DNA from: a virus | DNA: 61,623 nt | Direction: 5' to 3' (one strand) | IMG/VR virus record: IMGVR_UViG_3300036795_000110 | Span: 1 to 61,623 of that record | Shown: piece after piece, positions 1 to 61,623 of the stretch | Layout of the letters: every line of letters begins with the position of its first letter | Position numbering within the stretch: the first letter of the stretch is position 1 | Notes under the pieces: generated by a model | Database searches by the model: none | Seen by the model: the letters and a program-made list of their open reading frames with translations, nothing else | Told to the model about the DNA's origin: nothing | Position numbers and translations under genes: made by a program

Positions 1-121
1 TGGCCGGGCTGGTCCTTGGCCCCCTGGGCCAGGACCGGCAGTGTGAGCTGAAGTGACACGGTGACTCCCGGGGTAGATCCTCCACTGGCGGTGGCGCCGT
101 CGCCACCAGAAACCGTACCGG
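1..121. repeat. Direct terminal repeat, left copy
   Basis: Bases 1-121 are identical to bases 61503-61623. The exact 121-base length and the fact that a gene continues in frame across it suggest the overlap left when a circular or circularly permuted genome is written as a line. The unique genome length would then be 61,502 bp. A true short terminal redundancy is the alternative. Confidence 0.9.
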
Positions 122-638
122 TCCACGCGTCCCAGAAGGGGAGCGTGGGAACGGCCAGGTCCTCGTCATACGCGGCAAAGTTGACGTACTGGGTCATCTC
201 GTCGCCCCGGGCCAGGTGCTGGGACCCGGTCCAGTCCGCTCCCCAGTACAGGCCGTCCGGGTTGTGCTCCCCCATAACCACGGACTGGCTCCCGTAAACG
301 ATGAGGACGTATCCCGCGGCCCGGAGTAGGGTGTACACTTGCGAGATATATCCGGAGTCGACGGCGACCTCCATGTCCCAGGCGACCAAGCAGCCTTTTG
401 GGGCTCCGATCGCCTTCAGCTGCCGCACGCAGCTGGCCACGTCGGACCCGGCGCCGGGGCCGGGCGGGTTGGACCGGACGAAGATGGGCAGGACGTACCG
501 GGCCGTCCTGGTCGCAGCGCGGATCTCGGCCAGCGTCCACACGTGGGGGGTATCGCCCCCAATGTAGACGCACACGCCGTTGGCTTGCGGCGGGGTCCGG
601 GGCGGGGTGGCCGCGTCGTAGAACAGCAGGTTTGACAT
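1..638 (-). CDS. Endolysin, N-terminal part (gene continues at 61502-61292)
   Basis: This is the first part of a cell-wall lysin that frees progeny by cutting peptidoglycan. The ATG at 636-638 follows the leader AGAGGCACAG. The reading frame has no stop down to base 1 and continues in the same frame at the other end of the window, giving about 282 residues when the ends are joined. Residues 1-175 resemble the GH25-like/DUF1906-type TIM-barrel lysin family of actinophages. They start MSNLLFYDAATPP, with a strand reading VCVYIGGD, an acidic catalytic-type motif AWDMEV near residue 94, and Y/W-rich strands (YWGADW). A Gly/Ser/Thr linker follows, then a peptidoglycan-binding domain encoded at the right end. 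The gene lies directly downstream of the membrane proteins expected to act as holins. The glycosidase class is inferred from fold-like motifs only. Confidence 0.85.
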   Translation of the reverse strand, partial: MSNLLFYDAATPPRTPPQANGVCVYIGGDTPHVWTLAEIRAATRTARYVLPIFVRSNPPGPGAGSDVASCVRQLKAIGAPKGCLVAWDMEVAVDSGYISQVYTLLRAAGYVLIVYGSQSVVMGEHNPDGLYWGADWTGSQHLARGDEMTQYVNFAAYDEDLAVPTLPFWDAWTGTVSGGDGATASGGSTPGVTVSLQLTLPVLAQGAKDQPG

Positions 639-648
639 CTGTGCCTCT

Positions 649-1014
649 CTATCCTGGGTGGTTGCTTCCCACGCAGCCCAGCGACTTGTACCGGGCGGTC
701 AGGGCGTCCTCGATCGACCGGCCGTAGCCGGTCTTGGGGGGCGGCGCGTCTCCGGAGTTGATGGTGTGAATCAGCTGGCACCACTGCTGGTCGTCCCGCT
801 GGATAGCCAGCTGGGCCGCCGCGAGCGTAGCGGCCTTGGTTTCGGCCTCGCTGCGGACAGTAGCCGCGATGATCTGATTCTTGGTTTCGGTCTCGGTCCG
901 GGCGTTCCACCACAGGCTGATCCCGGCCAGGACCACGACCAGGCCGACCAGGTACCAGACCCGGCGGGTATGGGCGCTGGGCCAGTGCGGGCGGTAGTTT
1001 CGCAAGGTTATCAT
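649..1014 (-). CDS. Lysis-cassette membrane protein (one TM)
   Basis: A 121-residue protein with one clear transmembrane segment at about residues 19-37 (RVWYLVGLVVVLAGISLWW), followed by a soluble, partly helical tail rich in Ala, Glu and Thr. The tail ends with an SLGC segment. It sits between a holin-like gene and the endolysin, so a role in lysis (holin partner, pinholin regulator or spanin-like anchor) is likely but unproven. The ATG overlaps a TGA of an upstream frame (ATGA at 1011-1014), a sign of translational coupling to a frame that also encodes a hydrophobic segment. The family is widespread in actinophages but I cannot assign a precise name. Confidence 0.75.
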   Translation of the reverse strand: MITLRNYRPHWPSAHTRRVWYLVGLVVVLAGISLWWNARTETETKNQIIAATVRSEAETKAATLAAAQLAIQRDDQQWCQLIHTINSGDAPPPKTGYGRSIEDALTARYKSLGCVGSNHPG

Positions 1015-1094
1015 CGGTTGGCTACTCCACAGGCGACGAGCCAGGCTGCGAGGATGGAGACGAGGATGGCGACTCGGTAGGCGGTTTTCCAGAC
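1011..1094 (-). other. Overlapping hydrophobic reading frame at the 3' end of the holin-like gene
   Basis: In the -1 frame relative to the 1022-1279 gene there is an open stretch ending at the TGA that overlaps the ATG of the next gene. It encodes KTAYRVAILVSILAAWLV followed by ACGVANR, a convincing membrane helix. No standard start codon lies just before it. It could be reached by a -1 shift near the GGAAAAC run (about 1085-1091) or be a chance overlap. The main frame there is only low-complexity Ser/Pro. Confidence 0.3.
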
Positions 1095-1279
1095 TCGGTG
1101 GGCGGGCTCGGCGGGCTGCTCAGAACCGCCTTGGCGTGGTCGGCCAGGGAAGGGGTAGTCAGCGCTAGGCCAATCACTAGCAGGGTGTCTGAAGGATGCG
1201 GAGAGAGCATCTGCGTAATGATCAGGGCTACGCCTGTTCCTGTTAGCAGAATGTCTTTCAGCAAAGTCCATACGCTCAC
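1022..1279 (-). CDS. Putative holin (two TM)
   Basis: An 85-residue protein with a GTG start. Residues 5-24 (TLLKDILLTGTGVALIITQM) and about 31-46 form two hydrophobic segments, and the tail is Ser/Pro-rich and charged. Small size, two membrane helices, a hydrophilic C-terminus and position just before the endolysin fit a class II-like holin that triggers lysis by membrane permeabilisation. No family signature is decisive, so the call rests on topology and context. Confidence 0.65.
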   Translation of the reverse strand: MSVWTLLKDILLTGTGVALIITQMLSPHPSDTLLVIGLALTTPSLADHAKAVLSSPPSPPTESGKPPTESPSSSPSSQPGSSPVE

Positions 1280-1294
1280 ACCTACCCCGATCCT

Positions 1295-3106
1295 TCACTC
1301 GCTAATCCAGACTACACCAAAGTGACTCTCCTGGCCGGCACCCACGAACGTGGTCCACGTGCCAGAGCCGTCCTGCGGCTGGAACTGGGGCTGTACGGAG
1401 TCTCCCGGCCTGAGGTAGTAAAAGCCGCAGGCGTCGACGCCCGGGGCGAACGTGGAAGACGCGGTCCGGAGGTGCTGGTACCAATCGGGAACGTTGTTCC
1501 CGCCCGGTGACTGGCGGATACCGGCCACCAGGTGCGTGGTTGCGGCGGGCGCGGTCTGGTTGTAGCCGGCGACCACCAGGTACCACCCGGCGACCACGGC
1601 CTGATAGCTGTTGGAGGCCCCCGACACCCACCCGTTGTAGTTGTCGCCCGAGTTCGAGCCCGAGCCGTGGACCCGGCCGCCCAGCGTGTTCATCGTAACA
1701 ATGTTCCATGTACCCCACGTGGAGGACGACTGCTGGGTCGTCTGGTAGGCCATCATGTATGGCCGGTTGATCAGGAAGCCCAGGTCGTTGGCCATGTGCA
1801 GGAAGAACTGGAGGGGGAGCTGGTCGGACTGGGTCCCGGCCTGCCACCGGAAACTGGTATCGGGCGGGTTCCACACCACCTGGGAGCCGGAAGGGGACAG
1901 GGCGCCCAGCCAGATGGCGATCAGCCGGGCCGGCTGCCCGTTGGCCAGGGTAGTCGAGGCCCCGGTGTTCTGCTGGGTGATCAGCTGGAGCGTGTCGCCC
2001 ACCTGCAGATCGAGCAGCCGGGTCATCTGCGGGGCGGTCCCCCCCACGCCCGCGGCCTGGTAGCTGCCCCCCCACAGGTTCAGCGACCCGTTGACCTGGA
2101 CCCCGGCCTGGCGCTGCCCTCCGGTGTTGGCCGCGTAGTTGACCGTGGCGTGGACCAGGTAGACGCCCGAGATCGGGACGGTATAGGTATTGGTGCCGGA
2201 GACGTAGGCTCCGAAGTTGTCGAAGGGCGAGATGCCCTGCGGGTTGCCGGACAGCGCGGGCTTGAACACCGTGTTGGTTGCCACGGTGGCGCCGTCCAGG
2301 TTGGCCAGCCGCAGCATCGGCGGGTTGTTCAGGAACGCCAGCGGCCCGGCGATCCCGCTATTGCCGTTGAGGAACGCGGCGGTTATCGCGGTGCTCGGGC
2401 CGTAGGTTGCCTGCGGCGTCGGCAGCGACGTGGCCGGCGTGGGCAGGGAGGCCACCCCGCACCACATCGAGTAGAACCGGGTGGTCTCGCCCGAGTAGTC
2501 GTTGCCGTTGTGCAGGTAGGTGTACCCGCCCGTCCCGCTGGAGTCCGCGGCGTAGCCCTGCAGGCAGTTGTACGTGTTTGGTCCCCCGGCGATCAGGTCA
2601 ATCACGTAGGAGCAGTTGTCGCGGGTGGTCGAGGCCAGCTGCTTGGCCCCGGCCAGGCCGGGCGTAGGCTCCCCGCCCGACGCTCCGGCGCCGAGCCCGG
2701 CCCCGCACCCGCCAGCCGAGGTCTGCGATCCCCACCCGACAAACCCGATCAGCAGGTACAGGCCGCCCGGGTTCTGGGCCTCGAACCCATACGAGCCCGG
2801 CACGATCGGCAGGAACTGGCCTAGCGCCAGGTTGCCTGGCAGGTCCGCCCCGTTGCCCCACAGGCCCCCGGTGTCCATGAAGTTGCGCCAGGCACCGTTG
2901 GTCACCGAGACGTTGGTGAAGGTCCCCGCGCTGCTAACCTGGGTGTTTGAGGGGATGTTGAGCCCCGCCACGTACAGGGGCCGGTTCGCGTGGTAGTTTA
3001 TCCCGTTCGGCGCGTGGTAGTTGCCGGGGGAGTAGTCGTACAGGTCGGTGATCAGCTGCTTGGCCGTGATCGGCCCGGTTAGCCACGTGGTAGGAGCAAC
3101 GGGCAT
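1295..3106 (-). CDS. Minor tail / receptor-binding protein with C1q-like domains
   Basis: A 603-residue protein at the distal end of the tail operon. The N-terminal ~230 residues are rich in Gly, Asn and Tyr and look like a tail-attached module. Residues about 260-400 show the C1q/TNF-like jelly-roll pattern (YTVPISGVYLVHATVNY, then AGVQVNG and VGDTLQL strands). The last ~180 residues repeat a similar pattern (YQAVVAGWYLVVAGYN, then LRPGDSVQPQF). C1q-like domains are common at the host-facing tip of siphovirus tails, so this is the best candidate for receptor binding. It starts 4 nt after the preceding tail gene stops. Confidence 0.75.
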   Translation of the reverse strand: MPVAPTTWLTGPITAKQLITDLYDYSPGNYHAPNGINYHANRPLYVAGLNIPSNTQVSSAGTFTNVSVTNGAWRNFMDTGGLWGNGADLPGNLALGQFLPIVPGSYGFEAQNPGGLYLLIGFVGWGSQTSAGGCGAGLGAGASGGEPTPGLAGAKQLASTTRDNCSYVIDLIAGGPNTYNCLQGYAADSSGTGGYTYLHNGNDYSGETTRFYSMWCGVASLPTPATSLPTPQATYGPSTAITAAFLNGNSGIAGPLAFLNNPPMLRLANLDGATVATNTVFKPALSGNPQGISPFDNFGAYVSGTNTYTVPISGVYLVHATVNYAANTGGQRQAGVQVNGSLNLWGGSYQAAGVGGTAPQMTRLLDLQVGDTLQLITQQNTGASTTLANGQPARLIAIWLGALSPSGSQVVWNPPDTSFRWQAGTQSDQLPLQFFLHMANDLGFLINRPYMMAYQTTQQSSSTWGTWNIVTMNTLGGRVHGSGSNSGDNYNGWVSGASNSYQAVVAGWYLVVAGYNQTAPAATTHLVAGIRQSPGGNNVPDWYQHLRTASSTFAPGVDACGFYYLRPGDSVQPQFQPQDGSGTWTTFVGAGQESHFGVVWISE

Positions 3107-3110
3107 CGGG

Positions 3111-6100
3111 TCACCACGCCAGGGAGTTGTTACCGAGCTGGTCGAGCCCGGTCTGGGTCACTACGTCGGTACTGCCCATGATCGTACCAGCGTTCGGAGT
3201 AAAGAAGACATTGCGGAACCCGCTGGACAGCGGGCCGACCGAGGTGATAGTGAACACCGTACCGGAGTTCAGCGTGTCGGTGAAGGTCTGGCCGTCCGCC
3301 AGCAGGGCGGCCTGGGCCGCGGTGGCTATAAAGTAGTTGCTGGCTATCGGGGTCCCGTTGGCGGTGAAGGTCCAGCCCGCCAGGAGCACGGCGTTGTCCG
3401 GGACGTAGGGCGACATCTGGTACCCCACCGTGAACACGCCGGGGCCGACCGTCAGCTTGACCTGCTCGACGGTGACCGGCAGGCTGTAGGCCGCCCCGCC
3501 CAGGGGACGGCGGTTAACGATCGCCGGGTCGGCCAGGTCGGTGGTCAGTACCTGGGTTATCGCGTTGGGGTGGCTGGACAGATCGACATCCAGCGACTTA
3601 ACGCGCATCGACGGCTGCTTGTACTTCCTCAGGGACCAGTAGGCCCGGTCGAACGCGTCCTGGGAGGACGAGCCGCTGACCGACTGCTGGAGGGGACCAC
3701 GCGGGAAATACTGGCCGATCGAGGTTAGGTCCTTCTCGATGGGCGAGATCAGCGTGTTGGGACCCTGCTGGAGCGTGGCCTGGACGATCCCGCTTACGTA
3801 GCTGTTGTCGTAGTCGAAGCCCATCTTCGGTGTGAACGGGACCTCGCCCGCGATCACGTTATCGCCAAACGTGACGGAGGGGACCAGGTTGTACTGGGCC
3901 GGGCGGGGCAGCATCACCAGGTTGCCGCTGGGATCGCCGTACCAGCGGGCGCCCGACGACAGCGCGTCGGCGTTCAGGGCGTTGGACAGGGGAGCCCCGC
4001 CGGTCGAGTAGGCCGGGCCTAGCTGCATGTTGTCCACGACCGAGCCCGGCCCGGCCGCCGGGATGGCCGATCCCGCCCACGCCATGTACCGGCCGAACCG
4101 GGTCGACACGCTGTCGCCCTGGAACCCGGTAATCCCGGCTGCGTAGTGGGCCGAGACCCGGTTACCGGTCAGCACGTACGGATAGACGCACCCGTAGGCC
4201 GCCGAATAGTTCCAGTTGTACAGGATGTTGTAGCCCAGGCTGTAGGAGAACGATGCCTGGCCGAACATCACGGCCACGAGCGGGAGCTGCTGGCAGGCGC
4301 AAGTCCCCTGGTTGATGCCGTTCACGTAGAAGTCGAGTACCCCGCCCGTGAGGGTAAGCACCACGTGGATCACCTGGCCGAACTGGACCGGCGTCCCGCC
4401 CACCACGATGGCCGCGATCAGCGGACTCTCCACGTAAACCACGGGCGTGGTCGAGTTGGCCGGCAGGTAGATGCCCGCCCCGGCGATGAACCCGGGCTGG
4501 AGGAACGAGGCCCCGGCCGAGTTGATGAACGGCTGGCCCAGCACCTGGATCAGCTGTACCTGGGTCGTACTGGTCTGCTGAGCGATCGTGGGGACGGTAA
4601 AGAACAGCTCGATCGAGCAGCCGACGCCGCCGGCGCTGGGCAGGCCGGAGTCAGGACCGTAGATCACGCCCGGACCGCGGAACCCGGTCTTGTCCAGCGC
4701 GCTATAGGCCGACACGCCCATCCCGGTACCGGAATCGCCCAGGAACCCCATCGACTGCCCGGACTGGACCGGCTGGTTGCCGCCGTCCTTATAGGAACCG
4801 GGCCGCTGGTTGACCCGGCTGGTATTGGCCGCGATCAGGCCGTCGCATGGGCTGGCCGTCCTGACCACGCCATTTACCGTGTTCGAGCTGGTGCTGTACT
4901 GCTCGCTGAACGGCAGGCTCAAGTACGGGCCGTCGGCCAGGACCTCGCCCTGTACCGCGCTGGGCAGCTGGATCGAGGAAGCCACTCCCACGCTGTCGGT
5001 GGCGACCATGGTGGAGAAACCCCACTGGGCCAGGCCGTCCGGCCAGTCCTGCGGCCATCGCTCGACGAACCCGTACCCGGCCGGGTAGTTGCGGCCCAGC
5101 CAGTAGGCCAGCTCCCGGACCGGGCAGCCCTGCCGGACCAGGCCCGTCTGTACCAGCGAGGGACCGATCACCAGCGCGGCCTCGGCCAGCCAGAACACCA
5201 CCGAGGAGGACGGGGTACCGATCAGCTGCGGGATGACCTGGCCGAGCCCGGCGGTAGCCGGGGGGGTGATGTTGGGCAGGGTAACCTGGGTCCACGCTCC
5301 GGCGGGAATGGCCGAGGCAGTTACGGCCGAGGTGGAGATGTAGGCGCCCACGCTGGTATACCAGTTGATCAGGACCTGGGCGCCGGAGGACCAGCCACCG
5401 GCCACAAAGAACCACGCGCTGGCCGAGTATTTGTAGTTCAGGTTGATCGGGTCGGCCTCCGCGGCGGTCCCGGGGTTGGCCGTCGTCCCGTTTGGAGTAA
5501 CCTGCATCGAGAGCGTGGGGGTGGCGTTGGGGGCCGAGGCGAAAGCATGAGCCGAGGAGGAGGCGATCTTGGCGTTGTTGTTTGGGGTCCAGCTCCAGAC
5601 GCCGGTCTGGAACGACATGTTCTTGTTGATGGCGTTCGAGTAGTACGGGCTACCCGGGTTATTCGGGTTAAACGCGCCGTCGATGTTGTTGAACGCTACC
5701 GTCATCAGCCCGGCCTCGGGCTGGGACAGCTCGTACTGCTGGCCCCGGGTGGCCGTAATCAGCTGGGCCTTGGACGGGCCGTACGAGCGGGCCGAGACGT
5801 CGGCCCACTGATAGTCCTGGATGGCCGTGGTCGGATCGCCCGGGGTAGCGCCGAAGGCCATGGCGGTCTGCATGTTCGGCAGGTTGGGGCTGATCTGGGC
5901 CGGGCTGGTACTGGCCTGGCTGATGCCCAGCAGGCAGGCAGCCGCGAACGAGGCCACCCCCGCTGTCCACGCTGCGGTCACGGCCGAGCCCGCGGTGTAG
6001 GTGTTGTAGATAGCGCCGGCACTGATGCCGTTGGGGTTGGACCCGCCCTCGACCCCCACGCCCAGGGAGGTCCACGGCGATCCGGGCTGGGTGATCGAAG

Positions 6101-6587
6101 TGCCGGTGGTACCGATGCAGCCCACGCCGAACGCGTAGTCGGCCGTGACGGCGGTAGCCGCCGTGGTGAGGCTGGTCGAGCTGGAGCCGTTGAAGACGGT
6201 GAACGGGCCAAAGTCAACTACCGGGTAGTAGTTGGCGGGCAGGCCGGAATACTCGGCCAGCAGGAACTCCACGCCCGAGGCGTACCCGCCCAGCAGGGCG
6301 AACGATAGCCAGCGGGTGACGGCCTGGGCGTTGTGACAGAACCAGATCGCGCACCTGGCCCCGGCGTTCTGGTTGCCCGAGTCGGCGCCTAGCCTCCACC
6401 AGTTCCGGGAGCTGTCGGCTACGCAGGACGCGGGGATCGGTGCCGAGGTCGACGCGGTGTTGCTGGCGTCCCACGCCGCGAACAGGACCAGGAGGTTGCC
6501 CGCGGAGCTGTTGGGGTTGATGGAGACCGGGCCGGGCTGGTTGTAGACCCCGACCCACCCGCTGTTGTTTACAAGCGCTAGTGTCAT
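3111..6587 (-). CDS. Large minor tail protein (baseplate/tail tip) with LamG-like domain
   Basis: A 1158-residue protein directly downstream of the tape measure; ATG overlaps its TAA (TAATG), so the two are coupled. The N-terminal ~200 residues are beta-rich. Residues about 330-470 look like a carbohydrate-binding beta-sandwich (YSASAWFFVAGGW then VTLPNITPP). Residues about 620-760 have concanavalin/LamG-like strands (GCSIELFFTVP, VIHVVLTLTGGVLDFYVNG). The C-terminal ~250 residues (SYVSGIVQATLQQG, FDRAYWSLRKY, VEQVKLTVGPGVFTVGYQ) resemble C-terminal parts of actinophage minor tail proteins. It probably forms the tail tip and binds cell-wall glycans. Domain names come from strand patterns, not a search. 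Confidence 0.75.
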   Translation of the reverse strand: MTLALVNNSGWVGVYNQPGPVSINPNSSAGNLLVLFAAWDASNTASTSAPIPASCVADSSRNWWRLGADSGNQNAGARCAIWFCHNAQAVTRWLSFALLGGYASGVEFLLAEYSGLPANYYPVVDFGPFTVFNGSSSTSLTTAATAVTADYAFGVGCIGTTGTSITQPGSPWTSLGVGVEGGSNPNGISAGAIYNTYTAGSAVTAAWTAGVASFAAACLLGISQASTSPAQISPNLPNMQTAMAFGATPGDPTTAIQDYQWADVSARSYGPSKAQLITATRGQQYELSQPEAGLMTVAFNNIDGAFNPNNPGSPYYSNAINKNMSFQTGVWSWTPNNNAKIASSSAHAFASAPNATPTLSMQVTPNGTTANPGTAAEADPINLNYKYSASAWFFVAGGWSSGAQVLINWYTSVGAYISTSAVTASAIPAGAWTQVTLPNITPPATAGLGQVIPQLIGTPSSSVVFWLAEAALVIGPSLVQTGLVRQGCPVRELAYWLGRNYPAGYGFVERWPQDWPDGLAQWGFSTMVATDSVGVASSIQLPSAVQGEVLADGPYLSLPFSEQYSTSSNTVNGVVRTASPCDGLIAANTSRVNQRPGSYKDGGNQPVQSGQSMGFLGDSGTGMGVSAYSALDKTGFRGPGVIYGPDSGLPSAGGVGCSIELFFTVPTIAQQTSTTQVQLIQVLGQPFINSAGASFLQPGFIAGAGIYLPANSTTPVVYVESPLIAAIVVGGTPVQFGQVIHVVLTLTGGVLDFYVNGINQGTCACQQLPLVAVMFGQASFSYSLGYNILYNWNYSAAYGCVYPYVLTGNRVSAHYAAGITGFQGDSVSTRFGRYMAWAGSAIPAAGPGSVVDNMQLGPAYSTGGAPLSNALNADALSSGARWYGDPSGNLVMLPRPAQYNLVPSVTFGDNVIAGEVPFTPKMGFDYDNSYVSGIVQATLQQGPNTLISPIEKDLTSIGQYFPRGPLQQSVSGSSSQDAFDRAYWSLRKYKQPSMRVKSLDVDLSSHPNAITQVLTTDLADPAIVNRRPLGGAAYSLPVTVEQVKLTVGPGVFTVGYQMSPYVPDNAVLLAGWTFTANGTPIASNYFIATAAQAALLADGQTFTDTLNSGTVFTITSVGPLSSGFRNVFFTPNAGTIMGSTDVVTQTGLDQLGNNSLAW

Positions 6588-9163
6588 TAGCTCGGCTTTG
6601 CCACTCCGGTAACCTGCCCGCTGTTCCTGATATTGTACTGGTACAGCTGGCTCTTGGCTATCTCGAAGAGGGTCTGGCCGTTCACCTGGACGATCAGGTT
6701 ACCGCCGGGGGCCGCCGCTCCGGCGGTAGCTCCGCCGAAGCCCCCGCCCGCGCCTCCCGTCGCCCCTCCGTAAGCTACAGAGGACGTGGCCAGGGGCTGG
6801 GATGCCAGCGCATTCGCCACAGACGCCATGGCCGCGTGGACGGCGGGTGCCCCGGCCATGATGCCGTTTATCAGGCCCTGCATGATCATCATGCCGTGGT
6901 TGTGGAACACCTGGGACGGCGAGAACATGTGCAGGATCGAGGAGAACGCGTTGCTGACCATGCTGCCGATGTGGCTGATGGTGCCGAGCAGGCCGCCGAC
7001 CGCGCCTTCCACGCCGTTGATCAGGCCCTGGATCAGGTTTACTCCGGCGTTCCACAGGAGGTGGCCGAACCCGGATACCACGCCCAGGATCCAGCCCGGC
7101 AGCCGGCGGAACCAGCCGACGACGTCCGAGACCATCCGGGAGACACCGTTGGTGATCTGGGACCAGTACGTGATCAGCAGGGCCGCGATCAGCGCGATGG
7201 GGCCGAGGAGGATACCGACCAGCAGCATCCAGTGGCCCTTGATAAAGTTTACCACGTCCGTCACGGCGGTCTTGAGGAACGAGACCACGGCGTTGAACGC
7301 CTTGATCACGCCCTCGCGCGCCGCATCGGTTATGTTCTCGATGTCGTGCCACAGGCTCTTCCAGAACGCGCGGAAGGCCGCGCACTTAAGCCACAGGACG
7401 ACAAAGATCGCGGCCAGCGCCACCAGGGCGATGATGATCAGCGTGATGGGGTTGGCGTCCATGGCCGCGTCGAGCAGCCACTGGGCCGCAGCGTACAGCC
7501 TGGCCGCTACCGCGGACTCCCGCAGGACCTGCGGCAGCAGGGTCAGCTTGGTAACGAACGTAAATGCGGTATTGAACCCGGACAGGACGCCCTGTACCGC
7601 CTTGAACGCCACGTAGGCGGACAGCGCGTCGACCGCCACATGGGCAAAGAACGGGTTGGACAGGATCGAGGCCAGGTGGGTGAACAGCGGCAGGATGAAG
7701 TTTAGTATGGGCGGGAGCATCCGGAGCGCCGACATGAACGGGCTGTTGGGCTCCAGCGCGTTGGCGAACACCGGCTCCAGGTCCATCAGGATCTTGAGCA
7801 GTGCCCCGCCCAGCAGTGCCACCACCTGGGCGATGATCGGGATGAACTCCTGGAACGACGAGCCGATGTCGTTGATCAGCAGCGTGGCCAGCTTGGACAG
7901 GCCGGGCAGCAGCGGGACGATGGCGCCGGCCAGCCCGAGGAACAGCGAGATCACCACGTGCAGGACGGCGCCCAGGGGGCCGGACAGCGCGTTTACGATG
8001 GCGGTCAGGACGTTGATGAAGGGTACCGCCATCGGGGCCAGCGAAACCAGGGCGTGGCCGAGCAGGCCCAGGAGCGCGCCGGACAGCCGGCCGATCGCGG
8101 CCATCGCGGGCACGACCAGCGCAGTCATGGTCCGCATGAAGTCCAGGAACCCCTGCGACTTGAACGCCGCCTGCATCGCGGTCAGCATGTGGTTGATCGC
8201 CACGGCGCCCTGCTGGGCCAGCGGGACGATGACCGGCAGCAGCTCCCGGATCAGGCCAATCGCCTTGCCGATATCGTTGAAGACATCGGTGGTGATGCCG
8301 CTGGACTTGGCCAGGCTGGTGAATTCGTTCTTTAGGCTGGTGATCTCCCGCAGGACGTTGGCGACCGGGGCCGACAGGCCGTCCATGTCGTGCTTGAGCT
8401 GGGCCAGGGCCGTGCTCTTGGCCGCCGCGGTGGTGGCCGCTGCCACGGCCTGCTGGTCGGCGCTGATCCTCTGGTAAGCCGAGCTGATCTGGGTCAGCGC
8501 CGGGATGGCCATCACGCCGAACGCGCCCACGCCCAGGCCGGCCGCAGCAGCCGCGGGGGCGACCGCGGCAGCAGCCACGCCCAGCGCGGCCATCAGGGGT
8601 ACCATCTGGGCCAGCGGGCCGAGTGCAGAGACACCGGACAGGCCCATCAGGTCCAGCTTGGCCGCAGTCTCCTCCGAGGACTGGCCCAGGTTCTTTACCT
8701 CGTGGCTGGCCCCGGCCGCCTCATCCCGCAGGTGGCCCAGTGCGGTGGCCGCCTCGACGGACTTATCGCGTAGCTTGTCCTCCTCGGCCCCGGCCTCGGC
8801 CGCGTGGTCGCGCAGGTCCGAGAGGGCGATACCCTCCTCGACCGTCCGGTCCCGGGTCTCGTTGATCGCCGCCGCGGCCTCGGCATTTTTCAGGCCGAAG
8901 TCGCGGATAGCGTCCCCGGCCTCGGTGGCCCCGTCCCGCTCCCGCTGGAGGGCCGCCACGTCCTCGGCCAGGCTGTCGCGCAGGCTGCGCAGGACCGAGG
9001 TATTCTCGCGTACCACGTCGGCCAGCCGGTTCAGGGCCTCGTCGTCCTGGCGGCTGGCATCCGCGAACTGCCGGGCTACCTCGATCCCGCGCTTGAACTC
9101 TTCGACGTAGGGGCTGAGGTCGGCCTCGACCTCTTGGTTGATCGGTTCCAGTTCGTCGGCCAT
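6587..9163 (-). CDS. Tail tape measure protein
   Basis: An 858-residue protein that sets tail length and is ejected with the DNA. The first ~190 residues are charged heptad-rich coiled coil. They are followed by an Ala/Gly/Pro-rich hydrophobic stretch (about 210-260), several long hydrophobic helices at about 370-480 and 570-680, and a Gly-rich C-terminus ending in a short beta segment (NLIVQVNGQTLFEIAKSQL). This is the usual architecture of siphovirus tape measures; the length predicts a tail of roughly 130 nm by the 0.15 nm per residue rule. The ATG overlaps the stop of the preceding gene (TGATG). Confidence 0.9.
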   Translation of the reverse strand: MADELEPINQEVEADLSPYVEEFKRGIEVARQFADASRQDDEALNRLADVVRENTSVLRSLRDSLAEDVAALQRERDGATEAGDAIRDFGLKNAEAAAAINETRDRTVEEGIALSDLRDHAAEAGAEEDKLRDKSVEAATALGHLRDEAAGASHEVKNLGQSSEETAAKLDLMGLSGVSALGPLAQMVPLMAALGVAAAAVAPAAAAAGLGVGAFGVMAIPALTQISSAYQRISADQQAVAAATTAAAKSTALAQLKHDMDGLSAPVANVLREITSLKNEFTSLAKSSGITTDVFNDIGKAIGLIRELLPVIVPLAQQGAVAINHMLTAMQAAFKSQGFLDFMRTMTALVVPAMAAIGRLSGALLGLLGHALVSLAPMAVPFINVLTAIVNALSGPLGAVLHVVISLFLGLAGAIVPLLPGLSKLATLLINDIGSSFQEFIPIIAQVVALLGGALLKILMDLEPVFANALEPNSPFMSALRMLPPILNFILPLFTHLASILSNPFFAHVAVDALSAYVAFKAVQGVLSGFNTAFTFVTKLTLLPQVLRESAVAARLYAAAQWLLDAAMDANPITLIIIALVALAAIFVVLWLKCAAFRAFWKSLWHDIENITDAAREGVIKAFNAVVSFLKTAVTDVVNFIKGHWMLLVGILLGPIALIAALLITYWSQITNGVSRMVSDVVGWFRRLPGWILGVVSGFGHLLWNAGVNLIQGLINGVEGAVGGLLGTISHIGSMVSNAFSSILHMFSPSQVFHNHGMMIMQGLINGIMAGAPAVHAAMASVANALASQPLATSSVAYGGATGGAGGGFGGATAGAAAPGGNLIVQVNGQTLFEIAKSQLYQYNIRNSGQVTGVAKPS

Positions 9164-9678
9164 CAGGGGATCAGTCCCCGGAGGGCCTTTATCGCCGCGT
9201 TCCGGAGCCGGCCGTCCTCGACGGTCTTGCGGTGGGTGGGCCGCATGTAGGGCCGGGGCGGTATCCGCACCCGCTTAGCGAAATGCACGCTGTCGCCGGA
9301 ACCCCACCGCAGGAACCCCTGCTGTACCCGGCCGTGCCGGTCCACGTAGGTATGCAGGGCCTGGACCACCCCGCCCATCTCCTGGATACGGGCGTACTTG
9401 ATCAGCGGGGCCACCCGTGACTTGGCCTTGTATGCGCCGGAGCTGACCGCGGGGAACAGCCGGGCGGAGCGCCGCAGGGCGCCGGAGACCAGTGCGGGGG
9501 GCTCCCCGGGGGCCGCGGAGGTCGGCGTACCACGTGGGTGGGAGGACTGCACCAGGGTCTCATCGGTAAGGACGGAGTGGTACTCCCGGGCCATCGCGTA
9601 GGCTACCTTTTTCGGCCCCTCCTCGGCCAGCTTGGTCTGCAGCCTCTGCAGGTAGGCGGGCAGCTCCTCCGGCCTCAT
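9163..9678 (-). CDS. HK97 gp10-like tail/neck protein
   Basis: A 171-residue protein with the hallmark of the HK97 gp10 family: an N-terminal helix, then a Pro/Gly-rich stretch ending PPALVSGALRRSARL, then a beta-rich core and an RPYMRPTHRKTVEDGRLRN C-terminal segment. Family members join head to tail or terminate the tail tube. Its place here, between the tail chaperones and the tape measure, is unusual, since the family normally lies upstream of the major tail gene. It starts immediately after the chaperone stop (TAA then ATG) and overlaps the tape measure start. Confidence 0.7.
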   Translation of the reverse strand: MRPEELPAYLQRLQTKLAEEGPKKVAYAMAREYHSVLTDETLVQSSHPRGTPTSAAPGEPPALVSGALRRSARLFPAVSSGAYKAKSRVAPLIKYARIQEMGGVVQALHTYVDRHGRVQQGFLRWGSGDSVHFAKRVRIPPRPYMRPTHRKTVEDGRLRNAAIKALRGLIP

Positions 9679-10304
9679 TTAACCAGCCTTCTTGTTCGCT
9701 TGCTCTTCGCTGATCTTGTTCAGGCAAAGCTGCGTGGGAAACAACCACGTTCCCACGCCGACCGGAAGGTCCGCCCACCCCCCTCCATCGCCCGGCAGTA
9801 TCCCGTAGTTTATGATCAGCATGCAGTCGAACAGGTCGTGCCTGGTCATGCCCTCCGGGAGGCGCCGGCCTTTGCCTTCGATGTACCGTTTGAGCCGTCC
9901 GTAGTCGTCCCTTTTGGGTCCGGCTTCCGGTCGCACTTGGTGATGTAGGGAGCCATCAGCTCCCAGATCTCGTCGCCGTCGTCGATCGGCAGGTCACCGA
10001 TGGAGTCCTCGTTCTCCACGCCGGCATCGTCGCTGATCCAGCGCGGGACCGGCAGCGGGGTGATGTCGTCGTCCGCGGTGAATGACCACGCCACGACCAG
10101 GCGGGCGAACAGGGCGTTCCGCCGGACCTTCTGGATGGACATCGACAGCGGCATCCGGGACATGTCCGGCTTGCCCTCGTCGTCGAAGTCCACGTACAGC
10201 TTGATCGCGCCGTCGTAAACGTCCTTGTCGCGCTGCTTAAGCGTCTGGATGGGCCGCAGCTCGATCCAGTTGCCTGAGCTGAGTTCGTGCCTGAAACCTG
10301 CCAT
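9679..10304 (-). CDS. Tail assembly chaperone GT, -1 frameshift product
   Basis: This long product is made by -1 ribosomal slippage from the 9846-10304 frame into the frame that stops at 9679, giving about 208 residues. The slippery heptamer CCCAAAA (on the minus strand, 9912-9918) is in the canonical X XXY YYZ register: the zero frame reads CCA AAA and the -1 frame CCC AAA. The extension adds about 75 residues (including HDLFDCMLIINYGILPG and a C-terminal SEEQANKKAG). The arrangement, between the major tail gene and the tape measure, is that of lambda G/GT, where the ratio of G to GT guides tail assembly. Confidence 0.85.
9846..10304 (-). CDS. Tail assembly chaperone G (unshifted)
   Basis: A 152-residue acidic protein starting at the ATG 10302-10304 after a GAGGCACAGAG leader. 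It begins MAGFRHELSSGNWIELRPIQ and contains a KVRRNALFARLVVAWSF segment typical of gpG-like chaperones. Its tail after the slippery site (GTTTDGSNGTSKAKAG) is low complexity, as expected for the unshifted product. It binds the tape measure during tail assembly and is not part of the mature virion. Confidence 0.8.
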   Translation of the reverse strand: MAGFRHELSSGNWIELRPIQTLKQRDKDVYDGAIKLYVDFDDEGKPDMSRMPLSMSIQKVRRNALFARLVVAWSFTADDDITPLPVPRWISDDAGVENEDSIGDLPIDDGDEIWELMAPYITKCDRKPDPKGTTTDGSNGTSKAKAGASRRA

Positions 10305-10324
10305 CTCTGTGCCTCTTCTGTGCC

Positions 10325-11623
10325 CTAGAAAATGGGAATTGCGTTGGACAGGGTGACCTTGAGCGGGCTGTAGGCCCCGGACCAGCCGGTGGCCGTGACC
10401 GAGTTCCGGGTACTGGCGGTAGCCGTGGTCTTGAACCCGACCTCGTAGCCGAACAGCGACCGGCCCGGCTGGATCTTCGAGGTGTCGAAGTCGCAGAACG
10501 GGATATCGAACTGGACCGCCTGGTACAGCGGGCTGGAGGTAGCCAGGCCGTTCGAGGCGATGATCTGCAGCTGCGGCTGGGTGTTCTGGAGCATGTACAG
10601 CAGCGCGGTCTCGTCGGTGGCCGGGGAGAAGGTCAGTTTCCCGGTGACGCCCAGCTTGCCCCGGCCGATGACGAACGGGTTCTGGGACCCGTCGTTGGTG
10701 AAGAACGGCTCGACCTGCCGGTTGATCGTCACCGCCCACTCACTGATGTTGAAGATCTGGGCCAGCGATCCGGTAGTGGCGATGTTGACGATCGAGTTGA
10801 AGTCCGGGTAGGCGTGGACGCCGGATATGCTGGCCGTGGGCGGGGAGGCCGCGATCGAGCCCACGAAGCTGGTCAGGTTGCCGTTCCACTCCAGCAGCTT
10901 CTCACTGTTACCGGTGAAGGTCAGCGCCGAGTGGCACCCGTAGGCGTACTGCCGGGCCAGGCCCGTCGCCGGGACCTGGGTCCGGTCCGTCCAGCAGTGG
11001 GTGGGGGGCTGGCCGAAGTTGGTGTAGTTGCCCGCCCCGACGAACGAGCTGTTCAGCAGCGAGAAAACGTGGCTGTAGGTCCCGGCCGCCACCGTCGTGT
11101 TGGTCACCGCGGCGGCCGAAGCGTGGGCGATCCGGATCGGGGTAGCGGCGTTCAGCGTGATCGAGGTCGAGGCCCCGGACAGGACGGTAACGATCTCCTG
11201 GGACCCGGCCGCCCCCACGAGGATCTGCATGCCGACCGTGAACGAGGTGCCGGCCGCTACAGTGAGCGTGGTCGCGCCGGGAATAACCGGGGCGGTGAGC
11301 GTGGTCGATGGGGTGGCCGAGGGCGCAAACTGGGTATAGTCGCCCAGGATGTTGTAAACCGAGTGGCCCACCATGTCCACGTAGACGGGGCCGCCCACCG
11401 TCGTGTCCGCGATCAGCGGACCCTGGAGGAAGTCGTACATCTCGGCCATCGAGCCGCGCAGCGAGCTGTCCGGCAGCCAGATCGGCTTGTCCTCGGGCTC
11501 GAAGTTGACCACCGGGAACGTGGTACCGGTGGTACCCGGGACGGTACCGGGGACGGCCTCGCGGATGACGTTTACAAACCGCTCTTCGGTGGGGAAGATC
11601 GTGCTCGGCACTGCGGGCGGCAT
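10325..11623 (-). CDS. Major tail tube protein with inserted beta domain
   Basis: A 432-residue protein just upstream of the tail chaperones, the usual place of the tube subunit. The N- and C-terminal thirds look like a phage tube fold (PIWLPDSSLRGSMAEMYDF; ISEWAVTINRQVEPFFTND; GKLTFSPATDETALLYML). Residues about 105-175 form a separate Thr/Ala/Val-rich beta unit (TLTAPVIPGATTLTVAAGT) that looks like an inserted surface beta or Ig-like domain. The ATG overlaps the preceding TAA by one base. Confidence 0.8.
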   Translation of the reverse strand: MPPAVPSTIFPTEERFVNVIREAVPGTVPGTTGTTFPVVNFEPEDKPIWLPDSSLRGSMAEMYDFLQGPLIADTTVGGPVYVDMVGHSVYNILGDYTQFAPSATPSTTLTAPVIPGATTLTVAAGTSFTVGMQILVGAAGSQEIVTVLSGASTSITLNAATPIRIAHASAAAVTNTTVAAGTYSHVFSLLNSSFVGAGNYTNFGQPPTHCWTDRTQVPATGLARQYAYGCHSALTFTGNSEKLLEWNGNLTSFVGSIAASPPTASISGVHAYPDFNSIVNIATTGSLAQIFNISEWAVTINRQVEPFFTNDGSQNPFVIGRGKLGVTGKLTFSPATDETALLYMLQNTQPQLQIIASNGLATSSPLYQAVQFDIPFCDFDTSKIQPGRSLFGYEVGFKTTATASTRNSVTATGWSGAYSPLKVTLSNAIPIF

Positions 11624-11862
11624 TAGCTAGCCTCCTCCTGGCTGCCGTCCCCTGTGCCTGGGAGCGGTGGAACTGAAGGTATGTCCGGCGGGGTGTGGCC
11701 CTCGCCGTTACCGTAAGGGTACCAGAACCCGTCGTCGGGGGGCGACTCTTCCCCGAAGTCGATAACCTCGCCCGGGTCGGCCTGGAGTACGCCCGGCCCC
11801 TCGGGGTGCTGGCGATGGGGATAGGTCCGGGTACTGCCGAACCCCTCATAGATGAACTTCAT
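11623..11862 (-). CDS. Small acidic protein of the connector/tail operon
   Basis: A 79-residue protein, MKFIYEGFGSTRTY onward, rich in Pro, Gly, Asp and Glu. I chose the ATG at 11860-11862 because it overlaps the TGA of the upstream gene (ATGA); a GTG 12 nt upstream is possible. It is the size and position of small structural or assembly proteins often found before the major tail gene, but no family is recognisable. Confidence 0.65.
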   Translation of the reverse strand: MKFIYEGFGSTRTYPHRQHPEGPGVLQADPGEVIDFGEESPPDDGFWYPYGNGEGHTPPDIPSVPPLPGTGDGSQEEAS

Positions 11863-12383
11863 GCCTGTATCCACTCCTCCACTGGGGCCGTGATCTGGGC
11901 GTCGTACCGGTTGTACCGCTGGCTGGCGGTTGACCGCAGCGGGGCATATTCATAGTCCATGTTCTTGCCCAGGTCTACCAGCTGGCTGGCCTGGGCCGAG
12001 GCCGGGTTCTCGATCGTCATCGGCATCTGCGTGGTCCTGAGGATGTTCATCACCGCGTCGATTACCAGCGGGAAAGACACGTCCTGCTCGGGGTCCATGT
12101 TGTCGTCGAACCAGGTGAGCCAGATCGACACGCTATGAGACTGCAGCTTCCAGCCGGCCGGGGCCGCAGCGGAGTACGGAGTCATCCCGGCCGGGGGCTT
12201 CGATCGCGGGCCGCTGTTGCGGCGCTCGCTGCCACGCGAGGTCCAGATGTAGGCGTGGGGGCGGTCGTTCTGTAGCTCGGGGTTGGGCGGGCTGACCAGG
12301 GCCACCAGGTTACCGGCGTTGCCGGGAACGGACTGGCCGTCTAGGACCTGCTTGACGTAGGCCAGCGTGGACGACAGCGGCAT
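11859..12383 (-). CDS. Tail terminator / head-tail joining protein
   Basis: A 174-residue protein starting at the ATG 12381-12383, which overlaps the TGA of the adaptor gene (ATGA). It begins MPLSSTLAYVKQVLDG and contains PNPELQNDRPHAYIWTSRG, WLTWFDDNMDPEQDVSFPLVI and a C-terminal LRSTASQRYNRYDAQI strand. Order (adaptor, this gene, small gene, major tail) and the N-terminal helix/beta pattern match actinophage tail terminator proteins. The specific role is inferred from synteny. Confidence 0.65.
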   Translation of the reverse strand: MPLSSTLAYVKQVLDGQSVPGNAGNLVALVSPPNPELQNDRPHAYIWTSRGSERRNSGPRSKPPAGMTPYSAAAPAGWKLQSHSVSIWLTWFDDNMDPEQDVSFPLVIDAVMNILRTTQMPMTIENPASAQASQLVDLGKNMDYEYAPLRSTASQRYNRYDAQITAPVEEWIQA

Positions 12384-13336
12384 CAGATCACCCGCGCGTA
12401 GGTCTTGACGGCATCGAAGGCCCACTGCCGCAGCTTGTCCGGGGTAACCGGTCCGCCGTCCCCTCCCCCGCCCCCCGACATGGACTGGACCGTCGTAGCC
12501 GTGGCACCGCGCTCCAGGGCCATCGCGGAGCACAGGTCGATGCACGCGTTTATCACGCTGGTCGGCAGCGTGGTAACCAGGGTCCCGGCGTCGTGCGGCC
12601 AGGACAGCGGGGAGCTGAGAGTTAGCGTACCCGGGCCGGTGGTCACGCTGGAGGCCACGCAGTTTACGACCTCCTGCTGCATCCCGTCGTAGACGATACC
12701 GGTAGCCCCTCCGCCCGGGTCCTCCGGGTCGTACAGGGAAGGCGCCCAGCCGGTGCAATCGTCCACGCTGATGGTAGTGGCGCCCTCGTCCGCCGCGGCG
12801 GTAATGGAGGTGTGCGGCCAGCCGTTGATGTAGACGATCTGGATACGCCAGCCGTTGCGGCCCTGCCACCAGTTGATTACGCCCGGGGCCAGCAGGACGG
12901 CCTGGCCGCCCTCGGCCGCATCCGCGGCCTGGCTGGCGCCGAACAGGCCCAGCGGGGGCTTCTCGATGTCCAGCTGGCTGGCGGCAATGGTGGTCCACTG
13001 CCGGGGGAACTGGAACGCCGGGCTGACCTTGGCCGAGATAACCTGCAGGATCGGCCAGCGGGAGCACATCACCCGTCCCACGCCGGTCTGGTTCTGGACG
13101 GTAACGAGCCAGTCCGGGCCGTTGAAGAACTCGACGTCCTGGGTCGCCCGGAGGGGCTGGTTGGCTGCGCCGTTGATCAGGCTGGTAGCGCGCAGGCACA
13201 TATTCGCCTGCTCGGCCTGCTGCTCGATCGGGCTGGACCGGTTGTTGGGAATCGTGGTCCAGTCGATACCGGTCGGCGCCCGGCGGAGCAGATCAGGGGT
13301 TAGGTACGCCGTGCCCGGACCCGTGAGTGCGGCCAA
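12383..13336 (-). CDS. Head-to-tail adaptor
   Basis: A 317-residue protein resembling the larger actinophage head-tail connector: an N-terminal helix bundle (IEQQAEQANMCLRATSLING), a beta region with DVEFFNGPDWLVTVQNQTG and RWPILQVISAKVSPAFQF, a domain with ATTISVDDCTGWAP, and a C-terminal helix (SVINACIDLCSAMALERGA, DKLRQWAFDAVKTYARVI). It would sit below the portal ring. The start at 13336 follows a plausible ribosome site. Confidence 0.7.
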   Translation of the reverse strand: MAALTGPGTAYLTPDLLRRAPTGIDWTTIPNNRSSPIEQQAEQANMCLRATSLINGAANQPLRATQDVEFFNGPDWLVTVQNQTGVGRVMCSRWPILQVISAKVSPAFQFPRQWTTIAASQLDIEKPPLGLFGASQAADAAEGGQAVLLAPGVINWWQGRNGWRIQIVYINGWPHTSITAAADEGATTISVDDCTGWAPSLYDPEDPGGGATGIVYDGMQQEVVNCVASSVTTGPGTLTLSSPLSWPHDAGTLVTTLPTSVINACIDLCSAMALERGATATTVQSMSGGGGGDGGPVTPDKLRQWAFDAVKTYARVI

Positions 13337-13369
13337 CGTTTATCACCCCTGATCTGCTCCTGGCCCGGA

Positions 13370-13588
13370 CTACTTGACGATATTGCCGGCCGCGTCTTCC
13401 ACGTCCTTGATGACGGTCTGCTCGACGGACTGGACGGCGCCGGCGGGCAGGTACTTCTCCAGATCCGCCTGCGCCTCGTGGGCCAGAGCGGCCAGCTTGC
13501 CGTACCAGCCGTGGGCCACCGTCGCGGCAGTCGCCAGCGGGTTCTCCGTCGCGGCGGGGGCCGGGTCCGGGGTGGTGGGAGTGCTCAT
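13370..13588 (-). CDS. Small helical protein, unknown
   Basis: A 72-residue protein with a Pro/Ala/Thr-rich start and an amphipathic helical body (WYGKLAALAHEAQADLEKYL, VEQTVIKDVEDAAGNIV). It starts 2 nt after the conserved leader AAAGGCACAG, which is shared with six other genes here. It lies between the SAP-domain gene and the adaptor in the capsid operon. It could be a minor capsid component; no family recognised. Confidence 0.6.
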   Translation of the reverse strand: MSTPTTPDPAPAATENPLATAATVAHGWYGKLAALAHEAQADLEKYLPAGAVQSVEQTVIKDVEDAAGNIVK

Positions 13589-13600
13589 ATCTGTGCCTTT

Positions 13601-14146
13601 CTACTGGTGGTCTACCTCGTGCTCGGCGTGCCTGGCCACGAGGTCCTCTTTGGTACCGCCGACCGATAGGCCGCGGTCTCTTGCCAGGTCCTTCAGTTCC
13701 GGCTTGCCCAGGGCCGAATAGTTGCCCTTGGCCGCCTGCACCAGGGCGTCCCGGTCCCGTGCCCCGTCCCCGGCTCCCGGTGACACGGGGGCGGTCTCGG
13801 AGCCCGTGATCGCTATGTCGGTAGGGTCGATGTCCGGACGGGCGTCCAGGACCGCTCCCTGGCGTGCGCGGACTGCCTCCTGCGCCATCTGGATCTCGGC
13901 CTGGCGCTGGGCCGCCTGGGCAATCTCCAGGGTCTCCCGGTCCGCCTCTTCCTCGTCCGGAGTGCGGGGGATCCGGTAGCGGCTGGCGCTCCAGCGGTGG
14001 TCGCCCGCCAGCGCAGCCACGCAAGGTTCGCAGTCGATGCCCCAGATGGGGATCGGGCTGCCATCTACCTTGGTCGGCCGGCGGTGGGTCGGGCCGCCAC
14101 CGTGGCAGGTCTGTGCCTGAATGTCGTTCCTTGCGTAGAGGACCAT
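13601..14146 (-). CDS. SAP-domain protein in the capsid operon
   Basis: A 181-residue protein starting at the ATG 14144-14146. The N-terminal 45 residues carry cysteines in a zinc-finger-like arrangement (QTCHGG ... IDCEPCVAAL). The middle is a long charged helix (DEEEADRETLEIAQAAQRQ). The last ~40 residues fit a SAP motif (YSALGKPELKDLARDRGL, then GTKEDLVARHAEHE), a helix-extended-loop-helix that binds DNA in many proteins. In a capsid operon such a protein may contact packaged DNA, or the domain may only be a helical hairpin used in head joining. Confidence 0.65.
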   Translation of the reverse strand: MVLYARNDIQAQTCHGGGPTHRRPTKVDGSPIPIWGIDCEPCVAALAGDHRWSASRYRIPRTPDEEEADRETLEIAQAAQRQAEIQMAQEAVRARQGAVLDARPDIDPTDIAITGSETAPVSPGAGDGARDRDALVQAAKGNYSALGKPELKDLARDRGLSVGGTKEDLVARHAEHEVDHQ

Positions 14147-14156
14147 ACGGCTTCCC

Positions 14157-14444
14157 TCACTGTGCTTGCTGCGTGGGGCCGGTGCACTTTGGGCAGCGGT
14201 CGCTCCACGCCTGCGCCAGGAACCTGCAGGCCGCACACCAGCGGCCCTTGCGGGTGCCTAGGTTGAACCCCCGCCGGGTGGTGATCGTACCGGCCTTAGC
14301 GGCGGTGCTGTTCTCCACAAACGGGATGTACTCGTCCGGGACATCGACCCGGCCGCCGGGCCTGGAGTTGATGTCCTTGCCGCCCGGCATCTGCAGGCCG
14401 TAGCAGCCGTCCGGCATCTGGATCGTAGTCTCGCCCTGTGCCAT
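14157..14444 (-). CDS. Small zinc-ribbon-like protein
   Basis: A 95-residue protein with a C-terminal pair of CxxC motifs (RWCAACRFLAQAWSDRCPKC) that should bind one zinc ion. The N-terminal half reads TIQMPDGCYGLQMPGGKDIN. It sits among head genes in the same operon; a structural or assembly role is probable but unnamed. Confidence 0.65.
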   Translation of the reverse strand: MAQGETTIQMPDGCYGLQMPGGKDINSRPGGRVDVPDEYIPFVENSTAAKAGTITTRRGFNLGTRKGRWCAACRFLAQAWSDRCPKCTGPTQQAQ

Positions 14445-14454
14445 GGCGGACCCC

Positions 14455-14802
14455 CTAGACCGTCACCAGGGCGGTGGCCTTGCCACCGGCCACTGGGGTG
14501 GTCACGATCGCGCGGGCGTGGGTAGCGCCCACCACGCCGGTAGCTGCGGTCAAAGTAGCCCCCCCGCCCGCGGCCACGTTCACCGGAGTTGCGCTGGCCG
14601 ACCAGGTGATGCCGTTCACTCCGGCCACGCCCAGCTGGAGCGCGACAGCGCCGGCGGTGATCCCGGCCTCCCCGGCGACTGCTCCATGGACAGTGGGGGT
14701 GATGGCCGGTCCGGTAGCGATGCCCAGCTGGGCCGCCAGGTCCACGGTCTGGCCGATGCCGTTCACGGCGTTGTCCAGGTCGTCGACGATGATCGTACTC
14801 AT
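14455..14802 (-). CDS. Head fibre / decoration-like protein
   Basis: A 115-residue Ala/Gly/Thr/Val-rich protein with repeated short beta strands (GITAGAVALQLGVAGVNG, WSASATPVNVAAGGG). The next two upstream genes encode similar low-complexity beta proteins (for example GVTAGAVQLQGSLDG at the same relative place), so the three may be related by duplication. Position right after the major capsid gene and composition suggest capsid decoration or head-fibre proteins. Confidence 0.6.
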   Translation of the reverse strand: MSTIIVDDLDNAVNGIGQTVDLAAQLGIATGPAITPTVHGAVAGEAGITAGAVALQLGVAGVNGITWSASATPVNVAAGGGATLTAATGVVGATHARAIVTTPVAGGKATALVTV

Positions 14803-14823
14803 GACTTTATGCTCCGCTCTGGC

Positions 14824-15186
14824 TCATGGCGCGGCGTCCACCCACGCGCTTACGGTGCCCCCGACAAACGCCGTGCTGACCGAGGCCCGGACGTACCGGG
14901 CCGGGACCGGCGGGCTGGCCGAGGGAAGTGGCGACGTGCCCGGGGCGGAAAAGGTCACCGGAGCGCCGATCGCGTACCACGTCACGCCGTCGAGGCTGCC
15001 CTGGAGCTGGACCGCACCAGCGGTAACGCCGGTTCCGGCCGTGGCCACCCCGCACGGGTAGGCGCGCGGCATGGGCGAGGTCCCGGGAACCGGGCTGGCC
15101 ACCAGCGAGAACGGCTCGACGATGCCGAAGTCGGCCGCGGCGCCGTTGGCGCCGAGGGCAGACGCGTTGCTCAGGGACTGGATCAC
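14824..15186 (-). CDS. Capsid decoration-like beta protein
   Basis: A 120-residue protein with a GTG start that overlaps the previous stop (GTGA at 15183-15186). It contains GVTAGAVQLQGSLDGVTWY and ends with YVRASVSTAFVGGTVSAW. This pattern (a strand, S-x-D-G-x-T-W-Y, then R-Y-V-R-A) is typical of a small beta-sandwich found in phage virion proteins. It is probably surface exposed on the capsid; inferred from place and composition. Confidence 0.6.
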   Translation of the reverse strand: MIQSLSNASALGANGAAADFGIVEPFSLVASPVPGTSPMPRAYPCGVATAGTGVTAGAVQLQGSLDGVTWYAIGAPVTFSAPGTSPLPSASPPVPARYVRASVSTAFVGGTVSAWVDAAP

Positions 15187-15452
15187 GTGGCCTGGACTCC
15201 GGCGCTGATCTGGGCCGTGGCCACGGTACCGGTGCCAGCGATCGCGTAGAGGGGAGCGCCGTTCTTGAAGGTCTTGAGTTCGGACCCGGGCGGGAACGGT
15301 GCCCCGGTACTGGCGGTAACGCCGCTGGTCTGGCCCAGGTACATCGTGCCCGGCCCGGCGTTGTTGATCTCCTGGTTCTCCAGCGTCGAGGAGGGCAGGC
15401 GCAGCGCGACAGCCGCTCCCGCAACTACCTCGACGACGAACTTGTCAGCCAC
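15183..15452 (-). CDS. Small capsid-associated beta protein
   Basis: An 89-residue protein with a GTG start preceded by AGAGGAG. The sequence (FVVEVVAGAAVALRLP, NNAGPGTMYLGQTSGVT, FPPGSELKTF, LYAIAGTG) is that of a compact beta barrel seen in many phage genomes next to the major capsid gene. It is the first gene after the capsid terminator hairpin, so its level is likely set by read-through. A decoration function is likely. Confidence 0.6.
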   Translation of the reverse strand: MADKFVVEVVAGAAVALRLPSSTLENQEINNAGPGTMYLGQTSGVTASTGAPFPPGSELKTFKNGAPLYAIAGTGTVATAQISAGVQAT

Positions 15453-15479
15453 GCTGGGCTCCTCTCTAGCGGGGCCGGA

Positions 15480-15515
15480 CCGGGGGACCAGCCGGCACAG
15501 TGGCCAGTCCCCCGG
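15480..15515 (-). terminator. Hairpin after the major capsid gene
   Basis: CCGGGGGAC (15480-15488) pairs perfectly with GTCCCCCGG (15507-15515), and the loop itself can pair further. It lies 8 nt beyond the capsid stop. It probably stops part of the transcription, or protects the capsid mRNA end, keeping downstream genes at a lower level. Confidence 0.65.
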
Positions 15516-15522
15516 GGCTCCG

Positions 15523-17445
15523 TTAGCTGTACGGGGTGGTGTCGTGCGCCTGCAGGCCCGTGAGGATCCCGCAGTACATCGGAGCGTTGCAGAGCATCGC
15601 CCCGTACATGAACATCGAGTAGCGGAACGTCGGGTCGATGACCGGCCAGGACACCGACAGGTAGTCCTGGACCATGACCATTTCCCAGATGTTGGAAACG
15701 TTGGACCAGGAGTACGGGACGGTGTACGACATCGCTGCGGCAGTACCCTGCGGCCACCACGGGTGGACCAGCAGCTTGAGGATGTCGCGGGAGAACGGGT
15801 TTACGTACTGCGAGACGGCTGCGCCCGCAATGACGTTGTTGACCTGGTTCTGGTCGATCTTGATCTGGTAGTTGTTGGCCTGGCCCGACTGAACGATATC
15901 GTTCGACAGGTTCATGATGTCGGTGGAGTTGCCGACCAGCTCGGCCGGGGACGCCTTGAAGGCGCCGAACCCGGTACCGTACTGGGCCGACCCGTTCCAC
16001 AGGCCGTTGAGCATGTTGTTCAGGGCCGGGATCGACAGGTGCGAGCCAACCTGCGCCTGGTAGTACCCCGCCTGCCAGCCCACCCCGGTCGGGTAGTTGC
16101 TGCCGCCGGTCGAGGCGGCCCCGGTAAGCGTGGGGATGATGCCCAGCATCCGGTTGGCCCCGGAGGTCCCGGAGTCGGCCGTGGGCGGGAGGATGCCCGC
16201 GTTGGGGACCGTGGGACCCTGCAGGGTCAGCAAGTTGCCGCCCAGACCACTGTAGAACCGGTACATTGTGGTCCGGGTCGGCAGGGTGGATGCCTGGTTG
16301 TTGACGTAGACGTTGAACCACTCGGCGCCCGGCGGGAGCGCCTGCGGGATCTTGACATCGACGACCTGCGCCGAGGTGACGGTGCCAGCATCGGCGGAGA
16401 CCGCCGAGATGATCGTCTCGCCGTACTCGTTCGCGGCGGTGACGGCAACCCAGAGATGGGACGACGCCGGAAGTGCGACCTCGTTGGTGCCGGCCGTGCG
16501 GACGGTGAGCGTGGGGGCCGTGGTCGGAGCGGTGAGGGCAATCGTGTTGCCCGCGATCATCTGGAACTCCTCGTTCAGCATGAACTCCTGAAGGAGGATC
16601 AGATTCGCCAGCGCCGAGATGTCCTCGTAGCCCTGGCCCGCGAACTGGGCCAGCCAGGACAGCGCCTCGGACATCCCGAAGAACTGGTAGGGGATGTTGA
16701 GGGGGACCGCAGACTGCAGGCCGGTGACGGGCATGTTCGTCGGGAACGTACCGCCCGGCATCTGCATCGAGCTGTTGGAGACGTCGGCCAGCGAGATGTC
16801 CACCACGCTGCCATTGCCGCCACCCGTGCCGCCACCGGTCTTCGAGCCGGAGACGCCAGTGATCACGTTGACCCGGCGGCTGGTGCCCTGGCCGGTCACG
16901 CGCGGCATCTTGTTGCGGAAGGGAGTGTAGACGGGGTAGATCAGCCGCGACGGGTTGACCAGGTCGTAGGGGACCAGGCCCTGGGTCGTGGCGGTCAGGG
17001 GTACCGACAGGTTGACGTTCTTGCCCAGCTCGCCCAGGGCCTGCTCGACCTGCTGGAGGAGGTTGGACATCCACGCGCTGGAGCCCGTGCCGGGAGCGTC
17101 CATCGCGGCCATGAAGCTGTTGAACTGTCCCAGGAAGTTGGGATTCAGTCCCTTCATGACCTTCTTGGGGTTCTTGAACGACGTGCGCACGGACTTACGC
17201 AGCGCCTTGGTGGCCTGGTAGGCCAGCATGAACGTGTCCGGGTCGTCGTCGGCCAGCGGCTCCACGCCACGAACCTTGGCGTAGCCGTAGCCCTTGACGG
17301 CCTGGGGCATGTTCTGGGCGAGTGCATCGGAGCCCCGGGTGAACCGGGTGAAGTCCTGGATCTCCAGGTCAGCGTCCGCGGTACTCGTGCCCTTGGGACG
17401 GTCGAACGTGTCCGTAGTATTCGGACGATCAAGCACAGCGACCAA
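15523..17445 (-). CDS. Major capsid protein with an inserted Ig/FN3-like domain
   Basis: A 640-residue protein immediately after the maturation protease. The TTG start (17443-17445) lies about 8 nt after AAGGAGGG, 3 nt past the protease stop. Helical N-terminal ~130 residues are probably a scaffolding-type delta domain. The HK97-like core follows (NPSRLIYPVYTPFRNKMPR, then LNIPYQFFGMSEALSWLAQF, EFMLNEEFQMIAGN). Residues about 300-420 read TAPTTAPTLTVRTAGTNEVA ... AVTAANEYGETIISAVSA ... AEWFNVYVNN, the strand pattern of a fibronectin/Ig-like domain inserted in the core. The C-terminal portion returns to the capsid fold (YKIKID-like strands, HPWWPQGTAAAMSY). Confidence 0.85.
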   Translation of the reverse strand: MVAVLDRPNTTDTFDRPKGTSTADADLEIQDFTRFTRGSDALAQNMPQAVKGYGYAKVRGVEPLADDDPDTFMLAYQATKALRKSVRTSFKNPKKVMKGLNPNFLGQFNSFMAAMDAPGTGSSAWMSNLLQQVEQALGELGKNVNLSVPLTATTQGLVPYDLVNPSRLIYPVYTPFRNKMPRVTGQGTSRRVNVITGVSGSKTGGGTGGGNGSVVDISLADVSNSSMQMPGGTFPTNMPVTGLQSAVPLNIPYQFFGMSEALSWLAQFAGQGYEDISALANLILLQEFMLNEEFQMIAGNTIALTAPTTAPTLTVRTAGTNEVALPASSHLWVAVTAANEYGETIISAVSADAGTVTSAQVVDVKIPQALPPGAEWFNVYVNNQASTLPTRTTMYRFYSGLGGNLLTLQGPTVPNAGILPPTADSGTSGANRMLGIIPTLTGAASTGGSNYPTGVGWQAGYYQAQVGSHLSIPALNNMLNGLWNGSAQYGTGFGAFKASPAELVGNSTDIMNLSNDIVQSGQANNYQIKIDQNQVNNVIAGAAVSQYVNPFSRDILKLLVHPWWPQGTAAAMSYTVPYSWSNVSNIWEMVMVQDYLSVSWPVIDPTFRYSMFMYGAMLCNAPMYCGILTGLQAHDTTPYS

Positions 17446-17448
17446 AGG

Positions 17449-19848
17449 TCAGCCCTCCTTACCGGCTGCGAGCAGGCCCTTTAGCACCTTGCGCGCGTTC
17501 TGGCGCATGGTGGGGTCTCCTCCATTGGCGAATGATCCAACAAACCGCAGATATTCATCGGTTTCAAGATCGTCGGAGCTACCAGCCCCGGCCGCCTTGT
17601 CGATGTAGCTGTGCCGGTCCACCGGACCGCCTAGCTCGGGGAGCCCGCGGTAGGGCGCCTCTAGCGGATCGGGCATCGCGCCCAGGCGCGACACCTCCTC
17701 CTCCAGGTCCCGGATCTTCCGCTGTGCCTTAGCCAGGATGCGCCGCACCTCTGGCTCCTCGGCCGCGTCCTTCCGGACCTGGTGACCCGGCTCTCCTGGA
17801 GCCGGAAGCAGATTGCCGCCCTCGCTGGCGGAGCCCATCGGTGACGGCCGGAGTCCCGTACCGCCGTCGCCCTGGGTGTAGTTGTGGCGTTCCACGTTCA
17901 TAGTGCACAGGTCCGGCCAGCCCGAGGCGACCTGCTCGTGCAGGCGCTGCATCGTGGTCATGGCCTGGCCCATCACCGCGGTGGAGGAGGTGGCCTGGCG
18001 GCCCTCGCCTGGCGACGGAGACTGGTGCCCCGCCCCGACGTACCCCCTCGTAAAGTCTGCCGCGTCCACGTGGTGCACCGGGGCACCCGGCAGCCCGCTG
18101 CCGCCCCCCGCGCTTGCGGAGAGCGACGGGTGGCCGGCCGAGACGTATCCTCGGGTAAACATGCCCGGGTCCACGTCCTGATGGGCGGCGGGACGGTCGT
18201 CGATCCCGGCCTGGAACAGGCTGGGGAACAGCTCGGGGTACGCCTTGCGGGCGTGCATCAGGATCCCCCGGTCGATCCGCTTGATGGCGCTGGCGCTCTG
18301 GGCCATATCAAGGAAGTAGTTGGCCGCGCTCAGATTGCCGTCGTTGATCGCCGCGACAGCAGCCCCCTGCAGCTCCTCGACCGGCATCGCATCCCCCACG
18401 CTCTTTAGGGCGTGGGTGCGGCGGACCTGCTTCTCCCGCAGCGCCGGGCAGACCGCGTCGTGCAGACGCTGCATGGTAGCCATCGCCGGGTCGCCCTCGG
18501 CCTTGTCCACGTGCATCCCGGCGTCGTGCTCGAAGCCCTCGGTCACTGCGCCGTCTGGCTCCCGGTGCTTGCCGGCCGGAACCGAGGTCTTGTCCTTGGC
18601 CCCGCCGGCCACCTGCGAGGGGTCCCGGCCGCCGCTGTCCCCGCGGTGAGCCCCGCCGGGGTTCGCCTTGATCGAGCGGACCAGTTCCTTGCGCTGTGCC
18701 TTGAGCAGGGCCTTGAGTGCTTTGTTCTTGGCCTTGGTGTCCGGCGGGCCGTCGTCGTCCGAGTCCGGGTCGTCGCTGGAGCTGGAGTCCGGGCCGCTGG
18801 AGTCGTCGTACTCGTCGTCGTCATCCTCGGAATCGGCGTTCTCCGCGCCGTCCTGGGCCGCGTCGGCCTTGATGACCATACCCAGCTTCTTGCCGCAGCC
18901 CTTGCACCGCTTGGCGCCGGAGTCGTTCTTGGTCTTGCACTTGAGGCAGGTCTTCATGCCATCGGCGGCGTCGGACTTGTTTGGGGTGCCGTCGTCGTCC
19001 GCGTCGGCGTCGTTTCCTGCCTTGTTTTCGCGCAGACTCTCCGGCATATCAGCGTCTCCCATACCGAACTTTCGATGGGCAATCGATCGGATGCTTGAGC
19101 GGACCTGTGCCGGGTCGTCCGCGTGGTGGGCCAGGCCAGCCGCGTCTCCCACGTCGGCCCGGTTCTTGATGGGGAACGTCTTGCCGGGGCCAGCGAAGTC
19201 GGCGTCGTCCAGGTCCGAGACGTCCCGGCCGCCGGAGTCGACGACCTTGCCGTCCTTCAGCTGGCGCTTGAACACGTTGTGGCGCAGGTAGTCGTCACGG
19301 CGCAGGTCGGCCGGGGTCGGCGGGGGAGCGCCGAACACCTTGTTAACGATCTCGGCCGGGCCGTCCTTGGCCGCCTTCACCAGCTGGAACGTGGTGTTCT
19401 TGTTGGATCCCCGGTCGACCAGGGATACCTCCCCGATCCGGCCGCCGACGATCGTCCCGCCGGGAGCCGTGGGGTCGGTGAAGGTGATCACGGGGTCCAG
19501 GATGCCGACTGAGAAGTCGCGCAAGACGCCCTTCTCGACCAGGCGCTTGGCCGTGTCCTCGACCACCAGGGCCTTGAGCCAGTGCTGGCCGCGCGCCTTG
19601 TCGACCTCCAGCGCCATCCCCTTACCCGCTGGGTACAGGAATGGGGAGTGCTGGACCCGGACGTTACCGCCGGTCTCGATCCAGTCTTGCAGGGCCTTGC
19701 CCGACCACCCGGGCTTAACCCGCTGATGGTCGGCGTCGACCGAGCCATCGGTGCACGGGCCATACACGACCAGGTCACCATCGTCTGTCCGGTCAAACTT
19801 CTCGATAGGGAAGCTGAGATGGACCTCACCCACGGCAGCAGTGGCCAC
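17449..19848 (-). CDS. Capsid maturation protease fused to a large multi-module tail
   Basis: A 799-residue protein; GTG start after GGAGGTGATCC. Residues 1-160 are an HK97-family (S78) prohead serine protease: catalytic-type His in VQHSP (about 63), Ser in RDFSVGI (about 109) and the EVSLVDRGS strand (about 139). Residues about 185-285 (FAGPGKTFPIKNRADV, SIRSIAHRKFG) match a domain often found with phage proteases (DUF6582-like). A zinc ribbon follows (CLKCKTKNDSGAKRCKGC, about 297-315), then a very acidic Asp/Ser tract and paired repeats (FTRGYVSAGH / FTRGYVGAGH; ATMQRLHDAV / TTMQRLHEQV). The end is coiled coil. The tail may act as scaffold or be virion cargo released by cleavage. Confidence 0.85.
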   Translation of the reverse strand: MATAAVGEVHLSFPIEKFDRTDDGDLVVYGPCTDGSVDADHQRVKPGWSGKALQDWIETGGNVRVQHSPFLYPAGKGMALEVDKARGQHWLKALVVEDTAKRLVEKGVLRDFSVGILDPVITFTDPTAPGGTIVGGRIGEVSLVDRGSNKNTTFQLVKAAKDGPAEIVNKVFGAPPPTPADLRRDDYLRHNVFKRQLKDGKVVDSGGRDVSDLDDADFAGPGKTFPIKNRADVGDAAGLAHHADDPAQVRSSIRSIAHRKFGMGDADMPESLRENKAGNDADADDDGTPNKSDAADGMKTCLKCKTKNDSGAKRCKGCGKKLGMVIKADAAQDGAENADSEDDDDEYDDSSGPDSSSSDDPDSDDDGPPDTKAKNKALKALLKAQRKELVRSIKANPGGAHRGDSGGRDPSQVAGGAKDKTSVPAGKHREPDGAVTEGFEHDAGMHVDKAEGDPAMATMQRLHDAVCPALREKQVRRTHALKSVGDAMPVEELQGAAVAAINDGNLSAANYFLDMAQSASAIKRIDRGILMHARKAYPELFPSLFQAGIDDRPAAHQDVDPGMFTRGYVSAGHPSLSASAGGGSGLPGAPVHHVDAADFTRGYVGAGHQSPSPGEGRQATSSTAVMGQAMTTMQRLHEQVASGWPDLCTMNVERHNYTQGDGGTGLRPSPMGSASEGGNLLPAPGEPGHQVRKDAAEEPEVRRILAKAQRKIRDLEEEVSRLGAMPDPLEAPYRGLPELGGPVDRHSYIDKAAGAGSSDDLETDEYLRFVGSFANGGDPTMRQNARKVLKGLLAAGKEG

Positions 19849-19881
19849 GGATCACCTCCAGGACCGGCCATTCATAGCCGG

Positions 19882-19911
19882 AGTATATCGGCATCGTTTG
19901 GGTTACGGCAA
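19882..19911 (-). promoter_or_regulatory. Candidate promoter for the capsid protease/capsid genes
   Basis: On the minus strand TTGCCG (19906-19911) and TATACT (19882-19887) are separated by 18 nt, close to the vegetative consensus. The protease start at 19848 lies 34 nt further on behind GGAGGTGATCC. It overlaps the end of the small upstream gene. It lacks the dyad operator found at the other promoters. Confidence 0.6.
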
Positions 19912-20034
19912 GCGGATATTCATCGTGGGCGTGCCTACCGAGATCGCCAGCGTGTTCACCCGGCCATCGACCAGGGCCAGCGCGATGGGCGGAGTAGGGT
20001 TGCTGTTCAGGACGGGCTGGCCCGCGTTAGCCAC
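19903..20034 (-). CDS. Very small virion-operon protein (43 aa)
   Basis: A GTG start overlaps the end of the cysteine-rich gene. The product starts VANAGQPVLNSNPTPP and ends VNTLAISVGTPTMNIRLP, a mixed beta-like peptide. Its coupled position and coding-like base use support a real gene, but size makes this uncertain. No function is recognisable. Confidence 0.5.
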   Translation of the reverse strand: MANAGQPVLNSNPTPPIALALVDGRVNTLAISVGTPTMNIRLP

Positions 20035-20239
20035 TGCGCATCCAATCCGGTACAAATGCCTCGGCAATCGAGTGCCGGCCGTCCTGCGGGATATCCGAGC
20101 AGCAGGCCGGGCACGGCATCCCGGCCCCGCCGCACGGGCAGCAGGCCGGGGGCGGGGTGGCGCCCTCCCACGGCCGGTCCGGGTGATTCTCGCAGACCAC
20201 GCCGGTATCGAGGCAGCCCAGGCAGTGCAGCCCGGTCAC
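20027..20239 (-). CDS. Cysteine-rich small protein (70 aa)
   Basis: The GTG start overlaps the TGA of the preceding gene (GTGA at 20236-20239). The product contains ten cysteines in CxxC-type pairs (LHCLGCLDTGVVC, ACCPCGGAGMPCPACC), which should bind two zinc ions as in DnaJ-type or ribbon modules. It ends FVPDWMRSG. It is coexpressed with head genes and may be an assembly factor or a minor virion part. Confidence 0.65.
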   Translation of the reverse strand: MTGLHCLGCLDTGVVCENHPDRPWEGATPPPACCPCGGAGMPCPACCSDIPQDGRHSIAEAFVPDWMRSG

Positions 20240-20643
20240 GGCTGGATCGCCGGGTCGAGCATCCACTGGCCCCAGAACAGGTTGGTTGCGAACTCGGGGT
20301 CGGCGTAGTCCATCCACAGGGCGTGGAACCACGTTCCGGGCGGGGTAAGCGCCTGGCTGGCCGGCGGGTACAGCGCCAGGGTCAGCGTGGTCAGCAGCGA
20401 GTTGCCAGCGATCGTGATCTCGCCTGCCCCGGCCGGAGTCGGGCTACCCGCGTGGTCGCTGGTGATCTTGATGATGGGGCTGGTATCGGCGGGGGCCGCC
20501 TTGACCACGTATTCGAACGTATGCGACCCGGGCGGGAACGGGTCGGTTCCGTCGTCGCCGGTCCACAGCTGGATGTCCCACGTGGTGTTGCCGCCCCACG
20601 GCAGCCGCAGATCCCACTGGTTGGAGCTGCTGCCCAGCGCCAT
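20236..20643 (-). CDS. LtfC-like beta-sandwich virion protein
   Basis: A 135-residue protein whose ATG overlaps the preceding stop (TGATG). It begins MALGSSSNQWDLRLPWGG and has repeated strands (TTWDIQLWTGDDGTDPF, HTFEYVVKAAPADTS, TLTLALYPPASQAL). The pattern of DLRLPWGG and WDIQLW strands and its place near the portal resemble the LtfC/p132/Gp6 type beta-sandwich of actinophages. The name is from memory and moderately uncertain; a structural role is likely. Confidence 0.55.
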   Translation of the reverse strand: MALGSSSNQWDLRLPWGGNTTWDIQLWTGDDGTDPFPPGSHTFEYVVKAAPADTSPIIKITSDHAGSPTPAGAGEITIAGNSLLTTLTLALYPPASQALTPPGTWFHALWMDYADPEFATNLFWGQWMLDPAIQP

Positions 20644-21752
20644 CAGTAGACCCCACGCGCGGGCAGGGAGTTCATCGAGGCCGCCCACTCCTCGGCCGAG
20701 TCCCGCGGTGTGGCCTGGCCCGCCCCGGTGTTCATGAAGTTCCCGGAACTGCGCCGGGCCAGCTCGTTCTCGATGTTACCGGCCAGGGCAGCCGACTGCC
20801 CGGCGTGGGGCACGATCTCCCCGGCCTTGTGGCGCTGGACGTCGGCCACCAGGTCCCCGTGGGCCGCCTTCAGATCGCCCGGGTGGGCCTGCCGGATCAT
20901 CTCCGCCGACTTGCCCTTGTCGTCGGCCGCCCGCAGCGACTCGGCCGACACCTTGATCCAGCCGTGCTCGTACCCGTGCGGGCCGACCTTGCCTACCGCC
21001 GGAGGCATTCCGTGGGTGTGGGCCAGGCCGTAGGCTACCCCGAACCCGCCCTGCGCCATAACGTTGTGGATGTGCTCGTGCTGGTCGATCAGCTGCTGGC
21101 GATTGAGTTTCTTCGGACCTACCCGCTGGCCGATCACCGGATTGCCCGAGTGCTCGTTCTCCAGATGCCTCCGTAGCTCGCCAACCGGCATCTTATCGGC
21201 GGTCTTGCGGTCGTTGGACGGGGTACCCTCGGGCACCGCGCGGACCCAGCCGTGGGTGAACCCGTGCGGGCCGGCCTTACCGATGCCCGCGCGCAGATAC
21301 TTGACCAGGTCAGGGACGACGGTCCGGTTCTCGTGGGCGGTAACCAGCGAGGCCGCATCCCGGGGGCGGCCCTCCCGGATCGCCGCGGCCAGCTCGTCGC
21401 CGTCGCCGTTGCGGGGCCGGTACCGGCCGGTCGGGCTGTGCCTCAGGTCGTGGCGTTCCTTGGTCAGCTGGTAGATCGCCGGGCCGAGGTCCATCTTTCC
21501 ACGCTCCATCCGCGCGTGCTGCGCGGGGTAGTAGCCCAGGGCCTCGTGGTGGCGCAGGTTGCAGTACCCCTTGGCCTGGTCGGGGGTCATGTGGCCGTGC
21601 TCGGTTACCTGCGCTACGCACCGGTCGAAGTCGCCCGGCGTGCCCCACGCGATCGCATCCGAGAAGGCGTGGTGCGTGGGGCCGCCGTGGCCGTGCCCGG
21701 TCCAGTAGTCCCGTAGGGTCTGAGCGTTCCCGTCCTTACTTGGACTGGGCAT
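20643..21752 (-). CDS. Virion-operon protein with two GYxHGW-type motifs
   Basis: A 369-residue protein starting at the ATG 21750-21752. Residues 1-85 hold a compact module with many His and Gly (HGGPTHHAFSDAIAWGTPGD, QAKGYCNLRHHEALGYYPA), a segment also seen near proteases and MuF proteins of related phages. Two short motifs follow, GKAGPHGFTHGWV (about 157-170) and GKVGPHGYEHGWI (about 253-266), the same element that precedes enzyme domains in the portal and MuF proteins of this phage. The segments after each motif are helical and charged and show no clear enzyme signature. It may be an ejected protein or a carrier. Confidence 0.65.
   Translation of the reverse strand: MPSPSKDGNAQTLRDYWTGHGHGGPTHHAFSDAIAWGTPGDFDRCVAQVTEHGHMTPDQAKGYCNLRHHEALGYYPAQHARMERGKMDLGPAIYQLTKERHDLRHSPTGRYRPRNGDGDELAAAIREGRPRDAASLVTAHENRTVVPDLVKYLRAGIGKAGPHGFTHGWVRAVPEGTPSNDRKTADKMPVGELRRHLENEHSGNPVIGQRVGPKKLNRQQLIDQHEHIHNVMAQGGFGVAYGLAHTHGMPPAVGKVGPHGYEHGWIKVSAESLRAADDKGKSAEMIRQAHPGDLKAAHGDLVADVQRHKAGEIVPHAGQSAALAGNIENELARRSSGNFMNTGAGQATPRDSAEEWAASMNSLPARGVY
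20958..20990 (-). repeat. KVGPHGYEHGW motif copy (protein repeat)
   Basis: This codes for KVGPHGYEHGW inside the 369-residue protein. It is one of five copies of the element in three neighbouring proteins. Confidence 0.8.
21246..21278 (-). repeat. KAGPHGFTHGW motif copy (protein repeat)
   Basis: This codes for KAGPHGFTHGW, the most divergent of the five copies (Ala for Val, Phe for Tyr). The Gly-Pro, His-Gly-Trp core is retained. Confidence 0.8.
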
Positions 21753-22116
21753 CCCCGGCGGTCTCCTCGGCTGGCTCCGCCGCGTCCTCCGGGACCGTCT
21801 CCTCGTCCGCGGTGGGCTCGGTGCCGGTGACGGCACCCGTCGCGTTAACCACGGCAGCCGGGGGCGGCCCGGCGATCTCGGTGACCGCCGTATGCAGGGC
21901 GTCGTGCGCCTCGACGAGCTGGGAGTGGGCGTGCTCCAGACCGGCCTTGGCCGGGTCGTTGCTACGTGCGCCGAGCTGGTTCCGCAGGTTGGCGCGCGCC
22001 TGGCCCACGTGGAATACGGCATCCCACAGCTTGGTGAACAGTCCGGCGAACGCGCCGGGGACGGGCGCGGGGGTCTCCGCCGCTGGGTCCACGTTCTCGG
22101 GTGCGGTATCGGTCAT
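21736..22116 (-). CDS. Small helical acidic protein, unknown
   Basis: A 126-residue protein starting at the ATG 22114-22116 (MTDTAPENVDPAAETP). It has a helical core (FAGLFTKLWDAVFHVGQARA, LEHAHSQLVEAHDALHTAV) between Pro/Ala/Glu-rich ends. It overlaps the next gene by 17 bp. Such acidic helical proteins between portal/MuF and protease genes can be scaffolds, but nothing here proves it. Confidence 0.6.
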   Translation of the reverse strand: MTDTAPENVDPAAETPAPVPGAFAGLFTKLWDAVFHVGQARANLRNQLGARSNDPAKAGLEHAHSQLVEAHDALHTAVTEIAGPPPAAVVNATGAVTGTEPTADEETVPEDAAEPAEETAGDAQSK

Positions 22117-22156
22117 GGCGCGTTCCCATCCTCGTCGAGTAGGTGAATCGATGGGG

Positions 22157-22336
22157 TCATTGTACCGGCACGAGCCGGGACAGGACCAGCGCGTCATCCT
22201 GCAAATGGGCCAGGTCGGCCTCGTTGGCCGGGTCGGCGGCCAGCTCGTTTACCCGCTCCAGCGCCACCCGCGCGCTGCCCTTGTCCTCGAACGCCTCGTC
22301 GACCAGCCGGTCGGCCTCGTCCGTAGCTGTACTCAC
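22157..22336 (-). CDS. Small helical protein (59 aa)
   Basis: A GTG start (22334-22336) overlaps the MuF-protein stop and follows a GGAGGAGGAG ribosome site. The product (VSTATDEADRLVDEAFEDKG ... ALERVNELAADPAN) is an acidic helical hairpin. No family is recognised; it is probably an assembly factor. Confidence 0.6.
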   Translation of the reverse strand: MSTATDEADRLVDEAFEDKGSARVALERVNELAADPANEADLAHLQDDALVLSRLVPVQ

Positions 22337-25300
22337 TTCTCCTCCTCCGAGTACCTGCTCACGTACTGCATCGCGGATTCCCACGCCTCGATGGTCTCGC
22401 CCTCGCCGCCCAGGCTCTTGGTCGTGGCGGTCCAGGACCGGGTGATCGCGCCGGCGATGACCCGCTGGGCCTGAGCGTCGTCCGGGTTGTTCATCCCGGC
22501 GGCCCGCATGATCTGCTTGGCCATCGTCGGGGCCTTGCCCGCCGGTCCCTCCCGGTTGATCTCGTCGGCTAGCTCGCGCATCCGGGTAGTTGTGTTGTTG
22601 CCCTCGGCCGAAGCCACCTTAGAAACCCAGCTCATGGCGGCCTGGGTAGCCCCGGTGTAGTGGCCCCACGACAGGCCCGAATCGATCGCATGGAGCGTAC
22701 TCCGGCCGCGGGCATACTCCTCGGCTGTCATGCTCGGGGCATTACCGAACCCAAGGTAGTGGTCTCCGATGCCGATCTTCTGGAAGAACTCCGGCGCGTG
22801 GTAGGTGGCGCCTAGCTCGGTGAACCCCTCCTCGATCGCGGCCCCGGCCGGGTTCTGGTACGCCTCCGTGTTGTCGTTCTGCCCGTCACTGCCCCAGTCC
22901 TTGAAGCCCTGGGCATGGATCAACTCGTGCAGGATGGTAACCGGGCCGCGCAGGTCCGAGCTGGCCACCCGCCCTTGTCGGGTTCCGCCTCCGGTCCCGC
23001 TGACCGCCCGGACCAGGTGCTTGGCCACGTCCTCCCGGACCTGCATCACGTTGTCCCAGCCCATCCGGGCCAGGATCGCCGCGTTGCCCTTCTCCGGTAT
23101 GACCCGGACCGACTTTATCCCGGGCGCGTCCCGCGCGCCCAGCAGGCCGGGAACGATGTCCTGGGCCTTGGCCACCAGATCGGACAGCGTGCCCGCCGTA
23201 GTGCCCTTGCGCTCGGCCTCGTGCTTGGCCTGGGCCTCCAGCGCCATGGGCTTTAGCGCGTCCCACGCCTTGGCGTAGTCGCCCTCCGGGTCGCGCTCCA
23301 CCACCGAGGGCATCATCGCCACCGGCAGCGGGTGCATGTCCATCGAGGTGTCGTCGGAGTCGGTGTAGGTGGCCATGATCTGGGGCTCGTGACCTGGCCT
23401 GGTGATCAGGCTGAACCGGGACTCGTCGTGCTTGCTGTCCGCGCTGATCCACAGGTTTACGCCGTAGAACGCCTTCGGATCGGTGGTAAGGGCAGCCTGG
23501 CGCCCGTCCGGCAGCTTGTACAGGTGATGGGTCTGCGGCAGCCTGCGCTGGAACGGCGACCCGTAGCCGCTACCGACCGGCTTACTGGTGACCTCGAAGC
23601 TGTGCTCGGACCCGGTCCTGAACCGGACCGTTGCCCGGGTGCCCTCGTTGTTGATCCCGGTGACCTCGCCCTTGCCGTTGCCCTTGGCCGGGTGGCTGAC
23701 CGCCTGGCCGATCGTGGGGATGCCGACGAAGATCCACCCGTGAATGTAGCCCTTGGGGCCGACCTTGACCAGGCTGGGCTGCACCACTTTAGCCACGGTG
23801 GCCTGCTGCCTGGCCTCCGCAAAGTTAGCCATCAGCGCCTGGTACCACTCGGACCGCTTGCTCTGGGCGAACTCGGGCTCCAGCGCCCGCAGGCCCTGCT
23901 CCCACTTGGCCCACTGGGCCGCGCTCCATCGGGCGCCGGACCGCTCAAGTTCCTTGCGGAACGGGCCGGTAGAAGATAGTGGGGGAGCGGTATACCGGGC
24001 GTGGCTGTGATCGATCGGCACCGGCTGGCCGTCCTCGGCAACCATCCAGTTACCATCGGCCCGGTCGGTGTTGCGGGTTAGTTTGTCCAGCAGTCCGATT
24101 CTTTCCCCGGCCGCCGATTTGGTGTACTTTTGCAGCCCTGGCTCGTTGATCTTGTAGCTATCGACCCCCAGGTCCACATTCGACTTGCCACGGACCACGG
24201 GCTGCCACAGCTTACCGCCCTTGACTAGGACGTGAGGAGCGCCGGCGCCGATCACGTCGGACACCCGGGAGGCCAGAACCTCCGCGTCGCGGTTGGTCTT
24301 GTCGCCGCTCTTGCGAATCCACTCGCTGCCGTCGTTGAACTTTACCCGGGCGGTGGCGTGGGTGGTCTTGCCGCCGGCCTCCTCGCTGGCGATCCCCGAC
24401 TTGTGGGCCGCGTCCAGGACGTGAGCAGCGTTCCCTCCGGGCGCACCCACGAAGACCCACCCGTGGATGTAGCCGTGCGGGCCGACCTTGGTCACCATAC
24501 CACCAGTCAACCCGGCAGTTGTCTCCTTGTCAACGCGGGCCGCCGCGGTCGAGGCCGGGTCGGAGCTGGTCCGCTGGTAGACGTGGGTCTGCAGCACGGC
24601 AGGAACGTCGGCATAGGCCACCTTGCCCACCCACGCGGGCAGCGGGACCCCGGCATCCCGGGCGGCCAGAGCACGGTGGTGCCCGTCCACGTCCAGGAGC
24701 TGCTCGCCCGGCCCGCCCTTGGTCGGCAGGTCGGCCAGTACCGCGGGCTTGACCTTCTCGCCGTCCCGGAACTTGTCCGCGAACCGGCCGACCTTGCCGG
24801 GCTGGTGGCTGGCCGCCCACGAGTCCATATCGTCGTGGTCGATCTCGTCCCACGTCACGCCGCGCGGGCCGCTCCACTCCGCCCGCAGCACCCACTCGAT
24901 CGATCCGGGCGGGTAGTTCTCCAGCAGTTGCTCGTAGACCTTCTGGGCGGTCTTGTCGGACTTGAACATGCTCGGTCGTTGCAGTGCGGCAACTACGCGC
25001 GGTAGGTCGGTGGCCAGCTCGGGCCGCAGGGGCTCCTGGTGGGCGATCTCGTCCGGCAGCACCCACGCCAGGGCCTCGTGGTGGGTACCGTCCGGATCGT
25101 CCACCTCATCCCTATCGCCGGTCGACATGCAGTGCTCGTTCGCCACGTCCATGATGAACGCCCGGTAAACGCCGTTGGAGCTGGTCCAGCCCGGCCGCGG
25201 GATACCGCCCGGCAGCAGCTTACCGACCTCCTCCTGCCATTCGCGGACGGCAGCCACGATGACCAGTTCCCCGGGCTCCAGGGTCCCGCCGGGGAACTCC

Positions 25301-26280
25301 CAGCAGCCGGGCGCCTTGTCGCCGTCCTCCTCGGACCGCTTGATCATCAGCACCCGGCCCGTGTCGGCCGCGCGCAGCACGACACCGGCCGCCACCACGC
25401 CGGCCTTCTGGATACTGGTAAGACGCATCGGCGGGATACCGGATTCCGGCAGGTCGTCCGGCAGGACCGCACAGCGGCAGGGGCCGGGGTGGGCCGGGGG
25501 GGCTACCACGCCGGAATCGAACAGTCCGCCGATGGGGATGATGCCCTGCTCCTGGTTGGCCATACAGACCGGGCACACCCGCTCGTCGTGGGCGGTACTC
25601 CAGCGCTTGCCCTCCTGGTTGGCCTCCCGGTACGCACCGAGGGCGGCCAGCGAGGTCGCACGGTTCAGCTCGGTCGAGGCGATCATGTAGTCGCGGGACG
25701 GGTTGTCCAGGATGGGCCGGATATTCTCCGCGATCTCGTCGGCCGACGAGCCGCTGTCAAACCCGGCCGCCAGCTGGTCGGCCAGCTGCCGCATCCGGGT
25801 ATCCGCGATCGACTTGATGGTCTGGATACCGTAGGTGTCGAGCATCTGCTGGAGGCCGTCGCCCGCCACCAGGCGGGCCGCGTCCACGTCGCCGGGCTGC
25901 CAGTGGTCCCAGAACGTGGAGTCGTAGGCCGAATCGACCATCTCCTTACCCGCCTCGCGGCCGACCGCAAACCCCTCGGTCCACAGGTTGGCCAGGATGC
26001 GGTGCAGGGCCTGGGTTACCACGTTGGCGATGCCGCGCGCCACCAGCCAGCCCCACGCAGCCGGGTTCGGCATGGCCGACTTCTCGACCGCCCCGGACGG
26101 GACCGACTCCAGCCACAGGCGGGCCAGGTCGAGCGGCTCGACCTGGGCCAGCGAGCGGGTCAGCTGCTCGCCGTAGATCCGGGCTAGCTGCTGGTCGTGC
26201 CGCCACCCGGACCAGGGCCGCGCAGAGGAGCCGTCGCTGCTGTGCTGCCACTGGTCCAGGGCCTCGGCCAGCGCGATCAT
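22333..26280 (-). CDS. Giant MuF-type head protein with Nudix, ParB-like, kinase-like and zincin modules
   Basis: A 1315-residue protein; the ATG overlaps the portal stop (ATGA). Residues about 120-275 are MuF-like (RDYMIASTELNRATSLAALG, CPVC ... HPGPCRC). Residues about 290-430 are a Nudix hydrolase with an intact box (G-T-L-E-P-G-E then REWQEEVG). Residues about 460-575 look ParB/sulfiredoxin-like (LLDVDGHHRALAARDAG). After motif KVGPHGYIHGW (598) residues about 610-830 look like an atypical HipA/PI4K-type kinase (GSEWIRKSGDK, LTRNTDRADGNW, VPIDHSHA). After KVGPKGYIHGW (839) a beta-rich part leads to a zincin with HELIH (about 1117) and EEGFTE (about 1149). Typical MuF proteins are a few hundred residues. 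Such proteins are packaged and injected, so these modules are probably virion effectors. The enzyme calls rest on motifs only. Confidence 0.75.
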   Translation of the reverse strand: MIALAEALDQWQHSSDGSSARPWSGWRHDQQLARIYGEQLTRSLAQVEPLDLARLWLESVPSGAVEKSAMPNPAAWGWLVARGIANVVTQALHRILANLWTEGFAVGREAGKEMVDSAYDSTFWDHWQPGDVDAARLVAGDGLQQMLDTYGIQTIKSIADTRMRQLADQLAAGFDSGSSADEIAENIRPILDNPSRDYMIASTELNRATSLAALGAYREANQEGKRWSTAHDERVCPVCMANQEQGIIPIGGLFDSGVVAPPAHPGPCRCAVLPDDLPESGIPPMRLTSIQKAGVVAAGVVLRAADTGRVLMIKRSEEDGDKAPGCWEFPGGTLEPGELVIVAAVREWQEEVGKLLPGGIPRPGWTSSNGVYRAFIMDVANEHCMSTGDRDEVDDPDGTHHEALAWVLPDEIAHQEPLRPELATDLPRVVAALQRPSMFKSDKTAQKVYEQLLENYPPGSIEWVLRAEWSGPRGVTWDEIDHDDMDSWAASHQPGKVGRFADKFRDGEKVKPAVLADLPTKGGPGEQLLDVDGHHRALAARDAGVPLPAWVGKVAYADVPAVLQTHVYQRTSSDPASTAAARVDKETTAGLTGGMVTKVGPHGYIHGWVFVGAPGGNAAHVLDAAHKSGIASEEAGGKTTHATARVKFNDGSEWIRKSGDKTNRDAEVLASRVSDVIGAGAPHVLVKGGKLWQPVVRGKSNVDLGVDSYKINEPGLQKYTKSAAGERIGLLDKLTRNTDRADGNWMVAEDGQPVPIDHSHARYTAPPLSSTGPFRKELERSGARWSAAQWAKWEQGLRALEPEFAQSKRSEWYQALMANFAEARQQATVAKVVQPSLVKVGPKGYIHGWIFVGIPTIGQAVSHPAKGNGKGEVTGINNEGTRATVRFRTGSEHSFEVTSKPVGSGYGSPFQRRLPQTHHLYKLPDGRQAALTTDPKAFYGVNLWISADSKHDESRFSLITRPGHEPQIMATYTDSDDTSMDMHPLPVAMMPSVVERDPEGDYAKAWDALKPMALEAQAKHEAERKGTTAGTLSDLVAKAQDIVPGLLGARDAPGIKSVRVIPEKGNAAILARMGWDNVMQVREDVAKHLVRAVSGTGGGTRQGRVASSDLRGPVTILHELIHAQGFKDWGSDGQNDNTEAYQNPAGAAIEEGFTELGATYHAPEFFQKIGIGDHYLGFGNAPSMTAEEYARGRSTLHAIDSGLSWGHYTGATQAAMSWVSKVASAEGNNTTTRMRELADEINREGPAGKAPTMAKQIMRAAGMNNPDDAQAQRVIAGAITRSWTATTKSLGGEGETIEAWESAMQYVSRYSEEEK
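23734..23766 (-). repeat. KVGPKGYIHGW motif copy (protein repeat)
   Basis: This codes for KVGPKGYIHGW at about residue 839 of the MuF-type protein, just before the module that ends in the HELIH metallopeptidase-like segment. Confidence 0.85.
24457..24489 (-). repeat. KVGPHGYIHGW motif copy (protein repeat)
   Basis: This codes for KVGPHGYIHGW at about residue 598 of the MuF-type protein, at the border between the ParB-like and the kinase-like modules. Confidence 0.85.
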
Positions 26281-29200
26281 GCGGGGACTACTTCCACGTG
26301 AGTAGTGCCGTCCGGCTCTACCCGGACGGAGGCTATTTTGTATTTGCCCCGGGATACGTACTCGTCATCGTCGGAGTTTGGTCCATGGTTGTACCGGGCC
26401 AGCGATACGGCCGGTACTCCGGACCCGTGCATGACCACCTGGTGTGCTCTCGGCTGCCAGCCTTCGACTCCTTCTCCCCGGGCGTACCGGCCGGCTGATG
26501 CCGGATCGCCGGACCACGACAGGGCGTCGTGCTCGAACGTAGCCCCGGGCTTGAAGATCGACGTATCGTCTACCGACATTCCACGATACAGATGGTCCTG
26601 CGGCGTACTGTCGTAGTCGATCAGTTCGTTCATGGCAGAGGCTGCACCGACCAGCTCGCGATCCCAGTCACTCTGGTCGAACAGGACCTTATCGCCCTTG
26701 GCGTTGGTAATGTCAGGAAACCTGGCCCGGTCAATCCGGCCCTCCGGCCGGTCTGTGTACGGGTGCTGGCCGTTGCGCAGGTTCCTCATGACATGCCGGA
26801 CAGCCAGCATATCGCCATAGGAACTGCTCCAGAGGGTCACCGCCCGGTCCGTGCTGACCCGTTCCCGTAGCCCGGCGTAGCGCCTGCTCGCGTCGGTGTA
26901 CTGACCCGGTACCCGATATTTCTGGGCGATCTGCTTTACCGGTCCGCTGTAGTCGATCTGGCGGCTGGCAGGATCGCCCGCATGGACCCACCCGTGGGAG
27001 TAGCCCTTAGGGCCAACTTTGGAGACCATCGTAGTCGTCCCACGCGCTTTTGGGCCAGCATCACCTGCCTTGGTCACCTGGTGGATCTGGGCTCCCTCGG
27101 GCTGGTCGCAGAACGTACAGGCGCCGTATCCGCCCCCGGCAAAGCGGTGGGGCCTGCCGCTGGCCTCCAGGTCGTACGGGGCCAGGCCCTGCTGCCCGCC
27201 CTGCTCGTTCAGCGGGGCCGAGGTCGACATCACCTTGGCCACCTGGCCGTGCAGGATACCGGTAACCGCGTCGTCCGGCAGGAACTCGGGCTCCCACGGC
27301 TGGCGGCCCGAGGCCATCGCCGCGATGGCCGCCTGGACCACGTGGGTGGCGATGTGGCGGGCCAGGCCCGGGTCCACCCCGGCGGCCATCAGTTCCCGGA
27401 TCAGGTGGCCGGTCACCGCGGCGGCTGCCGCGTCGTCGGCCTTCTCGCCCGGCTTGAGCGGGGTAATCGGCAGCTCAGTGTGCTGACGCCGGACCTGGTA
27501 GTATTCGGCCAGCTCTCGGCCCACCTCGGGCATCTTGTCCAGCAGCAGCGGCCCGAGGGCCACCAGCGACAGGCCGCCGGTAAAGAACGCCATGGCGATC
27601 GAGGCCGCCACGCTGACCAGGCGGATAGCGGCAGCGGCCTTGGCCTCCTTGTGCTTCTCGGCGTGCAGCTCGGCCCGTAGCGCGTTGATCTGCTTCTGCA
27701 GGTCCTGGACCTGGGCGTCGGTGTACACCCGGGCCTGGTTGTTGGCCGTGGCCACCGTTCGCATGTGGGTAGGCGGCTTCGCTGCGCCGGTCCCCAGGTC
27801 GCTGGTACCAGCTCCGGGGTCCTTGGACCACCGGCCGCGGGCGTCGCGTAGCTCGCCCTCCCACCCGGACTTGCGGACCTGCTCGACCTGGCCCGTGATC
27901 GTGGGCGGGCCGAACGCGCTAATCACGAACTCGCGAGTAACCGCTGCCGCGTCGTCCGGGTCCAGGTGCTTGAGCAGGGATCCCACGTGGTCCATCACCA
28001 GGCCGGGCAGGTACCGGGTCTCCCACGTCCTCAGCTGGCGGCCCTTGTTCAGGTGGCGCCGGAGGGCGTCCAGCTCCGACAGCATCGCCTTGGAGGAGGA
28101 GCTGGCGTGCTCCTCGTCGGCGCCGGCGGTCAGCGGGGGCCGCACCGGAGGCTCGAGTGGTTTACCGGCAGCGAAGTCCTCGTGCATCTGCTGCTGGACA
28201 CCCGCGTGGGCCTCGGCCGCGTCCTGCCGGGACTGGCCGACCTTGTCGCCCGGAGCCGGTCCCACGTGGGGCGGGGGAGCGCCGGGAGGGCCGCCGGGGG
28301 GCGGGGTCTGGCCGGGAGGGGCTCCCGGCGGCTTCGGGGCGGCTCCGGGCGGGCTCGGGGACCCGGCCGGGGGCTTCTGCCCGGGTGGCAGCGCCGGGGG
28401 GCTCCCCGGGCCGCCCGGAGCCGGGGGGGCACCGCCAGGCGGGGGCGGGGCACCGATCGGCTGCGGGGGAGGCGTGCCCATCGGCCTACCGGAGGTCGGG
28501 TCGATCGAGCCCAGCGGGACCATGCCCGCGGTAGCGCTCACGAACACCGGGTCGGAGGTGATCGGCAGGCCCCACGGGGCCTTGTCCAGGGCGATCCGGC
28601 ACTCGTCGATCGAGCTGAACCCGAAGGACACCATCTGGACCAGGCGCTCCACCAGGGCGTTTTCGTCCTCGTCCTCCTCCAGCCCCTCGAAGACGAACCT
28701 CATATCCTCCTGGTGCCAGACCTCCTGGATGATCACGTTGAATACGTCGGTGAGGAAGGCCAGGGTCGGCTTAAGGGACTTGCGCTGGTTGGTGCTCTGC
28801 GACGCCTTGGCCATCTGATTCGCGGCGCCGGGGGACTGGGTGGTCGAGACCTTGGGGCTGACACCTAGCTCCATCGGCATCACATCGAACGCCATGCACA
28901 CCTGGGTCATCACGATCTCGTCGAACTGGTCGGCCAGGGCCACCGGCCGCATCGGGAACACCTTGGAGCCCGGCGGCAGGGCGATCGACTTGTGCTTCCA
29001 CGCCGGGTCGCCGGCCAGGGCGTTCTGCTGGTTCTGCCAGATCTCCAGCTGGTTGGGCGTCCAGCCTAGCTGCTCGCCGGGGCTGATGTAGTTGCCCGGG
29101 ATCGTGCCCTCGTCGAAGAAATCCATCTGGAACTGCTGCTTACGAAGGCCGGTGATCACCGGGATGATCGACCGTTCGATCGGCGGGAACCCGTAGGGCG

Positions 29201-30074
29201 TCCACGCCCTGGCCGTGTAGGGCAGGTACATCAGCTGGTCGCCCCGGTACTGCTTGACCGGGTTCTCGCCGTCCATCTCCTTCACGTCGTCGCCGCGCAG
29301 GATCTCCATCAGGTCGCTGCGCGGTACTCCGTAAAGGTACTGCTGGTACCCGGGCGACGGCGGGCTGACCCGGCCGCCCCGCACGTTCACCAGGGGCCGG
29401 ATCGTGTTACCGGAGATCAGCTCCAGCGCGGCCACGCTGCTACCGAACGGTCCCTTGCCCGCCAGCTTGGTCGGGTGAAGGTACAGGCTCAGGGCGTCGA
29501 CCGACAGCATCTCCTCGATCACCGCGTCGATGTACGATCCGAACTTGATGTAGTCGGGGTCGGGCTTGCGGAAGAACTTTACCGCGATGGCCTTTCGCTC
29601 CGCGAACTCCTTGTGGGCCTTCTTGTCGCCGCGCATGGCACGCTCGGCCTCGGCCGTGGGCATGATGTCCCACTCCAGGCCGCGGATCTCGGACTTGCGC
29701 ACCTGCAGGGCAGCTCGGGCCACCGAGTACAGGTCGGCGTACATCCGCAAGGTGCCGAAGGAGGCCAGCTTGAACCCCTCGGACCCGGGCACACCGATTG
29801 GCATGTTCCAGCCCACCGGCATCTCCCGCTGGCGGGGGCCGGGCCGCTCCAGGTCGCCATCGGGGACGTTCACCGCGGTGGTCTGGATCGGGCTTAGCGG
29901 GGTGAACGTCCCGGCCAGGAACTCCATCGGATCGCGGGGCAGCGCCTGGCCCGTGCTGTGCCCATAGATCGTCTCCTGGTACTGGGCCACCAGGGGCGAG
30001 ATGTCCTTGCGGACCTCGTGCCGGCGCTTGGCCCGGTTGATTGCCCTAACTACGCGTGCCGGGTCAGTGGCCAA
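26277..30074 (-). CDS. Portal protein with C-terminal ADP-ribosyltransferase-like domain
   Basis: About 1265 residues from a TTG at 30072-30074 that overlaps the upstream stop region; an ATG at 30119 would add 15 residues but overlaps the upstream gene by 56 bp. Residues 1-530 are a siphovirus portal (WDIMPTAEAERAMRGD, RGDQLMYLPYTARAWTPYG, TQVCMAFDVMPMELGV). A Pro/Gly tract (about 530-610) follows, then helices, a hydrophobic stretch (VAASIAMAFFTGGLSLVALG, about 820-845), a CTFC pair, and the motif KVGPKGYSHGW (about 1019). The last ~100 residues look like an R-S-E type ADP-ribosyltransferase: LYRGMS, SWSGDPASAGRYA and an ARTT-like DDEYVSRGKYKI, with Asp in place of the first Glu. A normal portal has 450-550 residues. 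Confidence 0.8.
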   Translation of the reverse strand: MATDPARVVRAINRAKRRHEVRKDISPLVAQYQETIYGHSTGQALPRDPMEFLAGTFTPLSPIQTTAVNVPDGDLERPGPRQREMPVGWNMPIGVPGSEGFKLASFGTLRMYADLYSVARAALQVRKSEIRGLEWDIMPTAEAERAMRGDKKAHKEFAERKAIAVKFFRKPDPDYIKFGSYIDAVIEEMLSVDALSLYLHPTKLAGKGPFGSSVAALELISGNTIRPLVNVRGGRVSPPSPGYQQYLYGVPRSDLMEILRGDDVKEMDGENPVKQYRGDQLMYLPYTARAWTPYGFPPIERSIIPVITGLRKQQFQMDFFDEGTIPGNYISPGEQLGWTPNQLEIWQNQQNALAGDPAWKHKSIALPPGSKVFPMRPVALADQFDEIVMTQVCMAFDVMPMELGVSPKVSTTQSPGAANQMAKASQSTNQRKSLKPTLAFLTDVFNVIIQEVWHQEDMRFVFEGLEEDEDENALVERLVQMVSFGFSSIDECRIALDKAPWGLPITSDPVFVSATAGMVPLGSIDPTSGRPMGTPPPQPIGAPPPPGGAPPAPGGPGSPPALPPGQKPPAGSPSPPGAAPKPPGAPPGQTPPPGGPPGAPPPHVGPAPGDKVGQSRQDAAEAHAGVQQQMHEDFAAGKPLEPPVRPPLTAGADEEHASSSSKAMLSELDALRRHLNKGRQLRTWETRYLPGLVMDHVGSLLKHLDPDDAAAVTREFVISAFGPPTITGQVEQVRKSGWEGELRDARGRWSKDPGAGTSDLGTGAAKPPTHMRTVATANNQARVYTDAQVQDLQKQINALRAELHAEKHKEAKAAAAIRLVSVAASIAMAFFTGGLSLVALGPLLLDKMPEVGRELAEYYQVRRQHTELPITPLKPGEKADDAAAAAVTGHLIRELMAAGVDPGLARHIATHVVQAAIAAMASGRQPWEPEFLPDDAVTGILHGQVAKVMSTSAPLNEQGGQQGLAPYDLEASGRPHRFAGGGYGACTFCDQPEGAQIHQVTKAGDAGPKARGTTTMVSKVGPKGYSHGWVHAGDPASRQIDYSGPVKQIAQKYRVPGQYTDASRRYAGLRERVSTDRAVTLWSSSYGDMLAVRHVMRNLRNGQHPYTDRPEGRIDRARFPDITNAKGDKVLFDQSDWDRELVGAASAMNELIDYDSTPQDHLYRGMSVDDTSIFKPGATFEHDALSWSGDPASAGRYARGEGVEGWQPRAHQVVMHGSGVPAVSLARYNHGPNSDDDEYVSRGKYKIASVRVEPDGTTHVEVVPA
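26988..27020 (-). repeat. KVGPKGYSHGW motif copy (protein repeat)
   Basis: This codes for KVGPKGYSHGW in the portal protein, upstream of its ADP-ribosyltransferase-like end. Confidence 0.85.
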
Positions 30075-30381
30075 TGCCGTTGTCCTTAATGGTCTGGACG
30101 ATCCGGTCGTGGTGGGCATCGAGCTGCGCCTGGAGGTGCGGGCCGTGGTGCTTGTGCCACCAGGCAGCCAGGCGCCTACCTACGTGATCCCTAAAGTACC
30201 ACAGGAAGAACAGCGCCAGGCCGCCGTCCTCAAGCCAGGCGAACGTGTTGGACCAGGTCCCGCCCACCGGCCAGCCGAAGAACAGCCGGAACGTAGCGAA
30301 CTGGAAGCCCAGGGCGAACAATGCAGCCACGACCAGGATCAGGCCGAGGGCCAGCAGATCGTCCCTATGTTTCCGCGCCAT
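30064..30381 (-). CDS. Membrane protein upstream of the portal (two TM)
   Basis: A 105-residue protein starting at the ATG 30379-30381 (MARKHRDDLLALGLILVVAA). It has hydrophobic segments at about 8-30 and 48-62 and a basic His/Trp-rich C-terminal helix (WWHKHHGPHLQAQLDAHHD). Its place before the portal recalls small actinophage membrane proteins of unknown role, possibly in superinfection exclusion or assembly at the membrane. Confidence 0.65.
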   Translation of the reverse strand: MARKHRDDLLALGLILVVAALFALGFQFATFRLFFGWPVGGTWSNTFAWLEDGGLALFFLWYFRDHVGRRLAAWWHKHHGPHLQAQLDAHHDRIVQTIKDNGIGH

Positions 30382-30820
30382 GATCGGATTGTACCGCCGC
30401 GCGCTGTCCCGCGTCCAGCGCATTCAGTAGGTGGCGCAGCCGCTCCGCGGTGTCGATCACGGGCGTGTTGCCCGGGTGGGCCTGGATCAGCGCCTGCAGC
30501 AGGTCGTCCAGCGTGGGGGGCGGGCCGTCGTCGCCCTGGTCCTCGAAGACCACCGCGTCCCAGTCCACGTCCTGGCTGGGCCAATATTCGACCTCGGCCA
30601 GCTTGCCCTGCGGGTGCCAGGCGATCCGCTTAACGCGGGGGCAGGACCGCGAATGGTGCCCGCCGCAGTGCATGCATGGCTGCTGCTCCTCCAGCGTGGT
30701 CAGTTCCTCGTCGGTGAGGGGGCGGCGCAGCTCGCGCTGGCGGTCGGCAGCCAGCCGGCCGAGACGGGTTAGCGCCTCGGCCGGGCTGGCGTTGCGGACG
30801 CCGGGAACGGGCTGGGTCAC
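30365..30820 (-). CDS. Zinc-knuckle protein, unknown
   Basis: A 151-residue protein with a GTG start overlapping the previous stop (GTGA). It carries a conserved CMHCGGHHSRSCPRVKRIAW segment that should bind zinc through two or three Cys and His, preceded by a helix (RQRELRRPLTDEELTTLEEQ). The C-terminal half is acidic and helical (TLDDLLQALIQAHPGNTPV). The C2H-type pattern is common in uncharacterised actinophage proteins. Function unknown. Confidence 0.6.
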   Translation of the reverse strand: MTQPVPGVRNASPAEALTRLGRLAADRQRELRRPLTDEELTTLEEQQPCMHCGGHHSRSCPRVKRIAWHPQGKLAEVEYWPSQDVDWDAVVFEDQGDDGPPPTLDDLLQALIQAHPGNTPVIDTAERLRHLLNALDAGQRAAVQSDHGAET

Positions 30821-31086
30821 AGCACGCCCATCAGCCGCAGACTGACCGCGAAAATGGCCACGGCAAAGGCGCAGCCGCCCAGGGCCAGCAGGCCGATCCC
30901 CACGTTCATCAGCAGGCGGACGGCCGGGTGCAGGACGGGCCGGGGACGCTGGGCGGGCCAGACCGGCAGGGATGCGTACGGGCGCAGGCCCGGTTCGTCG
31001 GAGCCAAACTCCGGCCCGATCATCCAGGGGACGTTGTCGCTGAACCGCAGGGGGCGGACTGCCTCGGTACTCTCGTCGTTGTGCAT
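30817..31086 (-). CDS. C-terminally anchored membrane protein (89 aa)
   Basis: It starts at the ATG 31084-31086 (MHNDESTEAVRPLRF). The N-terminal 55 residues are soluble; the last ~32 form one long hydrophobic segment (LMNVGIGLLALGGCAFAVAI). It opens the small operon that leads into the portal gene. Function unknown. Confidence 0.6.
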   Translation of the reverse strand: MHNDESTEAVRPLRFSDNVPWMIGPEFGSDEPGLRPYASLPVWPAQRPRPVLHPAVRLLMNVGIGLLALGGCAFAVAIFAVSLRLMGVL

Positions 31087-31362
31087 AGGGCAACTCTCGG
31101 ACTGGCAGGGGCGGAGGAGGGGGCGGGAAGCGCCCGCCCGTCTTCCCCGGACCCGCTGGCCACCGGGGGGGTGGCGACCAGAAGGCCCAGCGAGCGGACG
31201 CTCCCCGTGCGATGGGGGGACACCGGTAGTGTGGTCCAGCATGGCCCGGACCGACGCGCCAGGCGGTTTTAGACCTTCACGGCTAGCTCGTTTGGTACGC
31301 CAGGCGGCTCACACGGCCGGACGGGCCTTCGCTTCACCAGCGTTGTCCCCCCACCACTCCGT
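31087..31362 (-). other. Long untranslated leader without a clear gene
   Basis: This is about 275 bases between the promoter at 31363-31392 and the first start at 31086. The frame is open upstream of MHNDES but gives only noise-like Arg/Pro/Gly sequence. It holds two copies of CGCCTGGCG on the minus strand and several GC-rich self-complementary runs, so the leader RNA may be structured. I see no tRNA. Confidence 0.4.
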
Positions 31363-31392
31363 ATACAACCAGGCCCCTTGTCCCGGTGTCAA
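31363..31392 (-). promoter_or_regulatory. Dyad promoter/operator of the portal-to-lysis direction
   Basis: On the minus strand TTGACACCGGGACAA (31378-31392) supplies the -35, and TTGTAT (31363-31368) lies 18 nt downstream. It is the last copy of the dyad before the structural genes; I found none between 1 and 31.3 kb. The dyad sits inside a terminator-like hairpin, so termination and initiation meet here. Confidence 0.6.
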
Positions 31393-31408
31393 GGCCGGGC
31401 AAGGGGCC
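31372..31408 (-). terminator. Hairpin overlapping the dyad promoter
   Basis: GGCCCCTTG (31372-31380) pairs with CAAGGGGCC (31400-31408), continued by CCCGG/CCGGG inside. It lies 16 nt beyond the stop of the 31424-31708 gene and probably ends its transcript. Confidence 0.65.
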
Positions 31409-31423
31409 GGTGGGCTGGGACGG

Positions 31424-31708
31424 TTACGGCATCTCCGCCGAGATCCGGTAGCCGCGCTGCTCCAGGTCGATATAGCCCTGGCGCTCCAGCACCGCGATCT
31501 CGGCGGGCCGGAACTCCACGTTCCACACGAACTCCAGCGGCTCGACCTCGCGGCCCTCGCCCAGGACCACGTCCACGGCCTGCCGGGCGTCCTCGGTGCG
31601 GGTCACGTCGCGCCAGTTCGGACCGGCGCCGTCCGGGTTGGGGTGCGCCGTCGCGGACTCCGCGCGCCGCTCGATCATGACCTGGACGAACTGGTTGCCC
31701 TCTTGCAT
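31424..31708 (-). CDS. Small protein, unknown (94 aa)
   Basis: A protein with N-terminal MQEGNQFVQVMIERRAESAT and a C-terminal winged-helix-like stretch (FRPAEIAVLERQGYIDLEQR GYRIS, split here for length). It is preceded by the leader GGAGGCACAGGGAA and by its own dyad promoter, and followed by a hairpin, so it forms a one-gene unit. The C-terminal half could be a small DNA-binding wing, but this is uncertain. Confidence 0.65.
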   Translation of the reverse strand: MQEGNQFVQVMIERRAESATAHPNPDGAGPNWRDVTRTEDARQAVDVVLGEGREVEPLEFVWNVEFRPAEIAVLERQGYIDLEQRGYRISAEMP

Positions 31709-31744
31709 TTCCCTGTGCCTCCTCCGGGCCGCGTCCCGGCCCTA

Positions 31745-31774
31745 CGGTAGTTTCAACATTGCCACGGTGTCAAC
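31745..31774 (-). promoter_or_regulatory. Dyad promoter/operator
   Basis: TTGACACCGTGGCAA on the minus strand (31760-31774), then TACCGT (31745-31750) with 18-nt spacing. It is flanked downstream by TGTTGAAAC, as at three other copies. It drives the 31424-31708 gene. Confidence 0.75.
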
Positions 31775-31792
31775 CATTCCCCGGGTACAGGG

Positions 31793-31821
31793 CGGCCCCC
31801 GCCGTGGTGGCGGGGGCCGCT
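31793..31821 (-). terminator. Perfect 12-bp hairpin terminator
   Basis: GCGGCCCCCGCC (31793-31804), loop of 5, GGCGGGGGCCGC (31810-31821). It starts 7 nt after the stop of the DUF2786-like gene. Confidence 0.85.
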
Positions 31822-31827
31822 GCCGGT

Positions 31828-32757
31828 TTAGCCCAGCTCGGGCCGCTGGGTCCGGCCGACCTCGGGAGAGGTGGAGCCGATGTCGGCCCGCTTGCCGTCG
31901 CTGTAGCCCTCTCCGTAGTAGGCGCCCTTGCGCTCGTAGATCTTGGGCGCGCGGCCCCGGCTGTACTTGGGGGGCTCGATCTCGCCCGCGTCCACCTTGC
32001 GCTGGTACTCCCGGGCCTCCTCGGCCCACCGGACCCGGTCCTCGACCGTGATGCCGTAGGCCAGGTCCATCGCGATCTCGACGGCCTTCGAGCGGTCCGC
32101 CAGCACCAGCTCCACCGAGGGGCCGGAGGTGCGGCCCTCCAGCAGCGCCACGTCCCGCTGGGCCTCGATCTCGGCTTCGCGCGCCTGGCGGGCCTCCCGC
32201 TCCGCCTTGGCCAGCCGGCCATAGATCGCGCTGGTGAAGCCCTCCAGGTACGACTGCCGGTGGGCCTTCTGGTCCTGGCCGAACCTCTGCTCGCCCTTGA
32301 TCTGGCTGGCGCCGGCCAGCGCCTGGTTGCGCAGGCTCACGTACAGCATCTTCACCCGGGCCAGGTCACTTTCGTAGGCGAACACCCGCAGACCGTAATC
32401 CCAGCCACCGCGCGGAACCCCGCCCTTGGCCTTGGGGCCGGACTGGGCGTTCCAGCGCTTGATGTACCGGACCTTGGCCCGCAGCGGGTAGGCGACGCTG
32501 GCCAGGAGCGTGGTCATCTCCTCCGCGAACGGCCGGTCGGTGATGATCCACTCGTCGACGATCGCGTCGCCCTGGGTGCCATCGGCCGCCAGCATCGCCC
32601 GGTCGATCCCGTACTGGGCGATCAGGTCGGCCGCGCGCTCGTTCAGCGCCTCGGCCTCGGGTGCGGAGTCGGTCGACTCGGCCTTGGCCAGCAGCTTGCG
32701 GACCAGCTCCAGCTTGCTGGCGGGAGCGCCCGCGGCCTCGATGATTGGCTCGGTCAT
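31828..32757 (-). CDS. DUF2786-like protein
   Basis: A 309-residue protein from the ATG 32755-32757, after leader GGAGGCACAGGAA. Residues about 15-55 (KLELVRKLLAKAESTDSAPE, then LNERAADLIAQYGID) match the DUF2786 N-terminal helical domain. The middle part (AYESDLARVKMLYVSLRNQA, then SYLEGFTSAIYGRLAKAE) fits the DUF7168-type region that follows DUF2786 in many phage and bacterial proteins. The C-terminal ~60 residues are a basic, repetitive tail ending in Arg/Ser. No enzymatic role is known to me. It forms a one-gene unit with a dyad site upstream and a terminator downstream. Confidence 0.7.
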   Translation of the reverse strand: MTEPIIEAAGAPASKLELVRKLLAKAESTDSAPEAEALNERAADLIAQYGIDRAMLAADGTQGDAIVDEWIITDRPFAEEMTTLLASVAYPLRAKVRYIKRWNAQSGPKAKGGVPRGGWDYGLRVFAYESDLARVKMLYVSLRNQALAGASQIKGEQRFGQDQKAHRQSYLEGFTSAIYGRLAKAEREARQAREAEIEAQRDVALLEGRTSGPSVELVLADRSKAVEIAMDLAYGITVEDRVRWAEEAREYQRKVDAGEIEPPKYSRGRAPKIYERKGAYYGEGYSDGKRADIGSTSPEVGRTQRPELG

Positions 32758-32810
32758 TTCCTGTGCCTCCTGGGTGCCGGCCCCGGCGGGGCCGTTCGCA
32801 CGTTTCAACA

Positions 32811-32825
32811 TTGACAAGGTGTCAA
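32811..32825 (-). promoter_or_regulatory. Dyad operator
   Basis: TTGACACCTTGTCAA on the minus strand, in the longer block GGAATAG-dyad-TGTTGAAAC. No good -10 lies at the usual spacing, so it may be an operator only. Confidence 0.6.
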
Positions 32826-33079
32826 CTATTCCCGAGGACGACCCCCCGCCGGCGGGAGAACTCGCGGACCCGGCTGACATTCCGCACGTGGGCCACGCCC
32901 TGGCTGTCCCGGTAGTACCCGGCCGTCCCGATTCCGAACTGGGACGTCCCGCCACCGACTATCTCGATCGGGACGGTAAACTGCCAGACCCGGTCGCCCA
33001 GCGGCTCTACGGTCCCACCTGCGGCCTCGACATCCGCGATCAGGCTGGTGATCAGTCCCGGGTGCTTGATTTCGCTCAT
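32822..33079 (-). CDS. Small beta-rich protein, unknown (85 aa)
   Basis: MSEIKHPGLITSLIADVEAA is followed by strands GTVEPLGDRVWQFTVPIEIV and GIGTAGYYRDSQGVAHV and a basic tail. The ATG is only 13 nt from the upstream dyad, leaving little or no leader. No family recognised. Confidence 0.65.
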   Translation of the reverse strand: MSEIKHPGLITSLIADVEAAGGTVEPLGDRVWQFTVPIEIVGGGTSQFGIGTAGYYRDSQGVAHVRNVSRVREFSRRRGVVLGNS

Positions 33080-33092
33080 GTCGGTTTCAACA

Positions 33093-33107
33093 TTGACAGG
33101 GGGTCAA
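33093..33107 (-). promoter_or_regulatory. Dyad operator just before a start codon
   Basis: TTGACCCCCTGTCAA on the minus strand, inside GGAATAG ... TGTTGAAAC. It ends 13 nt before the ATG of the 32822-33079 gene. Confidence 0.6.
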
Positions 33108-33125
33108 CTATTCCGTAAACGCCGA

Positions 33126-33158
33126 GGCCCCCGGTCTCCCACGTGGGGAGCGGGGGCC
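33126..33158 (-). terminator. Hairpin terminator
   Basis: GGCCCCCG (33126-33133) pairs with CGGGGGCC (33151-33158), with an inner CTCCC/GGGAG stem. It follows the stop at 33171. Confidence 0.8.
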
Positions 33159-33170
33159 TGTGCGGCGCGT

Positions 33171-33773
33171 TCACTTGATCCGGCGCTTGATCTGCTCCGC
33201 CAGCTTGGCCTGCAGCCGGGGCGAGTGCTCCAGCTCGGCCAGCGCGTCGTCCACATCGCCGCCGGCCACGACCTTGGCCAGTAGCTGCTTCACGTGCCGG
33301 GCGTCGTGACCCTGCCGGTAGACCTTGCCGCGTCCGACCGCCACGCCACAACCGTCGCGGCAGGTGGCCCTGGCGGTCTGGGTGTCGCTGCCCGAGGGCC
33401 GCTTGCTGGCCTTCGGCCGGGTCCCCACGGCGATCGCATCGCCGTCGCTGGAGTGCCGGACCTCCTCGAAGGTCTCGGTGCCCTCCTCGGTCACCGGGTC
33501 GACCTCGACGAACTCCTTGTCCGCCTGGCGCTCCACGGCCGGGACCGCCCAGAACCGGGTGGCTCCGCCGCGGGCCAGCTTCAGGCCGTCGCCGTAGGTG
33601 CCGATCCGCTCGCCGGTAAGGCTGGTGATCTCGATGCCGCCCCGGCCATCGGACTGGACCGAACTGCGGATGCCCTCCTTGGCCGGGAAGGTCCGGTCGT
33701 CGCCGTAGAACTGCACCTCCGCCGCGTGACCGTGAGTCTTCCAGGTGCCCCACTGCGGCTTGGTTCCGGTCAT
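33171..33773 (-). CDS. Small accessory protein, unknown (200 aa)
   Basis: It starts at the ATG 33771-33773 after leader GGAGGCACAGGAC. The first 130 residues are beta-rich (TWKTHGHAAEVQFYGDDRTF, EITSLTGERIGTYGDGLKL). A CRDGCGVAVGRGKVYRQGHD segment at about 140-160 is a Cys/His pattern seen in phage proteins with C-x3-C ... GHD. It ends with a helical basic tail. Two dyads lie upstream and a hairpin downstream. Function unknown. Confidence 0.65.
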   Translation of the reverse strand: MTGTKPQWGTWKTHGHAAEVQFYGDDRTFPAKEGIRSSVQSDGRGGIEITSLTGERIGTYGDGLKLARGGATRFWAVPAVERQADKEFVEVDPVTEEGTETFEEVRHSSDGDAIAVGTRPKASKRPSGSDTQTARATCRDGCGVAVGRGKVYRQGHDARHVKQLLAKVVAGGDVDDALAELEHSPRLQAKLAEQIKRRIK

Positions 33774-33826
33774 GTCCTGTGCCTCCTGCTCGGGGGGCCG
33801 CTCCGGCCCCTGCGGACGTTTAAACA

Positions 33827-33841
33827 TTGTCACGCCGTCAA
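33827..33841 (-). promoter_or_regulatory. Dyad operator
   Basis: TTGACGGCGTGACAA on the minus strand, followed by TGTTTAAAC. Together with the copy at 33867-33881 it forms a tandem pair 40 bp apart upstream of the 33171-33773 gene. Confidence 0.6.
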
Positions 33842-33857
33842 GTATTCCCAAACCTCA

Positions 33858-34205
33858 TCACACCGGTTGACCCGGTGTCAATCTCCGTGGTCCGCTGGCC
33901 GGGTGGACGAGCCGGAGCAACTGGAGCAGCTTATCGCACGGCAGCTTGCCGATATAAGGCTTGTACTGGACCGGATCGCGGTCCTGGTAGACTACCCGGA
34001 TTCCCCCGTCCGCCTCCGTGGTAGTCAATCCAGCCCACAAAGTGGCATAGCGCGGGTAGCGGGGAGCCGGGGCAACGACACGGGCGCGGTCCCGGCACCC
34101 GCACTTGACACGCGAGCAAACGGTGCCGTCCCGTGGATTGTGGCGGGGCTGGGCTGGCCCCCGGCGCCGGAGCTGAGTACCGGCCCCGCTGGGTAGGGGG
34201 GTCAC
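33858..34205 (-). CDS. Doubtful small gene after the terminase
   Basis: The stretch from about 34080 to 33858 reads RYPRYATLWAGLTTTEADGG and VVYQDRDPVQYKPYIGKLPC, which looks like real protein. The upstream part is noise-like, and a GTG at 34203-34205 is only the outermost option; the true start may lie near 34060. The 34206-34246 spacer shows nothing else. Confidence 0.35.
   Translation of the reverse strand: MTPLPSGAGTQLRRRGPAQPRHNPRDGTVCSRVKCGCRDRARVVAPAPRYPRYATLWAGLTTTEADGGIRVVYQDRDPVQYKPYIGKLPCDKLLQLLRLVHPASGPRRLTPGQPV
33867..33881 (-). promoter_or_regulatory. Dyad operator
   Basis: TTGACACCGGGTCAA on the minus strand, a perfect arm match (TTGAC/GTCAA). A weak TGAGGT lies 18 nt downstream. 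It overlaps the end of a doubtful reading frame. Confidence 0.6.
34105..34119 (+). promoter_or_regulatory. Isolated dyad-like site
   Basis: TTGACACGCGAGCAA on the plus strand, very similar to the functional-looking copy at 58825. No plus-strand gene or -10 follows, so it may be an orphan operator. Confidence 0.4.
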
Positions 34206-34246
34206 ACCGTGGCCTGGTCCCAAAGCGCTCTGGGTGCTCGACCGGA

Positions 34247-35797
34247 CTAGGCCGCGGCTGTGGCCATGACCCCAGGCTCGATCGGCTCCTGGCAGTGCGG
34301 GCACTGCGGCCGGTCCTTGAGCAGGATCGACATCCGGTCGCAGCGCGGGCAGGTATAGGACTGCCCGTACATCGAACTCCAGTCCATGTTGGCCGTTAGC
34401 TCGTGGATGCCCCAGACCAGGGCGTCCAGGCGGTCGGGCGATTCGCGGTCCAGCGGGGTCCAGGTGCACAGCTGGTCCTCCAGCTTGGGAAACGCTCCCA
34501 CGTGGTGGGCGCGGCCCTGCTCGTACATCGACGATGCCGGCTCCGCCCGGACCTGCTTGCCCCGGCTGGCGGTGACCTTGCGGTACGGGACGTTCTCGTC
34601 GTAGGTGCGGACCAGCTCCTCGATGAAGTCGCCGCCGTTGTTGGCCTCAGCGACCAGGCGGTCGGCCTCGAACTCGTAGTAAGCCCCGATCGCGCGCTTC
34701 ATGCCCTGGCCGGGCGTCATCCGGCCGGATAGGTCGGCCAGCACGTACACGTCGCCATCGGTGCCCAGGCCCACCACCATGATGCCGAACTCGGCCGAGG
34801 TGGACTTGCTCGTGGTGGCCGGGTCGACCGCGACGACGATCCGCCGCATGGGAACGTCGGGCAGCTCGATCTGGCCGTCCTCGCCCCGGGCCGCCACCAG
34901 CCGGTCCCGCTCCAGCCACGCGCGCTTCCACAGGGCGCCCTCGACATCCGCGATCAGCTCGCCCTCAAGTTCCTGGCGGCCGATCCGCGTCCCGCCGTAC
35001 CGGCGGTACAGCTCCTGCAGGGCGATGTCCGAAAGGTTCTGCTGGTTCTCCAGGGTCGAGCCCTGGGTTATGTGGACCGTCCCGTCAGTGCGCCCGGCCA
35101 GCTCCCGCAGCAGGGCCGTCCCACGCGGCGTCGTGGTCACCAGCATACGGGGACGTTCACCGATGCGCAGCGCGGGCATCAGGCCCTCGTGCCAGGTGGC
35201 CTCGTACCGCCACGAGCCCAGCTCGTCGGCCCACCCGCCCGACAGGTTCGAGCCGCGGACCCGGTCGGGGCGGTCGGCCGAGAAACCGTAGATGATCGAG
35301 CCGTTGGCCAGCTCCAGCTCCAGATCGTTCCGCCGGTAGTTGGCGATCTCCTCCTTGCGCAGGGCCTTGAGCAGGCCGCTCGACCCCTCAATGCAGATCC
35401 GCCGGGTGTCGGAGAACGTGGGGGCGATGCAGCACCAGGCCGACCCGGGGATGGCCAGGGCCTGCTCGGCCAGCCACGAGGCGCCCACCCACGTCTTGCC
35501 GAACCCGCGGCCCGACATCAGCAGCCAGACCAGCCAGTCCGTGTCGGGGACGGGCGGGCCGTCCTTGTGGCACTGGCAGGCCGACAGCTCCTGCACCTTG
35601 CCGTCGCGGCCGGTGATGGTCTGGGCGTAGCCGTGCCGGGGGTCGTCCGGCGGGAGCTGCTTGTACCGGGCGAACCGGCGCCACTCCCGCATCCGCTGCC
35701 GGGCGCGCTCCGCGGCCAGCTTGCGCCGCAGCGCCCGCTTCCGGGGGAGCGACCACGACTGCCAGCCCTCGGGCAGGATGAAGTCCGGTTGTGCCAT
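34247..35797 (-). CDS. terL: Terminase large subunit with C-terminal zinc ribbon
   Basis: A 516-residue packaging motor. The ATPase domain has Walker A GRGFGKT (about 95-101) and Walker B with catalytic Glu in GGWADELG (about 191). The nuclease domain has the first Asp in VAVDPATT (about 322), and later SPDRLDALVWGIHEL with the third acidic site. After the nuclease come about 30 extra residues with two CxxC pairs (TCPRCDRMSILLKDRPQCPH CQE, split here), a zinc ribbon not usual in terminases. The ATG is 7 nt from a TATACT box, so the mRNA may be leaderless. The likely small subunit is 5.4 kb away. Confidence 0.92.
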   Translation of the reverse strand: MAQPDFILPEGWQSWSLPRKRALRRKLAAERARQRMREWRRFARYKQLPPDDPRHGYAQTITGRDGKVQELSACQCHKDGPPVPDTDWLVWLLMSGRGFGKTWVGASWLAEQALAIPGSAWCCIAPTFSDTRRICIEGSSGLLKALRKEEIANYRRNDLELELANGSIIYGFSADRPDRVRGSNLSGGWADELGSWRYEATWHEGLMPALRIGERPRMLVTTTPRGTALLRELAGRTDGTVHITQGSTLENQQNLSDIALQELYRRYGGTRIGRQELEGELIADVEGALWKRAWLERDRLVAARGEDGQIELPDVPMRRIVVAVDPATTSKSTSAEFGIMVVGLGTDGDVYVLADLSGRMTPGQGMKRAIGAYYEFEADRLVAEANNGGDFIEELVRTYDENVPYRKVTASRGKQVRAEPASSMYEQGRAHHVGAFPKLEDQLCTWTPLDRESPDRLDALVWGIHELTANMDWSSMYGQSYTCPRCDRMSILLKDRPQCPHCQEPIEPGVMATAAA

Positions 35798-35804
35798 AAG
35801 GGTC

Positions 35805-35810
35805 AGTATA
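35805..35810 (-). promoter_or_regulatory. -10 box of a possible leaderless terL promoter
   Basis: TATACT on the minus strand, followed by GACCCTT and the ATG of terL. The position where a -35 should be is occupied by the terminator hairpin and is not TTGACA-like. Confidence 0.45.
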
Positions 35811-35815
35811 GGCGA

Positions 35816-35848
35816 CAGCCCCGGCCGAGGGAAACTCGGCCGGGGCTG
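35816..35848. terminator. Perfect 14-bp hairpin terminator
   Basis: CAGCCCCGGCCGAG (35816-35829), loop GGAAA, CTCGGCCGGGGCTG (35835-35848). It lies between the small-gene operon at 36-37.5 kb and terL and insulates them. Confidence 0.9.
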
Positions 35849-35943
35849 CCCGGTCCCGGTCAGGGGCTACGCGGCCCGCCGAAGCGGACTATAGCTTACG
35901 CGGTGCCACCCGCTGCCGCACTTGCTTACTTTCCCTGGCCGGC

Positions 35944-36120
35944 CTAGTCGATGTCCGTCGAGTGGATCTGCGTCCCATCGGACAGAACGAACACCATCTC
36001 ACACCGCCCGGAAAGGCGGACCTCGACGACATCGCCGGGGACGACGAACTCGTCGGCGGCCTCGATCGGGTCCGTCCACTGGCCGCCCTTCTCGGCCACG
36101 ACTACGACCTTGAGGCTCAT
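35944..36120 (-). CDS. Small beta protein, unknown (58 aa)
   Basis: It starts at the ATG 36118-36120: MSLKVVVVAEKGGQWTDPIE, then DVVEVRLSGRCEMVFVLSDG. It is a compact beta protein, 1 nt downstream of the previous stop. The 95 bp before the terminator hold nothing else. Function unknown. Confidence 0.6.
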   Translation of the reverse strand: MSLKVVVVAEKGGQWTDPIEAADEFVVPGDVVEVRLSGRCEMVFVLSDGTQIHSTDID

Positions 36121-36121
36121 C

Positions 36122-36574
36122 TCAGACCGCCCCGGCCTTGTCGGAGAACTGCCTGCGGATCTCGTCCGCGATCGGCCGGTCATCGCCGGTCAGGTGGCCC
36201 AGGATCGTGGTCAGCGAACTAGCCTTCAGGCGGATCGTGATCTGATCGTCGGGGACCAGCTCCAGGACGCCCTCGGCCTGGCCGGGGAACCATTCGATCC
36301 GGCCGTCGTCCATGGTCACCAGCGGACCCTCGCCGTCGATCAGGCACTCGTAGTCGTCCGAGACCAGGTTGCGGCCGGAATCGTGCGCTGCCTCCTTGTT
36401 GGCCTCGAACTGGGCGTGCGCCTTCTGGCCCCGGGCGTAGCCGGTCACCGTTCCCTCGTCGCCCTCGTTCAGGCCCCACGCGATCCGGACACGGGTGCCC
36501 GGCCGGGCGTAGCGGTCGGCCGCCAGCAGCTCGGCGGTCGGCGTGATCGGGATGTAAGTCGGGTTATCTCCCAC
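36122..36574 (-). CDS. Small acidic protein with a KOW-like strand pair (150 aa)
   Basis: GTG start (36572-36574) after GGAGCGAGTC. The segment GTRVRIAWGLNEGDEGTVTG with YARGQKAHAQFEA resembles a small SH3/KOW-type barrel. The rest is acidic with a C-terminal helix (GDDRPIADEIRRQFSDKAGA). A dyad site lies 64 nt upstream. Function unknown. Confidence 0.6.
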   Translation of the reverse strand: MGDNPTYIPITPTAELLAADRYARPGTRVRIAWGLNEGDEGTVTGYARGQKAHAQFEANKEAAHDSGRNLVSDDYECLIDGEGPLVTMDDGRIEWFPGQAEGVLELVPDDQITIRLKASSLTTILGHLTGDDRPIADEIRRQFSDKAGAV

Positions 36575-36637
36575 GACTCGCTCCGTTCGATTGGGCGGCC
36601 CCACGGCGGGGCCGCACAGGACCAGTCAATCATGGGG

Positions 36638-36652
36638 TTGTCACCGTGTCAA
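36638..36652 (-). promoter_or_regulatory. Dyad operator
   Basis: TTGACACGGTGACAA on the minus strand, followed by CCCCA, as in the 37026 copy. The hexamer at 18-nt spacing is TGACTG, a weak -10. Confidence 0.6.
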
Positions 36653-36660
36653 GACATGAG

Positions 36661-36695
36661 GCGGCCCGGCCAGGGGAGGCGCCCGGCCGGGCCGC
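36661..36695 (-). terminator. Hairpin terminator
   Basis: GCGGCCCGGCC (36661-36671) pairs with GGCCGGGCCGC (36685-36695). It ends the 36708-36962 gene. Confidence 0.85.
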
Positions 36696-36707
36696 GGTCT
36701 GTGGGGG

Positions 36708-36962
36708 TTACTGGGTGTAGGCCAGCGTGGCGGACACCGGCCGGCTCCCGGTCCGCGCGGCGCCGATGAATATGGTGCCCGCCGGGTCGTCGGGGTCGGT
36801 CATCACGTCCACTTCCCAGCCGTACTCGCGCAGGGTGGCGGCCAGTGCCTCGCCCATCTGGGCGGGGGTGTCCAGCGGGCTGGCGGGCTCGATCTCGTCC
36901 GCCGTCCGGTGGGCCAGGTCGTTGGGCGGTAGCTGGGCGTGCGCCCGGGTGTCGTCGGTCAC
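36708..36962 (-). CDS. Small protein, unknown (84 aa)
   Basis: MTDDTRAHAQLPPNDLAHRT, then a helix (AQMGEALAATLREYGWEVDV) and two strands (AGTIFIGAARTGSRPVSATL). The C-terminal part resembles the C-terminal half of the neighbouring 37041-37481 product (AHGWSIGWHAHPSDPEGVML), so the two genes may be diverged duplicates. Function unknown. Confidence 0.65.
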   Translation of the reverse strand: MTDDTRAHAQLPPNDLAHRTADEIEPASPLDTPAQMGEALAATLREYGWEVDVMTDPDDPAGTIFIGAARTGSRPVSATLAYTQ

Positions 36963-37010
36963 GGTCTGTTCCTTCCGCCGCGCGGCCCCGGAGCGGGACC
37001 GCTACAAGCC

Positions 37011-37040
37011 AGTAAACCAGTGGGGTTGTCACCGTGTCAA
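37011..37040 (-). promoter_or_regulatory. Dyad promoter/operator
   Basis: TTGACACGGTGACAA (37026-37040) on the minus strand and TTTACT (37011-37016) with 18-nt spacing. It drives the 36708-36962 gene. Confidence 0.6.
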
Positions 37041-37481
37041 TCAGTGGGAGGCGTGGTTCACGGTCACGCTGATCGACTTGCCGTCGCGGTCGGCGGTGAG
37101 CATCACCCCCTCTGGATCGCTGGGGTGGGCGTGCCAGCCGATCGACCAGCCGTGGGCCTGCATCACCCGGGTCAGCACGATCGCCAGGTCCTTGGGGACG
37201 TCTACCGCGTGGTGCGGCTCGATAACCACGCTGCGGATGCCGCGATGGGCGGGCTCGGGGTCGGTCCGGGCCGCCCCCATCGTGGGGGCTCCGATCTGGT
37301 TCGCCTCCGGATCGTCGCTGGCCAGCCGGACCCCGGTTATGCCGGGCATCTGCCCGATCACGTTCATGTGCTCCGCGGCCAGCTCCTCGGTCGCGTAGGT
37401 CCGGCCGCCCTCGTGGGTGCCGTCTTCCTTGGTGTACTTCCACAGGACGGTACGCCTGGCCATCTCGGTCGGTTCGGTCAT
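37041..37481 (-). CDS. Small protein, unknown (146 aa)
   Basis: It starts MTEPTEMARRTVLWKYTKED. The first half is a helix-strand unit, and the second (DVPKDLAIVLTRVMQAHGWS, then DPEGVMLTADRDGKSISVTV) resembles the smaller downstream product at 36708-36962. It is divergent from the plus-strand unit at 37566, and the dyad at 37530 lies between them. Function unknown. Confidence 0.65.
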   Translation of the reverse strand: MTEPTEMARRTVLWKYTKEDGTHEGGRTYATEELAAEHMNVIGQMPGITGVRLASDDPEANQIGAPTMGAARTDPEPAHRGIRSVVIEPHHAVDVPKDLAIVLTRVMQAHGWSIGWHAHPSDPEGVMLTADRDGKSISVTVNHASH

Positions 37482-37529
37482 GTGCTCTCCTGGGTTGCCT
37501 CTGGTAGTTGGGCCAGGCTATCACCGGCC

Positions 37530-37558
37530 TTGACACCGTGGCAACTGCGTGATTGGCT
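37530..37558 (+). promoter_or_regulatory. Dyad promoter/operator in a divergent region
   Basis: TTGACACCGTGGCAA (37530-37544), then TTGGCT (37553-37558) after 17 nt; the ATG at 37566 is 7 nt further. On the other strand TTGCCA from the same dyad and TAGCCT 18 nt away could serve the 37041-37481 gene. Confidence 0.65.
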
Positions 37559-37565
37559 TGTTACT

Positions 37566-37670
37566 ATGACGCAAATAGTGACGATTGGCGGCGTGGCAGC
37601 GATGTATGTGGGGCTGCGATGGACGCTGCATTCCCTGCGCCTGTGGCCCACGCAGTGGCTGGGCCGGTGA
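37566..37670 (+). CDS. Small protein with a single hydrophobic segment (34 aa)
   Basis: MTQIVTIGGVAAMYVGLRWT, then LHSLRLWPTQWLGR. The ATG lies 7 nt from the -10, so the mRNA is probably leaderless. Its TGA overlaps the ATG of the next gene (TGATG). The hydrophobic first half suggests membrane insertion. Function unknown. Confidence 0.6.
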   Translation: MTQIVTIGGVAAMYVGLRWTLHSLRLWPTQWLGR

Positions 37671-38179
37671 TGCGGCGCCAGGCAAACAGGTACGCACTGC
37701 GCCAGGCCGGGGTGACCGTGCTGGGCGGAGTAACCGCGCTAGCCTTTATCGCGGGGGGCTGGGACTACGGCGTGACCATGACCATCCTGTCGGGGATGCT
37801 GGTGCTCGAAGCCGCCCGCGGCTGGCCCGGCGTGAGGCGCCACCGGCTCCGGCACGAGATCCGGTACTGGAACCGGCACGGGCGGCCTCCCACGCCCAGC
37901 GGGCTACGGCTGCAGGTGTTCCGCCGGGACGGGTTCAGGTGCGTGGCGTGCGGACGGCGCCGCTGGCTGCAGGCCGACCACATCCGGCCCTGGCACTACG
38001 GCGGGCAGACCACGCTGGCCAACCTGGCGACGCTGTGCGTGGTCTGTAACCGGATCAAGAGCGATTACTGGCCGATGCACGGGTACCACCCGTGGCCGCG
38101 ATACAACCACAAGGGAGCGGCCCGGAAGATCCTGGCCGCCGAGCAGCACCATATGGCGAAACTGAGGCAGGCAGCATGA
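37670..38179 (+). CDS. HNH endonuclease with N-terminal membrane segments
   Basis: A 169-residue protein. Residues about 14-52 contain two hydrophobic segments (VTVLGGVTALAFIAGGWDYG, VTMTILSGMLVLEAA). The second half is an HNH domain: VFRRDGFRCVACGRRRWLQA DH (His of HNH, split here), then LANLATLCVVCNRIKSDYW, with two CxxC zinc pairs. A membrane-bound HNH nuclease is unusual; it might cut incoming DNA at the cell envelope as exclusion. Phage HNH enzymes also assist packaging, but those usually sit next to terminase. Confidence 0.8.
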   Translation: MRRQANRYALRQAGVTVLGGVTALAFIAGGWDYGVTMTILSGMLVLEAARGWPGVRRHRLRHEIRYWNRHGRPPTPSGLRLQVFRRDGFRCVACGRRRWLQADHIRPWHYGGQTTLANLATLCVVCNRIKSDYWPMHGYHPWPRYNHKGAARKILAAEQHHMAKLRQAA

Positions 38180-38268
38180 AGGAGAAGATCCAGCTCCAGC
38201 TACTCGGCGCCCTGCTGGGCGCCCTCGGCCTGCTGCTGATCGTGATGACAGTAAAGGTGACGATATGA
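38176..38268 (+). CDS. Tiny membrane protein (30 aa)
   Basis: The ATG overlaps the HNH stop (ATGA). MKEKIQLQLLGALLGALGLL is followed by LIVMTVKVTI: charged start, then one hydrophobic helix. Stop and next start overlap again (ATGA), so it is translationally coupled on both sides, which supports a real gene. Confidence 0.6.
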   Translation: MKEKIQLQLLGALLGALGLLLIVMTVKVTI

Positions 38269-38627
38269 CGGAGGCACCGAAGTTCATGGACCTGGCCGAC
38301 CACGAGCGGACGCCCGAGGGCCAGCAGCACGGGCCGCACAACTGCCCGCGCTGCCGCACAGAAACCAGCCCGGCTGACCGGCAGTTCCGGACGATGATGA
38401 CCAACCGGTGGACCGTCAGCACGACGGTAACCGCGGAGGAGATCGCCGCGTGGCTGAACGAGGGCGAGGACGACCCGCGGTTTATCCGGGCGCCAGATAC
38501 GGTCGGGCCGGTCGACGTGCTCGACTACCTAGCCGCCGTCGACCAGGGCAACCACGTCCGGCCGCCTGCCAGCCCCCGGAACCTGACCCGGGTCGCGTCG
38601 CCCCTGGGCTACGTCACTGTCGTCTGA
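38265..38627 (+). CDS. Small protein with CxxC motif, unknown (120 aa)
   Basis: MTEAPKFMDLADHERTPEGQ, then a HNCPRCRTET zinc-type pair, then a helical part with TAEEIAAWLNEGEDDPRF. It is the last gene of the HNH unit; the next dyad promoter starts 3 nt after its stop. Function unknown. Confidence 0.65.
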   Translation: MTEAPKFMDLADHERTPEGQQHGPHNCPRCRTETSPADRQFRTMMTNRWTVSTTVTAEEIAAWLNEGEDDPRFIRAPDTVGPVDVLDYLAAVDQGNHVRPPASPRNLTRVASPLGYVTVV

Positions 38628-38630
38628 CCC

Positions 38631-38660
38631 TTGTCACGTTGTCAAGGCCCGTGATATGCT
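38631..38660 (+). promoter_or_regulatory. Dyad promoter/operator
   Basis: TTGTCACGTTGTCAA (38631-38645), then TATGCT (38655-38660) after 18 nt. It drives the two small genes at 38693-39016. Confidence 0.75.
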
Positions 38661-38692
38661 GGTGGTTTGGCATCGAGGCAACGGAGGTTGCG

Positions 38693-38857
38693 ATGGCAAA
38701 GCACCCGAGACCGTCCGACGTTCCCAGGGGGGAGCGGCGCGCGGTCCGTGACCAGGCCAAGATCAACCGGGCCGAGCGGGGCGGGGTCGCTGGCATCCTA
38801 AAAGGCCACGCCCGGTCGGAGAAACAAGAGCCGGGCGACGACAGGGACATCAAGTAG
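38693..38857 (+). CDS. Small basic protein (54 aa)
   Basis: The ATG follows ACGGAGGTTGCG. The product (MAKHPRPSDVPRGERRAVRD QAKINRAERGGVAG, split here) is highly charged and probably binds nucleic acid or is disordered. Function unknown. Confidence 0.65.
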   Translation: MAKHPRPSDVPRGERRAVRDQAKINRAERGGVAGILKGHARSEKQEPGDDRDIK

Positions 38858-38860
38858 CCG

Positions 38861-39016
38861 GTGAGCAAGAAGAGCGAACCGGGCAAGGGGAAGTATCCGG
38901 GGAAGAACCGGAGCAAGGAGGAGGACGAGGCCGACTACGAGAAGGCGACGGACCAGCCCGAGGACAAGCGGACGGGACCCGACGCCAGCCGCCAGAAGCC
39001 AGGTAACGGCAAGTAA
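38861..39016 (+). CDS. Small charged protein (51 aa)
   Basis: GTG start 3 nt after the previous stop. VSKKSEPGKGKYPGKNRSKE, then EDEADYEKATDQPEDKRTGP: Lys-rich start and acidic middle, no hydrophobic core, so probably disordered. It is followed by a strong terminator. Function unknown. Confidence 0.6.
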   Translation: MSKKSEPGKGKYPGKNRSKEEDEADYEKATDQPEDKRTGPDASRQKPGNGK

Positions 39017-39022
39017 CCGAAC

Positions 39023-39051
39023 GCGGCCCGGTCCCACGCGGACCGGGCCGC
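39023..39051 (+). terminator. Perfect 12-bp hairpin terminator
   Basis: GCGGCCCGGTCC (39023-39034), loop CACGC, GGACCGGGCCGC (39040-39051), then CGTCTGTCT. Confidence 0.88.
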
Positions 39052-39069
39052 CGTCTGTCTGGAGCTACA

Positions 39070-39234
39070 GTGGTCTACCAGCTAAAGTTGTACCGATCGC
39101 ACAGCGACTTCAACGCCAACCAGGAGGAGATGTCTGCGGACGGGTGGACGATCAAGAGCAGCGCCATCCTGCCCGCTGGCGGACCCTCGGGTCCGTACTA
39201 CGCCGTCCACGTGATGTGGGAGCGGTCGCGATGA
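39070..39234 (+). CDS. Small protein, unknown (54 aa)
   Basis: GTG start after GGAGCTACA. VVYQLKLYRSHSDFNANQEE, then DGWTIKSSAILPAG and YYAVHVMWERSR: an alpha/beta mini-protein of the kind found in many actinophages (DGWxIxS ... YAVHVMWER). The stop overlaps the next ATG (ATGA). Confidence 0.65.
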   Translation: MVYQLKLYRSHSDFNANQEEMSADGWTIKSSAILPAGGPSGPYYAVHVMWERSR

Positions 39235-39764
39235 AGTTCGAGGTCAGCACCGGCTACCTGGACCCGATCGACCTGGGCCGTAACGAGTGGGTCAGCGTCC
39301 GGCTGCCGGGCGGGCGCGTGGTAACCGTCTACCACGACTCCATCCACGTGCAGACCGAGCAGGAGGTCCTGGATCGCAAGTCGGGCCAGAAGGTCTGGAC
39401 CGGCACGCCGAACTTGGTGGCCTGGCCGCACGGGCGGACCTACGAGCAGCACTCCGCGGACGACGCGCCCGAGGAGGAGCTGCCCGATCCGCGCGTCCAG
39501 ATCGAAGCGGCCTGCCGCAGGTGCATCTGGCGCCAGCGCGGTCCGTACAACCGGACCTGGAGCCGGATGGTCCAGCACGCGGCCGAGTCCGGCCACATCA
39601 TCGAGTGGAACGAGGTCCGCGGGCCGCTGGGCGACTTCGTGATCAGCCGGGCCGACCGCCTGGCCGAGAACGCCGAGATCAGCCGCCTGCTGTCGGCGTC
39701 GCAGGAACCAGAGTTGGGATCAGGGTCGGGGTCACCGTCACAGACGGAGAAGGGACAACCGTAA
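39231..39764 (+). CDS. Small protein, unknown (177 aa)
   Basis: It starts at the ATG 39231. N-terminal beta half (EWVSVRLPGGRVVTVYHDSI), then a Cys pair with basic surroundings (IEAACRRCIWRQRGPYNRTW) and HAAESGHIIEWNEVRG, which looks like a degenerate C2H2-type zinc unit (C-x2-C ... H-x6-H). The last 85 bp overlap the converging 39679-40242 gene, so antisense effects are possible. Function unknown. Confidence 0.65.
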   Translation: MKFEVSTGYLDPIDLGRNEWVSVRLPGGRVVTVYHDSIHVQTEQEVLDRKSGQKVWTGTPNLVAWPHGRTYEQHSADDAPEEELPDPRVQIEAACRRCIWRQRGPYNRTWSRMVQHAAESGHIIEWNEVRGPLGDFVISRADRLAENAEISRLLSASQEPELGSGSGSPSQTEKGQP

Positions 39765-40242
39765 TAGTGCTCGTCGGGCTCTCCGTGACCGAGGGAGACA
39801 CTGGGACGCCGGACAGGTCCGTCGAGCCCGGCGTACCGGTCGGAAAGACGGAGACGGTCACGGAGGGCCGCGGGGACGGTGCCGGGCCAGGTGCCGTCCC
39901 CGTCAGCGTGGTCCCATGCTCCTGGCGGCCCGTTACGATCGAGGTCAGCGGCTTAGCTGCTGCCGCCTCGACTGCCGTCAGGCCCACCGGTAGCCCCACC
40001 GCCGCGATACCGGCGATCGCCCCCGCCTTCCTCACGTGGTCGGGTAGCCGGCTGGCGTGGCGCCGTCCACGTTCCGCAAGGAGCGTGTACGCCTCGGAGG
40101 ACAGGCCGCTGACCACCGCCCCGCTAAAGGTACCGGCGATCGTCCCGCTGGTGCCGAACGTTGACCCAACTACCATCGAGGTAACCGCGGTCACCCCGCC
40201 GATGGCCAGTTTCATGGTCTTGTCGAAGGTCTCTTGCTTCAA
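39679..40242 (-). CDS. Membrane protein with Ser/Thr/Pro-rich tail (187 aa)
   Basis: TTG start (40240-40242) behind the shared leader TTTAGGCACAGACC. Residues about 10-48 are Gly/Thr/Ala-rich and hydrophobic (LAIGGVTAVTSMVVGSTFGT SGTIAG, split here). A second hydrophobic segment lies at about 72-90 (AGAIAGIAAVGLPVGLTAVE). The last 75 residues are Ser/Thr/Pro/Val repeats typical of a wall-spanning stalk. It may expose a tail outside the membrane. Function unknown. Confidence 0.6.
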   Translation of the reverse strand: MKQETFDKTMKLAIGGVTAVTSMVVGSTFGTSGTIAGTFSGAVVSGLSSEAYTLLAERGRRHASRLPDHVRKAGAIAGIAAVGLPVGLTAVEAAAAKPLTSIVTGRQEHGTTLTGTAPGPAPSPRPSVTVSVFPTGTPGSTDLSGVPVSPSVTESPTSTITVVPSPSVTVTPTLIPTLVPATPTAGG

Positions 40243-40251
40243 GGTCTGTGC

Positions 40252-40515
40252 CTAAAGGTTGTTGATGAATGCGTCCAGGTCCCACGCGCCGGACGGGTGG
40301 CGGTCGCCCCCGCGGACCATGCGCTCCTGCGGCCGGTCGCGCCGGGGGAAGCAGCGGAAGCAGTGGGCATCCTCGTCCGGCGGGGCGATGGCCAGCCTGG
40401 GCCAGGCCGCGGTATCGGTTTTGTTCTTGGCCGAGCACAGCGGCAGGCCGTCGCTGCTCAGTCTGTGCCACAGGGGACGGTGCCCGTTCCCCCCGGGCGA
40501 ACGGGCGTACGACAT
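40252..40515 (-). CDS. Small Cys-containing protein (87 aa)
   Basis: The ATG at 40513-40515 overlaps the preceding TGA (TGATG). MSYARSPGGNGHRPLWHRLS, then LPLCSAKNKTD ... AHCFRCFPRRDRP, which may bind zinc through three Cys and a His. It ends LDAFINNL. A similar short arrangement (HRLSSDG then LCxAKN) is common in small actinophage proteins. Function unknown. Confidence 0.65.
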   Translation of the reverse strand: MSYARSPGGNGHRPLWHRLSSDGLPLCSAKNKTDTAAWPRLAIAPPDEDAHCFRCFPRRDRPQERMVRGGDRHPSGAWDLDAFINNL

Positions 40516-40790
40516 CAGCAGTCGCACTCCCGCCCGCAGGTCTTACCGGCGGTTACGTTGTGCACCGGGATGTCCGGCAGGCGCTCCAGCTCGTAGGTAA
40601 ACGAGCCGTCCTCGTTGTCCGTGACCTCGATCACGCGATACATCTCAGTGCCGTTGATCTGGACCGTCTGGCCCCGGACCAGCTCGGGAGCGTCTGGCCC
40701 GTCCAGCCGCAGCTCGTAGCTCGACCTGGCCAGCGGGGCCACGGCGCCGACGATCGTGAAGCGGGTTCCGTCTGTGTGTACCACGCTCAT
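40515..40790 (-). CDS. Small beta protein, unknown (91 aa)
   Basis: The ATG at 40788-40790 overlaps the preceding TGA (TGATG). Strands GTRFTIVGAVAPLARSSYEL, GQTVQINGTEMYRVIEVTD and DGSFTYELERLPDI suggest a small beta barrel. It ends CGRECDC. Function unknown. Confidence 0.65.
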   Translation of the reverse strand: MSVVHTDGTRFTIVGAVAPLARSSYELRLDGPDAPELVRGQTVQINGTEMYRVIEVTDNEDGSFTYELERLPDIPVHNVTAGKTCGRECDC

Positions 40791-41164
40791 CACCTCCGCG
40801 GGGCCAGCTCGTCGGACGGATCGAGCCGCGACTCCAGGTCGCGAATGTAGCGAACGATGATGGACTCGGCCGCCTCGTCGCCGTCGTACCGGTCCGGAGC
40901 GTTCACCAGGCACTCCCCGATGAAGTCGTGATAGGCCGCGGTACTGACCGGGAAGTCCGCCGGAGCGTCCGTCACGTCCTGGCCGTGGCCGACCACCTCG
41001 AACACCTGGTCGAACAGTACCCGGCTGACCCGGACCCGGCCGTCCTCCACGTCCCCCACTACCTCGAAGGAGCTGCGCCCGAGGACCACCGACTGCGGCA
41101 GCCCCCGGGACAGCGCCAGGACCTTGGCCTCAGGTGCGAAGACCAGCTTGCCCGGACCCTTCAC
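40790..41164 (-). CDS. Small protein, unknown (124 aa)
   Basis: GTG start overlapping the small-terminase stop (GTGA). VKGPGKLVFAPEAKVLALSR, then FEVVGDVEDGRVRVSRVLFD and a C-terminal helix (ESIIVRYIRDLESRLDPSDE). Function unknown. Confidence 0.65.
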   Translation of the reverse strand: MKGPGKLVFAPEAKVLALSRGLPQSVVLGRSSFEVVGDVEDGRVRVSRVLFDQVFEVVGHGQDVTDAPADFPVSTAAYHDFIGECLVNAPDRYDGDEAAESIIVRYIRDLESRLDPSDELAPRR

Positions 41165-41754
41165 GTCACGGCCTCGTTACTGCCCTCGGGTACCGAGGGC
41201 AGGCCGTTCACGTTCAGCTCGTCGACCAGCCCGGCGATCTCCGCATCCAGCTCGCTGTTCTCCTGCTCCAGCTTGATCGTCACCGGCATGTCCAGGCCGT
41301 TCAGCTTGGCCCGCCGCTCCGCGATCTTGATCAGCGCCTGGACGGCGGCCAGCTCCGGCCCGTCGTCCCGCAGCGGCTCGTACAGCGGGATCGGCTTGCC
41401 GTTGTCGTCGTGGAATATCTCGTCCGTTTCCGGATCCCTGGCGAACCCGGTGAACGGACCGACGATCTTGCCGTGCTGCACGGTAATGTGGAACCGCTCC
41501 AGGACGGTCCGGGCGTGACGTTCGAGGTCGTTAAGCTTGAGGGTTTCTATTTGCCTCAGCTGGTCGGCCTCGGGTGACGGGTTTTCCTTCAGGTAGATGC
41601 TCACGGCCTGGTGGGCCGCCCCGGTACTGGTGTACCCGGCGATCGCCGCCACCTCGGCCCAGTTGTGGCCCTCGACCAGTGCCCGGATCGCCTTCTCGCG
41701 CTTCATCCGTGCCGTGGCCCGGCCCCGGGTGTTGGCGCTGTTCCGGTTTGGCAT
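41161..41754 (-). CDS. terS: Putative terminase small subunit
   Basis: A 197-residue protein with an N-terminal helix-turn-helix (KREKAIRALVEGHNWAEVAA IAGYTSTGAAHQAV, split here) followed by a long helical region (ETLKLNDLERHARTVLERFH) and a C-terminal helical segment (ALIKIAERRAKLNGLDMPVT), the plan of many actinophage small terminases that recognise the packaging site. It lies 5.4 kb from terL and in another transcription unit. A transcription factor is the main alternative. Confidence 0.65.
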   Translation of the reverse strand: MPNRNSANTRGRATARMKREKAIRALVEGHNWAEVAAIAGYTSTGAAHQAVSIYLKENPSPEADQLRQIETLKLNDLERHARTVLERFHITVQHGKIVGPFTGFARDPETDEIFHDDNGKPIPLYEPLRDDGPELAAVQALIKIAERRAKLNGLDMPVTIKLEQENSELDAEIAGLVDELNVNGLPSVPEGSNEAVT

Positions 41755-41906
41755 CAGCGCCTGCTCCTCTTCCGGCCCCTGTGCTGCAGGCGCCTAAGGT
41801 ACCGGCGCTCCTCCCGCAAGGTCATCGGCCGGCAGTTGTGCGCCTGGTCCTGGCACGGGCGGCCGATGTCCGTCAGGTACGTCTTGCTAGCCGACGATGA
41901 GGCCAC
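41754..41906 (-). CDS. Small basic protein with Cys/His (50 aa)
   Basis: GTG start (41904-41906) overlapping the previous gene by 20 bp; its TGA overlaps the next ATG. KTYLTDIGRPCQDQAHNCRP, then MTLREERRYLRRLQHRGRKR. The C-terminal half is a strongly basic helix suited to binding nucleic acid. Function unknown. Confidence 0.6.
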   Translation of the reverse strand: MASSSASKTYLTDIGRPCQDQAHNCRPMTLREERRYLRRLQHRGRKRSRR

Positions 41907-42525
41907 TGGCGCTCCGTCCCGGGATGCCCGGCATGGCCGGCATCTGCTGTCCGTTCGAATCTGGCGGCTCCGGCGCTGCCTGGAAGCACCCGACACAGCA
42001 GCCAGTTCCTCCGATCAGCATATCGGCTGGCTTTACCGGTGGCAACGCTCCCTCCGGCAGGTCCTTGCCCTCCTGGTACGCCTGCTGCCCGGCCAGCGTC
42101 GCGGCGTGCAGCTCCCCCATCCACTCCGGCGATCCTTCCTTCAGCCCTCTCTCGACCAGCACCACCGACAGCTTCATCGCGGCCAGCTTGTTGGCGTGGA
42201 CGCACGGGGTGCACGCGGGCCGCCAGCTCATTGCCTGGTGCCGGGCCGCCGCGATCTCCTGGGCCATCGCCCGGACCTGCTCGGGCGTGGGCTCCCCGTC
42301 CCGCTCGTCCTGGCGCTCCCTGAACTTCTCCTCCGCGGTCTTGAGGAATCCGGGCTTGCCGCCCGCCCCGCGCAGGATCTCGGTCACCGAGGCCCCCTCC
42401 GGCGCCCTGGACCCGGCCAGCTCGTCCATCGCCACCTGCGTGGGCTGCCTGCCTGCGATCGGCTGCCTGGCCGGCCGCCCCGTGCGCCGTCCGCCCCTCG
42501 GCTGCTTGCCCCGGTTGCCGCTCAC
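41887..42525 (-). CDS. Cys-rich protein, unknown (212 aa)
   Basis: GTG start (42523-42525) overlapping the tiny upstream gene (GTGA). The basic, Gly/Arg-rich start is followed by a helical middle (TAEEKFRERQDERDGEPTPE), then CTPCVHANKLAAMK and, 70 residues on, GCCVGCFQA, which may bind a metal. It ends in a Pro/Gly tail. Function unknown. Confidence 0.6.
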   Translation of the reverse strand: MSGNRGKQPRGGRRTGRPARQPIAGRQPTQVAMDELAGSRAPEGASVTEILRGAGGKPGFLKTAEEKFRERQDERDGEPTPEQVRAMAQEIAAARHQAMSWRPACTPCVHANKLAAMKLSVVLVERGLKEGSPEWMGELHAATLAGQQAYQEGKDLPEGALPPVKPADMLIGGTGCCVGCFQAAPEPPDSNGQQMPAMPGIPGRSASGLIVG

Positions 42526-42602
42526 CTGGTCCACCTCTCGTACAGGGTCCCGCAGTGGACCAGTGCCACCGCCAGGCACACGAATACCGCTAGTGTTATC
42601 AT
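42522..42602 (-). CDS. Tiny membrane protein (26 aa)
   Basis: MITLAVFVCLAVALVHCGTL, then YERWTR: one hydrophobic helix and a charged end. The ATG overlaps the dUTPase TGA (TGATG) and its TGA overlaps the next GTG, so it is coupled on both sides. Likely real although very short. Confidence 0.55.
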   Translation of the reverse strand: MITLAVFVCLAVALVHCGTLYERWTR

Positions 42603-43477
42603 CAGCCGCTGCTCCCGAATCCGCTTGTCCCACGCTCGCTATAGGGCAGGTCCTCCACCTTGTCCACCTGCTCGATCCGGATCTGGCCCAGCATGTTCGG
42701 CAGCACGATCATCTGCGCTATCCGCGTTCCCGCCGGGATGTGCAGGCAGTCCCCGTCGACCCGGGCTCCGCCCGCCACCTCGGGCACGCCGGACTGATCA
42801 GGCCGGTATACCATCGCCCGCAGTTCACCGCGCCAGCCCTCGTCGATGATGCCCGGCATCACCCACAGGCCCAGCCTGCTCCACGCTGAGGACCGGCCGG
42901 TGATCCAGCCGAACGTGCCCGGTGGCAGCGCCACCGTCACCCCGCACGGCACGTCCTTGCTCTGGCCCGGCCAGATATTCAGGTCCTTCGTGGTGGCCAG
43001 GTCCAGACCGCAGTCCCCCGGGAACGGGGCGGGCGGGAACGCCACCTTGTCCGGGTCGTCCAGCCGGACCGCCTGCAGCACGTTACCGTCCGCTACCCGG
43101 CGGTACTCCCGCCACCATTCCCACGCCCGGTCGCGCCGCACCGCCTCGTCGGCCAGGTCCCGGTCCGTCCGGCTCAGCTTGCGGTTGTCGGTGACCCTGG
43201 GCGGTACGTGGTTGCCGTCGCTGGCCGTCTGCGCCTGGCGCACCGACTCGGAGAACGGGCGGTCGCCCGTGATAGCGGTGGCCAGGTTCCGGATCTGATC
43301 TATCATCGAGCCGGACTTGTAGTGGGTCGCCTCGCGCAGCGACGCGATCAGGCCCCGGGCCAGCCGTTTGTTGTCCGGGGCCACCATCTCCAGCCACTCG
43401 ATCAGCTCCGGGACCAGCTCCGGGCCGCCGTCGAGGGTAACCTGCCAGTGGCCCTGGCCCGTGTCAGTCTTCGTCAT
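42602..43477 (-). CDS. dut: dUTPase-like enzyme with an N-terminal extension
   Basis: A 291-residue protein from the ATG 43475-43477. Residues about 150-291 carry the trimeric dUTPase/dCTP deaminase motifs: GDCGLDLAT (motif 1), TGRSSAWSRLGLWV (motif 2), PGIIDEGWRGELRAMVY (motif 3), AGTRIAQMIVLP (motif 4) and ERGTSGFGSSG (motif 5). It would hydrolyse dUTP to dUMP and keep uracil out of DNA. About 145 residues precede it (ELIEWLEMVAPDNKRLARGL, then SMIDQIRNLATAITG), a helical extension of unknown role. It lies in the nucleotide operon with mazZ and purZ. Confidence 0.85.
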   Translation of the reverse strand: MTKTDTGQGHWQVTLDGGPELVPELIEWLEMVAPDNKRLARGLIASLREATHYKSGSMIDQIRNLATAITGDRPFSESVRQAQTASDGNHVPPRVTDNRKLSRTDRDLADEAVRRDRAWEWWREYRRVADGNVLQAVRLDDPDKVAFPPAPFPGDCGLDLATTKDLNIWPGQSKDVPCGVTVALPPGTFGWITGRSSAWSRLGLWVMPGIIDEGWRGELRAMVYRPDQSGVPEVAGGARVDGDCLHIPAGTRIAQMIVLPNMLGQIRIEQVDKVEDLPYSERGTSGFGSSG

Positions 43478-43742
43478 CGTTGTCCTCAGCACCGTTGGCC
43501 AGCTGCGGGAACATCTGGGCCAGCGGGTGGTCTGCCGGGACCTGGATCGAGCCCAGCACGCCCGGCATCGGCATACCCATTCCTGGCATCAGGCCGGGGC
43601 CGGCGATCTTGGGCGTGGGCACGATACCGGCCCGCTGGCCCAGCCAGAACCATACCCGCTTACGAGCCTCAGGGTCCAGCGTCTCCAGCGTGCTGGCCAT
43701 ATCGAACATGGCCCGGGTCTCGGTCTCGACGGTCGTCTTCAC
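43464..43742 (-). CDS. Small protein, unknown (92 aa)
   Basis: I chose the GTG at 43740-43742, which overlaps the mazZ stop (TAGTG); an ATG at 43784 is possible. VKTTVETETRAMFDMASTLE, then ARKRVWFWLGQRAGIVPTPK, a Met/Pro/Gly tract and an acidic tail. It is coupled to mazZ and dUTPase. Function unknown. Confidence 0.6.
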   Translation of the reverse strand: MKTTVETETRAMFDMASTLETLDPEARKRVWFWLGQRAGIVPTPKIAGPGLMPGMGMPMPGVLGSIQVPADHPLAQMFPQLANGAEDNDDED

Positions 43743-44236
43743 TACATCCACCTTCCGTTGTCCCGGATAAACCGGGCCATCCATGAATATATCCCCAGAT
43801 CGTGCCAGGTATCCTCGCTGGGCTCCCGCCCCTTCTCCCACGCTCCGTACAGGCGCGCGGCCTTGCCCATCGCGTAGAACCCGCACGCCATCTCCAGCCC
43901 GGCCCGTTCGCGCGACTGGTGGTCCAGGTCCGACCCTTCCGGCAGCAGTGCCTCCATCGCCCGGCCCATGATCTTCAGGTCGCTGGCGCCGTACTCGATC
44001 GCCTTCGGCTTGAGCCGGGCCAGGTCCTCCTCGAACTTGGCCCGCAGCCACTTCTCGATCACCGCCCACCGCTCCTCGGCCGGGCTGGCCGCATCCGTCT
44101 TGGCTAGCCGGTGGTCGCAGCGGTTCTCCGGCCCCCATTCGCCGTATTCGACACCGCACCGGATGCACCGATCGTTGTTGGCCGGCTTCTTGTTGGTCCA
44201 GAGATGGCCTTGCATATCGAACCACTCGTCGCTCAC
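43742..44236 (-). CDS. mazZ: MazZ-type (MazG-like) nucleotide pyrophosphohydrolase
   Basis: A 164-residue protein; GTG start overlapping the purZ stop (GTGA). N-terminal CIRCGVEYGEWGPENRCDH looks like a zinc unit. Residues about 75-164 have the all-alpha MazG-like pattern of phage MazZ: KPKAIEYGASDLKIMGRAM, ERAGLEMACGFYAMGKAARL, then PSEDTWHDLGIYSWMARFI with acidic residues spaced to bind metal. Known MazZ enzymes convert dGTP (and GTP) to dGMP, the substrate of PurZ. The tight coupling purZ-mazZ supports that role in 2-aminoadenine synthesis. A general MazG-type house-cleaning function is the alternative. Confidence 0.8.
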   Translation of the reverse strand: MSDEWFDMQGHLWTNKKPANNDRCIRCGVEYGEWGPENRCDHRLAKTDAASPAEERWAVIEKWLRAKFEEDLARLKPKAIEYGASDLKIMGRAMEALLPEGSDLDHQSRERAGLEMACGFYAMGKAARLYGAWEKGREPSEDTWHDLGIYSWMARFIRDNGRWM

Positions 44237-45528
44237 TGGTGCCTCAGATCGATGAAGGAGGACGGGCCGGTACCGACGATGCCGATGGAGCAGCCCAGGT
44301 CGTACTCGGTCCGGGTGACCAGCTGGGTGAACCGGTCCCGGGTCTCCCCGCTGAGGTGGTCCAGGCTGGTCGCCCCGGCCGCCATCGGGACCGCGTGGTC
44401 GGCCATCGTAAGCGCGGCGCGGACCGGGCTGGCCGCCGGATCCCCGTAGCGGGGTCCGCCGTTCGCCAGGATGGCCTCGCGGGCCAGCGGGGCCTCCCAG
44501 TGGCCGACCCTCCGCACCTTGCGGGTAACGGTGGTCAGTTCCTGCGGCAGGCCCAGCTCCTCCCACGTCGTCTCGTCCATCAGCGGGCCGCTGTTCCCGG
44601 CTACGCGGATCGGGTAGGCACGGAATACCACCCACACCTCCAGCCGGGCTCCGCTGGTCCACGGGCTGATTCCGGCCATCGACAGCATGTCGATCGCGGT
44701 ACAGTCCGAGGAGGTGCACTGGGGATACTGCCCGGCATGGATGCCCAGGCCGTAGCCCTGGGTGCCCTCGACCAGGACCGCCCGCTGCCCGTCGATATAC
44801 GACCTGATGTGCATCATGGTGTCGGTGACGGTGAACCGGGCACCGATCCAGTTGTGATCGCGGGCCAGCCGGGCATCGCGCATCGTCCGGGCCGCGCGGG
44901 CCGCTCCCACGCCCTTACCGGTAGAGCCGATCCGCTCGGTGAGGCCGGGCAGGCCGGCCGGGTTCTCCCGGACCACGTGGATGGGCTCGATTATGGTGGC
45001 CTGCCGGTCGACGATCAGCCGCTCGCTGGCGTTGTAGCCCGCCTTGTCGAGCTGGTCGCACTCGCGCATCAGCAGGTCGGGCTCGATCTCGCTGCCCTGG
45101 GCGATGACCAGGGACTCGTCCGGGCTGCTGACCGCAGCCACGGGCACCTGCTGCAGGCGCCACGGGTGCTGGTGCGACGGGTGGACCTCGCCCTTGAAGT
45201 CTGCCAGCATTTCCGCCGGCTGGAGGCTGGCGCAGTCGGGATGGCACCTGCCCAGGACGGTGTGGCCCGCGTTGGGGCCGGCCACCCGGATGGACATCCC
45301 ACGCTGGTGCTCCGCGGCCAGGTAGCTGGCCACCGCCCCCTTGCCCTCGGACCCGTACTGGCCGCCGACCACTACCTGGAGTCTGCCCACTGGCCCATCC
45401 TCGATCCCTAGGTACTCGAACCGCATACCGTCCGGTAGCGGCATCAGCCTGTTCAGCCGGTCATTCACTGAGGCCACGCGCAGGGGGAGCACGTAGCGCT
45501 CCCAGAAACGCTGCTCGCTTGCCGTCAT
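44233..45528 (-). CDS. purZ: PurZ-type adenylosuccinate synthetase (2-aminoadenine pathway)
   Basis: A 431-residue member of the adenylosuccinate synthetase family. The P-loop-like VVVGGQYGSEGKG ends at residue 64, GPNAGHT follows at 84-90, and RIGSTGKGVGAARAAR, VLVEGTQGYGLGIHAG and SGARLEVWVVFRAYPIRVAG NSGP (split here) mark later motifs. Cellular PurA has GDEGKG; here the catalytic Asp is Ser (GSEGKG), as expected for phage PurZ, which joins Asp to dGMP on the way to dZMP. About 48 residues precede the P-loop, more than in PurA. The gene has its own dyad promoter with the ATG 6 nt after the -10. Confidence 0.85.
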   Translation of the reverse strand: MTASEQRFWERYVLPLRVASVNDRLNRLMPLPDGMRFEYLGIEDGPVGRLQVVVGGQYGSEGKGAVASYLAAEHQRGMSIRVAGPNAGHTVLGRCHPDCASLQPAEMLADFKGEVHPSHQHPWRLQQVPVAAVSSPDESLVIAQGSEIEPDLLMRECDQLDKAGYNASERLIVDRQATIIEPIHVVRENPAGLPGLTERIGSTGKGVGAARAARTMRDARLARDHNWIGARFTVTDTMMHIRSYIDGQRAVLVEGTQGYGLGIHAGQYPQCTSSDCTAIDMLSMAGISPWTSGARLEVWVVFRAYPIRVAGNSGPLMDETTWEELGLPQELTTVTRKVRRVGHWEAPLAREAILANGGPRYGDPAASPVRAALTMADHAVPMAAGATSLDHLSGETRDRFTQLVTRTEYDLGCSIGIVGTGPSSFIDLRHQ

Positions 45529-45534
45529 GGGGGG

Positions 45535-45564
45535 AGCCTAGCGGGGTCCTTGTCCGGGTGTCAA
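45535..45564 (-). promoter_or_regulatory. Dyad promoter/operator of purZ
   Basis: TTGACACCCGGACAA (45550-45564) and TAGGCT (45535-45540) with 18-nt spacing on the minus strand. CCCCCC and then the purZ ATG follow, so the transcript should begin at or next to the start codon. Confidence 0.8.
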
Positions 45565-45836
45565 TCCAGGGGGCGGAACGCCAGGATGACGATCATCCCG
45601 CCGCAGTGGGTGCACATCGCCAGCCTGGCCCGGACGTACTCTATAACCCGCGGGCGGCATTCGGCACAGATCGGCTTGACGTCCGCGCAGTAGCAGCGCA
45701 GGCACTGGCTGTCCATATAGAAGTCGGCCAGGTTATCGCACTCGACCAGGCCCCGGTCCCCGACCAGCCACTTCATCTCGCAGAAGCGGGGATCGCCGGT
45801 CGAGGGTTGCGAACCGTACACCATGTGCCGAAGCAT
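45561..45836 (-). CDS. Zinc-ribbon-like protein, unknown (91 aa)
   Basis: I chose the ATG at 45834-45836 (MLRHMVYGSQPSTGDPRFCE), where coding-type base use begins; an ATG at 45896 would add 20 residues. It holds CLRCYCADVKPICAECRPR and a final CTHCGG pair, enough cysteines for two zinc sites. It overlaps the RuvC-like gene by about 100 bp in another frame. Function unknown. Confidence 0.6.
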   Translation of the reverse strand: MLRHMVYGSQPSTGDPRFCEMKWLVGDRGLVECDNLADFYMDSQCLRCYCADVKPICAECRPRVIEYVRARLAMCTHCGGMIVILAFRPLD

Positions 45837-46311
45837 CTCGTCGGTGGGGTTTTCCTGGGAGATCGAAGTCTGGTCCTCGGTAAGCGAACCGGCCACTTCC
45901 CAGCCTCCTATCCTTCATCCGGAACCCTATTTTAGCCGCCTGAGCGCGGCCCTCTTTAAGGTTACCCTTGGGGTCCTGCAGGTAGACGGGCACGTCGACC
46001 CGGGAGGCGATGTACTTCACGACTCCCACGCACTGGGCGGTGGGGAACTCGCTGAACCCCTGCTCCCGGGCCATCCACGGGTAGAGCGCAAACCTCTCGA
46101 GTATTATCGCGCTGAGGTCCCGGGCGTGGTGCTCCAGCCACCCGTACAGGTCGGAGGGGTGGACCGTCATGGCCGCCATCAGCTGGATCTTGCCCAGCCG
46201 GGAGCAGTCGATCGCATCCGAGTAGCGGATACGCGGGAAGTCGTTTAGTTTGAACTCCGCCAGGCCGCACCACACGTCGCCCGGGTCGATGGCCGCGATC
46301 CGCCAGCTCAC
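45733..46311 (-). CDS. RuvC-like Holliday junction resolvase
   Basis: A 192-residue protein; GTG start overlapping the previous stop (GTGA). The RNase H-like fold is marked by WRIAAIDPGDVWCGLA (first Asp), AIILERFALYPW (catalytic Glu), and near the end GPDFDLPGKPHRRDASAHG (final His/Asp pair). It would cut branched DNA from recombination and replication. The last ~25 residues run over the following zinc-protein gene and have atypical codon use, so the functional protein probably ends soon after AHG. Confidence 0.75.
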   Translation of the reverse strand: MSWRIAAIDPGDVWCGLAEFKLNDFPRIRYSDAIDCSRLGKIQLMAAMTVHPSDLYGWLEHHARDLSAIILERFALYPWMAREQGFSEFPTAQCVGVVKYIASRVDVPVYLQDPKGNLKEGRAQAAKIGFRMKDRRLGSGRFAYRGPDFDLPGKPHRRDASAHGVRFATLDRRSPLLRDEVAGRGPGPGRVR

Positions 46312-46448
46312 GGGTACTCCCACTTGCGCCAGCCGGTGTGGCGGAACCCGGCGCGCTTAAGACGGCGGACCTCGATCGGCCAGGTAACGAAGTCCAGGAG
46401 GCGCCAGTACCACTCGCAGCCCGGACCGGGGGGCATCGCCCTGTCCAT
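46308..46448 (-). CDS. Small basic protein (46 aa)
   Basis: The ATG overlaps the polymerase stop (TGATG), and its TGA overlaps the RuvC-like start. MDRAMPPGPGCEWYWRLLDF, then VTWPIEVRRLKRAGFRHTGW. It is coupled on both sides and probably belongs to the replication operon. Function unknown. Confidence 0.6.
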   Translation of the reverse strand: MDRAMPPGPGCEWYWRLLDFVTWPIEVRRLKRAGFRHTGWRKWEYP

Positions 46449-48451
46449 CAGGCGGCCAGCCTGGCCGCGGTGGCGCCGAACGGCTTGACGTCGGCCTTGA
46501 ACGGGACGGGGCGGAACATCCGCTCGAAGGTACGGACCAGGATGGCCCGCATCGCCGCGGTAACCTGTTCCACGTCCTCGATGGGGATGCGGGCAACCAG
46601 GGAGTCGTGGATCTGCAGCATCAGGAGGCCGGGGTAGGCCCGGTCGAAGGTGTTCATGGCCTCCTTCATCGCCTCGGCCACGTCGCCCTGGACGCGCTGG
46701 TTGAACGCCTTGTGGACCGGCTCGTAGTCCGAGAACCGGCGCACCCGGCCGGTGGTGAGGCGGACAAAGCCCTGGGTGGTGGCCATGTCGGCATAGTCGT
46801 ACAGGGCCTGCTTGAACCGGGGGAAGACGCCCTTCCAGTCGTCGATCCAGCCCCGGGTCTGGTCCTGGGAGACCTCCCGGCCGGTGAACTTGAGGATCTG
46901 GGTGCGCAGGCCGCCGGCGCCGATGCCGTACAGGATGCCGAGATTGCACCGCTTGGCGACCTGGCGGTACTCCTCCCACGCCGGGTCGGATTTCAGGGCG
47001 GCAATGTCGGTCTCCCCGTCGTAGAACATCAGGGCGCAGGCCGCGTCGTGCGAGTCGGTGCCGGACTTCAGGGCGCGCAGCATGGCGGACTCGCGGGCCA
47101 CGGCAGTGGCTACGCGGATCTCGGCCTGGGAAACGTCGGCCTCCCAGTCCTGGAACCCGGAATCGGGCGGCTCCCCGATGAAGTTGCGGATCGGCTCCAG
47201 GCCGGAGGGTATCTGGTAATCGTGCGGCAGGGCCTGGGCCTGCCAGCGCTCGACCGACAGCCGGCCGCTTACCACGTGGGCCTGGCGGTGGACGGTACGT
47301 ATCCGGCCATCGGTCCCGGTGAGGGCCTGGTAGGGGGCATACCACTTGGAGCGGGCAGACTGGAGTTCGGCGTAGTCGGCATACTCCTGGGCTCCGGCGA
47401 CCCCACGCTTGACCAGGCGGGCGATTACCTCCTCGTCGACCTGCGGGCGCTTGGTGGCGGTTAGCTTGTCGTTGTAGGGCAGGAGCCCCTGGCCGCCCTC
47501 CGAGGGCGGGCCGAAGAAATACTTGACCGCGCCAGGAGGGGTGGGCTTGCCGTTGCCGCCCTTGAAGGGCACCGCGTGGGCGGCCTCGGTGATCAGCTTG
47601 ACCAGCTTGCGCTCCTCGTCGCGGCAGCCCGCGACATCGAAGCCGACCGCGCGCAGCTCCATGTAATAGAGAGTCTGGGCCAGGCGCAGCTCGTCCTGGA
47701 TGTGCTTCCATGTGGGGGAGGACTGGTCCAGGCGGGCATGGTTGTGCTCGGCCAGGAGGAGGGTAAGGACCGCGTCGGTGCGGGAGTACGGGCCGAGGAT
47801 GGACCAGGGGATCAGGTCGAACCGGGGGTCGGTGCGGGGACCCTTCCAGGGGGCCAGGGCCTCGGCCTCGTCGGCCTCGGCGCCGTCCTCGATCCCGATC
47901 TGGGCACCGAGGTGCAGACGGACAGAAGTGGGCTTGAGGGAGGTCGGTTCGCCCGGGTCCAGGACCGATTGGGCCAGCTGGGTGTCCCAGTGGGTGATGG
48001 GCATCAGGTCGATCGCCCCGCCGTCCCAGGGCTGGGTTCCCACGTCGGTGGTGTAGCGAGCGTCCGGGCGGCCACGCTGGCCGGCGCAGAACATCAGGCA
48101 ATCGTATTTCTTGTGGTGCATCGTGAGGTACTGGCGGGACAGCCAGCGGAGGAGATGGTCCCACGCTGCGGGGGAGCGGTTGGGGGCGGTGAGGTGGGCG
48201 GCCTCCCACTTGGTAATTCGCTTATGGTGGGAGACCGGGAGGACCTTGGGGCCGAGGGGGAGGGGAGCAGCGGGCTGGCCGACTGCGCCACAGATGCCCT
48301 GGTCGAAGGGGGTGGCAAAGGACTGGATGTCGCCATCGGAGTCGCGCCAGGCGCAGGAGACCGCGGAGATTCTGGCGCCGTCGTCGGCGTACAGGCCGGA
48401 ACCTTCGGTGTCGCAGGCTACGGAGAGGCCGGAAACGTCAGGCAGTCGCAC
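46448..48451 (-). CDS. Family A DNA polymerase (DpoZ candidate)
   Basis: A 667-residue replicative polymerase from the GTG at 48449-48451, overlapping the HAD gene by 14 bp. A 3'-5' exonuclease domain has ACDTEGSGLY (about 14), HHKKYDCLMF and YSRTDAVLTLLL. The polymerase domain has motif A DVSQAEIRVAT (about 436), motif B RQVAKRCNLGILYGIGAGGL (about 495) and motif C QIHDSLV (about 611), where the usual HDE reads HDS. Phages with purZ often carry a family A polymerase (DpoZ) that prefers dZTP over dATP, and this gene lies 1 kb from purZ. Whether it selects Z cannot be read from motifs. Confidence 0.88.
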   Translation of the reverse strand: MRLPDVSGLSVACDTEGSGLYADDGARISAVSCAWRDSDGDIQSFATPFDQGICGAVGQPAAPLPLGPKVLPVSHHKRITKWEAAHLTAPNRSPAAWDHLLRWLSRQYLTMHHKKYDCLMFCAGQRGRPDARYTTDVGTQPWDGGAIDLMPITHWDTQLAQSVLDPGEPTSLKPTSVRLHLGAQIGIEDGAEADEAEALAPWKGPRTDPRFDLIPWSILGPYSRTDAVLTLLLAEHNHARLDQSSPTWKHIQDELRLAQTLYYMELRAVGFDVAGCRDEERKLVKLITEAAHAVPFKGGNGKPTPPGAVKYFFGPPSEGGQGLLPYNDKLTATKRPQVDEEVIARLVKRGVAGAQEYADYAELQSARSKWYAPYQALTGTDGRIRTVHRQAHVVSGRLSVERWQAQALPHDYQIPSGLEPIRNFIGEPPDSGFQDWEADVSQAEIRVATAVARESAMLRALKSGTDSHDAACALMFYDGETDIAALKSDPAWEEYRQVAKRCNLGILYGIGAGGLRTQILKFTGREVSQDQTRGWIDDWKGVFPRFKQALYDYADMATTQGFVRLTTGRVRRFSDYEPVHKAFNQRVQGDVAEAMKEAMNTFDRAYPGLLMLQIHDSLVARIPIEDVEQVTAAMRAILVRTFERMFRPVPFKADVKPFGATAARLAA

Positions 48452-48881
48452 GGCGGGGGACCTCCTGGCCGGGGAAGGGGACATTCCAGCCGTCCGGGTC
48501 GGTGGCCAGGAGATCGACCAGGCCGAGGGTCTCGGACCAGTGGTTGATGCCGTAGCGGTGGTGGATGGCGCGGTCGTCGATGTAGGCGACGGCAGCAATC
48601 TTGCGGTTGGTGAGGAGGATGGTGCGGCCATCGGGTCCGCCGTCCCAGAACGAGCGGGAGCAGTCCGAGTCGACCAGGATGGGGAAGTGGCACTCGTCCA
48701 GGGCCTCGTGGACCGGGCCGAGGGGGCGGGTGGTGACGATGGCTACCGCGTAGCCCTTGTCGTGCAGGCCGCGGATGCCGGAGGTATCGATCGAGCCGTA
48801 GATCAGGCCGCCGTTCCAGCCCTTCTCGTACGAATGAACCACGCCGTCGAAGTCGACGGAGACGCAGGGGCGGTAGGTCAA
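48438..48881 (-). CDS. HAD-superfamily phosphatase
   Basis: A 147-residue protein with a TTG start after GAGAGGACCCC. It has VSVDFDGVVHSYEKG (motif I with nucleophile Asp), VAIVTTRPLG (motif II) and AVAYIDDRAIHH (motif IV), a small HAD hydrolase without a large cap. It would remove phosphate from a nucleotide or nucleic acid end. Adjacent to polymerase and upstream of purZ, it may serve nucleotide supply, for example by dephosphorylating monophosphates, but the substrate is unknown. Confidence 0.75.
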   Translation of the reverse strand: MTYRPCVSVDFDGVVHSYEKGWNGGLIYGSIDTSGIRGLHDKGYAVAIVTTRPLGPVHEALDECHFPILVDSDCSRSFWDGGPDGRTILLTNRKIAAVAYIDDRAIHHRYGINHWSETLGLVDLLATDPDGWNVPFPGQEVPRRATA

Positions 48882-49144
48882 CTCAGGGGTCCTCTCTGGG
48901 CGGACTGCTGTATATGGGGGCGGCCTCCCGCCCTAGGGCGCTTCCGGCACCAAGGAGGGTGCGGCTCCAGGCCGGAACGGGCGGGGGCCGCCCCCCACTG
49001 GCCGTTCGCCCGGCCAGGGGAGGACCCGGCCGCCCGAGGTTCCGGGAGCGATCCCCACTGGGCCAGGCGCGCGCCAGCGGATCTATGGTTGCCCGGCCCC
49101 GGGAGAGCCCCCAACGACGTAGCCCGCCGGGGCCGGACCAGGAT
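48882..49144 (-). other. Long GC-rich leader without a recognised gene
   Basis: This is about 260 bases between the -10 at 49145 and the HAD start. It has strong self-complementary runs, for example GGCCCCGG and CCGGGGCC about 35 bases apart near 49095-49135. A 78-residue open frame with tRNA-like translation is not supported by a foldable tRNA. A structured 5' leader or attenuator is possible. Confidence 0.4.
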
Positions 49145-49174
49145 AGCCTAGCAGAGCCGTTGACCGGACGTCAA
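49145..49174 (-). promoter_or_regulatory. Dyad promoter/operator of the polymerase operon
   Basis: TTGACGTCCGGTCAA (49160-49174) with perfect arms and TAGGCT (49145-49150) at 18-nt spacing on the minus strand. It starts just after the wHTH gene stop and should drive the HAD-polymerase-RuvC genes. Confidence 0.75.
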
Positions 49175-49179
49175 CGAGG

Positions 49180-49515
49180 CTAGAGGGGCTGGCAGCGCCA
49201 CAGGGTACCGTCCTCCCGGCGGGCCACGATCGTACCGTCCTGGGAGCGGCCGACGATCTCCATCATCTGGCCGGACAGGTCCTCGGGAGCGGGCTCGGCG
49301 GGCTTCGATCCGTTCTTGCCCATACAAATGTAGGTGCCACGCAGGCCGGAGTGCTGGACCATTCCCTCGTTGGCCAGCTTGGTGAGGGCGCCGTTGGCCT
49401 GGGTCTTGACCAGGCCGAGGGCCTCGGCCACGTCGGTCACATGAACGGGCTGGCCCAGGTGCTGGGTCATGTACTTGTAAACGCGGGAGCTGTTGGGCTG
49501 GGGCTTGCTGGTCAT
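49180..49515 (-). CDS. Winged-helix DNA-binding protein
   Basis: A 111-residue protein from the ATG 49513-49515 behind AAGGAGGC. Residues about 8-70 form a winged helix (RVYKYMTQHLGQPVHVTDVA, then EALGLVKTQANGALTKLANE with the wing HSGLRGTYICM). The C-terminal ~35 residues (GQMMEIVGRSQDGTIVARRE) form a small beta unit. It is flanked by dyads on both sides, so it may be a regulator of this operator family or controlled by it. A similar wHTH protein is at 56966-57235. Confidence 0.75.
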   Translation of the reverse strand: MTSKPQPNSSRVYKYMTQHLGQPVHVTDVAEALGLVKTQANGALTKLANEGMVQHSGLRGTYICMGKNGSKPAEPAPEDLSGQMMEIVGRSQDGTIVARREDGTLWRCQPL

Positions 49516-49526
49516 CGGGGGCCTCC

Positions 49527-49541
49527 TTGACGGGCTGTCAA
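49527..49541 (-). promoter_or_regulatory. Dyad operator near the transcription start of the wHTH gene
   Basis: TTGACAGCCCGTCAA on the minus strand, with perfect arms. It lies downstream of the -10 of the 49561 promoter, where a bound protein would block transcription, and its end abuts the AAGGAGG ribosome site. Confidence 0.7.
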
Positions 49542-49545
49542 AAGA

Positions 49546-49575
49546 AGGGTAACAGAGGAGTTGACCGGGTGTCAA
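49546..49575 (-). promoter_or_regulatory. Dyad promoter/operator of the wHTH gene
   Basis: TTGACACCCGGTCAA (49561-49575) and TACCCT (49546-49551) with 18-nt spacing on the minus strand. Confidence 0.78.
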
Positions 49576-49584
49576 CAACAGGAA

Positions 49585-49616
49585 GCCCCGGCCCCCCACG
49601 CTGGGGAGGCCGGGGC
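49585..49616 (-). terminator. Hairpin terminator
   Basis: GCCCCGGCC (49585-49593) pairs with GGCCGGGGC (49608-49616), with an inner CCCC/GGGG stem. It ends the helicase transcript. Confidence 0.85.
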
Positions 49617-49628
49617 AGAGGAGGGGAA

Positions 49629-49838
49629 CTAATGGAGGACCGGCATCCCGCGGATGACCCAGGTGCAGCGGCCCGCGTCGGCGGTAAGGACGACGGTCAG
49701 GTCCTGGTCGACGTCGCGGGTCCAGTCCAGGAGGCGGCCCTCCTGGGACTCGCACCACTGGCGGGCTAGCTGGTCGGTGGCCCAGACGCCGTCGATCTCG
49801 TAGACCTCGTCCATGGTGATGATCCAGACCGTGTCCAT
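49629..49838 (-). CDS. Small protein, unknown (69 aa)
   Basis: MDTVWIITMDEVYEIDGVWA, then TDQLARQWCESQEGRLLDWT and a beta end (LTVVLTADAGRCTWVIRGM). It starts right at the helicase stop (TAA then ATG). Similar small W/D-rich alpha-beta proteins are frequent in actinophages. Function unknown. Confidence 0.65.
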   Translation of the reverse strand: MDTVWIITMDEVYEIDGVWATDQLARQWCESQEGRLLDWTRDVDQDLTVVLTADAGRCTWVIRGMPVLH

Positions 49839-51365
49839 TTAGGCCACCTCCTCTTCCACGTCCGGGAGGGCGCCGATCCAGGAAAGGGAACCGCGGGAGA
49901 GGGTGGTCTTCGCGCGAGTGACGGCGACGTAGGCCAGGCGCATCTCCTCGCGCTGGACGGGGGGATCGTCGGGAGAACGGTCCTCCTTGGGCTGCGGGAA
50001 GTCGTCCCCGATCTGCAGGGTTTCCCACTCCCGGCCCTTGGCCTTGTGGGCCGTGGAGACGGTGAGGTCGGGTCCGTGCTTCTCGTCGGTCAGGCGGGAG
50101 GTCATGTCCAGGATGACATCGGGGCCGTAGCCGTCCACGGCGCGGACCAGGGGTCCGAGCTGGCCGGCCTCCTCGGGCTCCTCCTTGACGTAGCGCTGGA
50201 CCTCGGCCCAGTCGCTGAAGGCGAGGAGGTCGGGGTGGTCGGTGGGGCGGCCGGTCATCAGATCGGAGGCAGCGCGGGCCAGACTTGCTATCTCGGCCCC
50301 GCCCCCGACGATGGCGACGCGATGGCCCGCGGCAAGGCCGGACATGGCCCCGGAAATGCACCCGGCGTTGGTCCGGTACAGGCAGGCATCCGGACTTTCC
50401 GCGGGATCGTCCGTAACCACGCTGTTAAGGCGCTTCCAGCCCTTGAGGGTGAGATCGGAGCCGAGCAGGGAGAGCCAGCGGTTGGCCTCGTCCGCGACTT
50501 TGGGGCCGAAGCGGTAGGAGCCGGAGAGCTGGAGGTGGTGGCGGGCGGAGAAGGCGGCCATGGCATCGGTGGCGCCGCGCCACTCGTAGATGGCCTGGTT
50601 GGGGTCACCGACGAGGATGACCTGCTTGCCCGCCGACTGCTGGGAAAGGACGATGTCCGCCACGCAAGGGTTGGTGTCCTGGGCCTCGTCGAGGAGGATG
50701 GTCGCCTGAGGAAGACGAGGGGAGCGCAGCTGGAACAGCTTGAGGTAGACATCGTGGGTGAAGCCGAGGCGGCCATCCTGGGCGGTGAGGTCGCGCCAGG
50801 CGTCGCGGGCCACGGGAGCAACCACGTCGCGGAGCTGGCCGACCAGGCGGGGGTCCAGGCCCTTGACGAAGGGAACGTGGGAGGTGTCGATGTCGCGGTC
50901 GGCGGTGTAGCAGAACCGGGAAACGGTACGGAGGGCGAGGGAAGCAACGCGCTTGCCGTCCAGGTGCTCGGCCATCACGCGGCAGGTCTCGTGCCCGGAC
51001 TGGGCTGGGGAGTTGTGGTCGAGGCAGTAGGCCAGGCGGACCGGGCCGGCGCCGAGGATCTGGGCCGCCTTCCAGGAGGGGACCCGGCCCGCGTTCATGC
51101 GGTGGGTGAACTGGCGGCCGGTGGTAGCGAAGGCCAGGCCGTGGGAGGTGGCGCATTTCACGTTGGAGGGGAAGCGGGTGGCGGCCTCGTCCTTGATCGA
51201 GCGGTTGTAGGCCAGGTAGAGCATCCGGCGGGCGGGGGTAGCCTCGGCCAGCATCTCCAGGGTAGAGGTCTTGCCGGTACCGGCGCCGGCCTCGATGATC
51301 ATCGAGCCGCCGGAGCGGTAGGCGCGGATGATCGCCTTCTGCTCGGCGTTGGGGGTCTTGCTCAT
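49839..51365 (-). CDS. UvrD/Rep-like superfamily 1 helicase
   Basis: A 508-residue protein. Motif I IIEAGAGTGKTST (about 20-32), motif Ia region RRMLYLAYNRSIKDEA, motif II LLDEAQDTNP (about 225), motif III VGDPNQAIYEWRGA (about 250), and C-terminal VSTAHKAKGREWETLQI with AYVAVTRAKTTLSRG (motifs V and VI). It would unwind DNA during replication or recombination. It is transcribed from the dyad promoter at 51420-51449. Confidence 0.88.
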   Translation of the reverse strand: MSKTPNAEQKAIIRAYRSGGSMIIEAGAGTGKTSTLEMLAEATPARRMLYLAYNRSIKDEAATRFPSNVKCATSHGLAFATTGRQFTHRMNAGRVPSWKAAQILGAGPVRLAYCLDHNSPAQSGHETCRVMAEHLDGKRVASLALRTVSRFCYTADRDIDTSHVPFVKGLDPRLVGQLRDVVAPVARDAWRDLTAQDGRLGFTHDVYLKLFQLRSPRLPQATILLDEAQDTNPCVADIVLSQQSAGKQVILVGDPNQAIYEWRGATDAMAAFSARHHLQLSGSYRFGPKVADEANRWLSLLGSDLTLKGWKRLNSVVTDDPAESPDACLYRTNAGCISGAMSGLAAGHRVAIVGGGAEIASLARAASDLMTGRPTDHPDLLAFSDWAEVQRYVKEEPEEAGQLGPLVRAVDGYGPDVILDMTSRLTDEKHGPDLTVSTAHKAKGREWETLQIGDDFPQPKEDRSPDDPPVQREEMRLAYVAVTRAKTTLSRGSLSWIGALPDVEEEVA

Positions 51366-51419
51366 TGGAGGCTCCTGTTTCGTCTGCGGAGTGGTCTCCC
51401 GGACCAGGCCGGGGGCTTC

Positions 51420-51449
51420 ACCCAATCACAACCGTTGACGGGGTGTCAA
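51420..51449 (-). promoter_or_regulatory. Dyad promoter/operator of the helicase gene
   Basis: TTGACACCCCGTCAA (51435-51449) with perfect arms, in a GGAATAG context, and TTGGGT (51420-51425) at 18 nt on the minus strand. Confidence 0.68.
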
Positions 51450-51612
51450 CTATTCCGTAAAGGGGCGGGACGCAATTGCGTCTGTATGTAGTCGACTATA
51501 GACCTCTCTCCACGAGTGCGCGGGCCGGCGCGTGTCGGCGCGGACTGGCGTGCGCCCGCGCGTCGCGCGCACGCGGGACCAGAAGAACGCGCGCGCGTGG
51601 GGGGGGTTTTTT
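51450..51612. other. Anomalous spacer: palindromes, CpG-alternating tract and G8T6
   Basis: It holds a 14-bp perfect palindrome GACGCAATTGCGTC (51469-51482), a second palindrome TAGTCGACTA (51489-51498), a C/G-alternating stretch at about 51515-51598, and GGGGGGGGTTTTTT (51599-51612). The sequence is unlike the rest of the genome. It overlaps the formal 3' end of the primase frame, whose translation here is Arg/Ala/Pro noise. Candidates are a replication origin, a packaging end or a regulatory hub. Confidence 0.45.
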
Positions 51613-53805
51613 AGGCGACCGCATACACGGAGCAGATGCATACGAGCAATGGAGCAGTAACAGGATGTCATTGAAGCTATCTTGGATGACCTTGGCGACC
51701 AGCTCGCCCCGCGCTCCGGCCAGGCACCACTGCATGACCCGGCGGTCGGCCTCGTCGGCGCCCTCGGGGTCGGGCGTGACCTCGGCCGCCCCGCTGCGCA
51801 TCTCGTGCTTGCTGCGGGCCGACGCCTCCCCCTGGACGACGCCGATCAGGTCGAGGTCGTCCAGGACCACGCGGGCCGTGCGCCAGTTGATCCGTCCGGA
51901 CAGCCGGGCCACAGACGCCGTGGTCGGCCCGCGGAAGGGGTCCCCGGTGTCGCACCGGGATAGGATCGTAAGGACGCGACGGCGCAGGGCGGGCATCGAG
52001 TCCAGGGCGGTTTTCCGCAGCATCGCGGAGATTCGCCCACGCGTCTGGCCCAGCGCCAGCAGGCCGCGTCCCAGCGTGGTTAGCTCGGACACCACCCGGC
52101 CGGGGTCCTCGATCTCCGGTATGCCGGAAACGTCGCGGCTGCGGTTGGCCCGGGGGACGCTGGCCCGGCCGAAGCAGGTCACCTCGGACACCTCCCGGGC
52201 CAGGCCGACCAGCCAGGCCGGGGCCTCCTCCAGTTGCTCGCGGGCCAGGCCCAGGATGCGGACGGCCATCTCCGCCGACTCGGACTTCATGGCCTCCCGG
52301 CCCGGCATCATGACCAGGGCGGACATCTCCCGGCGCCCGGCGTCGTCGTGGACCGGCATCCGGTAGTACAGCCAGCGGGGGCCGAGTTCGTTGTTCGATA
52401 GGTACTGGTCGATCTCCCCGGTAACCGCGCCTACCACGGTCAGCCGGCCGTGCCACTCCAGGCGGGGGACGCTGCCCTGGCGCCCGCCGGGCGGGTTTAC
52501 GTCCCGGAAGTAGTGGCCGTCGTAGATCCGGCGCATGGCCGACCACAGGTCCGATGACCGGTTCGAGCGGTCCTGCCGCATGAGCGTGGACAGGTCCGCG
52601 ATCGTGACCAGCGATTTCTTGCCGTTGCCGATCTCGGCCAGGATGCCGCCCGGCACGGCGGGCTGGTCCTTTTTGGGCGGGATCTGCCAGCCCAGCAGCC
52701 CGGACTCGCTGGCGTAGTCGATCTGGTGGGATACCCCGCCGAGCAGGTTGGTCGCGCTGGTCTTGCCGGAGCTGGGCGGGCCGACCAGCAGCAGCCACAC
52801 CGCGTCGTGGTCCAGGCCACTGGTCACCGCGGCGCCGAGGGTGGCCAGCACGTGGGAGGGGTCGGGCAGGTATTCATACCGGCGGATCGACATCACCAGG
52901 TTGTCCACCAGCTGGCGGATATCGCCGGGCTCGGGGGGGTCGGGCCGCGGGCACTTGGCGCGGGCGTAGGCCAGGACCCGGCCGAACTCGGCCGGCCACC
53001 AGCGGGGAGACCGGCGCTTGGCCTCGGCCCGCCGGGCCTGGGTGACCAGGTCCGATTCCAGGAGCGTGAGGATCTGCCCGTCTGTCAGCCCGTATTCCGC
53101 CCCCACGTAGGCCACATACTGGGTGTGAGCAGATCGGTCCAGCCCGTCATTGGCCAGGGCCTTGGCCAGCTCGGGCGGCAGCGGATTGGGCAGGGCCTCC
53201 TGGTCAGGCAGGTCCAGTACCGGCTCCGCGGCCTCCCGTGACCTTCCGGCGGCCCCGGACAGCCATCCCGGTGCGTGGGCCGGGTGGCGCCAGCTCGTGA
53301 CCTCGTAGCGGTTACCGGAGGCCGCGGGACTGGGTGGCAGGACGATATAGTCCCGTGAGGTACCAGCCCTTACGTCGATCGTCTTATTCTTGCCCAGCTT
53401 GGTGGACCGGAACTCACCCCGGGGATCCAGGTAGACCAGGTGGCGCCCACGCGTTCCATTCTGTCCAGGTGTCGAATATTCTCGCGTCGCCGGGAGATCC
53501 CCGAGGCCCGCCAGGTCCTCCCGGTGGCCCGGCTTGTACGCGTCGAAGTCCAGGACCACGAGCCCATCGCAACGCCCTCCGATCATCGCCTCAGGCCATT
53601 CACCCCACCACGCGCGGATCACACGTGGATCGGTGGTGGCGGCCAGCTTGCCCTCCTCGACCATCGGCGCCTTGGTCGCTGGATCGCACGGGAGGACCGG
53701 GATCCCAAACCTCTGGGACCAGATCATCGCCCAGGCCAGCATCTCCGGCACCTCCGCAACGCGGCGGGCCAGGTCTGCCGGTAGCCTGCACGACTGTGAT
53801 ATCAT
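51496..53805 (-). CDS. Primase-polymerase/helicase
   Basis: A 769-residue protein. Residues about 25-180 resemble the bifunctional prim-pol (archaeo-eukaryotic primase) domain: FGIPVLPCDPATKAPMVEEG, LVVLDFDAYKPG (catalytic acids, about 86), GRHLVYLDP, and DVRAGTSRDYIVLPPS. Residues about 300-560 are an ATPase with Walker A LVGPPSSGKTSATNLL (about 338), VTIADLSTLM and RLTVVGAVTGEIDQ. Wing-type helices follow (INWRTARVVLDDLDLIGVVQ). It would make primers and unwind the fork. The last ~45 residues after KPPPRARV are low complexity and may not be translated as written. Confidence 0.82.
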   Translation of the reverse strand: MISQSCRLPADLARRVAEVPEMLAWAMIWSQRFGIPVLPCDPATKAPMVEEGKLAATTDPRVIRAWWGEWPEAMIGGRCDGLVVLDFDAYKPGHREDLAGLGDLPATREYSTPGQNGTRGRHLVYLDPRGEFRSTKLGKNKTIDVRAGTSRDYIVLPPSPAASGNRYEVTSWRHPAHAPGWLSGAAGRSREAAEPVLDLPDQEALPNPLPPELAKALANDGLDRSAHTQYVAYVGAEYGLTDGQILTLLESDLVTQARRAEAKRRSPRWWPAEFGRVLAYARAKCPRPDPPEPGDIRQLVDNLVMSIRRYEYLPDPSHVLATLGAAVTSGLDHDAVWLLLVGPPSSGKTSATNLLGGVSHQIDYASESGLLGWQIPPKKDQPAVPGGILAEIGNGKKSLVTIADLSTLMRQDRSNRSSDLWSAMRRIYDGHYFRDVNPPGGRQGSVPRLEWHGRLTVVGAVTGEIDQYLSNNELGPRWLYYRMPVHDDAGRREMSALVMMPGREAMKSESAEMAVRILGLAREQLEEAPAWLVGLAREVSEVTCFGRASVPRANRSRDVSGIPEIEDPGRVVSELTTLGRGLLALGQTRGRISAMLRKTALDSMPALRRRVLTILSRCDTGDPFRGPTTASVARLSGRINWRTARVVLDDLDLIGVVQGEASARSKHEMRSGAAEVTPDPEGADEADRRVMQWCLAGARGELVAKVIQDSFNDILLLLHCSYASAPCMRSPKKPPPRARVLLVPRARDARAHASPRRHAPARALVERGL

Positions 53806-53848
53806 GGAACCGCCCTATCGTTAGTCGCCGCTTCTTGTCATCGCCAGC

Positions 53849-53892
53849 GGGGGGGCCGGTTTCCCATTGCCCGGGGGACAACCGGCCCCCCC
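53849..53892 (-). terminator. Strong hairpin terminator
   Basis: GGGGGGCCGGTT (53850-53861) pairs with AACCGGCCCCCC (53880-53891), extendable by one pair. It is the second of two in tandem between the DUF669-like gene and the primase gene. Confidence 0.85.
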
Positions 53893-53936
53893 TTGGTGTA
53901 CCTCGGATTACAGCACCAGGCTGCCCAGGCATGGCA

Positions 53937-53966
53937 GGACCCCCTGGCCAGAAAACCAGAGGGTCC
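53937..53966 (-). terminator. Hairpin terminator
   Basis: GGACCCCCTGG (53937-53947) pairs with CCAGAGGGTCC (53956-53966) with one mismatch. It lies 20 nt beyond the stop of the 53987-54466 gene. With the hairpin at 53849 it fills the 180-bp gap; no gene is visible there. Confidence 0.8.
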
Positions 53967-53986
53967 TTACCGTGAGATGCTCCGGG

Positions 53987-54466
53987 TCAGAAGTCCGGGT
54001 CGTCCTTCGACCCCTCGTCATCGTTCCAGTCGTCGTCATCGTCCGCGGTGGCCGACACGGGCATCATCGAGCTGATGTCGTTGGACATCTGGCCCTTGCG
54101 GGACCCGGCCGCGATCTCCCGCTGGGTGACGACGGCCTTGATCTCCTTGCCCACCAGCGTGTCCGTGTCCACGTTCGGCTTGACCTCGAACGCGTCGAAC
54201 ATCTGCTTGAGGAACCAGTGGGAGTCCTCCGACAGCCAGGTGTTCGTGCGGATCGGCTTGCTCTTGAACTTGTCGCCGGTCTCGGTCCCGCTGGAGACCT
54301 CGAACTGCCAGACCCAGCCGAGGTCGCCGTTCCGGTTGGGCTTGTTGGTGACCTTGCAGCTCACCAGCTTCAGGACGTACTCGTCCTCGTCCAGCAGCGT
54401 GAAGCCGCCCCCGCCGGTATCGGCCGAGTTGACGGCCTTGGCGGTCTTGGTGTCGAGCTTTGGCAT
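53987..54466 (-). CDS. DUF669-like single-strand DNA-binding type protein
   Basis: A 159-residue protein from the ATG 54464-54466 behind AAGGAGGAACGC. GGGFTLLDEDEYVLKLVSCK, then LGWVWQFEVSSGTETGDKFK and NTWLSEDSHWFLKQMFDAFE are the hallmarks of the DUF669 family of phage replication proteins. It has an acidic tail (DDDDDWNDDEGSKDDPDF) like those by which SSB proteins bind partners. It neighbours the Sak4-like ATPase and exonuclease. The frame stays open upstream to 54661 and includes a zinc ribbon, so a longer form is possible. Confidence 0.75.
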   Translation of the reverse strand: MPKLDTKTAKAVNSADTGGGGFTLLDEDEYVLKLVSCKVTNKPNRNGDLGWVWQFEVSSGTETGDKFKSKPIRTNTWLSEDSHWFLKQMFDAFEVKPNVDTDTLVGKEIKAVVTQREIAAGSRKGQMSNDISSMMPVSATADDDDDWNDDEGSKDDPDF

Positions 54467-54661
54467 TGCGTTCCTCCTTGGAGTGTTCTGCGCAGACCCG
54501 GAGCCTACCGGGCCTCTTGCCACGGTGTCAAGGCATCCGGGCCTGTGGCCGAACCGGCCCCTGGCCAGCATCCCGCACGTGGGACAGGTGTGGGCCTGCG
54601 GGGTCCGCGCGTGGCAGTCCCAGCATTTCCACGTGGGCCAGTCGGCCGGCTTACTCGTCAT
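54467..54661 (-). other. In-frame zinc-ribbon extension upstream of the DUF669-like gene
   Basis: From the ATG 54659-54661, which overlaps the previous stop (ATGA), the frame encodes WKCWDCHARTPQAHTCPTCG, a clear zinc ribbon, and then reads without stop through the dyad promoter into the DUF669-like protein. Two products (224 and 159 residues) could thus come from two promoters, or a short separate gene has lost its stop. Confidence 0.45.
54502..54531 (-). promoter_or_regulatory. Dyad promoter/operator of the DUF669-like gene
   Basis: TTGACACCGTGGCAA (54517-54531) and TAGGCT (54502-54507) with 18-nt spacing on the minus strand; leader of about 35 nt with GGAGG. Confidence 0.78.
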
Positions 54662-54918
54662 GTTCCGGGCTTTACCTGAGTGCCGGGCAGCAGATAGCGA
54701 TTGGCTACCAGGAGCAGTACCGTGCCCTTGGCCTCAGCGTAGCTGCTGGCGTCGCGTCCCAGGGCACGCTGTGCCAGCAGATAGATTTGCTTGTTGGACC
54801 GGCCGTCGCCGCCTGACCGTGCGTGGTCCCACGTCTTGATCAGCTCGTCGACCTCATCCCGCAGGTTTCCCAGCAGCACGTCTGGATCGCCCCGCAGCTG
54901 ATCATTCCGATAGGCCAT
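54658..54918 (-). CDS. Small helical protein, unknown (86 aa)
   Basis: MAYRNDQLRGDPDVLLGNLR, then DEVDELIKTWDHARSGGDGR and a C-terminal helix (GTVLLLVANRYLLPGTQ). It is coupled to neighbours by ATGA-type overlaps. The E-x2-E-L-I helix faintly recalls MazG-like helices, but too little is present to call it. Function unknown. Confidence 0.65.
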   Translation of the reverse strand: MAYRNDQLRGDPDVLLGNLRDEVDELIKTWDHARSGGDGRSNKQIYLLAQRALGRDASSYAEAKGTVLLLVANRYLLPGTQVKPGT

Positions 54919-55469
54919 CAGATGTCGTCGCTGTCTTGCGGAGGCCAGCCGGCGGAGGACTCACCAGCATAATCCTCGTGCATGGGGCGGCGTACGTCGT
55001 CGTAGTCCCCGGCCTCGTGGTAACCGTGCGGGTGGTCCGGATCGCCCCCGGTGTTGCCGGTTACCCGGGCACGAGCGGCCTCGTCCCGCTGGGCTGCGGC
55101 GCCGGACTCCATGGCGTCCCAGACGGGAGTGTCGGCCGAGTAGCCGCGGGCCAGCAGCTCCACGTGGTTGGCGGGGATGCCGTCCTCCAGGAAATCGACC
55201 AGGGCGTCGTCCGAGAACCGGGTGCCGGTGTGGATGCGCCCGGTCAGGTGCCAGCGCCCGGCCGCCCGGACCGCCGCGTAGGTATAGAACCGGCCGTGCT
55301 GGTGCTCCTTGATGAAGCGGATCACCGACCCGTCCGGCAGCCCGAGGATCTCGCCGTACTGCTCGTGCAGCTCCTCGTGGCGGGCCAGCTCCCGGGCGGC
55401 CAGCCTGGCCATAGCCAGGGCCTCCTCCCGGGACATCCGGTCCTGGTTCAGGTAGTTGTGTCTATTCAT
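54918..55469 (-). CDS. Protein of the recombination operon, unknown (183 aa)
   Basis: It starts at the ATG 55467-55469 (MNRHNYLNQDRMSREEALAM). An N-terminal helix is followed by a beta domain (GSVIRFIKEHQHGRFYTYAA, VRAAGRWHLTGRIHTGTRFS DDALVDFLEDG, split here) and a polar tail. The beta domain resembles a repeated small actinophage unit (Y-A-A-V-R-A-x-G-x-W-Y-x-T-G) of unknown role. Confidence 0.65.
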   Translation of the reverse strand: MNRHNYLNQDRMSREEALAMARLAARELARHEELHEQYGEILGLPDGSVIRFIKEHQHGRFYTYAAVRAAGRWHLTGRIHTGTRFSDDALVDFLEDGIPANHVELLARGYSADTPVWDAMESGAAAQRDEAARARVTGNTGGDPDHPHGYHEAGDYDDVRRPMHEDYAGESSAGWPPQDSDDI

Positions 55470-55936
55470 CCTCGCATCTCCTTCTGGGTCCGGTCCCACA
55501 TGTCCATGATGTGCTCCCGGTGGAACAGGCGCAGGCGCTCCCGGGCGTCGTTGAACTTGGCGTTCAGCCGCTCCAGGCTGGCCATGTCCTCCGGTGTCAG
55601 CTCCGGCATCAGGTCGTCCATCGCGAACCGCTTACTGATGGTGCCGGCGGCGCCGTTGCTGTACCGGACCAGCAGCTCCCGGCCGTTGGCGTGTACCCCG
55701 GTGATGACGCCGGTCGCCAGTGTGTTGCCGGCCGCACGCGTATTGGTCATCTCGGTAAACGGCACGGAAGTACGTACCCGGGGCAGCTTGGACAGCTGCT
55801 CCCGCAGCCCGGCCACCGATCCGGCGCGCAGGGTCTCACCGGGCCGGGACTGGACCACGAACTCCTGGCGGCCGGAGTCCAGCTGGACCGGGAACTCGGA
55901 CCCCCGGTCGTGGATTACTATATCGGTGTCGATCAC
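55466..55936 (-). CDS. Protein of the recombination operon, unknown (156 aa)
   Basis: GTG start overlapping the Sak4-like stop (GTGA). VIDTDIVIHDRGSEFPVQLD, then a beta region (TGVITGVHANGRELLVRYSN, GAAGTISKRFAMDDLMPELT) and a long C-terminal helix (ERLNAKFNDARERLRLFHRE). Function unknown; cotranscribed with the Sak4-like ATPase. Confidence 0.65.
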   Translation of the reverse strand: MIDTDIVIHDRGSEFPVQLDSGRQEFVVQSRPGETLRAGSVAGLREQLSKLPRVRTSVPFTEMTNTRAAGNTLATGVITGVHANGRELLVRYSNGAAGTISKRFAMDDLMPELTPEDMASLERLNAKFNDARERLRLFHREHIMDMWDRTQKEMRG

Positions 55937-56775
55937 TCGTCCTCTCCGTTCTTTTTGCCCTTGGGCTTCCTGGCCCGCAGGTGCTCCCGGTATAGCTCCT
56001 GTACCGGGTCGGTCCTGGACTCCAGCTCCCCGCGCACGTAAGCGACCACGCGATCGAACGTGGGGTTGACCAGGATGCGCGGCAGGGCCATGAACCGGTC
56101 TTTGCCCAGGTACTTCCCGGAGGGCCGGGGATGGCCCAGGTAAAGATCGTCGCGCCCGTCCACGGCCTCGGTGCGGACCACCAGGTCCGAGTACCCCATC
56201 AGGTCGCCCTGGAGCGCGGGGTTGACGTCCGGCCCGTACTTCACCGACATGTCGTCCTCGTCGATGTCGCGCCGCGTCTGGCAGGCAAGCGCCACGTGGC
56301 AGGGCAGGTCGTTGATCCGCCGGACCAGGCGCCGGACCTCCTGGGAGACCACGTTGTAGTATTCCCGGTCGGACCAGTAGCGCAGGGAATCGTCGGGGTC
56401 CTCGTGGCGCTTGGCCGCGTCCTTCTGTACCCGCCCCCACCCCAGGTCCACCTGCACCTCGATCCGCCGCTTGACGTACTCGGTCATGGTGTCGAAGCAG
56501 ACACCCGCGATCGAGCCGGGCTGCTCCTCCAGGGCCTCGCCCCACTCCCACGTCATCTTGAGCAGGACCTCGGGGTCGAGCGTGTCGATCGGGCTGATGC
56601 GATCGGTGGGGACGCCCAGCTCGCGCAGGCGCCTGGCCTTGATCCCGCGGTCCGGCCGGACGTAGATCACGTCGCCCAGCTTGGCCATGAAGGCCAGGTC
56701 GGTGGTCTTGCCCGACCCGTAGGGGCCGTAGTACAGCGCCCGTACCCATTCTTGCTCATCGTCCAGCGTCGGCAT
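55933..56775 (-). CDS. Sak4-like RecA-fold ATPase
   Basis: A 280-residue protein with Walker A YYGPYGSGKTTD (about 16-26), Walker B-type GVCFDTMTEYVKRRI (about 92) and LPCHVALACQTRRDIDEDD, the pattern of the AAA_24/Sak4 group of short RecA-like phage recombinases that work with phage SSB to anneal or exchange strands. The nearby DUF669-like protein and Cas4-like exonuclease make a consistent recombination set. Confidence 0.82.
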   Translation of the reverse strand: MPTLDDEQEWVRALYYGPYGSGKTTDLAFMAKLGDVIYVRPDRGIKARRLRELGVPTDRISPIDTLDPEVLLKMTWEWGEALEEQPGSIAGVCFDTMTEYVKRRIEVQVDLGWGRVQKDAAKRHEDPDDSLRYWSDREYYNVVSQEVRRLVRRINDLPCHVALACQTRRDIDEDDMSVKYGPDVNPALQGDLMGYSDLVVRTEAVDGRDDLYLGHPRPSGKYLGKDRFMALPRILVNPTFDRVVAYVRGELESRTDPVQELYREHLRARKPKGKKNGEDE

Positions 56776-56776
56776 G

Positions 56777-56920
56777 TCACTCCTCGTTCAGCATGCTGGT
56801 TGCGTTCTGTGCGATCCGGTCGAGCGACTCGGACAGCCGCAGGTCGGGGATCAGCCCCGTCCGCTTCAGGTGGTCCCGCTCGTCTCTGATGGCCTCAAGC
56901 AAGGCCCGCGCTAGCTCCAT
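56777..56920 (-). CDS. Small helical protein (47 aa)
   Basis: MELARALLEAIRDERDHLKR, then TGLIPDLRLSESLDRIAQNA. The ATG at 56918-56920 lies 6 nt after the -10, so the mRNA is probably leaderless. It is the first gene of the Sak4-like operon. Function unknown. Confidence 0.6.
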   Translation of the reverse strand: MELARALLEAIRDERDHLKRTGLIPDLRLSESLDRIAQNATSMLNEE

Positions 56921-56926
56921 ACTGAC

Positions 56927-56956
56927 AGCCAACCACCGGGTTTGACCGTCTGTCAA
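56927..56956 (-). promoter_or_regulatory. Dyad promoter/operator of the recombination operon
   Basis: TTGACAGACGGTCAA (56942-56956) with perfect arms and TTGGCT (56927-56932) at 18 nt on the minus strand; ATG 6 nt further. Confidence 0.72.
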
Positions 56957-56965
56957 CAAACCGCG

Positions 56966-57235
56966 CTATTTCCACGCCCATTCACGGGTCGTCGTCGTCT
57001 GATCGCCCGCGCGTGCCCGGCTGGTGGCCTCGCCCGCGGTGACCAGCTCGGTTAGGATCGTCCTGACCGTGCCCGTCCCGCCGTTGGTGGGCTGCGACTC
57101 CTGGATGTACCGCAGGCTGATCACCCGGGCCAGCTCGTTCACGGTAAACCATTGGCCTGGGTGGTTGCGCAGGTGCAGGACCACATAGCAGACCATCGCA
57201 TCGTGCAGCGCCACCTGCACCCGGTCCCGGGCCAT
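56966..57235 (-). CDS. Winged-helix-like DNA-binding protein (89 aa)
   Basis: The ATG (57233-57235) overlaps the exonuclease stop (TGATG). VALHDAMVCYVVLHLRNHPG, then QWFTVNELARVISLRYIQES and GGTGTVRTILTELVTAGEAT form a winged helix with wing SRARAGDQTTTTREW. It is similar in plan to the 49180-49515 regulator. It may regulate the phage or act at replication sites. Confidence 0.68.
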   Translation of the reverse strand: MARDRVQVALHDAMVCYVVLHLRNHPGQWFTVNELARVISLRYIQESQPTNGGTGTVRTILTELVTAGEATSRARAGDQTTTTREWAWK

Positions 57236-58140
57236 CAGTGCCTCGTGAAGTCGGCGGCAAACCCCTTGTCGTGCAGGAACTGCCGGATATTGATGCCCTT
57301 GCGCCCGGCCATGCACGGCTCGAAAAAGTCGCACTGCCACTGGCAGTTGACCGGATCGGTATGCCGCGGGGAGTCCACGCCCATCCGGGTCACCCGGGCC
57401 TGTTCCGCATAGCGCGTGGACGCGGTCAGGTACGCCTCCCGGGCCACGATATCCAGCTCCTTGTCCGTGCGGTGCAGGCGCAGCCGGGCGAATCGCTTGT
57501 CGAGCGGCGTGGTACCGGGCGCCTTGATGTCCTCCTGGAGCCGGAGCGTGCGGGCCGCGTTCCACTCCTGGCCGAACACCCGCCGGCCGAGCTGGCGCAG
57601 GCCCCACACGTACAGGCCGAACTGGTCGTCCAGCTCCATCGCCCGGTTGTTGGGCAGGTCCTTACCGCTCTTGTGGTCGATCACCTTGACGTTACGCGTG
57701 CGGCGCTCGCGCGCGATCAGGTCAATCTTCATCTTCAGGTAGAAACCGCTGGGCGTACCGCGCGGAGTGGGCAGCCGGACCTGGGCCGGGAACTCGACGG
57801 CCAGGATCTCCCACCCGGGATCGGTACCGTGGCACTCGACGTAGCCCTTGTACATCCACTCGATCAGCGTGGCCAGGTCGGGCGGCATCTGCTCCAGCAG
57901 CGGATCGACCGCCCCCGAGCAGAAGGCCAGGATCTTGGCCTCGTCGGTCTCCCCGGCCTTCTGTAGCCGCATCAGCTCGATATAGTGGCCCTCCATCACG
58001 GTGTGCCAGGCCGAGCCCTTGCCCAGCGCCGACATCGGATCGCCCGCCTTGGTCCAGCGCTCCACGTAGGCCAGCTGGTGCTTTAGCGGGCAGCGCCGGG
58101 CCGTTACCAGCTCGGAATAGCTAACAACCTTAAGTCCCAT
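57235..58140 (-). CDS. Cas4/RecB-like PD-(D/E)XK exonuclease
   Basis: A 301-residue protein starting at 58140. SYSELVTARRCPLKHQLAYV is the typical RecB-family N-terminal Cys/Ser segment. The catalytic core has KMKIDLIARERRTRNVKVID HKSG (split here; D ... D-x-K). Two further cysteines in CQWQCDFFEPC near the end suggest an iron-sulfur cluster as in Cas4. It would resect DNA ends for the Sak4-like annealing system. Confidence 0.82.
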   Translation of the reverse strand: MGLKVVSYSELVTARRCPLKHQLAYVERWTKAGDPMSALGKGSAWHTVMEGHYIELMRLQKAGETDEAKILAFCSGAVDPLLEQMPPDLATLIEWMYKGYVECHGTDPGWEILAVEFPAQVRLPTPRGTPSGFYLKMKIDLIARERRTRNVKVIDHKSGKDLPNNRAMELDDQFGLYVWGLRQLGRRVFGQEWNAARTLRLQEDIKAPGTTPLDKRFARLRLHRTDKELDIVAREAYLTASTRYAEQARVTRMGVDSPRHTDPVNCQWQCDFFEPCMAGRKGINIRQFLHDKGFAADFTRH

Positions 58141-58143
58141 GTC

Positions 58144-58473
58144 CTAGATCAGCGGCGCCTTGCCGCGCTCCTTCCGGGTGAGAATAGCAGCCATCGCCGC
58201 TATCTCGAACTTTACCAGCCCTAGCTCGGCCTTCCAGGGCGCGGACCCCTTGCTCTCCCCGTCCTCGTCGGCCTGGGCGTTGTTCACAGCCATGCCCAGG
58301 CGCGAGTCTATCTCCAGGAGGAACCTGGCCATCGATACCGGCGGGTAGGCGTACCGGTCGAGCATCTGAATAACCTGCCCGATCATGTCCGCGTGGTTGA
58401 ACGCCGCCCACTCCTCGGTGGATTCGACCCAGTCCAGGTAGGTCCGCTGCTCCTGTGTCAATCGTCGGCTCAT
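58144..58473 (-). CDS. Small helical protein, unknown (109 aa)
   Basis: It starts at the ATG 58471-58473 (MSRRLTQEQRTYLDWVESTE), 6 nt after the -10 of the divergent dyad promoter, so probably leaderless. An all-helical protein with SMARFLLEIDSRLGMAV and VKFEIAAMAAILTRKERG. It is the first gene of the leftward replication cluster and is transcribed divergently from the repressor candidate. Function unknown. Confidence 0.65.
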   Translation of the reverse strand: MSRRLTQEQRTYLDWVESTEEWAAFNHADMIGQVIQMLDRYAYPPVSMARFLLEIDSRLGMAVNNAQADEDGESKGSAPWKAELGLVKFEIAAMAAILTRKERGKAPLI

Positions 58474-58479
58474 CCCCGT

Positions 58480-58524
58480 AGCGAACCACCCGCGTTGACG
58501 TGGTGTCAACGAGCCCGGTATACT
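58480..58524. promoter_or_regulatory. Divergent promoter pair sharing one dyad operator
   Basis: The dyad TTGACGTGGTGTCAA (58495-58509) has perfect arms. Rightward: -35 TTGACG and -10 TATACT (58519-58524), 18 nt apart. Leftward: -35 TTGACA and -10 TTCGCT (58480-58485), also 18 nt apart. One bound repressor would block both the repressor-candidate gene and the leftward cluster. Confidence 0.8.
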
Positions 58525-58558
58525 GGCGGTTGCCCCCACGCCGATTACTAGGAGAGTC

Positions 58559-58828
58559 ATGGCACTGTCACTGCACGAGTTCGGCCAGAGGGCAGACTGC
58601 GACTATACGACGGTATCGCGGCTGCTGTCCGGCGATCGCGCGCCGTCCACGCGCCTGCTCGGCCGGATCTGTAGGGCGTTCGACCTGGACGAGGGCGAGG
58701 CCCTGCGGATACTGGGCCAGGACCAGGCCCGCAACGACGGGAAGACGACCGAGTTCGCCAAATACCTACGCGAGCGCGTGATCGAGGCCCCGGACGACCC
58801 GCCAGCGGAGCAGCGCAAGGCGGTTTGA
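58559..58828 (+). CDS. Cro/CI-type (XRE) helix-turn-helix repressor candidate
   Basis: An 89-residue protein, ATG after AGGAGAGTC. SLHEFGQRADCDYTTVSRLL, then SGDRAPSTRLLGRICRAFDL DEGEALRILG (split here) is a canonical HTH_3 fold with recognition helix YTTVSRLLSGDR. The C-terminal 25 residues are polar, perhaps for dimerisation. It lies directly downstream of the best dyad promoter and is the best candidate for the protein that binds the dyads. No integrase is seen, so it may set lytic timing or superinfection immunity rather than lysogeny. Confidence 0.78.
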   Translation: MALSLHEFGQRADCDYTTVSRLLSGDRAPSTRLLGRICRAFDLDEGEALRILGQDQARNDGKTTEFAKYLRERVIEAPDDPPAEQRKAV

Positions 58829-58854
58829 CACGCGGGCAAAGCCGTGATTTAATT
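58825..58854 (+). promoter_or_regulatory. Dyad promoter/operator
   Basis: TTGACACGCGGGCAA (58825-58839) overlaps the repressor stop; TTAATT (58849-58854) lies 18 nt on, and ATG follows after 6 nt. Confidence 0.72.
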
Positions 58855-58860
58855 GACAGT

Positions 58861-59355
58861 ATGACAACGAAGCAGGGGACAGCGACCCCCACCACAGGAT
58901 CCCACGTCTGCAACTGCCAGACCGGCCTGCCGGTCCAGTGCACCGCACGCACCCGCAAGTCGTTCGCCCAGGGCCACGACGCCCGGATGGCCAGCCGCCT
59001 GGCAACCGCGGTGGCCGAGGGCGCCATGGATGCCGAGAAGGCCGTCGAGCTGATCCGCCGGGCAGGCGGCAGCGAGCTGCTGATCGGCAAGATGGTCCGG
59101 TCGGCGCAGCTGCGCAAGAACGGCCAGGGCCAGCCCAAGAAGGCCAAAGCCGAGAAGGCCGAGAAGGCGGCCGAGCCGGAGGCCGCACCGACCGAGCCCG
59201 GACCGCAGGTCAACCAGGAGGTGCCGGTGAAGCACGGCGCCCGCGCATTCAAGGCCGTGGTCGTCCGGAACGCCAGCCAGCAACTGGTGGCCCGCCACCG
59301 CCTGACCGGCCAGAACTGCGACCACGACGTGGCGACCGGTGAGAAGGTCAACTAG
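58861..59355 (+). CDS. Cys-rich N-terminal, basic-helix protein (164 aa)
   Basis: Probably leaderless (ATG 6 nt after the -10). CNCQTGLPVQCTARTRKSFA QGHDARMASRL (split here) is a conserved small unit seen in many phage proteins (C-x-C ... C ... F-x-x-GHDA). A helical stretch and a Lys/Ala/Glu tract (AKAEKAEKAAEPEAAP) follow, then a beta end. A role in DNA binding is possible; function unknown. Confidence 0.65.
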   Translation: MTTKQGTATPTTGSHVCNCQTGLPVQCTARTRKSFAQGHDARMASRLATAVAEGAMDAEKAVELIRRAGGSELLIGKMVRSAQLRKNGQGQPKKAKAEKAEKAAEPEAAPTEPGPQVNQEVPVKHGARAFKAVVVRNASQQLVARHRLTGQNCDHDVATGEKVN

Positions 59356-59372
59356 CAGCAACCCATCCACGC

Positions 59373-59405
59373 GAGGCCCGGCCCACCCCATCGGGGCCGG
59401 GCCTC
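59373..59405 (+). terminator. Hairpin terminator
   Basis: GAGGCCCGGCCC (59373-59384) pairs with GGGCCGGGCCTC (59394-59405), 18 nt after the stop. Confidence 0.87.
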
Positions 59406-59414
59406 GCCCGTTCC

Positions 59415-59444
59415 TTGACACCGGGGCAAGTACCCTGGTATCGT
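59415..59444 (+). promoter_or_regulatory. Dyad promoter/operator
   Basis: TTGACACCGGGGCAA (59415-59429) and TATCGT (59439-59444) with 18-nt spacing. It drives the unit from 59484 on. Confidence 0.78.
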
Positions 59445-59483
59445 CCGTCCTGCACCCCCCCTCCCCAACGACAGGAGCAGCAG

Positions 59484-59957
59484 ATGTCCTCCCACGCCTT
59501 CGAGCGCGGCTCCGGCGGGCGCCGGGCCATCCGGACCCCGTGGTACCAGGCCACGTTCCCGAGGACCACCCGGGCCGTCCGGAGGCTGCTGCGGCGGGTC
59601 CGGCCCGCCCGCCCCCCGGCCGACGTGTACGCGGGCTGGGAGCGGATGGCCCGCCCGGCGGCCCTGGTTCCGAATCCGCGGTTCTCCGCCCCGCCCAGCA
59701 ACGTGATAGTCAGTTACGATCCGGACTACTCGCGGCGGAACGCGCTGGCCGATCTGGTCCTGGCGCTGGAGGCCCGGCAGCCCGCCCGCCCGGAGGAGGA
59801 CAGCGCCACCCGGACCGACATCCCGATGCTGGCCGGGGAGGTCCTGGCGCAGGGTCCCGGTCCCACGCTCTGGGCCGTGTTCCAGCGGGAGCACGCCGAT
59901 CTGTTCGCGGCCATGTTCCCCGAGGAGTCCAACAAGCCGAAGGCGATCGCCCAATGA
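59484..59957 (+). CDS. Small basic protein, unknown (157 aa)
   Basis: ATG behind CAGGAGCAGCAG. The N-terminal half is Arg-rich (TTRAVRRLLRRVRPARPPAD); the second half is mixed and acidic (MLAGEVLAQGPGPTLWAVFQ REHADLFAAMF, split here). Its stop overlaps the next ATG (ATGA). Function unknown. Confidence 0.65.
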   Translation: MSSHAFERGSGGRRAIRTPWYQATFPRTTRAVRRLLRRVRPARPPADVYAGWERMARPAALVPNPRFSAPPSNVIVSYDPDYSRRNALADLVLALEARQPARPEEDSATRTDIPMLAGEVLAQGPGPTLWAVFQREHADLFAAMFPEESNKPKAIAQ

Positions 59958-60319
59958 CCGAGTTCGATATCCCGGGGGCCATGGAGGAGGGCCTGTACTC
60001 CAAGCTGCGGGAGCAGGGCTGGACGATAAACAACTCGACCAGCCCGGACGAGTGGCTCAAGGGCCAGATCCAGGTCTGGATCATCCACGTGGCGCGGTCG
60101 TGCGAGGTCCGGTGGCGCCGGGACTACAAGCAGTCCAGGGAGTACAAGGTGGCCAAGGAGACCACCCACGCCATATCCGTAACGAACGCGGTCTCCCGGG
60201 CGCAGCCCTGGAGCATGCACGCCCGGCAGTACGGCAGCAGCCGGGCCGAGTTCGTGGAGTGGCTGGGCCGGGTCGCCAGCGACCTGGTCGAGGAGGAGGG
60301 GAAGCACCATGCCCCTTGA
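59954..60319 (+). CDS. Small alpha-beta protein, unknown (121 aa)
   Basis: MTEFDIPGAMEEGLYSKLRE, then PDEWLKGQIQVWIIHVARSC EVRWRRDYKQS (split here) and a C-terminal helix (SRAEFVEWLGRVASDLVEEE). It could be a small binding protein; no family recognised. It overlaps the next gene by 11 bp. Confidence 0.65.
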   Translation: MTEFDIPGAMEEGLYSKLREQGWTINNSTSPDEWLKGQIQVWIIHVARSCEVRWRRDYKQSREYKVAKETTHAISVTNAVSRAQPWSMHARQYGSSRAEFVEWLGRVASDLVEEEGKHHAP

Positions 60320-60575
60320 TCCGGGCCACGTCCTGATCGCCCAGTTTGAGCACATGACGAGCAGGCTGGATCTGTCGTGCCTGTGCCTCCCACGTCCGGG
60401 CGGCCGGCGCGTCCCGTTCGCCCAGGACGTGGACTGGCACGAGATCCGCCAGCTGTTCAGGGAGCACAGGGAAATGACCAGCCGTCCCCACGTCCCGGCC
60501 ACGCCGCCTATCGGCGGGGCCAGCATGGGGGATGGACCCCGCACACACCGAAGGGCAAAACGAAATGCGACTTAA
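60309..60575 (+). CDS. Small protein, unknown (88 aa)
   Basis: MPLDPGHVLIAQFEHMTSRL, then DLSCLCLPRPGGRRVPFAQD and a polar, basic end. The C-terminal part overlaps the start of the secreted-protein gene. Function unknown. Confidence 0.55.
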   Translation: MPLDPGHVLIAQFEHMTSRLDLSCLCLPRPGGRRVPFAQDVDWHEIRQLFREHREMTSRPHVPATPPIGGASMGDGPRTHRRAKRNAT

Positions 60576-61167
60576 CCGGGCACTGGCAGCCATCGCGACT
60601 GCCGCCGGATTGTTCGCCGGGGCCATCGCCCTGGCCGTCCCGGCCGGAGCGTCCACGGCCGGCTGTACCGGCCTCGTCACCGGGCCGTATGCGAACAGCT
60701 GCGGCTCCGAGGTCAACATGTACGGCAACGCGTTCGACGTGTTCCAGCAGGGCGCCTGGAAGGGCAACCGGGTCATCGCCTATCCGAACTCGACGACCGA
60801 CCGGGCCACCGACTTCATCGCGCTGAGCACCAACGGAAACCCCGACGAGCGGGTGTTCTTCTACGCGCCGGACGGCAAGATCACGAACCTGGTCATCGTC
60901 GACCCGGCCGGGGGATACCCGGGCGACAGCAGGGATGGGCTGATCCTCAAGCCGTACATCGCGGGCAGCAAGTTCCAGCAGTTCACCGGAGTCAACACCC
61001 AGAACACCGCCGGGACTCAGTGGACCAACATCGCCACCGGCCAGGTCGTCACGCCGATGGGCACCCGTAACCAGATCGTCACCACGCCCGCCGCAACCGC
61101 TGCCCTGTCGCTGGGCTCCTATTGGGGCTGGAACGCCAACGGGGTCGACCCGGTTCCGGCCGGCTAG
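60565..61167 (+). CDS. Secreted protein with signal peptide (200 aa)
   Basis: I chose the ATG at 60565 because it begins a textbook signal peptide: MRLNRALAAIATAAGLFAGA, then IALAVPAGAS with an AxA-type cleavage site near residue 29. The mature part is beta-rich with Asn, Gly and aromatic residues (MYGNAFDVFQQGAWKGNRVI, FIALSTNGNPDERVFFYAPD, GSKFQQFTGVNTQNTAGTQW), and looks like a small extracellular beta-trefoil or sandwich. Phages rarely encode Sec-exported proteins; roles could be lysis help, cell-surface modification or exclusion. It converges on the endolysin. Confidence 0.75.
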   Translation: MRLNRALAAIATAAGLFAGAIALAVPAGASTAGCTGLVTGPYANSCGSEVNMYGNAFDVFQQGAWKGNRVIAYPNSTTDRATDFIALSTNGNPDERVFFYAPDGKITNLVIVDPAGGYPGDSRDGLILKPYIAGSKFQQFTGVNTQNTAGTQWTNIATGQVVTPMGTRNQIVTTPAATAALSLGSYWGWNANGVDPVPAG

Positions 61168-61179
61168 CCCGCCAGGCCC

Positions 61180-61235
61180 CCCTGCTGGGAGAGGACTACC
61201 GGGGAAACTCGGTCCCGTAGGCGCTCCCAGCAGGG
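61180..61235. terminator. Long hairpin between convergent genes
   Basis: CCCTGCTGGGAG (61180-61191) pairs perfectly with CTCCCAGCAGGG (61224-61235). The 32-nt loop can pair again (CTAC/GTAG and GGG/CCC), giving an extended structured element 12 nt after the secreted-protein stop. Confidence 0.75.
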
Positions 61236-61240
61236 CCTCC

Positions 61241-61282
61241 CCGGCCCCTGCTCCCCCTCCCCTCGCCCGGAGCAGGGGCCGG
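61241..61282. terminator. Second hairpin between convergent genes
   Basis: CCGGCCCCTGCTCC (61241-61254) pairs with GGAGCAGGGGCCGG (61269-61282). It ends 10 nt before the endolysin stop, so it can terminate endolysin transcription from the other side. Confidence 0.8.
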
Positions 61283-61291
61283 CCCATGTCC

Positions 61292-61623
61292 CTAGTAGGT
61301 GAGCGACCGGGTCCAGGTGTTGCCGCCCCAGACCCCGTCGACCTGGGAGCCGGTGAAGCCCCAGAGCTGCTGGGCGCGCTCGACCGCGGCCTTGGTGATC
61401 GGGCCGAACGATCCGTCGATCGACAGGCCGATGAGCTGGGCGATCTTGTTGGCCTCCCCGGCGGCCACCATGATGCCCTGGATGTCGTGCACCGACTGGT
61501 GATGGCCGGGCTGGTCCTTGGCCCCCTGGGCCAGGACCGGCAGTGTGAGCTGAAGTGACACGGTGACTCCCGGGGTAGATCCTCCACTGGCGGTGGCGCC
61601 GTCGCCACCAGAAACCGTACCGG
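61292..61623 (-). CDS. Endolysin, C-terminal part with peptidoglycan-binding domain
   Basis: This is the continuation of the gene at 1-638 across the joined ends. The segment has a PG_binding_1-type three-helix domain: GIMVAAGEANKIAQLIGLSI, DGSFGPITKAAVERAQQLWG and VDGVWGGNTWTRSLTY, with the typical D-G-x-x-G-P/x-T-x-x-A-V repeats. It anchors the lysin to the wall. A short separate frame beginning at 61561 is only part of this gene. Confidence 0.85.
   Translation of the reverse strand, partial: GTVSGGDGATASGGSTPGVTVSLQLTLPVLAQGAKDQPGHHQSVHDIQGIMVAAGEANKIAQLIGLSIDGSFGPITKAAVERAQQLWGFTGSQVDGVWGGNTWTRSLTY
61503..61623. repeat. Direct terminal repeat, right copy
   Basis: Identical to bases 1-121; see the left copy. 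The repeat lies within the linker of the endolysin gene. Confidence 0.9.

Follow-up and report, generated by a model that had tools for sequence, protein, structure and literature searches.

Among the described phages with a PurZ0-type cassette, the Gordonia phages Ghobes and Archimedes and the Streptomyces phages Galactica and Hiyaa carry genes for polymerase I, PurZ0, a companion protein directly downstream of PurZ0, and DutZ. They also have a PurB-like lyase and DmtZ, the latter either as a gene of its own or fused to DutZ. The DutZ proteins of Ghobes and of Arthrobacter phage Wayne convert dATP and dGTP to monophosphates, and dutZ is present in 98 of 98 PurZ0 genomes, 85 of which also have dmtZ (PMC12884076). 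PurZ0 phages are normally without DatZ and use DutZ in place of DatZ plus MazZ. A set of polymerase, PurZ0, companion and Dut genes that lacks DmtZ is found in Microbacterium phage Goodman, Curtobacterium phage Parvaparticeps and Micrococcus phage Olihed. Wayne combines PurZ0, the polymerase and a Dut domain with a DUF5664 protein at the companion place and with DmtZ fused to DutZ. The Z clusters of S-2L, phiVC8 and SH-Ab 15497 have the same chemical goal and a PurZ homologue, plus MazZ and DatZ.

The window analysed here is the whole of IMG/VR virus record IMGVR_UViG_3300036795_000110 (61,623 nucleotides). This 61.6-kb record contains tail tape measure, portal, head-morphogenesis and terminase genes and thus belongs to a tailed phage, whose host, judging from the G+C content of the window (66–70%) and the hosts of cultured PurZ0 phages, is probably an actinobacterium. 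No near match to the cassette-bearing 24-kb part (38000–61623) was found among 50,697 phage records. The synthetase, the GTGA-coupled gene and the polymerase that the initial annotation had placed between 43742 and 48451 were each found there, all on the minus strand like the other genes described below. Its prediction of a Z (2-aminoadenine) genome is supported by homology (PurZ model, PurZ0 clade and polymerase clade), and we assign a probability of about 0.82 to a PurZ0-type aminoadenine DNA pathway.

The gene order of the window is that of Ghobes, Archimedes, Galactica and Hiyaa, with the companion at the same place; unlike them it has neither DmtZ nor the lyase, and its PurZ is 40–47% identical to theirs (tblastn). 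Goodman, Parvaparticeps and Olihed share its DmtZ-less gene set in PurZ0 and polymerase subclades other than its own, and the Dut of Goodman has no long N-terminal extension, unlike that of the window. The nearest kin are four IMG/VR contigs, L010–L013 (e.g. IMGVR_UViG_3300032898_000005), with the same gene order, no DmtZ, the same changes in the Dut motifs and a RuvC-like gene at the same place, although their PurZ identity to the window is 53–56%.

The PurZ0 synthetase and the polymerase

The purZ0 gene (44233–45426) encodes a succino-2-amino-deoxyadenylate synthetase of the PurZ0 (predicted GTP-using) type. Its ORF reads VVVGGQYGSEGKG and starts with the ATG at 45426, an in-frame upstream ATG at 45528 being a possible alternative start. 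The product matches PF00709 (1e-37), PHROG 1211 '2-aminooxy adenylosuccinate synthetase' (1.8e-77) and the NCBIfam PurZ model NF038379, with 312.9 bits against a curated cut-off of 300; the NCBIfam models of cellular PurA stay below their thresholds. Among solved proteins the nearest is 7vf6, and its aligned sequence corresponds to PurZ of Gordonia phage Archimedes. A maximum-likelihood tree with 105 sequences and SH-aLRT support places the window synthetase in a clade that includes eight PurZ0 references together with 32 phage sequences from metagenomes (98), as sister to L011–L013 (97), and apart from PurZ of S-2L, phiVC8 and SH-Ab and from cellular PurA. The adenylosuccinate synthetase homologue first noticed for its GSEGKG P-loop is thus a true PurZ, and the phylogeny against PurA and PurZ proposed at that stage groups it with the phage PurZ0 proteins.

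The P-loop Asp that is replaced by Ser in PurZ is the catalytic Asp of PurA. This position (Ser26) is Ser in 86 of 86 PurZ0 sequences and Asp in the nine cellular PurA proteins compared (9/9). GSEGKG is also present in chromosomal PurA paralogues of many bacteria, beside a normal PurA, so that the change in the P-loop carries little weight by itself as evidence for Z and was rejected as sufficient; the placement in the synthetase tree and the cassette carry the claim. Asp343 aligns with the guanine-pocket Asp of PurA and is likewise conserved in 86/86 PurZ0; PurZ of phiVC8, S-2L and SH-Ab, the three references compared, has Asn or Gln here. In PurA the guanine-pocket Asp is linked to the use of GTP, and its retention predicts a PurZ0-type reaction in which GTP donates the phosphate. 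According to Tong et al. in 2023, PurZ0 reportedly uses GTP. One sentence in PMC12884076 swaps the two donor preferences.

The family A DNA polymerase with 3'-5' exonuclease (46448–48451; PF00476, 3.4e-34) has its GTG start at 48451, the end coordinate of the initial annotation, and ends 1,021 bases before the start of PurZ, in agreement with the 1 kb first given. The exonuclease motifs (DTE, Y-x3-D) and the polymerase motifs A, B and C are kept. Its proposed assignment as DpoZ holds at the level of lineage, the protein lying inside the PurZ0-linked polymerase clade (SH-aLRT 100) with L210–L213, but the curated cut-offs of the DpoZ models are missed (NF038381, 274.9 bits against 350; NF038380, 47.9 bits against 500). 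The same clade holds PurZ-less members (Streptomyces phages Intolerant and Marky and two contigs), so that the polymerase by itself supports the Z reading without being diagnostic of it. No dUTPase was found in the three PurZ-less records tested.

Upstream of the polymerase and overlapping it lies the HAD-like phosphatase gene already reported for this cluster (48438–48881; PHROG 1238, 1.9e-11), which HAD models match weakly and which has a counterpart at the same place in L010. The gene between polymerase and purZ0 (45733–46323, 3' end of the frame uncertain) appears RuvC/RNase H-like by eye (PHROG 5202, 1.8e-5); its relatives at the same place in L010–L013 score 182–220 bits, and weaker ones occur elsewhere. 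A small cysteine-containing ORF (45561–45896) is placed directly upstream of purZ0.

A companion gene coupled to purZ0

The GTG start of the next gene (43742–44236) overlaps the purZ0 stop as GTGA. This PurZ0 companion is a helical protein of 164 residues with a Cys-rich N-terminal segment, for which no credible match was found in Pfam, PHROGs, NCBIfam or the PDB sequences; the hits that did appear, to PHROG 474 'phosphofructokinase' at 0.0019 or worse, to DUF6378 of Pfam at 0.037 and to designed helical proteins, were discarded as weak or chance. Nine residues are invariant in an alignment of 41 members (K78, Y82, G83, G91, K125, R128, D142, D146 and Y150), and E115 is kept in 40 of the 41. 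The AlphaFold model (pLDDT 89) shows four helices. Its comparison with the PDB gave nothing at E<0.3, with one poor HisE match at rank 45 in a list without significant matches; among viral predicted structures the best matches include the homologous proteins of Archimedes and Ghobes, gp51 in each, followed by weak ones to DUF6378 and nucleotide-modification-associated proteins.

A tblastn search of the phage collection found the companion in 31 records, 18 of Microbacterium, six of Gordonia and five of Streptomyces, numbers equal to those of the PurZ records in these genera (compared by counts); the two further records, Parvaparticeps and Olihed, both have an adjoining PurZ. Metagenomic PurZ loci were obtained with an alignment query, a single-protein query having come back empty, and 80 PurZ0 loci were scanned with profiles made from known PurZ0 phages. 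The companion was matched in all 80 and Dut in 76, and the cassette order is common to about 80 independent loci, which together with the E-values of the families excludes chance. Where 1.5 kb or more of downstream sequence is available the companion homologue adjoins purZ0 in every case (74/74 assessable), nearly always overlapping or abutting it; 63 of these loci combine the companion with both DmtZ and Dut, and nine, L010–L013 among them, combine it with Dut but lack DmtZ. The window cassette is of this DmtZ-less kind. Gene identities, order, conservation and phylogeny of the cassette are established here.

Companion and DUF5664 occupy one position downstream of purZ0 and are mutually exclusive. 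Of the polymerase-seeded loci, 57 contain PurZ0 and enough downstream sequence; the companion is present in 40 of them and DUF5664 in 14, the remaining three (L251, L252 and L270) were confirmed by Pfam as DUF5664, and none has both (0/57). The DUF5664 state requires three changes on the polymerase tree and is found in at least three separate lineages. In L254, whose PurZ is more divergent, a different, unplaced protein takes this position. The idea of one family is unsupported, as the companion profile shows no similarity to an alignment of 14 DUF5664 members; PF18909 was likewise found in none of the 41 companion homologues, the control being positive in Wayne, L251, L252 and L270. The DUF5664 protein of Wayne hydrolyses dATP and dGTP (PMC12884076). 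From the repeated exchange at one position we infer an equivalent job for the companion, most likely conversion of dGTP to dGMP by a protein unrelated to DUF5664.

In a somewhat doubtful alternative the companion does not act on the nucleotide pool as an enzyme but assists PurZ0, as a scaffold, for channelling or as a regulatory subunit, which leaves dATP and dGTP to DutZ alone. The close attachment to purZ0 in a family without database kin would suit such a subunit, and DutZ already covers both nucleotides; the displacement of the companion in at least three lineages by DUF5664, a dATP/dGTP enzyme, the catalytic look of its invariant acidic and basic residues and the weak fold likenesses mentioned above argue against it. 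The companion is probably a dGMP-supplying (d)NTP pyrophosphohydrolase, an activity predicted from position only. We see an even chance that its family is a third type of (d)NTP pyrophosphohydrolase specialised in Z-DNA synthesis, with an evolutionary origin separate from those of MazZ-1, MazZ-2/DUF550 and DUF5664. Most PurZ0 phages would then obtain their dGMP through it, and it would have escaped notice because public family models do not cover it.

DutZ and the remaining alternatives

The dutZ candidate (42602–43477) encodes a dUTPase-fold enzyme (PF00692, 2.3e-18) with an N-terminal extension of about 130 residues. The extension was considered as DmtZ and rejected as unrelated; in a single-sequence AlphaFold model its pLDDT is 36. 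A small ORF of 92 aa (43464–43742) lies between companion and dutZ, overlapping both, and has no counterpart at that place in L010–L013. The window Dut groups with the PurZ0-linked dUTPases (SH-aLRT 91, not starred), which bears out the hint that the dUTPase is a pathway member: it is probably a DutZ homologue and a candidate for hydrolysis of dATP and dGTP. Its motifs 1, 3 and 5 read PGDCGLDL, IIDEGWRGEL and RGTSGFGSSG. The PGDCGLDL-type motif 1, with its Cys, and Trp for Tyr in motif 3 mark the subclade of the window, the Trp being seen also in a few other PurZ0 loci; with these clade-specific changes, the substrates of the window Dut could differ. DmtZ was found in the window neither as PF05014 (NDT-like domain) nor by a DmtZ profile. 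DatZ-type and HD_3 domains (PF12917, PF13023) are absent from the window as first stated, and since PurZ0 phages use DutZ this is the rule for the lineage and not a gap. PurB (PF00206) was not found in the window either, so that the host must supply adenylosuccinate lyase.

The missing DmtZ and the altered DutZ motifs, together with the PurZ-less phages nested in the polymerase clade, could also suggest that dZTP is made and the genome only partly substituted, or that the phage has gone back to adenine, which seems to have happened in the Intolerant/Marky lineage. We hold this to be unlikely, as the cassette genes of the window are all intact, whereas Intolerant and Marky lack purZ and dut, and Goodman, Parvaparticeps and Olihed have the identical DmtZ-less gene set.

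The initial annotation had proposed a PurZ-MazZ-DpoZ type, in which the coupled gene is MazZ, a MazG-fold dGTP pyrophosphohydrolase and sole feeder of PurZ, beside an ordinary dUTPase. A helical protein coupled to purZ as tightly as mazZ in S-2L would agree with this, a MazG-type function suits the pathway, and other PurZ0 phages have DUF5664 in this position. The coupling stands, but the likeness to MazG finds no support: MazG (PF03819) has no match in the window, no MazG-family Pfam match was found among the 41 companion homologues, and profile comparison (hhalign) of the companion with S-2L MazZ and phiVC8 p26 (MazZ-1, MazZ-2), with DUF550-DUF5664 of SH-Ab, with Wayne DUF5664 and with an actinophage MazG protein gave probabilities below 1%, as against 99.5% for the Ghobes homologue used as control. 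The conserved companion residues differ from the E35/E38/E50/E53 set of MazZ. None of the Pfam, profile and PDB fold comparisons thus points to a MazZ/MazG homologue, and with a PurZ0 synthetase, a type found in phages with DutZ, and a Dut that groups with DutZ, the proposal is quite improbable. The type is PurZ0-companion-DutZ-polymerase, which replaces the former label.

The reading as a PurA paralogue of chromosomal type without any link to Z DNA, for which the bacterial GSEGKG proteins beside normal PurA might speak, has a negligible probability, since the window protein clusters with phage PurZ0 (98) and not with the bacterial groups, and is encoded within a full phage cassette.

Predicted pathway and its meaning

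Homology would give the PurZ0 set the following enzyme activities and place Z in the virion. DutZ, and probably also the companion, would convert dATP and dGTP to monophosphates; removal of dATP would starve replication of this nucleotide, and cleavage of dGTP would supply dGMP. PurZ0 would condense dGMP with aspartate, GTP being the probable donor of phosphate. The adenylosuccinate lyase and the kinases that complete dZTP would come from the host, and the DpoZ-lineage polymerase would insert Z for A when copying the genome. A genome substituted in this way would be shielded from many restriction enzymes.

The phages with a predicted Z-for-A genome thereby gain a new uncultured lineage, and the enzyme assignment is corrected, in that the role first given to a MazG-type enzyme probably falls to DutZ, a modified dUTPase. 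The companion is tied to PurZ0 as tightly as DutZ, yet has neither name nor model, and it is absent from the main-text discussion of the 2026 biochemical study of PurZ0 phages (PMC12884076). If it makes dGMP, Z phages have recruited another unrelated protein for this purpose. The PurZ0 set is the less-studied version of the gene set that exchanges adenine for 2-aminoadenine, with the companion as its uncharacterised, strictly conserved part, and a complete PurZ0 pathway is useful for rebuilding Z DNA in bacteria.

Accessory and head genes of the window

Between the polymerase and purZ0 genes of the window lies a RuvC-like gene (45733–46323), whose position is conserved in the four nearest relatives (L010–L013) and which has weaker counterparts across many further PurZ0 loci. 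Because the frame overlaps the following ORF, where the gene stops is uncertain at its 3' end. An ORF of 92 residues (43464–43742), placed between the companion gene and dutZ and overlapping both, has no counterpart in this position among the nearest relatives.

Among the head genes, the one at 22333–26280 encodes a protein of 1315 residues that combines MuF-type head-morphogenesis and NUDIX hydrolase domains and continues into a long C-terminal region without assignment. The adjoining portal protein is also long (1280 residues), with the portal match confined to approximately the first 500.

Variation among PurZ0-related loci

The full set of PurZ0, companion, DmtZ and DutZ was found on contig L090, which had been assigned to a Verrucomicrobia MAG; the presence of this set indicates that the contig is probably viral. 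In another locus, L254, the protein encoded immediately after a divergent PurZ0 (13941–14444; pattern KGLEYA...SESIESRIRDVVVY) could be placed in no family, is neither the companion nor DUF5664, and could represent a third replacement at this place.

The PurZ0-linked polymerase clade includes four members (L205, L206, L275 and L277), namely two contigs and the Streptomyces phages Intolerant and Marky, in none of which PurZ was found; a dUTPase was likewise not found in the three of these records tested. These members may have undergone a reversion from Z to A.

Chromosomal GSEGKG paralogues of PurA

A chromosomal PurA paralogue bearing the GSEGKG P-loop is present across many bacterial and archaeal genomes (genome contigs L091–L169), together with a normal PurA in all ten genomes checked. 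A gene related to a dCTP-deaminase-like protein adjoins the paralogue, usually immediately downstream, in 50 of 79 loci; other loci have a deoxynucleoside kinase or an RNase H-like/AAA gene close by. None of the defence-system models matches the paralogue or its deaminase-like neighbour. These loci may constitute a cellular purine-deoxynucleotide pathway.
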